From a virus, in the IMG/VR virus record IMGVR_UViG_3300010370_007116, positions 1 to 33,182 of that record: DNA of 33,182 bases; one strand, 5' to 3'. A program made the position numbers and the translations under genes. Below the pieces are notes generated by a model, which did not search any database, was not told the DNA's origin, and saw only the letters and a program-made list of their open reading frames with translations. This document shows positions 1-33,182 of this stretch, one piece after another. Numbering within the stretch: position 1 is the first letter of the stretch; each line of letters begins with the position of its first letter.

Positions 1-71
1 CATTGGTCGAGTGGCTTAGGCGCAAGTCTGCAAAACTTGCTACGAAGGTTCAATTCCTTCATGTTCCTCCA
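1..71 (+). tRNA. tRNA-Cys(GCA), 5' end cut by window
   Basis: The anticodon loop CTGCAAA sits in a CAAGT/ACTTG stem, giving anticodon GCA. The 3' acceptor strand ATGTTCC, discriminator T and encoded CCA are present. Only the last three bases of the 5' acceptor strand (CAT) lie inside the window, so about four bases are missing upstream. Confidence 0.9.
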
Positions 72-77
72 TCTTTT

Positions 78-169
78 GGGTGAGCGGCAGAGACGGTGGT
101 TCTGCGGCAGACTGTAAATCTGTTCCCTCTGGGTAAACATTGGAGGTTCGAATCCTTCCTTGCCCACCA
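78..169 (+). tRNA. tRNA-Tyr(GTA)
   Basis: Acceptor GGGTGAG pairs with CTTGCCC, followed by A and an encoded CCA. The anticodon loop CTGTAAA gives GTA. The variable region is long, as expected for a class II bacterial tRNA-Tyr, and the T-loop is the normal TTCGAAT. Confidence 0.9.
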
Positions 170-176
170 AAGTTGT

Positions 177-251
177 TGGTTAGTAGCTCAATGGTAGAGC
201 ATCCGGCTGTTAACCGGACGGTTACAGGTTCGAGTCCTGTCTAGCCAGCCA
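177..251 (+). tRNA. tRNA-Asn(GTT)
   Basis: Acceptor TGGTTAG pairs with CTAGCCA, then G and CCA. The loop CTGTTAA in a CCGG/CCGG stem gives GTT. The D-arm and TTCGAGT T-loop are canonical. Confidence 0.95.
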
Positions 252-255
252 TTTT

Positions 256-375
256 ATTCCTACTATGTGGATATGCGACTGTAATATCTAACTGTAGGCA
301 GGGAAGCGCGAAATGAAGGTAAAGGTTGCCGCCCAAGGAAGAGCGGTTGTAAAACGAACAAATGCCTTTAGTGAT
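256..375 (+). ncRNA. possible structured RNA between tRNA genes
   Basis: No open frame or tRNA signature is visible in the 150-base gap between tRNA-Asn and tRNA-Ile. Complementary segments are present: CCTAC...GTAGG enclosing GATAT...ATATC, then TAAAGG...CCTTTA enclosing CCGC...GCGG. This could be a processed spacer, a decayed tRNA or a small RNA. Evidence is only short inverted repeats, so the call is weak. Confidence 0.25.
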
Positions 376-400
376 TTTCAAACGGTCCTATAAGTTTCTT

Positions 401-476
401 GTTTCTGTAGCTCAGTTGGTAGAGCACTCCCCTGATAAGGGAGAGGTCGTTGGGTCGGGACCAACCAGAAACACCA
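401..476 (+). tRNA. tRNA-Ile(GAT)
   Basis: Acceptor GTTTCTG pairs with CAGAAAC, then A and CCA. The loop CTGATAA in a CTCCC/GGGAG stem gives GAT. The T-stem GTTGG/CCAAC is perfect, but the T-loop reads GTCGGGA, so the near-universal T at position 54 is replaced by G. Confidence 0.93.
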
Positions 477-479
477 AAT

Positions 480-554
480 GCTCCTAAAGCATAAGTGGCG
501 ATGCACGGGATTTGTAATCCTGAGAACCTGGTTCGATTCCGGGTGGGAGCACCA
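480..554 (+). tRNA. tRNA-Thr(TGT)
   Basis: Acceptor GCTCCTA pairs with TGGGAGC, then A and CCA. The loop TTTGTAA gives TGT. The T-loop TTCGATT is normal. It follows tRNA-Ile by only three bases, so the two are probably cut from one transcript. Confidence 0.93.
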
Positions 555-562
555 AATATTGG

Positions 563-590
563 TTGACATCACTGGAAAATGTGATATATA
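563..590 (+). promoter_or_regulatory. sigma70-like promoter inside tRNA array
   Basis: TTGACA (563-568), a 16-base spacer and TATATA (585-590). The tRNA-Ile(TAT) gene starts 16 bases after the -10 box, consistent with transcription of the second part of the array. Confidence 0.6.
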
Positions 591-605
591 GATATTATGA
601 AGTTT

Positions 606-708
606 GGGGGTATGGTGTAAAGGTTAGCACGCGGGTCTTATACACCCGACCGTAAAGGAGCCGGCAGATTACCGGGTGGTCTTGGTTCGAGTCCAAGTAC
701 CCCTACCA
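606..708 (+). tRNA. tRNA-Ile(TAT) with anomalous variable region
   Basis: Acceptor GGGGGTA pairs with TACCCCT, followed by A and CCA. The anticodon stem CGGGT/ACCCG encloses CTTATAC, giving TAT for AUA codons. The T-arm CTTGG-TTCGAGT-CCAAG is perfect. Between anticodon stem and T-arm lie about 34 bases instead of 4-5. They contain a CCGG-CAGATTA-CCGG hairpin nested in ACC...GGT. Class I tRNA-Ile should not have a long variable arm, so this is an insertion or a divergent class II-like arm. The anticodon call is firm; functionality is uncertain. Confidence 0.75.
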
Positions 709-721
709 TGTCTTTGTTTGA

Positions 722-788
722 TCTGGATACGAATTATCGAAAGAGGCGTAGCAATGCCAGACAACATTCGAGCCAAGGCTTGAGGCTC
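722..788 (+). ncRNA. possible structured spacer RNA
   Basis: The gap between tRNA-Ile(TAT) and tRNA-Gly holds two inverted repeats: TCTGG (722-726) with CCAGA (757-761), and GAGCC (770-774) with GGCTC (784-788). No frame or tRNA signature is seen. It may be only a processing spacer. Confidence 0.2.
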
Positions 789-797
789 AGCTATTTT

Positions 798-873
798 GCG
801 GGTGTCGCATAGCGGCTATTGCACTTCGTTGCCATCGAAGTTGCCATGGGTTCGAGTCCCATCATCCGCTCCA
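798..873 (+). tRNA. tRNA-Gly(GCC)
   Basis: Acceptor GCGGGTG pairs with CATCCGC, then T and CCA. The loop TTGCCAT in a CTTCG/CGAAG stem gives GCC. The T-loop TTCGAGT is normal. Confidence 0.93.
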
Positions 874-876
874 GTT

Positions 877-973
877 TCAAAGACTAGCCAGATTAAATGG
901 GCTCTCTGGCTTCAAGATGACTGCTGGTAAAACCGATAAAACCACCCATGGTTTGCAGGGCTCTGGTCTTTGA
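877..973 (+). ncRNA. orphan structured RNA, closed by 12 bp helix
   Basis: TCAAAGAC (877-884) pairs perfectly with GTCTTTGA (966-973), and AGCC (886-889) with GGCT (959-962). Inside, ATGGG (897-901) pairs with CCCAT (945-949), with a further GGT/ACC hairpin around 926-934. The whole 97 bases therefore fold as one closed domain directly after tRNA-Gly. There is no anticodon arm, T-loop or CCA, so it is not an ordinary tRNA. No family is recognised. Confidence 0.5.
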
Positions 974-980
974 TACTTTT

Positions 981-1160
981 CTATCTAATATATGATAGTG
1001 ATTGTATTCGATTCAAGAACTTGGTTCTTCTTTTGACTTTTGATTTTTGTGACTGTATTTCACACAATCTGGTGCAGTATTGATTCTTCTTCTCTCTTGT
1101 TGAGAAGATTTTATTGCACTGAATGCATTGATGATTGTATATCATACAAATAAGTCTCAT
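981..1160 (-). CDS. small zinc-ribbon protein (59 aa)
   Basis: The minus-strand frame reads MRLICMIYNH then a CxxC-x13-CxxxC array (residues 10-31: CIQC...YCTRLC) followed by a basic tail (KSKVKRRTKF). A CxxC...F...yC..xC pattern with a basic tail is common in small phage zinc-ribbon and HNH-associated proteins, which supports a real gene. It would lie opposite the tRNA array, between the orphan RNA and tRNA-Gly(TCC). No good Shine-Dalgarno is seen; the internal ATG at residue 6 is an alternative start. The longer frame reaching 1367 runs through tRNA-Gly(TCC) and is not credible. Function unknown; DNA or RNA binding is only an inference. Confidence 0.4.
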   Translation of the reverse strand: MRLICMIYNHQCIQCNKIFSTREKKNQYCTRLCEIQSQKSKVKRRTKFLNRIQSLSYIR

Positions 1161-1184
1161 ATGTTCGGTTGAGATATTTATTTT

Positions 1185-1258
1185 GCGGAATTGGCGTAGT
1201 GGTAACGTATCTGGCTTCCAATCAGAGGTCACCGGTTCGAGTCCGGTATTCCGCCCCA
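1185..1258 (+). tRNA. tRNA-Gly(TCC)
   Basis: Acceptor GCGGAAT pairs with ATTCCGC, then C and CCA. The loop CTTCCAA in a TCTGG/TCAGA stem gives TCC. The T-loop TTCGAGT is normal. Confidence 0.95.
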
Positions 1259-1274
1259 CAAATGGAGATTTGTC

Positions 1275-1454
1275 ATGTCTGATGCAAAAATCACTCTGAC
1301 TTATGAACGCAGCAACAGCAATCCTGATTATCCAAATAAGACTGTTACTGCTGTTATTAATCTTCATGGCGGTGAAGTTAAATCTGAAACTTTGATTGAA
1401 GAATTTAAAGATTTTCTTCGCTCGTGTGATTATGTTATTGAGTATAAAGAATAG
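1275..1454 (+). CDS. small hypothetical protein (59 aa)
   Basis: The frame starts at ATG 1275 with GGAG seven bases upstream and ends at TAG 1452-1454. The product begins MSDAKITLTYERS and ends DYVIEYKE. It is hydrophilic with alternating beta-like residues and no cysteine cluster or membrane segment. It sits between tRNA-Gly(TCC) and the two CAT tRNAs. I do not recognise the family. The good ribosome-binding site and the clean fit between two tRNA genes make it likely real. Confidence 0.65.
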   Translation: MSDAKITLTYERSNSNPDYPNKTVTAVINLHGGEVKSETLIEEFKDFLRSCDYVIEYKE

Positions 1455-1458
1455 ATAT

Positions 1459-1531
1459 AGCAGGGAGGACTGGAGTCCCGTTTAGGTTCATTCCCTAGAT
1501 TCCCATGGTTCGATTCCATGCTCTGCTTCCA
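1459..1531 (+). tRNA. tRNA-Met(CAT) or Ile2(CAT), short D-arm
   Basis: Acceptor AGCAGGG pairs with CTCTGCT, then T and CCA. The loop TTCATTC in a TTAGG/CCTAG-like stem gives CAT, with an unusual T at position 37. The T-arm CATGG-TTCGATT-CCATG is perfect. The D-region GGACTGGAGTCC folds with almost no loop. CAT could mean elongator or initiator Met, or an Ile2 tRNA after lysidine modification; sequence alone does not decide. Confidence 0.75.
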
Positions 1532-1533
1532 AT

Positions 1534-1605
1534 GGCGCTAGAACAGCTGTTCCATTCGATCTCATAAGTCGAAATGTGGTGGATCGTTACCACCTGGCGC
1601 CTCCA
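1534..1605 (+). tRNA. tRNA-Met(CAT) or Ile2(CAT), second copy
   Basis: Acceptor GGCGCTA pairs with TGGCGCC, then T and CCA. The loop CTCATAA in a TCGAT/GTCGA stem gives CAT. The D-arm is GAAC-AGCT-GTTC, lacking the usual G18G19. The T-stem GGTGG/CCACC is perfect but the loop is ATCGTTA (A54). It differs widely from the other CAT tRNA three bases upstream, so the two probably have different identities. Confidence 0.8.
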
Positions 1606-1628
1606 TTTTCCAACCAGAGGTTACGATT

Positions 1629-2219
1629 ATGTGTTACAACGTTCATGAGAATCTAAAGTCTCTTGATGTTGCACAGCTTCAAGAGCTTTCAAAGCAATCC
1701 AGACTACCATATTCCGTCTGTCTGATGAATCTTGAATACGACTTGAATATCGGTAACTGCATTCGATCTGCTCATATCCTTGGCGCTGAGCGAGTCTTTA
1801 TCTTCGGTAAGCGCAAGTATGATTCTAGGTCAACTGTCGGTGCTCATAACTATATCGATGTTGTGAAATATGATTTTCAGGAACTGACTGATGAGTCAGT
1901 GATTGGTGCAAAGTTTGAGGAGATGGTAACTTCTTATAAGCTTCGTCCAATCATCATCGAAAAGACCGATATCTCAGAAGATATTAGGGACATTCCTAAA
2001 TTCTCGATGACAGATAATATGTGTCTTGTCTTTGGTAATGAGCAGAATGGCATTCCAGAGTGTATCTCATCTAAGTATCCATGCTATCATATCAATCAGC
2101 GTGGTGTCATTCGGTCAATGAATGTTGCTTCTGCTGCAGCTATCGCCATGTATGAGTTTTCTAACAAACTTGAGCGGATATATAAGAATACTACAACATA
2201 TAAAAAGGCGTGGGTCTAG
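1629..2219 (+). CDS. TrmH/SpoU-type RNA 2'-O-methyltransferase
   Basis: Predicted S-adenosylmethionine-dependent ribose methyltransferase of the SPOUT superfamily (196 aa). All three SpoU motifs are visible: N40-x2-N43-x2-R46 (NIGNCIRSAHILGA), the knot motif LVFGNEQNGIP (residues 133-143, E138) and IRSMNVASAAAIAMYE (161-176, N165). These residues bind RNA and SAM in the trefoil knot. The gene directly follows two CAT tRNAs within the tRNA array, so a tRNA substrate is the natural inference; Gm18 (TrmH) or wobble (TrmL) specificity cannot be told. ATG 1629 is used; upstream CAGAGG serves as ribosome-binding site. The stop codon TAG forms part of an inverted repeat with 2315-2321. Confidence 0.9.
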   Translation: MCYNVHENLKSLDVAQLQELSKQSRLPYSVCLMNLEYDLNIGNCIRSAHILGAERVFIFGKRKYDSRSTVGAHNYIDVVKYDFQELTDESVIGAKFEEMVTSYKLRPIIIEKTDISEDIRDIPKFSMTDNMCLVFGNEQNGIPECISSKYPCYHINQRGVIRSMNVASAAAIAMYEFSNKLERIYKNTTTYKKAWV

Positions 2220-2428
2220 AAGCGTGGTCAGGCGTTCGTAAGAGTCCAGGCTCAGTGGTGCTGAATAATGGGCGTGATCAGCTACCTCGAAAGAGATGCG
2301 ACATCCTTGATAAACTAGACCATATGTTGTAATACCGCGCTAGGTCCGTCGCGGTCTATAAGTCCTTCGGGGTTAGCTCTAGCGCAGGGGTCCAAACTCT
2401 TACACGCTAGAGTGAAGCTAACGGACCT
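2213..2428 (+). ncRNA. orphan structured RNA with predicted pseudoknot
   Basis: The 236-base gap before the aldolase gene is full of perfect complementarities. GGTCTAG (2213-2219) pairs with CTAGACC (2315-2321). ACCGCG (2334-2339) pairs with CGCGGT (2350-2355); the loop of this hairpin holds AGGTCCGT (2342-2349), which matches ACGGACCT (2421-2428). GTTAG plus CTCTAGCG (2372-2384) pairs with CGCTAGAG (2405-2412) and CTAAC (2418-2422), leaving a five-base bulge. The 3' part (2334-2428) is therefore a compact pseudoknotted or switchable RNA. It could be a free small RNA or a leader controlling the gene at 2456. No family is recognised. Confidence 0.55.
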
Positions 2429-2455
2429 GCCAATTCACAAAACAATGGGAAAAAC

Positions 2456-3094
2456 ATGCTAGAAACTTGCTGTGATCTGATGTTTGAGGCTTATGAGAAG
2501 GGTTTAATGACATCCAGGGATGGTAATGTATCTCTGCGTTATCGCGAACATGCTCATTTCTTCCTTTCGCCAACAAATATTCGCAAACACACCCTGCAGC
2601 CCGATCAGTTCAAGAAGCTACGGACTTATGTTCTTAACGACAGGCGACCCATCGAGCTTCAATATACAGATATCTCAGCGAATCTGAAACCAAGTGGTGA
2701 GTTTCCTCTACATTTCATGCTACAAAAAGTTCTGCCACCAACTTGGGAAACTCGAGTAGTGATGCATGTGCATTCAACCTATACTGTTGCTGCTATGCAT
2801 GCAGGCATCAAGCTTGATAATCTTAAAAACTATTTCCCTGAGATTGCTCGCTATACAAGAGTTGCTCCCAGCACCAATGATGTCCCTCCCATTTCTTGGG
2901 ACCTTGCTGAAGCATGTATGAAGAACATGCAGCTAGATGAAGAGACTGGCGTGACTGAATATGATATTGTGGGTATCAAGGGTCACGGTGTGGTTTCTGT
3001 TGATAAGACCCCCTGGCGTGCATACGAGCATATTGAACGACTAGAACATATCTGCAAAATTGTTCTAACTAGTGGAAATTATAGGGGTATTTGA
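2456..3094 (+). CDS. class II aldolase/adducin-family protein
   Basis: Predicted zinc-dependent class II aldolase fold (212 aa), related to L-fuculose-phosphate aldolase and AraD. Visible residues: GNVSLR (23-28) and SPTN (38-41) of the phosphate pocket, the SGE region with E82, the zinc pair H104 and H106 (MHVHSTYTVAA) and the third ligand H177 (GHGVV). All metal ligands of the family are present, so it may be active; the substrate is unknown. The start follows a weak GGGA site, and the gene lies just after the structured RNA. Its TGA is separated by one base from the pstS ATG, indicating translational coupling. Sugar-phosphate metabolism in a phage is unusual; a recruited non-enzymatic role is also possible. 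Confidence 0.85.
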   Translation: MLETCCDLMFEAYEKGLMTSRDGNVSLRYREHAHFFLSPTNIRKHTLQPDQFKKLRTYVLNDRRPIELQYTDISANLKPSGEFPLHFMLQKVLPPTWETRVVMHVHSTYTVAAMHAGIKLDNLKNYFPEIARYTRVAPSTNDVPPISWDLAEACMKNMQLDEETGVTEYDIVGIKGHGVVSVDKTPWRAYEHIERLEHICKIVLTSGNYRGI

Positions 3095-3095
3095 T

Positions 3096-3959
3096 ATGAA
3101 TCGTCGTAACTTCATCACAACTTCTCTGGCTATTCCTTGTGTGTTATTTTCCAATTCTTCTCTAGCACAACAGGTTAGTATTACCGGAGCTGGTGCAACA
3201 TTCCCAGCCCCTCTCTATCAACGCTGGGCGCAAGATTTCCGACAGGTTTCAGGAATTCAAGTCAATTATCAGTCAATTGGTTCTGGTGCCGGTATCAATC
3301 AGATTCGAGCTAGGACCGTTGATTTTGGTGCTACTGATGCACCGCTTACTGATCCTGGGGACATGTTCCAGTTTCCTATGGTTGAAGGTGAGGTTGTTGC
3401 TGCGTTCAATCTCCCTGGTATTCGCAATATCAATCTTACTCTAGAAATTGTTTCTAGGATTTATCAGGGAGAGATTACTCGCTGGAATCATGCCGATATT
3501 GTTGCATTGAATCCGGGTGTTCGACTTCCAAACATGGTGATTTCTCCCATCTATCGGGCGGATGGATCGGGCACTACCTTTGTTTGGACCAGTGCAATGA
3601 AGAGTTCTGGCTTCTGGCAAGATGTTGGTGTTTCTGTTGCATGGAAGGTTGGTCAGGGTGCTCGTGGTAATGAGGGTGTTTCTAACATGGTCTCTCGTTC
3701 TCCAGGCGCAATTGGTTATATTGAAATTGCATTTGCCAAGATCAATAATATTTCCATGGCAAAGCTTGAGAGAGAAGTTCGTGCTAGAACATTCATTCTT
3801 GTTCATAAAAATAATGTCAGTAAACCAATTAGGGGAGCTCTAAATAATTATTTTGAATGGTGTTATACAAAGGGTGGTGAAGCAGCCAGGCGACTTTATT
3901 ATACACCTCTACCTGATGTAGAATATCAGCATATTCTACAGGAGCTTAAAAAACTATAA
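3096..3959 (+). CDS. pstS: PstS-like periplasmic phosphate-binding protein
   Basis: Phosphate ABC-transporter substrate-binding protein (287 aa), a known auxiliary metabolic gene in marine T4-like phages. The product starts MNRRNFITTSLAIPCVLF, a twin-arginine-like signal peptide with a likely cut after SLA. PstS signatures follow: GAGATFPAPLYQRW (31-44), IGSGAG, DFGATDAPL (77-84) and RADGSGTTFVWT. ATG 3096 is preferred over 3072 because it carries AGGGG upstream and begins the signal peptide. It would bind phosphate in the host periplasm and feed the host PstCAB system, supporting phage DNA synthesis. No PhoB box was identified with certainty. Confidence 0.93.
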   Translation: MNRRNFITTSLAIPCVLFSNSSLAQQVSITGAGATFPAPLYQRWAQDFRQVSGIQVNYQSIGSGAGINQIRARTVDFGATDAPLTDPGDMFQFPMVEGEVVAAFNLPGIRNINLTLEIVSRIYQGEITRWNHADIVALNPGVRLPNMVISPIYRADGSGTTFVWTSAMKSSGFWQDVGVSVAWKVGQGARGNEGVSNMVSRSPGAIGYIEIAFAKINNISMAKLEREVRARTFILVHKNNVSKPIRGALNNYFEWCYTKGGEAARRLYYTPLPDVEYQHILQELKKL

Positions 3960-3976
3960 AAGAGATAAAAATCTGT

Positions 3977-4294
3977 ATGCCCTACATAAAATTCAGTACT
4001 ATAGAATTTACAGATATAGATACCAAAAAAATCTGTAAAACAATTTTAAAAGACATACAGATCTTAGAATATCACGTCATGCGCGATGATGAATATGCAC
4101 ATTATCTTAGAAAAATGATAGGTGCAAAAGCATCTGAATCTATTAAAGGATATTTTTCAGTAAATTATAAGATCTTACTTGGATTAAAAACTACATTTTG
4201 GTATTATACAGGTATAAATCCAAGTCATGTAATATTAGACTGCGATAAATTTGATGAGGAAATTAAAGTTAATATATTTGATCCTCTACAATGA
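3977..4294 (+). CDS. hypothetical protein (105 aa)
   Basis: The product MPYIKFSTIEF... is a small mixed-charge protein with no signal peptide or membrane segment. It has one potential amphipathic stretch (residues 40-60) and ends FDPLQ. Codon use and low GC match the phage background and are more AT-rich than the preceding pstS. The ribosome-binding site is weak (AGAGAT). It follows pstS by 17 bases and is followed at once by the tmRNA promoter. Family not recognised. Confidence 0.6.
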   Translation: MPYIKFSTIEFTDIDTKKICKTILKDIQILEYHVMRDDEYAHYLRKMIGAKASESIKGYFSVNYKILLGLKTTFWYYTGINPSHVILDCDKFDEEIKVNIFDPLQ

Positions 4295-4307
4295 CTGAAA
4301 ATAATGG

Positions 4308-4338
4308 TTGACTTCTGACCCATTGTATAGTATAAATA
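4308..4338 (+). promoter_or_regulatory. promoter of tmRNA (sigma70-like and T4 late-like)
   Basis: TTGACT (4308-4313), 17 bases, then TATAAA (4331-4336), which is also the start of an exact T4-type late octamer TATAAATA (4331-4338). Transcription would begin near 4345, close to the predicted 5' end of the tmRNA acceptor piece. The box could serve both early and late RNA polymerase forms. Confidence 0.7.
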
Positions 4339-4637
4339 AACGGTTGCTGATGATCTCAGTCAAATAAGTTGAGCAGGACCAGGGGGCAGCACCCTGCATC
4401 TCCACCAAATAACATGGCTATGACCTCTTGTTTTATACTACGCTGTAGCCCTTCTATATGGGGATGAAATAGGATCGACTGACGACAGTAAGGGTTGAAG
4501 TAGGCAATGGCGCGGAAGCTGCCTTAACGCAACAAAAACAATAAATGCAGCCAATGATAACGGTGCATTCGAGACTCGCCTAGCGGCTTGATCTTGATGG
4601 GCTTACGATTGTGCCTTGAAACAGAAACAATCGGCTA
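4339..4637 (+). ncRNA. ssrA: two-piece (circularly permuted) tmRNA
   Basis: The acceptor piece comes first and ends CATCTCC-A-CCA (4397-4407), with a T-arm CAGGG-GGCAGCA-CCCTG (4380-4396). A 52-base intervening segment follows. The coding piece begins GGGGATG (4460-4466), which pairs with CATCTCC over seven base pairs, then has GGATCGAC, the conserved tmRNA D-loop element. GACTGA (4477-4482) can pair with TCAGTC (4356-4361) to form helix P2. The tag frame starts at GCA 4547 and reads AANDNGAFETRLAA before TGA 4589-4591 and a second in-frame TGA 4595-4597. This permuted order and ANDN/LAA tag are typical of alphaproteobacterial ssrA. It would rescue stalled ribosomes and tag products for proteolysis. 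Exact ends are inferred; the T-loop lacks the TTC consensus. Host SmpB would be needed, as none is in the window. Confidence 0.88.
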
Positions 4638-4643
4638 TTTTTT
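4606..4643 (+). terminator. possible terminator or 3' hairpin of tmRNA
   Basis: CGATTGT (4606-4612) pairs with ACAATCG (4627-4633), followed by a run of six T (4638-4643) immediately before tRNA-Ser. The stem is AT-rich with a 14-base loop, so it may instead be a processing hairpin of the tmRNA coding piece. Confidence 0.4.
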
Positions 4644-4736
4644 GGAGAGTGAATCGGACAGGCGTGCCGGCTCCGCCTTGAAAGCGGTAGGTGCCTAGGG
4701 ATAGGCATGGTGATCGAGACAGCCCGCTCTCCGCCA
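4644..4736 (+). tRNA. tRNA-Ser(TGA)
   Basis: Acceptor GGAGAGT pairs with GCTCTCC, then G and CCA. The loop CTTGAAA with CCGC/GCGG gives TGA. A long variable arm TGCCTA-GGGA-TAGGCA confirms a class II tRNA-Ser. The T-loop is ATCGAGA as in the other two Ser tRNAs of the window, but the T-stem carries an extra base on the 3' side, leaving a bulge. Confidence 0.82.
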
Positions 4737-4752
4737 ATTTTAGGTGATGAAA

Positions 4753-4917
4753 ATGGATGATAATTATTCTTCGGCAATTCTAAAGCGTGCAACGTTTCAA
4801 GATGAATTGGTAAATATACTTAATACCACTCCTCTTGAATATCAGAATGAAGAATGGATAATTATTTCTAATTACTTTAAGAAAAGAATTGCTGAAATCA
4901 CTAAAAAGTATGATTGA
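4753..4917 (+). CDS. small hypothetical protein (54 aa)
   Basis: The frame starts at ATG 4753 with AGGTG eight bases upstream; an in-frame ATG at 4747 is closer to the same site and less likely. It ends at TGA 4915-4917, seven bases before tRNA-Pro. The product MDDNYSSAILKRAT...KKYD is polar and helical, with a basic C-terminus. It lies between tRNA-Ser and tRNA-Pro. Family not recognised. Confidence 0.6.
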   Translation: MDDNYSSAILKRATFQDELVNILNTTPLEYQNEEWIIISNYFKKRIAEITKKYD

Positions 4918-4923
4918 TTTTAT

Positions 4924-4998
4924 CTGGGTGTAGCTCAAAGGCAGAGCGCTTGGTTTGGGACCAAGAGGCTGAGATCTCGGAATTCTCCACCCGGACCA
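4924..4998 (+). tRNA. tRNA-Pro(TGG)
   Basis: Acceptor CTGGGTG pairs with CACCCGG, then A and CCA. The loop TTTGGGA in a CTTGG/CCAAG stem gives TGG. The T-stem has four pairs (GAGA/TCTC) and a loop that does not match TTCRANY. Confidence 0.85.
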
Positions 4999-5004
4999 CT
5001 TAAA

Positions 5005-5081
5005 TGCCTGTTAGTTTAACTGGTAAGAACACCAGACTTTGAATCTGGAGGTTGAGGGTTCGAGTCCTTCGCGGGCAACCA
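5005..5081 (+). tRNA. tRNA-Gln(TTG)
   Basis: Acceptor TGCCTGT pairs with GCGGGCA, then A and CCA. The loop CTTTGAA in a CCAGA/TCTGG stem gives TTG. The T-loop TTCGAGT is normal. Confidence 0.93.
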
Positions 5082-5087
5082 GTTTTT

Positions 5088-5161
5088 TGCCCTTTCGTAT
5101 AACGGTAGTACGGCAGACTCTGACTCTGCTTGTTGTGGTTCGAATCCATAAAGGGCAACCA
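5088..5161 (+). tRNA. tRNA-Gln(CTG)
   Basis: Acceptor TGCCCTT pairs with AAGGGCA, then A and CCA. The loop CTCTGAC in a GCAGA/TCTGC stem gives CTG. With the preceding gene it forms a TTG/CTG Gln pair. Confidence 0.9.
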
Positions 5162-5162
5162 A

Positions 5163-5170
5163 TATAAATA
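5163..5170 (+). promoter_or_regulatory. T4-type late promoter octamer
   Basis: Exact TATAAATA between tRNA-Gln(CTG) and tRNA-Arg, placing a transcription start close to the 5' end of tRNA-Arg. It would allow late expression of the downstream tRNA group. Confidence 0.5.
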
Positions 5171-5177
5171 AGCCTAT

Positions 5178-5261
5178 GCTCTCGTATCCGCCCTGACTAC
5201 GAATCAGGAGTTAAGGTAACTGGAAGGTAGATGCAGGTTCCGAATTCTGTCGGGAGCTCCA
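5178..5261 (+). tRNA. tRNA-Arg(ACG), aberrant: D-arm missing
   Basis: Acceptor GCTCTCG pairs with CGGGAGC, then T and CCA. The anticodon arm CCTGA-CTACGAA-TCAGG is textbook tRNA-Arg(ACG). Only seven bases separate acceptor and anticodon stem, too few for a D-arm, while about 24 bases lie between anticodon stem and T-arm. The T-loop has eight bases (TTCCGAAT). It may be a decayed, rearranged or highly divergent tRNA. Confidence 0.65.
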
Positions 5262-5264
5262 AGT

Positions 5265-5386
5265 TTGTGGTAAGGAAAGTTCATCGTGGCGCTGACAACT
5301 TTCGAAAGCGATGAAGCGGACTGATCATCCGTAAAAGGAGAATGGGCACCGTTTGAAATTAAACGGAGATACCTCACCTGCCACAA
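5265..5386 (+). ncRNA. orphan structured RNA in tRNA array
   Basis: TTGTGG (5265-5270) pairs with CCACAA (5381-5386), enclosing three local hairpins: TTCATCG (5280-5286) with CGATGAA (5309-5315); CGGA (5317-5320) with TCCG (5328-5331) around a seven-base loop; and CCGTTT (5349-5354) with AAACGG (5361-5366). The 122 bases form a multi-branched fold with no T-loop, anticodon or CCA. It sits exactly between tRNA-Arg and tRNA-Leu, so it is probably co-transcribed. No known family is recognised. Confidence 0.55.
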
Positions 5387-5393
5387 TTGATTT

Positions 5394-5470
5394 GCGCGTG
5401 TGATGAAATTGGCAAACATACTGGTCTTAGAAGCCAGGTTCTGGGGGTTCAAGTCCCTCCATGCGCACCA
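5394..5470 (+). tRNA. tRNA-Leu(TAG), short variable arm
   Basis: Acceptor GCGCGTG pairs with CATGCGC, then A and CCA. The loop CTTAGAA in a CTGGT/GCCAG stem gives TAG. The T-stem GGGGG/CCCTC is good. The variable region is only about five bases, although bacterial tRNA-Leu normally has a long variable arm. Confidence 0.85.
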
Positions 5471-5476
5471 TATTTT

Positions 5477-5554
5477 GCCCTTGTAGCCCAATTGGCAGAG
5501 GCGGCAGATTCAAAACCTGCTAATGTGTCGGTTCGAATCCGACTGGGGGCACCA
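5477..5554 (+). tRNA. tRNA-Leu(CAA), short variable arm
   Basis: Acceptor GCCCTTG pairs with TGGGGGC, then A and CCA. The loop TTCAAAA with GCAG/CTGC gives CAA. The T-arm GTCGG-TTCGAAT-CCGAC is perfect. Again the variable region is about six bases, unlike standard class II tRNA-Leu. Confidence 0.85.
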
Positions 5555-5563
5555 AGTTTTTAT

Positions 5564-5639
5564 GGTGGTTGTAGTGTAGAGGTCTGCATGTGAGTCTGTG
5601 AAACTCAAGGTATGGGATCATTACCCATCAATTACCCCA
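5564..5639 (+). tRNA. tRNA-His(GTG)
   Basis: An extra G at 5564 pairs with C73 (5636), the hallmark of tRNA-His. Acceptor GTGGTTG pairs with CAATTAC, then C and CCA. The loop CTGTGAA in a TGAGT/ACTCA stem gives GTG. The T-stem ATGGG/CCCAT is perfect but the loop is ATCATTA (A54). Confidence 0.9.
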
Positions 5640-5640
5640 T

Positions 5641-5715
5641 GGGGAATTAGTGCTAGTGGTAACACGTCGCCTTTGCACGGCGAAGTCCGGAGTTCGACTC
5701 TCCGATTCTCCACCA
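5641..5715 (+). tRNA. tRNA-Ala(TGC)
   Basis: Acceptor GGGGAAT pairs with ATTCTCC, then A and CCA. The loop TTTGCAC in a TCGCC/GGCGA stem gives TGC. The T-loop TTCGACT is normal. Only one base separates it from tRNA-His. Confidence 0.93.
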
Positions 5716-5720
5716 GTTAT

Positions 5721-5798
5721 GGCGCAGTCTTCTAATTGGACTAGGAAACCAGACTTTCAATCTGGACAATGCGGGTTCAAGTCCCGTCTGCGTCACCA
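5721..5798 (+). tRNA. tRNA-Glu(TTC)
   Basis: Acceptor GGCGCAG pairs with CTGCGTC, then A and CCA. The loop CTTTCAA in a CCAGA/TCTGG stem gives TTC. The T-arm GCGGG-TTCAAGT-CCCGT is near perfect. Confidence 0.93.
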
Positions 5799-5799
5799 A

Positions 5800-5807
5800 T
5801 ATAAATA
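5800..5807 (+). promoter_or_regulatory. T4-type late promoter octamer
   Basis: Exact TATAAATA directly after tRNA-Glu and 45 bases before the methyltransferase start codon at 5853, suggesting late expression of that gene. Confidence 0.55.
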
Positions 5808-5852
5808 TCGAGTGACAAATATCAGTTTTTAATCTTATAGGAATATTATAGA

Positions 5853-6446
5853 ATGTTTAAATTGAATATCACTGACGATAAAGGACTTCCTGGTCATCTA
5901 GGTGGTCATCAAAATGAAACCCATGTAGATAATGGAGCACTTGATTATCTAATCAATCGATTTGATATTAAGTCCTATCTTGATGTTGGATGCGGTCCTG
6001 GTGGTATGGTATCTCTTGCGGCATCAAAAGGTCTAGATGTTCTTGGGATCGACGGTGATTTTACACTTGATCGTGATGTTCCTGAAAGATTTGTTCTGCA
6101 TGATTATACAAAGGGACCAGCACCTATTGGTGATAGACTATTTGATGTAGCTTGGTCATGTGAATTTCTAGAACATGTTGAAGAAAAATACATGGATAAC
6201 TACATGGATTCTTTTCTTCATTGCAAACGAATTGTTGTAACTCATGCTTTTCCTGGGCAAGGTGGGCATCATCATGTAAATGAGCGAGAACCTAATTATT
6301 GGTTTCAACAATTTGGAAAGAGAGGATTTCTACTAGATATGAATGCTACTGATGGCATTCGAGCTGCTAGTACAATGGAACAGCGCTATATTAGAACAAG
6401 CGGAATGGTATTCTTCAATTCAAATCTGAATTGGCAAGTAGTTTAA
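5853..6446 (+). CDS. class I SAM-dependent methyltransferase
   Basis: A Rossmann-type methyltransferase of 197 aa. Motif I is YLDVGCGPGG (42-51), the acidic residue closing beta-2 lies in VLGIDGD (63-69), and WSCEFLEHVEE carries the motif-IV-like region. The N-terminal GHLGGHQNETHVDNGAL and GQGGHHHVNEREPNYW resemble FkbM- or class-11-type phage methyltransferases whose substrates are unknown. It stands alone between tRNA-Glu and tRNA-Asp, preceded by a late promoter octamer and AGGA. Its position invites a tRNA role, but nothing in the sequence proves it; DNA, protein or glycan targets are equally open. Confidence 0.85.
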   Translation: MFKLNITDDKGLPGHLGGHQNETHVDNGALDYLINRFDIKSYLDVGCGPGGMVSLAASKGLDVLGIDGDFTLDRDVPERFVLHDYTKGPAPIGDRLFDVAWSCEFLEHVEEKYMDNYMDSFLHCKRIVVTHAFPGQGGHHHVNEREPNYWFQQFGKRGFLLDMNATDGIRAASTMEQRYIRTSGMVFFNSNLNWQVV

Positions 6447-6452
6447 GTTTTT

Positions 6453-6523
6453 GGTCCTATAGTTTAATGGTAGAACGCAGGTCTGTCTAACCTGTCGCGG
6501 GAGTTCGATTCTCCCTAGGATCG
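6453..6523 (+). tRNA. tRNA-Asp(GTC), no encoded CCA
   Basis: Acceptor GGTCCTA pairs with TAGGATC, discriminator G. The loop CTGTCTA in a CAGGT/ACCTG stem gives GTC. The T-loop TTCGATT is normal. The next bases are TAT, so CCA must be added by the host enzyme, unlike the other tRNAs here. Confidence 0.92.
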
Positions 6524-6526
6524 TAT

Positions 6527-6763
6527 CTAATTTAGTTTTAGATCAAAGTCAACGTTTCTCCACTTTTGATCTAATGAGTCACACATAAGAATCTCCTGAA
6601 TTACAGCCTCAATATTCTTATGCCAGTGATGTAAGAATCTCTGGACTCTACTATATTCAGGAGCCAAGTCTTCAGTCTGCCATACAAACTCATTGATGAT
6701 GCTTGTATGATCTGGCATATAGTAGAATATATCTAAGGTGACTAGTGTCTTTCTTCTTATCAT
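6527..6763 (-). CDS. conserved T4-like phage protein (78 aa)
   Basis: The minus-strand product MIRRKTLVTLDIFYYMPDHTSIINEFVWQTEDLAPEYSRVQRFLHHW... resembles a small protein common in marine T4-like phages (a DIFYYMPD...NEFVWQ...RFL..W pattern recalled from that group). It is rich in aromatic residues with no membrane segment or metal-binding cysteines. AAGGAA lies seven bases before its ATG. It is convergent with tRNA-Asp, whose 3' end is four bases from its stop. Function unknown. Confidence 0.85.
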   Translation of the reverse strand: MIRRKTLVTLDIFYYMPDHTSIINEFVWQTEDLAPEYSRVQRFLHHWHKNIEAVIQEILMCDSLDQKWRNVDFDLKLN

Positions 6764-6779
6764 CTTAAGTTCCTTCTAT

Positions 6780-6869
6780 GGAAAGTCAACTAGGTGGGAC
6801 CTAGACCTCCCTGCTAAGGAGTGTGAACCTTGAAAGAGGTTTTCGGATCGAGACCGAGGCTTTCTTCCA
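6780..6869 (+). tRNA. tRNA-Ser(GCT)
   Basis: Acceptor GGAAAGT pairs with GCTTTCT, then T and CCA. The loop CTGCTAA in a CTCC/GGAG stem gives GCT. A long variable arm AACCT...AGGTT and a perfect T-stem TTCGG/CCGAG with loop ATCGAGA (A54) follow. Confidence 0.9.
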
Positions 6870-6882
6870 TATTTATTTTCTT

Positions 6883-6972
6883 GGAGAATTAACTGGGTGG
6901 GACCCAGCCACGCCTGGAAAGCGTTGGGTACCTTGAAAAAGGTATACGGATCGAGACCGTAGTTCTCCTCCA
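6883..6972 (+). tRNA. tRNA-Ser(GGA)
   Basis: Acceptor GGAGAAT pairs with GTTCTCC, then T and CCA. The loop CTGGAAA in an ACGC/GCGT stem gives GGA. The long variable arm TACCTT...AAGGTA and T-loop ATCGAGA match the upstream tRNA-Ser(GCT), suggesting tandem duplication followed by anticodon change. Confidence 0.92.
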
Positions 6973-7021
6973 GCATCAATAAATAACCCACTTGAAATTA
7001 AATTTGAAGGGTGTGGGATAT

Positions 7022-7405
7022 ATGCATACAGTCAAGCCTCTAGGTAGGCATCTAATACTTGATCTATGGGGCGAGCATCTTTCGTTTCCATATTGGAATA
7101 TGGATTCTGCAGCCGCGGCTCTTAAGAAAGCAGCAAGTGCAGCAGGAACAACTTTTATGACTGAAAGATGGCATCATTTTGGAGACGGTCATGGATATAC
7201 AGGCGTAATTGTTTTGGCTGAATCTCATGTATCAGTTCACACATGGCCTGAAATTGGATATGCGGCTATAGATGCTTTTTACTGTGGTGACTGTGATCCA
7301 CAAAATAGTATACCTGATATAGTATCATTTTATAAACCGTATAAAATCGACAAGACATTTATCGAACGTGGGATCGGTCCCTCTGTAATCAAATCGGTAA
7401 TGTAA
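7022..7405 (+). CDS. speD: S-adenosylmethionine decarboxylase proenzyme
   Basis: Prokaryotic-type SpeD (127 aa from ATG 7022). It makes decarboxylated SAM, the aminopropyl donor for spermidine. It begins with the family signature LGRHLILDLWG and carries AESHVSVHTWPEIGYAAIDAFYCG. S68 (ESH) is the predicted pyruvoyl precursor cut after E67, with H73 and C88 spaced as in the Thermotoga-type enzyme (5 and 20 residues on). The upstream TTG at 6992 would add a non-conserved leader, so ATG 7022 is chosen. The protein is proenzyme-sized and should self-cleave into two chains. speD is a known auxiliary gene of marine T4-like phages; polyamines may neutralise packaged DNA. No speE is in the window. Confidence 0.93.
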   Translation: MHTVKPLGRHLILDLWGEHLSFPYWNMDSAAAALKKAASAAGTTFMTERWHHFGDGHGYTGVIVLAESHVSVHTWPEIGYAAIDAFYCGDCDPQNSIPDIVSFYKPYKIDKTFIERGIGPSVIKSVM

Positions 7406-7434
7406 CAGATTAAAATTTTTTAATAAAATATCTG

Positions 7435-7463
7435 TTGACTTCGGGTGCTTGGTGGGATATATT
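7435..7463 (+). promoter_or_regulatory. sigma70-like promoter
   Basis: TTGACT (7435-7440), 17 bases, TATATT (7458-7463). It sits 24 bases before the start codon of the 26-aa membrane peptide. Confidence 0.7.
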
Positions 7464-7487
7464 GATTCTACCAACCGAGGGAATAAC

Positions 7488-7568
7488 ATGCTCAGAATCT
7501 TTCTGGAAGCATTTTTCGGTGTTGCTGCTGCAGCATCATTTCTATTCCTTTTTATCTTTGTAATCTAG
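7488..7568 (+). CDS. 26-aa membrane peptide
   Basis: A short frame reads MLRIFLEAFFGVAAAASFLFLFIFVI, almost all of which can span a membrane as a single helix. CGAGGG is seven bases upstream, and a strong promoter lies just before that, so translation is well supported despite the size. It is too short for family recognition. Small phage early membrane peptides can act as toxins, holin-like factors or inhibitors of host membrane proteins, but nothing here decides between these. Confidence 0.65.
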   Translation: MLRIFLEAFFGVAAAASFLFLFIFVI

Positions 7569-7583
7569 AGAAAGGAATTTTTA

Positions 7584-7967
7584 ATGACAATGCATCTTCT
7601 TGGACCCATGTATAATTCCAATGGTAAATGCAAATCAAAACCTACTGCAAAACAACTTAAAGCAAAAGCTGAACACGATGCTTGGTTAAAAAAGAATGGT
7701 GTTCACCCAGATCAGCTGACAAAAGCAAAACTTCATAAAAATAAAATTCCATCTTATAAGACCGAAACCCCCCAACTTAGTAACACCATTGTTGATGGCG
7801 GTCGAGCTAAAGGGATTATGGCTAATCTCTATAAAGAACCTGTGCATGTTCAAAAGCAAGTGACAGCCAAAGTAGCTGGTGTCACTCAGCTTTATAATAA
7901 AGGTGGTTATGGGGTAGCGGTACCCTCAGATGGAAATTATCTAGGTTCCAGAAGTAGACGACTTTAA
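7584..7967 (+). CDS. conserved hypothetical protein (127 aa)
   Basis: The product starts MTMHLLGPMYNSNGKCKSKPTAKQLKAKAEHDAWLKKNG and ends YNKGGYGVAVPSDGNYLGSRSRRL. It is strongly basic, with a lysine-rich N-terminal half and a Gly/Ser/Arg tail, and has no membrane segment. AAAGGA precedes ATG 7584. It follows the 26-aa peptide by 15 bases and likely shares its promoter. The basic character suggests nucleic acid binding, an inference only. Similar small basic proteins occur in T4-like marine phages. Confidence 0.75.
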   Translation: MTMHLLGPMYNSNGKCKSKPTAKQLKAKAEHDAWLKKNGVHPDQLTKAKLHKNKIPSYKTETPQLSNTIVDGGRAKGIMANLYKEPVHVQKQVTAKVAGVTQLYNKGGYGVAVPSDGNYLGSRSRRL

Positions 7968-7975
7968 AAAAATCG

Positions 7976-8004
7976 TTGACTTTGATATATACTCGTGATA
8001 TAAC
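7976..8004 (+). promoter_or_regulatory. sigma70-like promoter
   Basis: TTGACT (7976-7981), 17 bases, TATAAC (7999-8004). It is 27 bases upstream of the GTG start at 8032. Confidence 0.7.
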
Positions 8005-8031
8005 ATCTATACGGTGAAAGGAGATAATGCC

Positions 8032-8205
8032 GTGTTGAAGGTGACCTATTCCGAGATTGTCAAGAATCCTAACCCTTATGTAAAGGGTACTCTGGTAGAG
8101 AGGACAAAGAATGTATCCTCTCTTAAAGAGGCTGTAAATTTTTCTCGGTATATTGCTAATACCGCTAACATTGTTGGTAAGCCTGTAATTGAGGAGATTG
8201 ACTGA
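8032..8205 (+). CDS. small hypothetical protein (57 aa), GTG start
   Basis: GTG 8032 is chosen because AAAGGAGA lies eight bases upstream; the in-frame GTG at 8014 would overlap that site. The product MLKVTYSEIVKNPNPYVKGTL... is small and mixed alpha/beta with no motif recognised. Its TGA overlaps the ATG of the next gene by one base, implying coupled translation. It is the first gene behind a strong early-type promoter, as is common for host-takeover proteins. Confidence 0.65.
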   Translation: MLKVTYSEIVKNPNPYVKGTLVERTKNVSSLKEAVNFSRYIANTANIVGKPVIEEID

Positions 8206-8306
8206 TGAAGTATGTTTCTCGATATGATTTTACCACTCTTAAGTGGAATCTAGGATATTGGCTCGGACATAGGTTTTATATCGTGTCTAGTTATCCGGAC
8301 GTATAA
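8205..8306 (+). CDS. 33-aa hypothetical peptide
   Basis: ATG 8205 overlaps the previous stop (TGATG), with GAGGAG upstream inside the previous gene. The product MKYVSRYDFTTLKWNLGYWLGHRFYIVSSYPDV is aromatic-rich and ends at TAA 8304-8306. Translational coupling and the site spacing support expression; no family is recognised. Confidence 0.5.
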   Translation: MKYVSRYDFTTLKWNLGYWLGHRFYIVSSYPDV

Positions 8307-8318
8307 GGGATTCATATA

Positions 8319-8549
8319 ATGAAGCAATTCTTTACAATTGGTTTACTGCTAGTCGCTGGTCTTGTTACCAGCGGCTGTGCGGTTGATGTAGTACCTTCCG
8401 TAAACTACGGAGTGATTTCTAGACCAGCAGTTGTCTATACACCACCGAGCCCAGTTTTTATTCCTCGATATCAGCACGGTGGTTACGTGCACCGATGGAA
8501 TATGCCTCAATATTACTATAGGCCTCATCCATGGCGACGTCACTGGTAG
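8319..8549 (+). CDS. small predicted lipoprotein (76 aa)
   Basis: MKQFFTIGLLLVAGLVTSGC is a type II signal peptide with a lipobox ending at C20, so the mature protein would be lipid-anchored in the envelope. The mature part is rich in Tyr, Pro, His, Arg and Trp (RWNMPQYYYRPHPWRRHW). AAGGGA lies upstream. Its last 92 bases overlap the 3' end of the minus-strand outer-membrane spanin gene. Possible roles are superinfection exclusion or a lysis accessory; neither is shown. Confidence 0.75.
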   Translation: MKQFFTIGLLLVAGLVTSGCAVDVVPSVNYGVISRPAVVYTPPSPVFIPRYQHGGYVHRWNMPQYYYRPHPWRRHW

Positions 8550-8898
8550 AATTTCTTCTGATTGGTCTTCTTCTTGGTGAATTTGTAGAAGGCGATTCAA
8601 TAGTTTGATTTGGTGTGGTTTCATTATTTTCTAATCTTCTTTTAGCATCATGAAGAAATGTTCTTATGGCTTCGATGCTATTTTTACATTGCATATTATT
8701 CTGATATAATTCTACTAAAAGTCTAGCGACTTGAAGATCAGTTAATGAATTATGATCGGGAAACGATTGAATAGTATTACATTCAAAAAAAGAATCTTGT
8801 GGGATTACAACTGTATGATTTTGTCTTGTTATAATCTGAGGATTAGTACATCCCACAAGAAAAATTAAAATTATAAAAATAAAAAAGAATTTACTCAT
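8458..8898 (-). CDS. outer-membrane spanin lipoprotein (Rz1-like)
   Basis: MSKFFFIFIILIFLVGC is a signal peptide with lipobox and lipidation at C17. The mature part (about 130 aa) is polar, with a helical middle and a Pro/Arg/Asn-rich segment (NSPRRRPIRRNS). Its ATG overlaps the stop of the upstream i-spanin-like gene (8895-8898), the usual Rz/Rz1 arrangement. Together they would fuse the inner and outer membranes at lysis. It is longer than lambda Rz1. It overlaps the plus-strand lipoprotein gene tail to tail. Confidence 0.75.
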   Translation of the reverse strand: MSKFFFIFIILIFLVGCTNPQIITRQNHTVVIPQDSFFECNTIQSFPDHNSLTDLQVARLLVELYQNNMQCKNSIEAIRTFLHDAKRRLENNETTPNQTIESPSTNSPRRRPIRRNSTSDVAMDEAYSNIEAYSIGARNHRADIEE

Positions 8899-9275
8899 CT
8901 AGATGACCCTAATTGTTCTACAGTTCTCTTAAGAACATCTGATGCAGGTCTGTCCGAGGCAGCTGCTTGTGGGGAATTTAGATTGTTTTGAATGGTTCTA
9001 ATCCTATTTTGCAATGTTCTATTTTCTTCTGCAAGTCTTCTTGATAATGACCTTTGAATTTCTTCCAATTCAGCTTGCTTTTTAATATATTCTTGTTGAA
9101 TCCTTACTGTCTCTTCAAGTTGTCTTTGATTATATTCAAGTAAAGCACGAGTTTCTATATCTCTTTTCCATACATAGTATATTCCTAGACTTGAGATAAA
9201 AGCAAATATTATTCCGATAATATATACTATCACCTTATTATTGGCAAGTCCCAATATGGAAAGGAAGAAATTCAT
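8895..9275 (-). CDS. inner-membrane spanin (Rz-like)
   Basis: 126 aa with one N-terminal transmembrane helix (about residues 14-36) followed by a long charged coiled coil (ALLEYNQRQLEETVRIQQEYIKKQAELEEIQRSLSRRL...). This is the topology of an inner-membrane spanin. The downstream overlapping lipoprotein gene supports the pair. The start codon at 9273-9275 shares two bases with the start codon of the divergent gene at 9274. The endolysin (10251) lies nearby on the other strand. No minus-strand promoter was found. Confidence 0.78.
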   Translation of the reverse strand: MNFFLSILGLANNKVIVYIIGIIFAFISSLGIYYVWKRDIETRALLEYNQRQLEETVRIQQEYIKKQAELEEIQRSLSRRLAEENRTLQNRIRTIQNNLNSPQAAASDRPASDVLKRTVEQLGSSR

Positions 9276-9471
9276 GTTTCAGATTATCCCAGAGAAAAAA
9301 ATTAAAGAAGCTGCAAAATTAATTGGTGATGAAGAAAATACATTTAAAAAGGTTTTAATTATTGGAAAGGACTTTAAAGATGCAAACCTGACTCCAATGT
9401 ATCTATTAAATCATATAACTCAGGAAATCTTTGTTACTTCAAAAGAAAGAATGAAAAATATTTTTCACTAA
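9274..9471 (+). CDS. small hypothetical protein (65 aa)
   Basis: ATG 9274 has AAGGAAG nine bases upstream, lying within the divergent spanin gene. The product MFQIIPEKKIKEAAKLIGDEENTFKKVLIIGKDFKDANLTPMYLLNHITQEIFVTSKERM... is small and basic with no membrane segment or known motif. Start codons of this and the spanin gene overlap on opposite strands. Function unknown. Confidence 0.65.
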   Translation: MFQIIPEKKIKEAAKLIGDEENTFKKVLIIGKDFKDANLTPMYLLNHITQEIFVTSKERMKNIFH

Positions 9472-9474
9472 CCC

Positions 9475-9504
9475 TTGACTATAACATATATCAGTATATA
9501 TAAG
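9475..9504 (+). promoter_or_regulatory. sigma70-like promoter of hsp20
   Basis: TTGACT (9475-9480) followed by TATATA (9497-9502, 16-base spacer) or TATAAG (9499-9504, 18-base spacer). It precedes the hsp20 start by about 60 bases, the rest being an untranslated leader with GAGGAG before ATG 9563. Confidence 0.65.
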
Positions 9505-9562
9505 ACTTGAGTATGCCTAATGGGTACTCAATGATCATAAACTCGCTCAATGAGGAGAAACC

Positions 9563-10024
9563 ATGACTTATTGGAAGACATATAATTTTGATACTAGCAA
9601 TTTTGATCGCTTCTTTATAGGAGCTGATAGACTAGCCAAAAATCTAAAAGCAAATGCAGATTGGCTAGCAAATAATGTATCACAGACATATCCGCCTTTT
9701 AATCTTAAAAAAGTAGATGAAAACAAGTATGTAATCGAAATGGCTGTTGCTGGTTTTACCAAGCAGGACATCGAACTTACTCTTGATGATAATAAGCTAC
9801 TAATTAAGGGTAATATTCACTCAGATTCTAAAGATGAAAAATCGGAATTCCTTCACTGTGGAATTGCAAATAGAGCCTTTACACGTCAGTTTACTCTAGC
9901 TGACAATGTAGAGATTTATAATGCCGAATTGATTAATGGTATGCTTAAGGTCTGGCTAGAACATATTATTCCGGAAGATAAGAAACCAAGAAAAATTGAA
10001 CTTAAAGAAAAGAAAGCAAGTTAA
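9563..10024 (+). CDS. Hsp20 / small heat-shock protein
   Basis: IbpA-like ATP-independent chaperone (153 aa) that holds unfolding proteins and forms oligomers. After a phage-specific N-terminus, YPPFNLKKVDENKYVIEMAVAGF (about 55-77) begins the alpha-crystallin domain. GIANRAFTRQFTLADNVE and the A-x-L-x-NGML signature (about 130-138) follow, then the C-terminal IEL (I-x-I-type) anchor. Hsp20 genes are typical of marine T4-like phages. It has its own promoter and is followed directly by the DUF1127 gene, with no gap between stop and start. Confidence 0.93.
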   Translation: MTYWKTYNFDTSNFDRFFIGADRLAKNLKANADWLANNVSQTYPPFNLKKVDENKYVIEMAVAGFTKQDIELTLDDNKLLIKGNIHSDSKDEKSEFLHCGIANRAFTRQFTLADNVEIYNAELINGMLKVWLEHIIPEDKKPRKIELKEKKAS

Positions 10025-10201
10025 ATGATTAAAGAGACCGTATCCGGTATGATCAAGACTGTTCGAGGCACTCTTGCATTCCATAAAAGCATTAACGAAT
10101 TAAATAAACTTACAGATCGCGATCTAAAGGATATCGGTCTAACTAGGTATGATACTATTCATTTAGCGATGAATATGAGAAAAAATAAAATTGGTGCTTA
10201 A
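10025..10201 (+). CDS. DUF1127-family small protein (58 aa)
   Basis: The C-terminal half LNKLTDRDLKDIGLTRYDTIHLAM matches the DUF1127 pattern (L..L.dreL.DiGl.R.di). This is a short arginine-rich family abundant in alphaproteobacteria; members such as Rhodobacter CcaF1 bind RNA and affect small-RNA turnover, and others link to phosphate and carbon stress. The N-terminus MIKETVSGMIKTVRGTLAFHKS is a basic amphipathic helix. The gene begins at the base after the hsp20 stop and ends at a strong terminator, so it is co-transcribed with hsp20. The N-terminal helix is longer and less arginine-rich than typical. Confidence 0.8.
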   Translation: MIKETVSGMIKTVRGTLAFHKSINELNKLTDRDLKDIGLTRYDTIHLAMNMRKNKIGA

Positions 10202-10206
10202 TAAGT

Positions 10207-10236
10207 AGAGGGAGGGAAACCTCCCTCTTTTTTTTT
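10207..10236 (+). terminator. rho-independent terminator
   Basis: AGAGGGAGG (10207-10215), GAAA loop, CCTCCCTCT (10220-10228), then nine T. It ends the hsp20-DUF1127 unit. Confidence 0.95.
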
Positions 10237-10250
10237 ATTTGGAGATTAAA

Positions 10251-10886
10251 ATGTTAGTGACAAAAGAACAGTTATTTTCATTTTTTGAAGATACACCTAG
10301 AAATATTATTGATGATATGGTGGATGATCTAGATTATGCTATGTCACAGTTTGATATAAACAAAAAGAATAGGATTGCCATGTTTATGGCTCAAATAGGT
10401 GTTGAATCTGGTGGTCTTAAATTTAAACAAGAAAATTTGAATTATAGTGCTCAAAGACTTCTTCAAGTATTTCCTAGACATTTTAGAGGTATAGATCCAA
10501 ATCAGTATGCCAGAAACCCACAAAAAATTGCCAACAGGGTATATGCTAACAGAATGGGAAATGGTCCTGAAGAATCCGGTGATGGTTGGAAATATCGTGG
10601 AAGAGGACTGATCCAACTTACAGGAAAAAGTAATTATCAAGCTTTTGCTACAGATATGGACATGAGTCTAGAAGAAGTAGTAAGTTATATGGAAACCGAC
10701 GAAGGTGCTTGTATGTCAGCAGGTTGGTTCTGGGATAATAATAATCTAAATCCTCTGGCTGATAGAGGAAATATTGATGAAGTAAGTAGAATTATTAATG
10801 CAGGACCAGCAGGTCTTCTAAAGAATGTTCATGCTTTAGACCAAAGAAGAGCAGCATATAGGGAAGCTCTTACCATATTTGGTTGA
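10251..10886 (+). CDS. GH19-type endolysin (chitinase-like lysozyme)
   Basis: Peptidoglycan hydrolase of glycoside hydrolase family 19 (211 aa). GVESGGLKFKQENLNYS (50-66) carries the two catalytic glutamates E52 and E61. YANRMGNG and YRGRGLIQLTGKSNY are further GH19 hallmarks. No signal peptide or separate cell-wall-binding domain is present, so it needs a holin or membrane disruption. ATG 10251 (GGAG 7 bases upstream) is preferred over an upstream non-ATG start. It lies after the terminator and its TGA overlaps the -35 box of the polymerase promoter. Confidence 0.92.
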   Translation: MLVTKEQLFSFFEDTPRNIIDDMVDDLDYAMSQFDINKKNRIAMFMAQIGVESGGLKFKQENLNYSAQRLLQVFPRHFRGIDPNQYARNPQKIANRVYANRMGNGPEESGDGWKYRGRGLIQLTGKSNYQAFATDMDMSLEEVVSYMETDEGACMSAGWFWDNNNLNPLADRGNIDEVSRIINAGPAGLLKNVHALDQRRAAYREALTIFG

Positions 10887-10911
10887 CCACAAACCTTACA
10901 TGGTGTATATT
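10883..10911 (+). promoter_or_regulatory. sigma70-like promoter of DNA polymerase
   Basis: TTGACC (10883-10888) overlapping the endolysin stop, 17 bases, TATATT (10906-10911). A near-late box TATAAATC follows at 10920-10927. CGAGG then precedes ATG 10942. Confidence 0.7.
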
Positions 10912-10941
10912 TAATTGAGTATAAATCCATCCGAGGTATAA

Positions 10942-13464
10942 ATGGTAAAGTTTTACACTAATGTGTATAGTCGTGGCGATAAAATTTATCTCCGCGGTTA
11001 TTCAAGTGATAATCGTAGAATTCAAGAAATTATTGATTATAAACCCTATATGTTTGTGACTAAGAGTCGCGACTCGACTACGCATTATAAAACCCTAGAT
11101 GGAAAACCAGTCGAGAGGATGGATTTTGATTCCATTTCAGATGCAAGGGATTTTATCAAGCGCTATGGTGATGTATCAAATATGGAGGTATATGGACTTA
11201 ATAACTTCAAATATCTCTATATCTACGATAAATTTCACGGTGATATGGACTATGATCCTTCATGGATCAATGTAATTGGTATTGATATTGAGACTGATTC
11301 AAGCGGATCGTTTCCAAATATTGAAACTGCAGACAAGGAAATTACAGCCATCACTCTGAGCCGTCGCGGCGAAAAGGTTGTACTTGGATATTTTGATTAT
11401 ACACCAAAAACCGAAAACGTTCATTACATTAAATGTAAAGATGAATGGCATCTATTAAATAATTTTCTTAAGATTTGGCAATCTGGTCGTTATCAACCAG
11501 ATATTCTTACTGGTTGGAATATTGAATTTTTCGACCTGCCCTATATCGTAAATAGAATCAAAAATGTTTTGGGCATCCATGAAGCCAAAAAACTTTCCCC
11601 ATGGGGAATTCTTGAGGAACGTACTGTAGAAATTCACGGGCGTGAAAACCAAGTATATACTCCAGCTGGAATTAGCATTCTTGATTATCTTAATCTTTAT
11701 AAAAAATTTAAATTTGAACAACAGGAAAGCTATAAACTAGAATCAATTGCTGAGGTTGAAAAACTTCCTGTCAAGAAACTTGATTATAAATCTCAAGGCT
11801 ATACAAGTCTGGATGATCTATATAAGCGAAATTTTGAGCTTTTTATCGATTATAATATTCAAGATACCACAGTAGTTGATCTTCTAGAGGAAAAACTTAA
11901 GTTTATCGATCAGGTCATTGCATTCGCGTATGATGCTAAGGTAAATTACGGTGATGTAATGACAACAGTTCTTTCATGGGATGTAATCATCCACAATTAT
12001 TTGATGGATAGAGCCATTGTCATTCCTCAGTTTAAAAAAGGAAATTTTAATCAATCCCTAGTCGGTGGTTATGTAAAAGAAGTCAAGCCCGGTTTAAAGA
12101 ATTGGGTTGTTTCGTTTGATTTGAATTCACTATATCCACATTTGATTATGCAATATAATATCAGTCCAGAAACTAAAGTTGGAAGAGAATCCCATTTTCC
12201 ATTAGTCGACTCCATTCTAGATAGGTATGCAGTTATTGAAGATACTGGTCATGCATATACTGCTAATGGAGTCAAATTCAAAAAAGATAAGCAGGGATTT
12301 CTTCCTGCACTTATGGAAAAAATGTATAATGACCGAACTGAATATAAGAAAAAAATGCTTGAAGCCAAAAGGGAATTGGAATTACTAGATTCAAATGCAT
12401 CACCTGAGCAAAAAAGGGAAATTACAAACCGAATTGCCAGATATCACAATCTACAACTTGCTAAAAAAATTCAATTAAACTCTGCTTACGGTGCATGTGC
12501 AAACGAATATTTTCGTTGGTTTGATTTTGATATAGCCGAGGCTATTACTCTTTCTGGTCAGCTATCAATTCGTTGGATTGAAAGAGACTTTAATTCATAT
12601 CTAAATGGTCTATTAAAGACCAAAGACTTGGATTATGTTATTGCTTCTGATACCGATTCAATCTATATTAATATGGAACCACTTGTAAATTATTTGGGAA
12701 TTAGTGATAGAGATAAAATTGTAGAGACACTGCATCAATTTTGTGGAACTAGAATTCAAAAGATGATTAATAAATCTTTTGAAGAGCTTGCAGAATATAT
12801 GCATGCATATTCACAAAAGATGCATATGAAACGCGAGACTATTGCAGATAAGGGAATCTGGAAAGCTCGTAAAATGTATATTCTAAATGCACTTGATATT
12901 GAGGATGTTAGATTTACCGATCCTCAACTCAAGATTATGGGAATTGAGGCTGTCAGGTCTTCTACACCAAAGGCATGTAGAGCTAGTATTAAGGATGCTC
13001 TTAAAATAATTATGAATGGTGACGAGACTGAGACGCAACAATTTATTTCAGAATTTAAAGAAAAGTTTATGAAGTTACCATTTGAGGATGTAGCCTTTCC
13101 TAGAGGTATGAAAGGTATGGACAAGTACCGAGATCGAAATCATGTATATTCAAAGGGAACACCAATTCATGTAAAGGGTGCTCTATTATATAATCATATG
13201 CTCTCAAAATTTGGTCTGGAAAATACGTATCAACCTATAGGTGATGGAGATAAGGTAAAGTTTGCTTATCTCAAAATACCGAATCCAGTCGGTGATCATG
13301 TCATTGCAATACTTGATGAATTACCTCCTGAGCTTGATCTACATAAGTACGTGGATTATGAAACTCAATTTCAAAAATCATTTCTTGAACCTATCAGGTC
13401 CATACTTGAAGTAATTGGTTGGCAGGTTGAAACGGTGAATAGTCTAGAAGACTTTTTTAGTTGA
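10942..13464 (+). CDS. 43: family B DNA polymerase (T4 gp43-like)
   Basis: Replicative DNA polymerase with 3'-5' proofreading (840 aa). Exonuclease motifs: D115-I-E117 (VIGIDIETDS), GWNIEFFDLPY (about 191-201) and YNIQDTTVVD (Exo III). Polymerase motifs: A D393-L-N-S-L-Y-P, B KIQLNSAYGA (S514-A-Y-G) and C D570-T-D-S573. All catalytic residues are present in one uninterrupted frame, with no intein or intron. It is slightly shorter than T4 gp43 (898 aa). It heads the replication block and would act with sliding clamp, UvsX, gp41 and gp61. Confidence 0.97.
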   Translation: MVKFYTNVYSRGDKIYLRGYSSDNRRIQEIIDYKPYMFVTKSRDSTTHYKTLDGKPVERMDFDSISDARDFIKRYGDVSNMEVYGLNNFKYLYIYDKFHGDMDYDPSWINVIGIDIETDSSGSFPNIETADKEITAITLSRRGEKVVLGYFDYTPKTENVHYIKCKDEWHLLNNFLKIWQSGRYQPDILTGWNIEFFDLPYIVNRIKNVLGIHEAKKLSPWGILEERTVEIHGRENQVYTPAGISILDYLNLYKKFKFEQQESYKLESIAEVEKLPVKKLDYKSQGYTSLDDLYKRNFELFIDYNIQDTTVVDLLEEKLKFIDQVIAFAYDAKVNYGDVMTTVLSWDVIIHNYLMDRAIVIPQFKKGNFNQSLVGGYVKEVKPGLKNWVVSFDLNSLYPHLIMQYNISPETKVGRESHFPLVDSILDRYAVIEDTGHAYTANGVKFKKDKQGFLPALMEKMYNDRTEYKKKMLEAKRELELLDSNASPEQKREITNRIARYHNLQLAKKIQLNSAYGACANEYFRWFDFDIAEAITLSGQLSIRWIERDFNSYLNGLLKTKDLDYVIASDTDSIYINMEPLVNYLGISDRDKIVETLHQFCGTRIQKMINKSFEELAEYMHAYSQKMHMKRETIADKGIWKARKMYILNALDIEDVRFTDPQLKIMGIEAVRSSTPKACRASIKDALKIIMNGDETETQQFISEFKEKFMKLPFEDVAFPRGMKGMDKYRDRNHVYSKGTPIHVKGALLYNHMLSKFGLENTYQPIGDGDKVKFAYLKIPNPVGDHVIAILDELPPELDLHKYVDYETQFQKSFLEPIRSILEVIGWQVETVNSLEDFFS

Positions 13465-13483
13465 TACTGAGGAATTAAAATAA

Positions 13484-13708
13484 ATGAAAACTGATGATGA
13501 TTTTGGTTTTACACATGCAAGTGAAGATGAGTTATTTTCAGAAAGAAAAGTGGATGATAAAGCTCAAAAATTGAGAGATATGATTATGCCTCTATTGAAT
13601 AATCTAAAAGCAAATCCTGAAAAGGATATAATCAAATGGAATGGAGCCGATCGTGTAAAGAGAATTGATGAATTTATTGATAGGATGAATAGTCTGATTA
13701 ATGATTGA
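13484..13708 (+). CDS. conserved small protein (74 aa)
   Basis: Acidic N-terminus (MKTDDDFGFTHASEDELF) followed by an amphipathic helical region (QKLRDMIMPLLNNLKANPEKDIIKWNGADRVKRIDEFIDRMNSLI). The segment P-x-K-x-x-I-x-W-x-G-A/N-R resembles a small conserved T4-like protein found beside gp43 or uvsX, recalled rather than searched. It lies between polymerase and UvsX, and its stop overlaps the -35 box of the next promoter. Function unknown. Confidence 0.75.
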   Translation: MKTDDDFGFTHASEDELFSERKVDDKAQKLRDMIMPLLNNLKANPEKDIIKWNGADRVKRIDEFIDRMNSLIND

Positions 13709-13733
13709 CTCTAAATTAGAGTCGGTATATAAT
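13705..13733 (+). promoter_or_regulatory. sigma70-like promoter with internal operator
   Basis: TTGACT (13705-13710), 17 bases, TATAAT (13728-13733). A perfect palindrome GACTCTAA-A-TTAGAGTC (13707-13723) fills the spacer and overlaps the -35. It would drive uvsX and downstream genes, and the palindrome is a candidate repressor site. Confidence 0.75.
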
Positions 13734-13769
13734 AAATTTTCCATTGCTACATTTGATAGGATATAATAT

Positions 13770-14819
13770 ATGTCTTTAAAAGATCGTCTGATTAAAAATA
13801 GCACAATTGATCATACTTCAATTCTGACCGAATCCAAAATTTATAATAAAAAGGATATGATTCCAACTAGTGTTCCCATGATTAATGTTGCCCTGTCCGG
13901 ACACATTGACGGTGGTCTGACACCTGGACTTACTGTTCTTGCTGCACCATCCAAACACTTTAAAACTGCATTTTCTCTATTGATGGGTGCTGCATATCTT
14001 AAAGCAAATCCCGATGGTGTTATCCTGTTTTATGATTCTGAATTTGGAACACCGGAATCATATTTCTCCTCATTTGGTGTTCCACTAGAATCTGTTATTC
14101 ATACACCTATCACCGACATTGAACAGCTTAAGTTTGATCTTATGCAGCAACTGCAAGAAATCAAGCGTGGCGATAAGGTGATGATTATTGTTGATTCGGT
14201 TGGTAATCTTGCCTCAAAGAAAGAAGTAGAGGATGCTCTAAAGCAAAGTTCTGCTGCCGATATGACTCGAGCTAAACAACTCAAGTCCCTCTTTCGTATG
14301 ATTACACCTCATCTGACTCTCAAAGATATTCCTATGGTGGTGGTCAATCATATATATATGACCCAAGAATTGTATTCAAAACCAGTTGTCAGTGGAGGTA
14401 CTGGAGTGTACTATTCAGCAGATAACATCTGGATTATTGGTCGTCAACAGGATAAAGATGATAAGGATATTAAAGGATACCACTTTGTCATTAATGTAGA
14501 AAAATCTAGATATGTTAAAGAGAAATCAAAAATTCCTATTACTGTAAACTATGATTCTGGTATCAATAAATGGTCTGGATTGCTTGATCTAGCAATTGAA
14601 GGCGGTTATATTATTAAGCCCAAAGTTGGTTGGTATTCAAGAGTAGATAAAGAAACCGGAGAAATTGGCGATAAAAACTATAGAGCAGCAGATATTGTAA
14701 ATAACGGCGATTTTTGGAAATCTATTTTAGAAAATACCGATTTTGCAAGTTGGATTAAAAATCGATACTCACTTGGCAAGGTCGATATGATTAAGGAAAT
14801 TAATGATGAGGATTGCTGA
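13770..14819 (+). CDS. uvsX: UvsX RecA-like recombinase
   Basis: Strand-exchange ATPase for recombination-dependent replication (349 aa). The Walker A region APSKHFKT (59-66) has the T4 UvsX form rather than GPESSGKT of RecA. Walker B is VMIIVDSVG with D142, and VVVNHIY is the L2-adjacent strand. The C-terminus is acidic and polar as expected for single-strand DNA exchange control. It has its own promoter with a palindromic spacer and overlaps the next small gene, which reads out of its 3' end. Confidence 0.95.
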   Translation: MSLKDRLIKNSTIDHTSILTESKIYNKKDMIPTSVPMINVALSGHIDGGLTPGLTVLAAPSKHFKTAFSLLMGAAYLKANPDGVILFYDSEFGTPESYFSSFGVPLESVIHTPITDIEQLKFDLMQQLQEIKRGDKVMIIVDSVGNLASKKEVEDALKQSSAADMTRAKQLKSLFRMITPHLTLKDIPMVVVNHIYMTQELYSKPVVSGGTGVYYSADNIWIIGRQQDKDDKDIKGYHFVINVEKSRYVKEKSKIPITVNYDSGINKWSGLLDLAIEGGYIIKPKVGWYSRVDKETGEIGDKNYRAADIVNNGDFWKSILENTDFASWIKNRYSLGKVDMIKEINDEDC

Positions 14820-14988
14820 ATATTCAAGTGATAATGGAATTAGATCAGCTGTTGTTCTATTGATTGATAATGAATATACAGTTGAATTATATCTAGATGG
14901 TAATATTGTAGAGACAATTGTATGTAAAGATAAAAATCAAAGATGGGCTGAGGATCTAGCAGAAAATTATTGTCTCTATATTTGTTAA
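14803..14988 (+). CDS. conserved small protein (61 aa)
   Basis: The start ATG 14803 (or 14806) lies inside the uvsX 3' end, with AAGG six bases upstream. The product RIAEYSSDNGIRSAVVLLIDNEYTVELYLDGNIVETIVCKDKNQRWAEDLAENYCLYIC is a small beta-strand-rich protein with an AEDLAENY tail. It resembles a short conserved protein between uvsX and gp41 in T4-like marine phages. Function unknown. Overlap with uvsX implies coupled translation. Confidence 0.75.
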   Translation: MMRIAEYSSDNGIRSAVVLLIDNEYTVELYLDGNIVETIVCKDKNQRWAEDLAENYCLYIC

Positions 14989-14997
14989 GGATAATAA

Positions 14998-16404
14998 ATG
15001 AGTTTTGAAAAAATTATATTTGGAAATCTTATTAATAGGGAAGATTATGGTAGAAAAGTAATTCCATTTTTAAAATCAGATTATTTTCAGGATAGAGTAG
15101 ATAGGACAGTATTTGAACTAATTGAGTCTTATGTTCTAAAATATAATAAATTTCCGACTGAGGAAGCTCTTTTTATTGATCTGGACTCTAAGTCTGGTCT
15201 GGATCAAAACCTTCATTCCTCAGTTAAGGAAACAATTGATAACTTAAATTTTGATCCTAAAACTGATATAGATTGGCTTCTAGAAAAGACAGAAAAATTC
15301 TGTCAGGAAAAAGCTGTATATAATGGGATTATGAAATCTATCCAAATTTTGGATAATAAGGATCAAAAACTAACTAAAGAATCTATTCCTCAAATTTTAC
15401 AAGATGCACTTGCAGTAAATTTTGATACTAATATTGGACACAATTTTCTAGATGATGCAGCTGCTAGATATGAATTTTATCATCGTAAAGAACTAAAGAT
15501 TCCTTTTAATCTAGAATATTTCAATTTAATTACAAAGGGTGGTCTTTCTAAAAAGACTCTCAACGTTGCTCTTGCATCAACCGGGGTCGGAAAAAGTTTG
15601 TTTATGTGTCATTGTGCCGCCGGGAATCTTCTTGACGGTAAAAATGTTCTTTACATAACTCTGGAAATGGCAGAGGAACGTATTGCAGAACGTATTGATG
15701 CAAATCTATTAGATCTTACTATTGATGAATTGGCTACAATTCCTTTTGATGCATTTGAAAAGAAAATTTTCAAGGTTAAAACTAAGACCACTGGTAATCT
15801 GATTATTAAGGAATATCCAACATCATCAGCTGGTTCTGCAAACTTTAGACATCTACTTAATGAACTTAAACTGAAAAAGAACTTTATTCCTGATATTATC
15901 TATATTGATTATCTCAATATTTGTGCATCTAGCAGAATTAAATTTACCGCATCAGTAAACAGTTATACATACGTAAAGGCTATTGCAGAGGAACTAAGAG
16001 GGCTGGCAGTAGAATTCAACGTACCTATTGTTTCCGCTACACAAACAAACCGTAGTGGTTATAATAATAGTGATATTGATCTAACTGATACATCAGAATC
16101 TATTGGTCTTCCAGCTACAGTTGATTTTATGTTTGCACTAATAACGAGTGAGGAACTAGAATCACTCAATCAATTGATGGTTAAGCAGCTGAAAAATCGC
16201 TATAGTGATCCAGTAAAAAATCGAAGGTTTGTAATTGGTGTTGACAGATCAAGGATGAAACTATATGATGTAGATGAGTCTGCACAGGAAGGTTTAATTG
16301 ATGATAAACCTCTAATGGATAAAACTGACTTTGGTGAAAGAGACTCTGATTTCTTTAAGAGTAGAAGTAAATTTTCTAAGAAAGATTTTGAAGGATTTTC
16401 ATAA
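14998..16404 (+). CDS. 41: replicative DNA helicase (T4 gp41, DnaB-like)
   Basis: Hexameric 5'-3' helicase (468 aa). The N-terminal helical domain (1-160) is followed by the RecA-like motor: Walker A ASTGVGKS (193-200), VLYITLEMAEERIAERIDAN (H1a-like), IDYLNIC (Walker B, IIYIDYL) and VPIVSATQTNRSGY (H3 with glutamine). The C-terminus is acidic with repeated lysine/serine, possibly for primase or loader contact. It follows uvsX and the small gene within a tight operon. Confidence 0.95.
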   Translation: MSFEKIIFGNLINREDYGRKVIPFLKSDYFQDRVDRTVFELIESYVLKYNKFPTEEALFIDLDSKSGLDQNLHSSVKETIDNLNFDPKTDIDWLLEKTEKFCQEKAVYNGIMKSIQILDNKDQKLTKESIPQILQDALAVNFDTNIGHNFLDDAAARYEFYHRKELKIPFNLEYFNLITKGGLSKKTLNVALASTGVGKSLFMCHCAAGNLLDGKNVLYITLEMAEERIAERIDANLLDLTIDELATIPFDAFEKKIFKVKTKTTGNLIIKEYPTSSAGSANFRHLLNELKLKKNFIPDIIYIDYLNICASSRIKFTASVNSYTYVKAIAEELRGLAVEFNVPIVSATQTNRSGYNNSDIDLTDTSESIGLPATVDFMFALITSEELESLNQLMVKQLKNRYSDPVKNRRFVIGVDRSRMKLYDVDESAQEGLIDDKPLMDKTDFGERDSDFFKSRSKFSKKDFEGFS

Positions 16405-16619
16405 TGAGTGAGAATGTAAAGCTAACATTGATGAATATTGCTCTTGATATTGCACGCGAAACAATGTTTGCAAAGCGTCAATATGAGGAAAATACATGGG
16501 AGCAGAGTGAAAGAAAAGGAGACTATCCATCTATACCCAGTATAGATATTAAAGAACTTACTGCAGTATATGATATATTAGTAAAAACATATAATTCATC
16601 ATCTATTAATAAAACTTAA
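16404..16619 (+). CDS. hypothetical protein (71 aa)
   Basis: ATG 16404 overlaps the helicase stop (TAATG), so it is translationally coupled. The product MSENVKLTLMNIALDIARETMFAKRQYEENTWEQSERKGDYPSIPSIDIKELTAVYDILVKTYNSSSINKT is helical and soluble. Its position after gp41 recalls small helicase-linked genes, but no motif identifies it. Confidence 0.7.
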   Translation: MSENVKLTLMNIALDIARETMFAKRQYEENTWEQSERKGDYPSIPSIDIKELTAVYDILVKTYNSSSINKT

Positions 16620-16628
16620 GAGGTTATT

Positions 16629-16820
16629 ATGGGAAATTATTATATTAAGAAAAATGATTCTCATAAATTTGAGGTCATGGAACGATCAACCGAACAATCG
16701 ATTGGTGTGTTTGCTGACTATAAATCAGCTCAAGAAATGTCAAAAAAGCTTAATAACGGTGCAGGATTTGATGGATGGACACCAACTTTTTTTCTTAAAA
16801 ATATAAATAATTCTATTTAA
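16629..16820 (+). CDS. hypothetical protein (63 aa)
   Basis: AGAGG precedes ATG 16629. The product MGNYYIKKNDSHKFEVMERSTEQSIGVFADYKSAQEMSKKLNNGAGFDGWTPTFFL... reads like a compact beta-beta-alpha fold (strand, strand, helix AQEMSKKL). Proteins with this look occur in many T4-like phages. It ends the replication block before the orphan RNA. Function unknown. Confidence 0.7.
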   Translation: MGNYYIKKNDSHKFEVMERSTEQSIGVFADYKSAQEMSKKLNNGAGFDGWTPTFFLKNINNSI

Positions 16821-16835
16821 AATCCATATAACTAG

Positions 16836-16843
16836 TATAAATA
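16836..16843 (+). promoter_or_regulatory. T4-type late promoter of orphan RNA
   Basis: Exact TATAAATA 11 bases before the first base of the closing helix of the RNA at 16854. The transcript would therefore begin at or just before the RNA's 5' arm. Confidence 0.6.
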
Positions 16844-16853
16844 GGACCAATGA

Positions 16854-16988
16854 AGTAAAGTTAGCTTGATCTAGACAAGCAGTGGCACAGGGGATAACCG
16901 AAAGGAATAGTCGAGATTACGGTGGGGTTCCGCTCGACAACTTTACTAATTGAATTCGGAGGGAGTTGGATCGAAAGGTCCAACTCCC
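16854..16988 (+). ncRNA. cloverleaf-like small RNA with own promoter and terminator
   Basis: AGTAAAGTT (16854-16862) pairs perfectly with AACTTTACT (16939-16947). Inside are GCTTG-ATCTAGA-CAAGC (16864-16880), a middle segment with ACC-GAAA-GGA, and GTCGAG (16910-16915) with CTCGAC (16933-16938), the latter stacked directly on the closing helix and containing CGG-TGGGGTT-CCG. AACC near 16896-16899 could pair with the GGTT of that loop. A late promoter octamer precedes it and a terminator follows. It has no frame, anticodon or CCA. The layout is that of an independent non-coding RNA unit; no family recognised. Confidence 0.7.
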
Positions 16989-16993
16989 TTTTT
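16961..16993 (+). terminator. rho-independent terminator
   Basis: GGGAGTTGGA (16961-16970), eight-base loop, TCCAACTCCC (16979-16988), then TTTTT. It ends the replication block and the small RNA. Confidence 0.95.
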
Positions 16994-16994
16994 G

Positions 16995-17002
16995 TATAAA
17001 TA
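16995..17002 (+). promoter_or_regulatory. T4-type late promoter octamer
   Basis: Exact TATAAATA immediately after the terminator and 37 bases before the GTG start at 17039; it would open the late structural module. Confidence 0.65.
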
Positions 17003-17038
17003 TATTGAAAATATCTTTTATTTGAGGTAATTATAACT

Positions 17039-18049
17039 GTGGCTACTCTAGCTCAAAGAACAACTGATGGATCTGATTCTTTCGACAAGTATGTTAAAAG
17101 AAATCCTAGATTTAAAGAAACTCTTTTTCAAATTGAAAATAAACAAACAGCTCCTTTTCTTGTAAAAAAAGAAGCTAATTACCAACAAATAGCAATATTA
17201 CCTGAAAGTACTCAATTTAATATTATAGATACTAACTTTCATATATTAAATAATATACGTTATGCAAAGGTTAAATATGGTTCAAAAGAAGGTTATATTG
17301 CACTTAATAAAATAAGAAAACCAACAGCTGGAAATGGAACAGCATATGAAGATGAGGTAGTGGATGCACTAAATACAATGTTTAGCCAATTTGGAGTACC
17401 TGTTACAATCAAAGTTGGCAATAAATTGTATAAAAATATGAGTTACGCTGTTAAAGTAGATACTCAGTTAAAAAGAGCTGGTGGTTCTAAAAGTGATCCA
17501 AAAGCTGATATTATTATTTGTAAAGACAAAAAAAATCCGCTTGCTTCTGACTCAATATACATATCACACAAGAAAGAAGGCGGGCCTGAAGTTTTTCAAC
17601 AATATGGTGGACTTACGGAATCGGCAAGTAGTAAAATCTATAATCATCCAGAAGTACAAGAATTTCTCAAACAAACAAGTGAATTTGTTATCGATAATAA
17701 ACTTACTAAACCACTGATGAAAAATATAAAAGATAAAAAACTCATAAATCTATCTATATATGGACCCGATTATGGTTCGAATTTTTCACTTCAACATGTT
17801 CAAATAATAGGTCAAGGTAAACCAAAATTAACAAAAATAAAAGATGATTATTACGATCTTGATTTTACCAGTCACATGAGTATTTCAGGTAATCTTTCTT
17901 ATTTCACTAATGGTTATTTACCAGTATTTGGTGCTACATATCGTGAGGGGAGAGGATTTACTATAAACGGAAAAAGAATAGAAGGAGTAAGGGTTGGGAT
18001 ATATCCAGCCAAACTCTTACAATCCAGATCTGGATTGGTTAAATTATAA
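17039..18049 (+). CDS. SH3-like plus possible nuclease-fold protein
   Basis: 336 aa with a GTG start supported by GAGG 12 bases upstream. Residues about 40-93 (NYQQIAILPESTQFNIID...YAKVKYGSKEGYIALNKIRK) read like a bacterial SH3 domain. Residues about 98-205 (NGTAYEDEVVDALN..., DPKADIIICKDKK, IYISHKKEGGPEVFQQYGGLTE) have the order E...D...(S)xK seen in PD-(D/E)xK-type nuclease folds; this is inference. It is the first gene behind the late promoter, so it is probably a virion or maturation protein. It resembles uncharacterised marine T4-like proteins. Confidence 0.75.
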   Translation: MATLAQRTTDGSDSFDKYVKRNPRFKETLFQIENKQTAPFLVKKEANYQQIAILPESTQFNIIDTNFHILNNIRYAKVKYGSKEGYIALNKIRKPTAGNGTAYEDEVVDALNTMFSQFGVPVTIKVGNKLYKNMSYAVKVDTQLKRAGGSKSDPKADIIICKDKKNPLASDSIYISHKKEGGPEVFQQYGGLTESASSKIYNHPEVQEFLKQTSEFVIDNKLTKPLMKNIKDKKLINLSIYGPDYGSNFSLQHVQIIGQGKPKLTKIKDDYYDLDFTSHMSISGNLSYFTNGYLPVFGATYREGRGFTINGKRIEGVRVGIYPAKLLQSRSGLVKL

Positions 18050-18065
18050 AAAGAAAGAAAATTGA

Positions 18066-20168
18066 ATGATAGGATATGTTAATTTTCTTAGAGAATCTAT
18101 CGATGTAGATAAATTAAAACATTTAGAACATGCTGAGGATCATATTATTCATGGTGGAGACGAAGGAGTAGCTCATGCTGCTAATAATCTCGATGATCTT
18201 CATAATCTTCTTACTGGTGGTAAGTCTAAGTCAAAAATAACAACCAAATACGATGGGTCCCCATCTGTTGTTTTTGGAATAAATCCAGAAAACGGTAAAT
18301 TTTTTGTTGCATCTAAATCGGCATTTAACGTAAATCCAAAACTCAACTATACAGAAAAAGATATTGAACAAAATCACGGGCATGCACCTGGTCTTGTTTC
18401 AAAATTAAAATCTGCTCTAGCTCATCTTCCAAAAATAATGCCTAAAGAAGGCGGTGTTTATCAAGGTGATTTTCTATATGATAAACCGGATGTGGAGGAA
18501 GAAGACAATAAACTAAAATTTGCACCTAATACAATCACTTATTCTGCGCCAAAAGATTCTGCACAAGGCAGAAGAATTGCAGCATCCCAAATCGGTTTTG
18601 TTGTTCATACAAAATATAAAGGTAAGAAACTCAGCGATATGAAAGCTGGTTTCGATGTTGATCATTCTAAATTCAAACAAGATCCAGATGTTAATCTTGT
18701 TAATCCAGAGGTCAATGATATAAGTAAGTCTCGCTATACAAACGCAATGCAAGAAAAATATGCAAAGCATAAGGAAGATGCTGCTGAAGCTTATAGAAAT
18801 ACCAAAACTGAAACTCTAGAAGCACTTGCGAAGCATGATGCTTATATCAAACCTTATATCAATCAAACAGTTAGAGATGGTACAACTCCTAATACCAAGA
18901 ATTATATAAAGTATCTTGAAACAAAACGTAATTCAGAAACTACAAAATTAAAAACAGAAGCAGCCAAACAACGTAGAGCTGACGTTTATAATGAACTCAT
19001 TAACGATATTCAATCCAATGAGAAACAATATAAATCAGCGCTTGAATTACACGGACATTTACAAAAAGCAAAAGATGTTCTATTGACAGCTCTCGGTAAT
19101 CCAACAGAATTTGATCATACTGTAGGCGGTAAACAAGTTAAACCTGAGGGATTTGTATCTATTAGGGATGGTAAACCTACAAAATTAGTTGACCGTGCAG
19201 AATTTTCTAGATTAAACTTTGCCAATAATAGAGGTAAAGGTGATCCGGATTCTACTCCACCAGAATCAGATGAAGTACATCATATATTTGCTTTTGGTAG
19301 AATGAATCCGCCAACTGTAGGGCATGCAGCACTTGTTGATAAAGTCAAAGAAATTGCTGCCGCAAAAAAAGCTGGTCATACAATTGTTTTATCACATTCA
19401 CAAGATCCAGAAAAAAATCCTTTATCTGCTGAACAAAAAATCAAACACGCAAGTAGATTTTTTCCAAATACAAATATAAAAGTTGCTTCAAGTGAAGCTC
19501 CAACATTTATTCATCAGCTTAAAGAACTCAGCAAAAAAGGTATTACTCATGTTACTATGATTGCAGGGTCAGATAGAATTGAAGAATATAAGAAATTATT
19601 AGACAAATATAATGGTCCTGGAAAAGAGTTTAATTTTAAATCAGTTGATGTTGTTTCAGCAGGTGAAAGAGATCCTGATGCTGAAGGTGTTACAGGTATG
19701 TCAGCATCAAAGATGAGAGACCATGCAATCAATAATAGATTCAGTGAATTTAAAAATGGAATACCATCACATGTATCGAACAAGCATGCACGAGAAATGT
19801 TTCATGATGTAAAGAAAGGCATGGAAATACATATAGGACCTGAAACAAGCGGTATATCTCTTGCTAGATATGCAAAACGAAATGATGTGATAGGTGTTAA
19901 AGCAAGAGCTGAAGTTGAAAGAAGAAAAAGAAATGCTAAGACTTCTATTAAAGAGGAAGAAGTAGTAGCAGATATCAGAGGTCTTGGTTATGTAACAGGA
20001 AATCCCCTTGTAGATACTGATGATGTTGAAAATTATCAATCAAAAAATATTGCCGCTTCTGACACACATAATGATGTATTAAATAAAACTCTTGAACGTT
20101 GGGGATTAAGACCTTTCAGTGACTATACAAAATCTATAAAAACACATAAAAAGGGGTCTGTATTTTGA
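18066..20168 (+). CDS. KxDG nucleotidyltransferase-like / adenylyltransferase fusion (700 aa)
   Basis: The N-terminal region holds K61-Y-D-G64 (TTKYDGSPSVVFGIN) and GGVYQGDFLYDK, which look like motifs I and III/IV of covalent nucleotidyltransferases (ligase/capping type). The middle is helical and charged. The C-terminal half contains FGRMNPPTVGHAALV (T417-V-G-H420) and MSASKMR (from 545), the two signatures of HxGH-type nucleotidylyltransferases such as NMN adenylyltransferase. Large proteins of this layout (a DUF6267-like type) are known in T4-like marine phages, without proven function. It lies in the late module and overlaps the next gene. Confidence 0.82.
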   Translation: MIGYVNFLRESIDVDKLKHLEHAEDHIIHGGDEGVAHAANNLDDLHNLLTGGKSKSKITTKYDGSPSVVFGINPENGKFFVASKSAFNVNPKLNYTEKDIEQNHGHAPGLVSKLKSALAHLPKIMPKEGGVYQGDFLYDKPDVEEEDNKLKFAPNTITYSAPKDSAQGRRIAASQIGFVVHTKYKGKKLSDMKAGFDVDHSKFKQDPDVNLVNPEVNDISKSRYTNAMQEKYAKHKEDAAEAYRNTKTETLEALAKHDAYIKPYINQTVRDGTTPNTKNYIKYLETKRNSETTKLKTEAAKQRRADVYNELINDIQSNEKQYKSALELHGHLQKAKDVLLTALGNPTEFDHTVGGKQVKPEGFVSIRDGKPTKLVDRAEFSRLNFANNRGKGDPDSTPPESDEVHHIFAFGRMNPPTVGHAALVDKVKEIAAAKKAGHTIVLSHSQDPEKNPLSAEQKIKHASRFFPNTNIKVASSEAPTFIHQLKELSKKGITHVTMIAGSDRIEEYKKLLDKYNGPGKEFNFKSVDVVSAGERDPDAEGVTGMSASKMRDHAINNRFSEFKNGIPSHVSNKHAREMFHDVKKGMEIHIGPETSGISLARYAKRNDVIGVKARAEVERRKRNAKTSIKEEEVVADIRGLGYVTGNPLVDTDDVENYQSKNIAASDTHNDVLNKTLERWGLRPFSDYTKSIKTHKKGSVF

Positions 20169-20869
20169 TCGATATATTAGATGAAGCGGTGCTTAGAACC
20201 GATATAACAAAAAAAGCATCTGGCTTTGCATTTAAAAGATATCTTGATAAGCCGTTAGATCATCTCAGAAAAAAACTTGATGATGGTGCTAAGAAAAAGA
20301 TGAAGTATCATTCTACATTAGAGGATGGTAGAAAGGTATATCATACAATCGATCATTTCGGGCAACATCATTTTACAACTACTGATCATGAAGGGAATGT
20401 TGATTCCCATGTAAATGCAGTTAAACAAGGTAAGTCATTAGCCATAGATATGGCGGTCGCCAAACCTGGTTCTGGTGTTCACAAACTTTATCATCATCTG
20501 ATTACTAAACATGATCATATTTTGACATCCAAAGAACAATCTCATGGTGGATTAGCAATATGGCAGAAAATGAGAAAAATGGGTGGAGTCAATGTTCATG
20601 GATTCCATGGAAAGACTGGTAGAGCTCAGAATATCGATGTTGTAAAACATCCTGAATACAGTCATGTTAGTCATGGAGAACTTGAAGCATTTAGAAAAAC
20701 CAAAGGTGGTACTGTATCACAACGAAAGAAAGAATATAGAGATCTAAAAAAGACTCAATCAATGATTGTTGTGGCTCATAAAAATAGAAATATAAAACCT
20801 ATGAAACCCATAAAAGAAAGTGTTACTTCCACGGTTCTCAGGGTAATTAGAGAGAGTCTAGGAAAGTAA
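20165..20869 (+). CDS. hypothetical virion-module protein, GNAT-like segment
   Basis: 234 aa starting at TTG 20165, which overlaps the preceding TGA; AAGGGG lies nine bases upstream. It is basic and histidine-rich. The segment SGVHKLYHHLITKHDHILTSKEQSHGGLAIWQKMRK resembles the C-terminal part of GNAT acetyltransferases used as phage late proteins (a G...L...L....ILtS...S.g...W..m pattern). The C-terminus SVTSTVLRVIRESLGK resembles the repeated 'VLRVIRE' tails of neighbouring proteins (IKRIVRENLG at 22216 gene). Activity is unproven. Confidence 0.7.
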   Translation: MIDILDEAVLRTDITKKASGFAFKRYLDKPLDHLRKKLDDGAKKKMKYHSTLEDGRKVYHTIDHFGQHHFTTTDHEGNVDSHVNAVKQGKSLAIDMAVAKPGSGVHKLYHHLITKHDHILTSKEQSHGGLAIWQKMRKMGGVNVHGFHGKTGRAQNIDVVKHPEYSHVSHGELEAFRKTKGGTVSQRKKEYRDLKKTQSMIVVAHKNRNIKPMKPIKESVTSTVLRVIRESLGK

Positions 20870-20870
20870 A

Positions 20871-22187
20871 ATGGCACAATTTAGAAAAGATACTCACCAA
20901 TACCTTAATGATGGTAGAACCATCTTTGAAACCGTTATGTTGGCTGACCAATATGGAAATATTGTTGGTCCAGCAAATCCAACAGGAATGGCAGTAGATG
21001 CATTTGGTAGAGCCAGGTCGTCTCAGCCTTTCACGTTGTTTGATTCGTCTCAACGCTACAGAGAAAACGAAAAGTTTAATACAGCAAATAGCTCTGGTGG
21101 CTCTTACTCGTTTATCTCCAACACCTCGTCCATTGACTGCACTGTGAATACTGGATCTGGTTCATACGTTTATAGGGAATCAAAGAGAATATTTCCTTAC
21201 CAGCCCGGCAAGTCTTTGCAAGTCTTGAATACTTTTGTCATGAACTCTGCTAAAGCCGGACTTAGACAAAGAGTAGGTTACTTTGGTAGTGACAACGGAT
21301 TCTTCCTGGAGCAAACCGGCGCTTCGACCGTTCAATTTGTGCAGAGATCGAAGGTTACTGGCTCAGTTGTAGATACTCCCGTGATTCAATCGAGCTGGAA
21401 TATCGACAAACTAGACGGTACAGGACCCTCACTGCTTACTCTAAACTTAAACAATCCTCAGATCCTCTTCATCGACATGGAGTGGCTCGGTGTCGGATCA
21501 GTCAGGATGGGATTCGTGATCGACGGCAAGTTCATACACTGTCATACGTTCAATCACGCCAATCAAAATACAGCCGCGAAAGGTGCCTACATGCAGACCG
21601 CTACTCTGCCCATCAGAGCCGAGATAGAGAACACCAGTTCTACGGCGAGCAGTAGCACTTTAAAACTCATCTGCTCAACCGTGATCTCGGAAGGCGGCTA
21701 TGCTCTTTCAGGAAAGTCGCATACACAAGGTCAAGATCCAGTCGCCGCAAATCAATTCAGTATGTCGGTTGCCGGAACTTACTACCCTGTAGTTGCAATC
21801 AAGCTTCATCCTGATGCTGCGGATACAGTGGTCATTCCGACTGACATAGCCGTAATGCCTATAAGTCAAGCATTTTACAGATACAAACTAATAAGCGGAG
21901 CCACTTTGACAGGAGCAGTATGGGCAAACTCTGCTGCAAACTCCGCAGTCCAGTACAATACGAACACAGCTGCTACAATATCTGGCGGTATCGATATGTA
22001 CTCGAGTTATATCACGTCAACAAATCAGGGAGGCGGACAAATTAATCTCGGCGAGGAATATCTCTTCAAATACCAGCTTGAAAGAAATACGTTTGCAAAC
22101 ACTCAAACCATCTTCATTCTGGCAATTACATCAAGCTCGGCGACTAGCAATGTTTGTGGATCTATAAGCTGGCAAGAAATCATTTAA
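20871..22187 (+). CDS. virion structural protein (438 aa)
   Basis: Begins MAQFRKDTHQYLNDGRTIFETVMLADQYGNIVGPANPTGMAVDAFGRARSSQPFTLFDS, a pattern of T4-like marine phage structural proteins, and continues as a beta-rich Ser/Thr/Asn/Gly-rich protein with few charges, fitting a tail, fibre or capsid-surface component. Its middle (about 21150-22050) is visibly more GC-rich with different codon choices (GACGGC, GTCGGA, ATCGAC) than its own first 250 bases and its neighbours, suggesting a mosaic origin. It is translationally close to the previous gene (one-base gap). Confidence 0.8.
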   Translation: MAQFRKDTHQYLNDGRTIFETVMLADQYGNIVGPANPTGMAVDAFGRARSSQPFTLFDSSQRYRENEKFNTANSSGGSYSFISNTSSIDCTVNTGSGSYVYRESKRIFPYQPGKSLQVLNTFVMNSAKAGLRQRVGYFGSDNGFFLEQTGASTVQFVQRSKVTGSVVDTPVIQSSWNIDKLDGTGPSLLTLNLNNPQILFIDMEWLGVGSVRMGFVIDGKFIHCHTFNHANQNTAAKGAYMQTATLPIRAEIENTSSTASSSTLKLICSTVISEGGYALSGKSHTQGQDPVAANQFSMSVAGTYYPVVAIKLHPDAADTVVIPTDIAVMPISQAFYRYKLISGATLTGAVWANSAANSAVQYNTNTAATISGGIDMYSSYITSTNQGGGQINLGEEYLFKYQLERNTFANTQTIFILAITSSSATSNVCGSISWQEII

Positions 22188-22195
22188 TATAAATA
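22188..22195 (+). promoter_or_regulatory. T4-type late promoter octamer
   Basis: Exact TATAAATA beginning at the base after the preceding stop codon and 20 bases before ATG 22216. Confidence 0.6.
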
Positions 22196-22215
22196 AGAAA
22201 AAACTTGAGAATAAA

Positions 22216-23211
22216 ATGAAGAAAAATCCCAAAGATCCAGAATCAGGTTTGAATAAGTCATATGTAGCAGGTCTATCTTCAGCTACTGCTAAAGCTCGTA
22301 GAGCACACTGGTCGAAAACAAGCAAAATGGATCCAAAAAATCCGGCTGCATATGAACCTGCCCCTGGGGATAAAGAAGCAAAAACCAAAGAATCAAAATA
22401 TACAAAAGCTTATAGGGCTAAATTTGGTGAGGAATCCATGCTAGAAGAAATAGATATTGATGAATCTGCTGCCGCAGGACTAGCCAAAAAAGCTAAAGAA
22501 TCCGGTGTATCTTTGGGCACCTTACAAAAGGTATATAGAAGAGGTGTTGCTGCATGGAGAACTGGTCATAGACCTGGTACTACTCCGCAGCAATGGGGAA
22601 TGGCTAGAGTAAATTCCTATATTACAAAAGGTAAGACCTATCATACTGCGGATAAGGATCTTCGTGAAGGTCTTTGGGATAATATTCGTAAGAGAAGAGA
22701 AAAAGGATTACCACCTAGAAAACCTGGCGAAAAGGGTGCACCTTCACCCGAAGCATTTAAATCTGCTCAAGAATCATATAAGACTGGTGAAACCGCAGAA
22801 CGCCAGTCTTCCAATTCAAATTCTCCCTCATCCAGATTTGACGGTACAACCTCTCTTGCTAATGTCTACAAGAAAGCAACACCAGGTCAAACAATAAAGC
22901 GTATAGTGAGAGAAAATCTAGGTATCTATGAATGTGCAGGAAATGATACCTGCCCATGTAAAATGGATGAAGCAGAATATCAAGGAAGACAAGTTCCTCT
23001 TGGCAAACCTATGAAGGGTGATGTAAAGAAATCAAAGGTATACGTACGCGATCCAAGCACTGGTAATGTCAAGAAAGTTGAATTTGGTGATCCAAATATG
23101 AGGATCAAAAAGAATATTCCAGCACGTAGAAAGAGTTTTAGAGCTAGACACAATTGTGATAATCCAGGTCCTAGAACTCGTGCCCGTTATTGGAGCTGCA
23201 GAGCGTGGTAA
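22216..23211 (+). CDS. conserved T4-like protein, DUF5824-like domain
   Basis: 331 aa. Residues about 85-145 (AAGLAKKAKESGVSLGTLQKVYRRGVAAWRTGHRPGTTPQQWGMARVNSYITKGK) match a domain common in marine T4-like phages (DUF5824-like). The C-terminus VKKVEFGDPNMRIKKNIPARRKSFRARHNCDNPGPRTRARYWSCRAW is another highly conserved phage segment, basic with paired cysteines and likely nucleic-acid contacting. The N-terminus is lysine-rich, and a Cys cluster CAGNDTCPC sits near residue 240. Probably a virion or head-maturation component; function unknown. Late promoter just upstream. Confidence 0.82.
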   Translation: MKKNPKDPESGLNKSYVAGLSSATAKARRAHWSKTSKMDPKNPAAYEPAPGDKEAKTKESKYTKAYRAKFGEESMLEEIDIDESAAAGLAKKAKESGVSLGTLQKVYRRGVAAWRTGHRPGTTPQQWGMARVNSYITKGKTYHTADKDLREGLWDNIRKRREKGLPPRKPGEKGAPSPEAFKSAQESYKTGETAERQSSNSNSPSSRFDGTTSLANVYKKATPGQTIKRIVRENLGIYECAGNDTCPCKMDEAEYQGRQVPLGKPMKGDVKKSKVYVRDPSTGNVKKVEFGDPNMRIKKNIPARRKSFRARHNCDNPGPRTRARYWSCRAW

Positions 23212-23375
23212 AAACATTTAAAACGTTTGTCAAAGAACTTTCAGTTCCTCAAGGTACCACTGGGAAACGTAAAGAATGGAATCCTCCCATGATAGGTATA
23301 CGTATGGCAAGCGGTAAAATAGAAAAACATCCACCAGGAAAAAGCGGAAGTTCTGGCGGTGGAAATGGAGGCTAG
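23205..23375 (+). CDS. small conserved protein (56 aa), GTG start
   Basis: GTG 23205 lies inside the end of the preceding gene with GGAG nine bases upstream. The product MVKTFKTFVKELSVPQGTTGKRKEWNPPMIGIRMASGKIEKHPPGKSGSSGGGNGG has a basic start and a glycine-rich tail. An upstream TTG at 23190 would add five residues. It is close to the Dps-like gene (three-base gap). Function unknown. Confidence 0.7.
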   Translation: MVKTFKTFVKELSVPQGTTGKRKEWNPPMIGIRMASGKIEKHPPGKSGSSGGGNGG

Positions 23376-23378
23376 TCA

Positions 23379-23816
23379 ATGAATGATTTAGTACAACAAA
23401 TGAAAGTTATTTTGGCAAGCACTTTTGCGTTTTATTTGAAAGCCCATAACTTTCATTGGAACGTTGAGGGACCTTACTTCAGTGAATATCATAAGTTATT
23501 TGGTGATATCTATGGAGATTTATGGGAAGCTGTAGATGGTATTGCAGAAAAAATTAGAACTTTGGATGCATATGCACCTGGAAGTCTAACCAGATTTTCT
23601 CAATTATCAATCATTGATGATCAGATTAATATTCCGGCTGCACCAAAAATGATATCTGAATTATTATCTGATAATTCTAAGATGATTAGTGAACTCAATA
23701 AAGCATTTGCGATGGCAGATAAAGCCAATAAGCAAGGTCTTGCGGATTTTATTGCAGGAAGAATAGACATACATGAAAAACATGGTTGGTTTCTAAGAGC
23801 TCTTTCAAAGCAATGA
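23379..23816 (+). CDS. Dps-like mini-ferritin
   Basis: 145-aa ferritin-like protein. HNFHWNVEGPYFSEYHKLFGDIYGDLWEAVDGIAEKIRTL gives H26, H38, D53 and E57, matching exactly the 12-15-4 spacing of the Dps ferroxidase ligands (H51, H63, D78, E82 in E. coli). It would oxidise ferrous iron with peroxide and form a dodecamer protecting DNA. It lacks the lysine-rich N-terminal tail used by E. coli Dps for DNA binding. Dps-like genes occur in some marine T4-like phages. Its location among structural genes and the ATGA overlap with the next gene suggest late expression. Confidence 0.9.
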   Translation: MNDLVQQMKVILASTFAFYLKAHNFHWNVEGPYFSEYHKLFGDIYGDLWEAVDGIAEKIRTLDAYAPGSLTRFSQLSIIDDQINIPAAPKMISELLSDNSKMISELNKAFAMADKANKQGLADFIAGRIDIHEKHGWFLRALSKQ

Positions 23817-26041
23817 AAACATTTTCCGAAGTCTCTGTCACAGCTGGTAAACTTGTAGGCACTCGCGGTTTGCAGTTTAGAAAGACATCCACATCAAAGC
23901 CTGATGATTTGAGAGATAAATCAGGCAAGGACGTAGGTGCTGCAAGAAATTATGCCCATGAAAAAGCTTCTGTAGATAGAGCTGAAGCTCAAAATAAAAA
24001 AAGAGAACAAGAAATAGAAAAGCGAAATAAAGAAGCTGATGCCAGAATGAAGGAGACTCAGAAGTTGGCAAAAGAAGAAATAGGTTTAATTGAATCTACT
24101 CATATATTTCATGTTCACATGAAACCGTTTGATAATCGCGATCATAAAATGGTAGATGATAAAACATCTGAACCGATAGGTCCTGCACCTAAAAAAAGCA
24201 AACTTGTATTGAAAGTAAAAGCCGCTGATCATAGAGAGGCTAAAAATAAAGTCAGTAAATTTGTGGCAAAAAATTATGGAATCAATAATATTTCAAAGAT
24301 TGAACATAAAGGAATTCAAGAAGAAACCGGCACAGAAGCCAGAATCAAAATAAAAAATGTTGCTAGACCTGATGATCCAGCACCTACTTCTGAAAAGTCA
24401 AAGCTGACAAAGCAAGCAGAAATCAAAACAAAAGTAATAGATGAGGAGAAACCCTTTATGTCTAGACTAGACTTCGGATTATCAGCTAGCGTAATTGCAG
24501 CTGCTAGAGCTATCGTCGAGAAAAAACATGATGATGACGATGATAAAAAAGTTGGTGGTAAAACTGACGTAGTGCTTAGACCAGAAACAAATGATAAACT
24601 AGATGATAGCGATAATGATGACGACGATGATGTAAAAAAGGAAAGCAAGCATACAACTCCAAAGACCGATAAGGAAAAGAGTCTTGCTCGTCTAGCACAT
24701 CCAAAAAACAAAATTACACACAAGGATGTTCTTGTTGGTCGCGGTGTATTGAAAAAAGAAGAAGTTGAAATTGGTGAAGATTACGACACAAATACAGCTG
24801 TTGTTAATAAGCCAGGACATCCTTTGCACGGTAGAAATGTCAATATTAACAGCGCAAAGGGTAAAATGTTTAATGTAACTGGTACTATAGCAGGAAAGCC
24901 AGGATCACATACATTTGATTTACACCATAATGATTTAAAGAATGTAAAATATGACCCAAAGTATAATCCAGGTGGTGACACTTATGGTCGTAAAAAAGCA
25001 AACGAAGAAGTAGAATTTACTCATATCACTGAAGAAATTCATCCAGATTATAAACTTATAAAAACTGGCAAAAAATCAACGATAGCTCATCCTGATGGTA
25101 AACCAACATATGACGTACATCATGATGGTAAAAAAGTAGCCACACTGGAACCTTATTCTGCGTATAAAGACACTCAATCACCTGGTTCTAAAATTGTATC
25201 AAGTAGAAAAGATGTAACAAAATATTCTATTAACAGTCATGTTCCCAAGTTAAAAATATCTGGTTATGAAAGAACCGGTTGGAATTCATCAAAAGATGCA
25301 GCAGAAGGATTTATTCAAAGACATCAACTTCATTTGAATAAGACTACAAATGAAGAAGTTGAACAGATCGATGAACTTGAAAAATCAACTCTAGCATCAT
25401 ACGTTAAAAAAGCATCTGATGATGCAACCAAGCATTCCTATATTGCAGGTAAGTCAGGTGATGTTTCAAAAGCTGCAAAAGCATCTCAGCGAATTCGCGG
25501 TATTATGAAAGCAACCGATAAACTTGCAAAAGAAGAAGTTGAGGAAATTTCCGAGGATCTATCAAAGTATAAAATGAGTTATGAAAAGGGAGCAATGGAC
25601 AAATCACATGATGTAAAGAATGTGCATCTAGATCTTACAAAGTCTCCTGATTATCAGCATGGCGAAAAGGGTAATACACCTGAGAGAATTCGTTATCTAG
25701 TCAGACAACACCCAAAACATGCAGAAATTGTTAAAAGCGGTTATAGAATAGCCAAATACGGTGAACATAAAGATTCATCAACTGGTAAGACTACAAATGA
25801 AGAAGTTGAACAGATCGATGAGATTTCTAGCACTTTATTAAAATCATATAAGAAAAAAGTCGGTCCGGGACTCCAAAAGAATCAAAAAGTTGGCGATACA
25901 AAACGTACCAATCGTGAACAAGGTTTTAAGGTAGCTACAAATAAACTTATGGGTTATAATGTAAAAGTTCCAGCAACCGAAGAACTTCTATCTACTGAAG
26001 AACTATCTCGTCTTGAAGAAATCGCTAAGAAGTTCGATTGA
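23813..26041 (+). CDS. large repeat-bearing virion-associated protein (742 aa)
   Basis: ATG 23813 overlaps the Dps stop (ATGA). The protein is highly charged with alternating lysine- and acid-rich stretches (KKHDDDDDKK, DDSDNDDDDD) and a coiled-coil N-terminal region (about 55-90). TTNEEVEQIDE occurs twice, each followed by S/TLxSYxKK-type sequence, a motif widespread in T4-like marine phage virion proteins. HDGKPTYDVHHDGKKVATL is a small beta repeat region. It has no enzyme motif. Role as scaffold, internal head or DNA-associated protein is inference. A 36-base perfect direct repeat underlies the peptide repeat. Confidence 0.75.
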   Translation: MKTFSEVSVTAGKLVGTRGLQFRKTSTSKPDDLRDKSGKDVGAARNYAHEKASVDRAEAQNKKREQEIEKRNKEADARMKETQKLAKEEIGLIESTHIFHVHMKPFDNRDHKMVDDKTSEPIGPAPKKSKLVLKVKAADHREAKNKVSKFVAKNYGINNISKIEHKGIQEETGTEARIKIKNVARPDDPAPTSEKSKLTKQAEIKTKVIDEEKPFMSRLDFGLSASVIAAARAIVEKKHDDDDDKKVGGKTDVVLRPETNDKLDDSDNDDDDDVKKESKHTTPKTDKEKSLARLAHPKNKITHKDVLVGRGVLKKEEVEIGEDYDTNTAVVNKPGHPLHGRNVNINSAKGKMFNVTGTIAGKPGSHTFDLHHNDLKNVKYDPKYNPGGDTYGRKKANEEVEFTHITEEIHPDYKLIKTGKKSTIAHPDGKPTYDVHHDGKKVATLEPYSAYKDTQSPGSKIVSSRKDVTKYSINSHVPKLKISGYERTGWNSSKDAAEGFIQRHQLHLNKTTNEEVEQIDELEKSTLASYVKKASDDATKHSYIAGKSGDVSKAAKASQRIRGIMKATDKLAKEEVEEISEDLSKYKMSYEKGAMDKSHDVKNVHLDLTKSPDYQHGEKGNTPERIRYLVRQHPKHAEIVKSGYRIAKYGEHKDSSTGKTTNEEVEQIDEISSTLLKSYKKKVGPGLQKNQKVGDTKRTNREQGFKVATNKLMGYNVKVPATEELLSTEELSRLEEIAKKFD
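25339..25374 (+). repeat. 36-bp direct repeat, copy 1
   Basis: Identical at every base to 25786-25821. It encodes the KTTNEEVEQIDE segment of the 742-aa protein in the same frame. Confidence 0.95.
25786..25821 (+). repeat. 36-bp direct repeat, copy 2
   Basis: Second identical copy, 447 bases downstream of the first, in the same reading frame. Confidence 0.95.
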
Positions 26042-26220
26042 TGATTAAGTTTCGATCTTGGTTAATAGAAGCCAAAAGGAAGAAGAATAAGTCGGAGCCA
26101 CAAACTCCGATTGTAGTTTCTTCACCTATTCGTGGACCAAATCAAGATCAAAGTGGTTTTGGAGTCACTAGAGCCGTAGCGGACTATACGATCTCCGATG
26201 AGAAGAAACATCTTAAATAA
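26041..26220 (+). CDS. small hypothetical protein (59 aa)
   Basis: ATG 26041 overlaps the preceding stop (TGATG). The product MIKFRSWLIEAKRKKNKSEPQTPIVVSSPIRGPNQDQSGFGVTRAVADYTISDEKKHLK has a basic amphipathic start and a flexible rest. The 'FRSWLIEA' beginning is like the short N-terminal tags of T4-like head-associated proteins (compare VNFLRES of the gene at 18066). Function unknown. Confidence 0.6.
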   Translation: MIKFRSWLIEAKRKKNKSEPQTPIVVSSPIRGPNQDQSGFGVTRAVADYTISDEKKHLK

Positions 26221-26248
26221 ATAAGAAAAAACATTTTAGGAGTAAAAA

Positions 26249-27184
26249 ATGCCACTCTGGGGTAGAAATGATCAAGCCGTTACGGTGAGCGCAAACGTTC
26301 AAACAACTAACGGTGCACCGATCGGTACATATACAGCTGTTAAATTAGGTGGTGGGGGTAATGCTCACTTCGGTAATACAGCTGGTTCACGTGCTAACGT
26401 AGATGTTCAGATGTTCAGCAACGCGACTCCTGGCGCATTCCTACCTGGAATGGCAGTCGGAGTTTTCGGTGTATCCGCAACTGAACAAGCCAATAACAAA
26501 ACAAATGCAAAAGAGCATGGTGCTCATGCTGGATGGAATATTCGTAGAGCCGGTACCGGTCCTGTTGTTTCATTCACTGTTACTGCTGCAGGTTCTAGAT
26601 TTGCCAATGGCGAGACTATTAGAGTTTCTAATGGAACAACCAATGCTGTAGGTACCGTTGTTACAAATGCAACATCAAATATGGTTGCTGTTTCAGTAAC
26701 TTCAGGTGGTGCAGGATTTACCAATACAGCAATTGCAGTCATTGGTTTCAATAGAGAAAGACACGTCGACGAAATCAAATACACCGGTACTGCTACAGGC
26801 TATTCAAATACAGATTTGATTACTGTATCCAACGGTACAATCAATGCAACTGCCACAGTAGCTACAAATGCGACCGGTGGTACATTGACATTTACTATTA
26901 CCAATCCGGGTCTATTCTCAAATACAGCTGCAAATACTACTGCAGTCGTTACAATTGCTAATTCTACTGGTGGTGCATCTGGTGGTTCCGGTGCAACATT
27001 CTCAGCAAATCTTGTACCTTCAACTGGTGGAACAGTTACCATTACTCTAGGTGGACGTGCTGGTAGAGTTCACTTAGAAACTCTAGTAGCCATGGGAAGC
27101 CTAGGTGCACAAACAGCTGCTTATGGTACTCCAGCTACTGCAAATGATGCATCTAGCGATAATACTTACTTCCCTGGTACGTAA
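26249..27184 (+). CDS. Gly/Thr-rich virion protein (311 aa)
   Basis: Starts MPLWGRNDQAVTVSANVQTTNGAPIGTYTAVKLGGGG, a start seen in T4-like marine phage structural proteins. Two tandem beta-rich units, roughly VSFTVTAAGSRFANGETIRVSNGTTN... (about 105-165) and IKYTGTATGYSNTDLITVSNGTINATATVATNATGG... (about 175-235), suggest repeated Ig- or collagen-free beta domains on the particle surface. AGGAG precedes ATG 26249, and an A/T-rich element (TAAATAAATAAG) like a degenerate late box lies at 26213-26224. Confidence 0.8.
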   Translation: MPLWGRNDQAVTVSANVQTTNGAPIGTYTAVKLGGGGNAHFGNTAGSRANVDVQMFSNATPGAFLPGMAVGVFGVSATEQANNKTNAKEHGAHAGWNIRRAGTGPVVSFTVTAAGSRFANGETIRVSNGTTNAVGTVVTNATSNMVAVSVTSGGAGFTNTAIAVIGFNRERHVDEIKYTGTATGYSNTDLITVSNGTINATATVATNATGGTLTFTITNPGLFSNTAANTTAVVTIANSTGGASGGSGATFSANLVPSTGGTVTITLGGRAGRVHLETLVAMGSLGAQTAAYGTPATANDASSDNTYFPGT

Positions 27185-27200
27185 GAGAAACTAGTATATA

Positions 27201-27470
27201 ATGTCAGAGATTAAAGTATCAGCACTTCCTGTATCAAACACCCTGTCTGCAAATGACAGGGTGGTGATTTTAACTAATACATCATCAAGTGCTAATTTAA
27301 AGACAATATCTGCTACAAATTTTGCAAATGGTTTTCTAGTTAAGAAAACTACACCTGTCTCAAATACAGCAAATGGTACTGCTGGGCAGATTGCATATGA
27401 TAATACTTATTTTTATGTCTGCGTCGCTAATAATAAGTGGGGTAGAGCTTCTCTTGAATTATCTTGGTAA
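27201..27470 (+). CDS. small structural/fibre-like protein (89 aa)
   Basis: The product MSEIKVSALPVSNTLSANDRVVILTNTSSSANLKTISATNFANGF...GTAGQIAYDNTYFYVCVANNKWGRASLELSW. The pattern 'A.DR.V.LTN.S....TI.A..FA' followed by GTAGQIAYD..Y.Y.CVA.NKW.R is typical of phage tail-fibre or baseplate-associated modules. Small and beta-rich. Its stop overlaps the next start (TAATG). Confidence 0.75.
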   Translation: MSEIKVSALPVSNTLSANDRVVILTNTSSSANLKTISATNFANGFLVKKTTPVSNTANGTAGQIAYDNTYFYVCVANNKWGRASLELSW

Positions 27471-27865
27471 TGCGAGATTACTTGACGGATGAAAATTTTA
27501 TAATATTCTGCGCTCGTGTATATGACAATCCGAGCGCAGAATCAACCGAAGAGTTTTTAGAAGATTTAAATAGAATAAAGTATATAAAAAAGTTATTGAC
27601 TAGATATCAAGAATCCGGTGAGTTAAAGGAAAGATTGATATTAAATCATATAATAACTTTACATAATTGTTTTGGTGTTCATTTAGCTAGAATATTATTT
27701 TTAAAAATAGAAAATTCTTTTCATTGTATAAAACCATTTTTGATACTTTTAAATGCACTTCCTGACGTGATTCATAATGTAGGTAAATATTCCAAAATAT
27801 ATACCGATGAAATACCTCTTGATATAAAAATAGTAGAAGCACTCAGGGGAATAAAAAATGCGTAG
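27470..27865 (+). CDS. conserved T4-like hypothetical protein (131 aa)
   Basis: ATG 27470 overlaps the preceding TAA. The product MRDYLTDENFIIFCARVYDNPSAESTEEFLEDLNRIKYIKKLLTRYQESGELKERLILNHIITLHNCFGVHLARILFLKI... is helical, with HNCFGVHLARILFLKI as a conserved-looking core. This sequence style is known from marine T4-like phages beside structural genes, with no assigned function. No membrane anchor is certain. Confidence 0.8.
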   Translation: MRDYLTDENFIIFCARVYDNPSAESTEEFLEDLNRIKYIKKLLTRYQESGELKERLILNHIITLHNCFGVHLARILFLKIENSFHCIKPFLILLNALPDVIHNVGKYSKIYTDEIPLDIKIVEALRGIKNA

Positions 27866-28040
27866 TATACAAGAAACCGAAACAACCGGTCCTACGAATG
27901 CAGCAGGAAGTGGAAGTATTGCTGGTATAGGTGTTGAACCCAATGCAGAACCAGGTGTTTATCCTAAGAAAAAGAAACTTAGACAGTTATTTCCTATGCT
28001 CAAGCGTAATCCCCTAAGCTCATTAAAGCCAAAGATCTAA
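27858..28040 (+). CDS. small conserved protein (60 aa)
   Basis: Overlaps the preceding gene by eight bases; AGGGG lies just upstream. The product RSIQETETTGPTNAAGSGSIAGIGVEPNAEPGVYPKKKKLRQLFPMLKRNPLSSLKPKI has a Gly/Asn/Pro-rich middle and a basic C-terminus. The 'TGPTN..GSG.IAG.GV.P..EPGV' core recurs in T4-like marine phages. Function unknown. Confidence 0.75.
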   Translation: MRSIQETETTGPTNAAGSGSIAGIGVEPNAEPGVYPKKKKLRQLFPMLKRNPLSSLKPKI

Positions 28041-28044
28041 TTCA

Positions 28045-28437
28045 ATGGCTGCCGACTTTGAAAATAGATTTAACAAGATAGACGATGCAATACAAAGACT
28101 TGCAGCCGTTTCATCAGATTTATCAAAAATGCTTGCCGTGCATGAGCAAAGATTAACACAACAGGAAAAAAGTTCCGACAACATCGTTATGCTTCTCGAA
28201 AAGCGTAGAGAAGACTTGGAATTAAAATTAAAAGAAGTATATGAAACCATGCGCGAAGAAGATGGCGCTATTTTAGATGAAATTAAAAAATCTAGAATTG
28301 CTTCCGATGAACATCATGAAAGGATGGAAGCAAAGGTATCAAAGCTAGAAAGATTAGCTTTAATGGCGATGGGTTCAGCTGTAACCATCGGATTTATTAT
28401 GGGCTTGGTCGAAAGATACTATAAACTTATTTTTTAG
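28045..28437 (+). CDS. coiled-coil protein with C-terminal membrane anchor
   Basis: 130 aa: a long heptad-rich coiled coil (about 5-105) followed by one transmembrane helix (ALMAMGSAVTIGFIMGLVERYY, about 108-127). This resembles the topology of XhlA-type lysis accessory proteins and of phage DUF7201-like proteins. A holin, anti-holin or baseplate-membrane role is possible. It is the last gene before the primase promoter and has no terminator behind it. Confidence 0.7.
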   Translation: MAADFENRFNKIDDAIQRLAAVSSDLSKMLAVHEQRLTQQEKSSDNIVMLLEKRREDLELKLKEVYETMREEDGAILDEIKKSRIASDEHHERMEAKVSKLERLALMAMGSAVTIGFIMGLVERYYKLIF

Positions 28438-28465
28438 TTTACATCCTGCTAAACCTGTGTATAAT
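28438..28465 (+). promoter_or_regulatory. sigma70-like promoter of primase
   Basis: TTTACA (28438-28443), 16 bases, TATAAT (28460-28465). The start site (about 28472) falls within a perfect 12-base inverted repeat. Confidence 0.7.
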
Positions 28466-28500
28466 ACTCTATGAGTCAATGAGGTAATATAGAGTATTAT
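28461..28500 (+). repeat. 12-bp perfect inverted repeat at primase start
   Basis: ATAATACTCTAT (28461-28472) and ATAGAGTATTAT (28489-28500) flank a 16-base centre that carries the GAGG ribosome-binding site. The right arm ends two bases before ATG 28502. It may be a DNA operator or, in read-through RNA, a hairpin presenting the ribosome-binding site in its loop. Confidence 0.9.
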
Positions 28501-28501
28501 C

Positions 28502-29527
28502 ATGTATTGGTTAGAGCAAAAATATATCGGACTTCTGTCAAGTCGTCTCCGAAATTACAAGAGAAAGAGTAATACGCTATATAACTTCTCTTGTATTTTT
28601 TGTGGTGATTCACATTCTGATTCCAAAAAGGCCCGTGGTTATCTATACGAAAAGAAAGGGAAGGTCCTATATCATTGCCACAATTGTAATGTAACATATG
28701 GATTTGAAAAGTTTCTTAAGGAAATTGATTCCCTTCTACATTCCGAATATTCTCTGGAAAAATTAAAGGATACAAAACCTTTAAAGGATCCAGAACTTGA
28801 AATCTTTATCAATAAAATGAGAACACCTATCTATCTTCAGTCTGGTCCATTAAAAGGATTGAAGAAGGTAAGTCAACTCCAACCATCACACCCATGTAAA
28901 GTATTTGTTAAAAACCGCATGATACCTAATCCATATCATGCAAAGATGTTTTTTATTCCTAAGTTCATGACATGGGCAAATGAAATTATCCCAAATAAAT
29001 TTGATGATGAGGCTTTGCTATATGATGAACCAAGGCTATTAATTCCATTTTTTAATAGTGAAAATATGATGCATGCCTTTCAAGGGCGCTCATTGGATTC
29101 CAAAAGCAAAACAAGATATATCACAATAGTAAATGATGAATCAACACCCAAAGTTTATGGTTTGGATACAATAGATTTCAATAAAAAAGTTTATTGTTTT
29201 GAAGGACCGATTGATTCAATGTTTATTCCTAATTCAATTGCTACTGCTGGTGGTGATCTAGTATCCACAATCAAAGACTTTCCCAAAAAGAATATTGTTG
29301 TTGTTTATGATAATGAAAGATTTTCCAAAGATACTGTAAATAAAATTGATAAGGCAATTATGAATGGATATAATGTCTGCATTTGGCCAACAAATTTTGA
29401 CCAGAAAGATGTTAATGATGCCATTCTTGCTGGATTGAGTTCTGAATTTATTAAACACATCATTGATACAAATACGTATAGGGATCTGGCAGCCAAGCTA
29501 GCTTTGAACTACTGGAAAAGAGCATGA
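28502..29527 (+). CDS. 61: DNA primase (T4 gp61-like)
   Basis: 341 aa. A zinc-binding domain with C31-x2-C34 and C59-x2-C62, then a TOPRIM catalytic domain with CFEGPIDSMF (invariant E) and IVVVYDNE (D-x-E). It makes RNA primers for lagging-strand synthesis with the gp41 helicase. It is separated from gp41 by the structural module, and it has its own promoter. It overlaps the next gene by four bases (ATGA). Confidence 0.94.
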   Translation: MYWLEQKYIGLLSSRLRNYKRKSNTLYNFSCIFCGDSHSDSKKARGYLYEKKGKVLYHCHNCNVTYGFEKFLKEIDSLLHSEYSLEKLKDTKPLKDPELEIFINKMRTPIYLQSGPLKGLKKVSQLQPSHPCKVFVKNRMIPNPYHAKMFFIPKFMTWANEIIPNKFDDEALLYDEPRLLIPFFNSENMMHAFQGRSLDSKSKTRYITIVNDESTPKVYGLDTIDFNKKVYCFEGPIDSMFIPNSIATAGGDLVSTIKDFPKKNIVVVYDNERFSKDTVNKIDKAIMNGYNVCIWPTNFDQKDVNDAILAGLSSEFIKHIIDTNTYRDLAAKLALNYWKRA

Positions 29528-29829
29528 ATCTAGAATCATTTTTTGATGAGGAAGAATCTACCCAATATAATACTGAAATCGATGTAGAAACACGTAAACG
29601 AATTAAAGTTTCAGTCTATGCATATCTCTATGAATATGCAGGTATTAGTGTTATCAGTGATAGTGAATATGATCAACTGGCATTGACCATTGATTTGAGT
29701 ATTAATACCAGGCGCCCAGACCTTGATAAATGGTTTAGAGATAATTTCAGTCCATATACAGGAATGTGGATTCGGAAACATCCAGAACGGCAAAGAATTG
29801 CTGAAATAGCCAACAAATACTTTGTTTGA
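29524..29829 (+). CDS. conserved small protein, ligase Ia-like segment
   Basis: 101 aa. The stretch RIKVSVYAYLYEYAGISVISDSEYDQLA resembles the helical Ia motif of NAD-dependent DNA ligases (Y.....iSD.eYDqL), although no KxDG catalytic motif follows, so it cannot be a ligase by itself. The rest is HPERQRIAEIANKYF. Similar proteins follow gp61 in T4-like marine phages. An NMN- or NAD-binding role is a guess. Confidence 0.75.
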   Translation: MNLESFFDEEESTQYNTEIDVETRKRIKVSVYAYLYEYAGISVISDSEYDQLALTIDLSINTRRPDLDKWFRDNFSPYTGMWIRKHPERQRIAEIANKYFV

Positions 29830-29854
29830 CTTATACTGTCGTATACAGTATAAT
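29826..29854 (+). promoter_or_regulatory. sigma70-like promoter with internal palindrome
   Basis: TTGACT (29826-29831) overlapping the preceding stop, 17 bases, TATAAT (29849-29854). TTATACTGT (29831-29839) and ACAGTATAA (29845-29853) form a perfect nine-base inverted repeat filling the spacer and both inner box edges. It would drive the 63-aa gene, thyX and nrdA. Confidence 0.8.
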
Positions 29855-29882
29855 ATATAGTGACCCATACGGAGATTAGATC

Positions 29883-30074
29883 ATGAAAATTAAAATTGTT
29901 GAAATTATTGATCTATCAAACGGCAATGCACGATTGGTTCTGGATGTTGATGCAGAATCAATTATGGCATTTTTTAAGATTGGATTAATCCATGTTCTAG
30001 AAACTGCTGCTAAACAAGTTATTGATCAAGAAAAAGATATTGACGATTCCGGAGAAATTGATGAACCACGCTAA
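29883..30074 (+). CDS. small conserved protein (63 aa)
   Basis: CGGAG precedes ATG 29883. The product MKIKIVEIIDLSNGNARLVLDVDAESIMAFFKIGLIHVLETAAKQVIDQEKDIDDSGEIDEPR has a beta-hairpin-like start, a helix and a strongly acidic tail. Small acidic proteins of this look lie before nucleotide metabolism genes in T4-like marine phages. It overlaps thyX by 14 bases. Function unknown. Confidence 0.75.
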   Translation: MKIKIVEIIDLSNGNARLVLDVDAESIMAFFKIGLIHVLETAAKQVIDQEKDIDDSGEIDEPR

Positions 30075-30714
30075 GGTTGTTGCTATTACCAATCCTCTGA
30101 TTGAGGGTGTTCCTTCCGCAGCAGATTTTATTGCATATGCTGCTCGAGTCTCCAATCCAGCAAACCAGATGAATATGGAGACATCTTCTCGACTACTACG
30201 TTATTGTATTCGGAACAGTCATTGGTCTGTATTTGAAATGGTAAATGTAGTGATGTCTATAGAAACTACTCGTGACATTGCTCGACAAATTCTTCGCCAT
30301 CGTTCATTTGCATTTCAAGAATTCAGTCAACGTTATGCCGATCCGCTTGAAGATCTAGGATTTGTCACTCGTGAGGCAAGACTTCAGGACAAAAAGAATC
30401 GGCAGAATAGTATTGAAATCGATAATGAAGATCTTAGCGAAACTTGGAACGTCATGCAAAAGATTGTCCAAACTGCTGCTAAGGATGCCTATAAATGGGC
30501 AATCGAGAATGAAATTGCTAAGGAGCAAGCACGATCAGTCCTACCAGAAGGACTGACTATTTCGCGTATGTATATGAATGGAACTCTACGTAGCTGGATC
30601 CACTATTGTGGATTACGTATGGGTAATGGGACTCAAAAAGAGCATAGAGAAGTTGCAGCATCTGCATGGGATCAATTATCTCTATATTTCAAATTTTTAA
30701 CAGAAAATCAATAA
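30061..30714 (+). CDS. thyX: flavin-dependent thymidylate synthase ThyX
   Basis: 217 aa from ATG 30061 (GGAG eight bases upstream). It converts dUMP to dTMP with methylene-tetrahydrofolate, FAD and NADPH. The ThyX signature is R79-H-R-S-F-A-F-Q-E-F-S-Q-R91-Y (RHRxxxxxExSxRY). A second FAD/dUMP segment is EQARSVLPEGLTISRMYMNGTLRSWIHYCGLR. A start at 30022 would add residues encoded by the preceding gene and is unlikely. It sits with nrdA in a deoxynucleotide operon. Confidence 0.95.
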   Translation: MNHAKVVAITNPLIEGVPSAADFIAYAARVSNPANQMNMETSSRLLRYCIRNSHWSVFEMVNVVMSIETTRDIARQILRHRSFAFQEFSQRYADPLEDLGFVTREARLQDKKNRQNSIEIDNEDLSETWNVMQKIVQTAAKDAYKWAIENEIAKEQARSVLPEGLTISRMYMNGTLRSWIHYCGLRMGNGTQKEHREVAASAWDQLSLYFKFLTENQ

Positions 30715-30723
30715 GAGGCAAGT

Positions 30724-33012
30724 ATGATCAGAGTCACAAAGAGGGATGGGAGGCTTGAACCCCTTGACCTAAACAAGTTCCATCGTGTAGTTTCTTGGGC
30801 ATGTGAAGGTCTAACAGGAGTTAGCGAAAGCGAAATTGAAATCAAGTCTCGTGTTCAATTCTATGACAAGATCAAGAGTGTTGATATTCACGAGACTCTG
30901 ATTAAGGCTGCCTCAGAACTTATTTCTGAAGATACTCCAAACTATCAGTATGTCGCGTCAAGGCTGATCAATTATCATCTTCGTAAAGAAGTCTATGCTC
31001 AGCCAGAACCTATTGATTTATTTGATCATATCATGCATGTTGTCACCCATGGCTATTATGATAAGGAAATTGTCTTTAGCTACGATGAGAATGAAATTCG
31101 TGCGCTAAACGATTACATCGATCATGATCGTGATTTCAACATTGCCTATGCTGGAATGGAACAATTCCGCGGAAAGTATCTAATCAAGAATCGCGTTACC
31201 AGTCGTTTTTATGAAACTCCACAGATGGCATTTATGTTGATTGCCATGACTCTCTTTAAGAATTATGATAGGAGCACCCGCCTGAAGTGGGTGAAAGATT
31301 TTTATGACTCTGTCTCAACTTTTCAGATATCGCTACCTACCCCTATCATGGCGGGTCTACGTAGCCCACAAAAGCAATTTTCCTCTTGTGTATTAATCGA
31401 AACGGATGATTCCCTTGACTCAATTAATGCAACATCATCAGCGATTGTCAAGTATGTCTCCCAGAAAGCTGGGATTGGTATTGGCGCTGGTCGTATTCGT
31501 GCTATTGGTTCTTCAATTCGTAACGGAGATACTTCTCACACTGGCGTTATTCCATTTTTTAAGCTATTCCAGTCTGCTGTAAAGAGTTGTTCCCAGGGTG
31601 GAGTTCGTGGTGGTGCCGCAACTCTTTACTATCCCATTTGGCATCTAGAAGTTGAAGACCTACTAGTATTGAAGAACAACAAGGGTGTTGAAGAGAACCG
31701 AATTCGACATCTCGATTATTCTGTTCAATTCAATAAGGTAATGTATGAGCGTCTATTAACTGGTGGAAACATCACACTGTTTTCTCCAAATGATGTTCCA
31801 GAGATGTATGATGCATTCTTTGTTGACGTTGAAAAGTTTAGAGCACTCTATGAACAGGCAGAAGCCAATCCAAGTCTGAGGAAGAAAGTTGTTCCAGCTA
31901 TCGATCTATTCTCTCAATTCATTCAAGAACGTAAGGATACGGGTCGTATCTACCTGATGAATGTTGATCATGCAAACGATCATGGTGCATTTATTAAAGA
32001 AGTTGCTCCTATTCATCAGTCAAATCTCTGCAGCGAGATAGATCTTCCGACCACACCTATGAAACATATTTTTGATACAGCAGGGGAAATCTCTCTATGC
32101 ACTCTTGCTGCAATCAACTGGGGTAAAATCAAAACACCAGAAGACTTCGAAATGCCTTGCAAACTAGCGGTCAGGGCTCTTGATGAACTACTTGACTATC
32201 AAGACTATCCAGTGATTTCTGCAGAAAATGGAACAAAGAATCGTAGACCTCTTGGTGTGGGCATCATCAATCTAGCTTATTGGCTAGCAAAGAATGATCT
32301 TACATATCAGAATATTGATACAGAAGGGCTACAAAAAATCCATGAGTACGCCGAGGCTTGGTCTTACTATCTAATTAAAGCTTCTATTGAGCTAGCAATG
32401 GAAAAGGGCTGTTGCCCAAGATATACTGAGACAAAGTATGGTTCTGGTATACTACCTATTGACACCTACAAGAAAGAGGTTGACGAATTAGTTGAACCAA
32501 GATATAATATGGACTGGGAATCTCTACGTGAAAAGCTAGTCAATTACGGAATTCGTAACTCTACTTTAATGGCACTGATGCCAGCAGAAACTTCTGCACA
32601 GGTAAGTAACTCAACTAATGGTATCGAGCCGATCCGTTCTCTAGTTACTGTTAAAGTCTCTAAAGATGGGGTTCTGAAGCAGGTTGCACCAGAAGTTCGT
32701 AAGCTAAAAAATAAATATGATCTGCTTTGGGAACAACGTTCTCCGGAAGGATATCTAAAAATCTGTGCAATCCTACAGAAGTTTATTGATCAGGGTATTT
32801 CGGTCAATACAAGTTATAATCCTCAATTCTATGAGGGTGATGAAATTCCATTGTCTGAACTAATTAGACACATTGTCATGTTTTATAAGTATGGTGGTAA
32901 GCAACTGTATTATTTCAATACATTTGATGGTGCGGGCGAAGCTCCGTCTGAGCTACCAGAACTTCAACAATCTGATATTAATGAAGAGGATTGTGATTCC
33001 TGCAAAATTTGA
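30724..33012 (+). CDS. nrdA: class Ia ribonucleotide reductase, large subunit
   Basis: 762 aa, the same size as E. coli NrdA (761). An N-terminal ATP cone (1-95, VTKRDGRLEPLDLNK) suggests dATP feedback control. The catalytic domain has C222 (FSSCVLIETDD), NLCSEIDLPT, the radical-path GKQLYYFNTFDG and the flexible C-terminal CDSC pair for thioredoxin or glutaredoxin. It reduces ribonucleoside diphosphates together with NrdB, which is not in the window and probably follows. AGAGG precedes ATG 30724. Confidence 0.97.
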   Translation: MIRVTKRDGRLEPLDLNKFHRVVSWACEGLTGVSESEIEIKSRVQFYDKIKSVDIHETLIKAASELISEDTPNYQYVASRLINYHLRKEVYAQPEPIDLFDHIMHVVTHGYYDKEIVFSYDENEIRALNDYIDHDRDFNIAYAGMEQFRGKYLIKNRVTSRFYETPQMAFMLIAMTLFKNYDRSTRLKWVKDFYDSVSTFQISLPTPIMAGLRSPQKQFSSCVLIETDDSLDSINATSSAIVKYVSQKAGIGIGAGRIRAIGSSIRNGDTSHTGVIPFFKLFQSAVKSCSQGGVRGGAATLYYPIWHLEVEDLLVLKNNKGVEENRIRHLDYSVQFNKVMYERLLTGGNITLFSPNDVPEMYDAFFVDVEKFRALYEQAEANPSLRKKVVPAIDLFSQFIQERKDTGRIYLMNVDHANDHGAFIKEVAPIHQSNLCSEIDLPTTPMKHIFDTAGEISLCTLAAINWGKIKTPEDFEMPCKLAVRALDELLDYQDYPVISAENGTKNRRPLGVGIINLAYWLAKNDLTYQNIDTEGLQKIHEYAEAWSYYLIKASIELAMEKGCCPRYTETKYGSGILPIDTYKKEVDELVEPRYNMDWESLREKLVNYGIRNSTLMALMPAETSAQVSNSTNGIEPIRSLVTVKVSKDGVLKQVAPEVRKLKNKYDLLWEQRSPEGYLKICAILQKFIDQGISVNTSYNPQFYEGDEIPLSELIRHIVMFYKYGGKQLYYFNTFDGAGEAPSELPELQQSDINEEDCDSCKI

Positions 33013-33182
33013 TTCAATTAAACCCACCTTTGCCCTTAATTACACCTAAGGGCAAAGCTCTTGCCCATTTTCTAATTGATTATGGAATTGAACATAATTT
33101 ATTTTGGGTTTGTTTTCAACAAGAAACAGGTGAATGTTGGACATGGGACAACAAAGATATTCGAGCTGATAAAAATATATCA
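33009..33182 (+). CDS. small conserved protein, cut by window end
   Basis: The frame LIQLNPPLPLITPKGKALAHFLIDYGIEHNLFWVCFQQETGECWTWDNKDIRADKNIS continues past the window. It resembles a short protein that follows nrdA in T4-like marine phages (LIQLNPP.PL.TPKGKA...DYG.EH...WV.F.D.TGE.WTW.N..IR). The likely start is TTG 33009, overlapping the nrdA stop; the ribosome-binding site is not well placed. Function unknown. A perfect 11-base inverted repeat lies within its first codons. Confidence 0.7.
   Translation, partial: MIQLNPPLPLITPKGKALAHFLIDYGIEHNLFWVCFQQETGECWTWDNKDIRADKNIS
33028..33057 (+). repeat. 11-bp inverted repeat in gene start
   Basis: CTTTGCCCTTA (33028-33038) and TAAGGGCAAAG (33047-33057) with an eight-base loop. 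There is no T-run, so it is not a classical terminator; it lies inside coding sequence. Confidence 0.85.

Follow-up and report, generated by a model that had tools for sequence, protein, structure and literature searches.

A two-piece tmRNA has already been described in phage Melnitz, in a study that counted 402 tmRNA-bearing phages and 133 unique structures; the two-piece cases numbered 53, and 50 of these were marine or aquatic (PMC9004378). A further study lists 79 phage tmRNA sequences and is the source of the Rfam model RF04321 (PMC11915505). The Melnitz authors describe an early promoter for the tmRNA of that phage (PMC9004378). T4 and KVP40 use the octamer TATAAATA as late promoter and S-PM2 uses NATAAATA; for RB49 and S-PM2, early and late promoters that overlap have been proposed (PMC2984593). 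The stretch of DNA analysed here (the window) comprises the 33,182 nt of IMG/VR record IMGVR_UViG_3300010370_007116, and is a fragment of a T4-like phage that encodes a DNA polymerase (polB), UvsX, a DnaB-like helicase, a primase, thymidylate synthase, a class I RNR and a virion protein, all on the + strand. A preliminary description of this DNA had called a permuted tmRNA gene beside a tRNA array unusual, which was overstated, given the 53 public two-piece phage tmRNAs (PMC9004378) and the 89 IMG/VR stretches that match a single pattern.

Covariance models and direct reading place a complete, circularly permuted (two-piece) tmRNA gene at 4331-4636 of the window. The Rfam models tmRNA_permuted (RF04321; 100.7 bits, E 1e-18, gathering threshold 47) and alpha_tmRNA (RF01849; 81.5 bits, E 8.5e-21, gathering threshold 50) both matched over their full length, while the beta, cyano and standard tmRNA models were not among the over-threshold Rfam matches for the window. 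Chance is excluded by these E-values, and the sequence shows a permuted tmRNA gene of alphaproteobacterial type, intact and carried by a T4-like phage, the alpha type being assigned from the T-loop and the model scores. The preliminary description had proposed just such a gene and an Rfam check with the alpha_tmRNA and tmRNA models; its identification is upheld by matches over threshold to both RF01849 and RF04321, and its coordinates (4331-4637) fit the span between the late box and the last base of the 3' pseudoknot (4633). ARAGORN made no call for the gene. BLASTN of 4300-4660 against 50,697 phage records returned zero matches, which shows the low DNA similarity of tmRNAs and not absence. 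By plain minimum free energy folding, the complete gene showed no stability beyond expectation (z = +0.67), which is unsurprising for an RNA that is pseudoknotted and in two pieces; the evidence for structure comes from covariance models and covariation, not from folding energy.

All parts of the gene lie on the + strand. The acceptor piece (about 4343-4407) was delimited by the RF04321 and RF01849 alignments and by covariation of the T-arm and acceptor stem. The model alignments place in it the 5' strand of P2, with GUUGC (4343-4347) outward and GUUG-AG-CAG inward, followed by GGAC and the T-arm (4380-4396; CAGGG-GGCAGCA-CCCTG) with the alpha-type loop GGCAGCA, and direct reading gives the acceptor 3' strand CATCTCC (4397-4403), A4404 and an encoded CCA (4405-4407). 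The intervening segment of 52 nt (4408-4459), in which the model alignment finds the hairpin GGCTA/TAGCC, is expected to be removed from the transcript; the window's own version of this hairpin is no more stable than shuffles. The coding piece, placed by model alignments and sequence at 4460-4636 (3' end approximate), carries in order the acceptor 5' strand, a D-like loop (AAATAGGATCGAC), the P2 3' strand, the pseudoknot-1 region, the tag frame and the 3' pseudoknot. The acceptor 5' strand, GGGGATG (4460-4466), is directly followed by GGATCGAC; the 3' part of the acceptor (4397-4407) lies upstream of it, which is the permuted order. CATCTCC and GGGGATG form seven pairs, the third of which is G4462-U4401, corresponding to G3-U70, an alanine identity element. 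P2 pairs as GUUG/CGAC and CAG/CUG and, farther out, as GUUGC/GCAAU.

The tag reading frame AANDNGAFETRLAA (4547-4588), from translation and sequence, opens with the resume codon GCA (Ala, 4547-4549) and ends in RLAA, a hydrophobic AA end. Two UGA stops close it, the first at 4589-4591 and the other, in frame after one codon (UCU), at 4595-4597. Sequence and covariation then define an H-type pseudoknot of the alpha type (4599-4633), with stem A formed by GGGC (4599-4602) and GCCT (4613-4616), and stem B by CGATTGT (4606-4612) and ACAATCG (4627-4633), with AACAGAA between. The acceptor stem of seven pairs, with CATCTCC-A-CCA upstream, the sequence motif after GGGGATG, the P2 match and the open tag frame with tandem stops had all been noted in the preliminary description, and all are found in the sequence.

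Covariation was examined in phage loci recovered from IMG/VR with one DNA pattern, which matched 89 stretches; 28 non-redundant ones were kept, including the window, and as they were picked by an exact pattern, the set leans to that type. The pairing of each sequence with itself was compared with its pairing with others, using 5000 permutations and 27-28 non-redundant phage relatives. For stem B, the own-pair score was 17.2 against 9.7 across sequences, and none of the 5000 permutations did as well; the same zero count was obtained in this set for stem A, the T-arm, the acceptor stem and the intervening-segment hairpin, while the signal for P2 was weak in this simple test (94/5000 as good). 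Since the search pattern itself prescribes part of the acceptor stem and G3-U70, the independent tests are those of the pseudoknot, the T-arm and the intervening hairpin. In another phage tmRNA (L015, after 2134), the resume region and the final Ala codons seem much farther apart than in its relatives, which looks like an unusually long tag or an insertion.

Ahead of the gene is a composite promoter (4308-4338, + strand), with a layout that recurs at phage tmRNA loci: a -35 element TTGACT (4308-4313), a 17-bp spacer, and TATAAA/TATAAATA (4331-4338). We infer that TATAAA/TATAAATA doubles as a sigma-70 -10 element and a T4-type late box, giving an overlapping early/late promoter. The preliminary description had a late-type promoter with strong expression; the late-type box and a strong-looking promoter stand, but a late-only reading fits less well, and it was dropped once the 17-bp spacer count revealed the overlapping sigma-70 promoter. 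A simple sigma-70 scan of the window did not list it because its -10 is TATAAA.

The search pattern left the promoter out, so that the promoter comparison is unbiased by it. Of the 28 non-redundant phage genes, 15 (27/55 before thinning) have the octamer TATAAATA at a distance of 66-75 nt ahead of TCCACCA, against an expectation of 0.03 from its density in the same contigs, and it occurs nowhere else in the 160-nt upstream stretches of those genes. At the same place NATAAATA is found in 18/28, and the complete layout TTGAC-N17-TATAAATA occurs at 13/28 non-redundant phage tmRNA loci. Bacterial controls were drawn from the 30 best-scoring and 20 small-genome alphaproteobacteria plus the Nesciobacter locus, 41 being placeable by script; a pattern with the locus's own D-loop matched only Candidatus Nesciobacter, which was taken as the centre of the bacterial control and not as a claim about the host. 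At that place none of the 41 alphaproteobacterial genes has TATAAATA (one instance lies at -133), and the sampled -10 boxes are TATATT, TATAAT and similar. The difference between 15/28 and 0/41 has a Fisher p of 6.6e-8, a statistic that ignores relatedness. These sequence counts show the composite promoter to be conserved in phage and not in the sampled bacterial genes. It also stands before the Melnitz tmRNA, where TTGACA-17-TATAAATA can be read from the sequence. In the accessible, largely non-subscription literature, a phage-specific composite promoter has not been pointed out for phage tmRNA genes. Elsewhere in the window (16629-17039), three TATAAATA boxes lie within 200 nt ahead of an ORF at 17039.

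Late control is argued from kinship, because the 33-kb fragment is without gp55. The late sigma family phrog_234 was detected in 7 of the 27 phage records searched, including a tmRNA contig with the composite promoter (G416, locus L048) and two relatives of 161-171 kb. A gp55-type late sigma is present in relatives G013-G017; relatives, and one tmRNA contig that has the composite promoter, also encode the capsid protein gp23. The 155-kb contig G411 (locus L033), which has the composite promoter, gave no match to phrog_234, phrog_12791 or the gp23 capsid family, and given this case the late box might in some phages be only a -10 variant. SmpB was not found in any of 11 phage records, the complete Melnitz genome included.

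The tmRNA gene lies inside a tRNA array (1-6524; 15 tRNAs by ARAGORN and more by Rfam), in keeping with the neighbourhood first reported for it. A tRNA-Ser(UGA)-like gene (4644-4736, + strand) starts 10 nt after the pseudoknot and is conserved at 2572-2663 of the related contig L093 (blastn 79%). It is probably co-transcribed with the tmRNA, whose 3' end could result from 5' processing of this tRNA. ARAGORN and Rfam both miss it, and a permissive Rfam scan of 4596-4780 returned only chance-level matches to TtnuCD3 and sX4. By eye, a single base bulges from its T stem at an identical position in the window and L093 copies, and pairs in this stem are changed on both sides (GGUG/CAgCC versus GGGC/GCaCC). 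Cargo genes stand between the tRNAs at 1629-4294, coding for a SpoU-type RNA methyltransferase (1629-2219), a class II aldolase (2456-3094) and a PstS-like phosphate-binding protein (3072-3959), and genes for S-adenosylmethionine decarboxylase and Hsp20 lie at 6992-7405 and 9563-10024.

L093 is among the closest relatives (UvsX 83%) and has both the tRNA array and the tRNA-Ser in common with the window, but no tmRNA was found in its 59 kb, and a 214-aa ORF stands at the tmRNA place. Over 1820-2580 of L093 there is an apparent 5' half of another tRNA-Ser(UGA), then TATAAATA and this ORF. The ORF has no Pfam match; it may be a homing-type nuclease, the arrangement being as if an insertion had cut a tRNA gene. 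The three T4-like UvsX relatives found to carry a tmRNA (G015, G017 and G019) all have beta-type copies, which by sequence type suggests that alpha and beta copies were acquired separately, in more than one event. Judged from the window, L093, L071 (described below) and Melnitz, the gene sits at differing sites and comes and goes among phages.

We consider, with a probability of about 0.8, that the locus specifies a working alphaproteobacterial-type tmRNA, which the phage controls by early and late promoters that overlap and which rescues ribosomes in the course of infection. From the position of the box, transcription would begin near 4343, where the outer end of P2 lies; the 5' end may therefore need no processing. 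Transcription would be driven early by host sigma-70 polymerase and later by polymerase with a phage late sigma of the gp55 type. Host enzymes would excise 4408-4459, with RNase P cutting at 4460 and endo- and exonucleases making the CCA end, and the two resulting RNAs would stay joined via the acceptor stem and P2. Host AlaRS would charge the CCA end through G3-U70, and host SmpB would carry the charged tmRNA to stalled ribosomes, where translation would switch to AANDNGAFETRLAA and stop at UGA; the LAA end would make the product a target of host proteases, ClpXP for example. The phage probably uses its tmRNA to prevent ribosomes from being tied up during cleavage of host and phage mRNAs, supplementing rescue where the host supply is not enough.

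The late half of this proposal has a rival in the view that TATAAATA is merely a sigma-70 -10 variant and that expression is early only, as proposed for Melnitz. TTGAC at 17 bp makes a good sigma-70 promoter by itself, a plain TATAAT stands in the phage copies L007, L043 and L174, and no gp55 was detected in G411. Against it stand the concentration of the exact octamer and of NATAAATA at that place in phage genes and its absence there from all 41 bacterial ones, as do L071 and L049, which retain TATAAATA but have no TTGAC -35 with this spacing. The octamer is also biased to the coding strand, which carries all seven copies in the window (none on the other strand) and 12/12 in L093, with a bias in Melnitz as well. 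On balance, early-only expression seems doubtful.

Whether the RNA serves the phage at all bears on the remaining alternatives. Host DNA captured by recombination, for example at an ssrA integration site, might be transcribed as an idle passenger of no benefit to the phage, and both the patchy presence of the gene (L093 keeps the tRNA array with a different ORF at the tmRNA place) and a published suggestion of capture from a temperate phage (PMC9004378) lean that way. Such a passenger should decay, yet the frame, stops, CCA and G3-U70 are intact, stems change in compensatory fashion across the phage copies, and a phage-type promoter replaces the bacterial one; we regard idle carriage as very improbable. 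The RNA could instead act as a decoy or modifier, competing for SmpB or AlaRS or diverting stalled products with its own tag. There is precedent in the tag-less tmRNA-like RNA of mycobacteriophage DS6A, which inhibits endogenous tmRNA in E. coli (PMC11915505), and the tag pattern ANDNxxFExRLAA was absent from the GTDB genomes searched (one genome per species, 84,980 species). Against this, the whole tag frame and canonical LAA end are kept, unlike in DS6A, and the window tag is of the ordinary alphaproteobacterial kind, which leaves interference little credence beside a working rescue tmRNA.

The comparison yields a regulatory rule, that many phage tmRNAs have a promoter apparently readable both early and late; late reading is absent from the published Melnitz account, which has an early promoter only. 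A broader generalization, to which we give even odds, is that an overlapping early/late promoter, missing in the bacterial counterparts, is a common property of the alpha-type tmRNA genes in T4-like phages, so that trans-translation is under phage control for the whole infection and rescue is a dedicated phage function, not an early accident. If so, phages commit resources to ribosome rescue for the entire infection.

Among known systems, alphaproteobacterial RF01849 tmRNAs such as that of Caulobacter have the same gene order, T-loop type and D-loop AAATAGGATCGAC as the window, together with the 3' pseudoknot and an ANDN-type tag. The phage gene, however, largely lacks two features of the alpha model, its short hairpin and its CUAUGGCGAUAAAC stretch, and the sampled bacterial genes have TATATT/TATAAT-like -10 boxes in place of TATAAATA. 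The permuted tmRNAs of the T4-like relatives G015, G017 and G019 are of the beta type (RF01850, 95-126 bits). The Methylophilales phage Melnitz and related marine T4-like phages have a permuted alpha-type tmRNA, as in the window, and Melnitz shares with it the composite promoter and the lack of a detected SmpB. Its copy lies between PhoH/PDDEXK genes and gp33 with a glutamine riboswitch downstream, whereas the window copy lies in a tRNA array and Rfam found no riboswitch there; the intervening segment is far longer in Melnitz than the 52 nt of the window, and the tags differ. The closest phage tag, AANDNAPFESRLAA, is that of L071 (IMGVR_UViG_3300047560_001441), nearly the same as AANDNGAFETRLAA. 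L071 also has TATAAATA in front and the same pseudoknot, but it differs in the missing TTGAC -35, a stronger hairpin in the intervening segment and its genome site, near genes for PDDEXK, PhoH and a ssDNA-binding protein, which is the neighbourhood of the Melnitz tmRNA. The window locus is one more tmRNA in a known group, not a new kind, and what it adds is the composite promoter.
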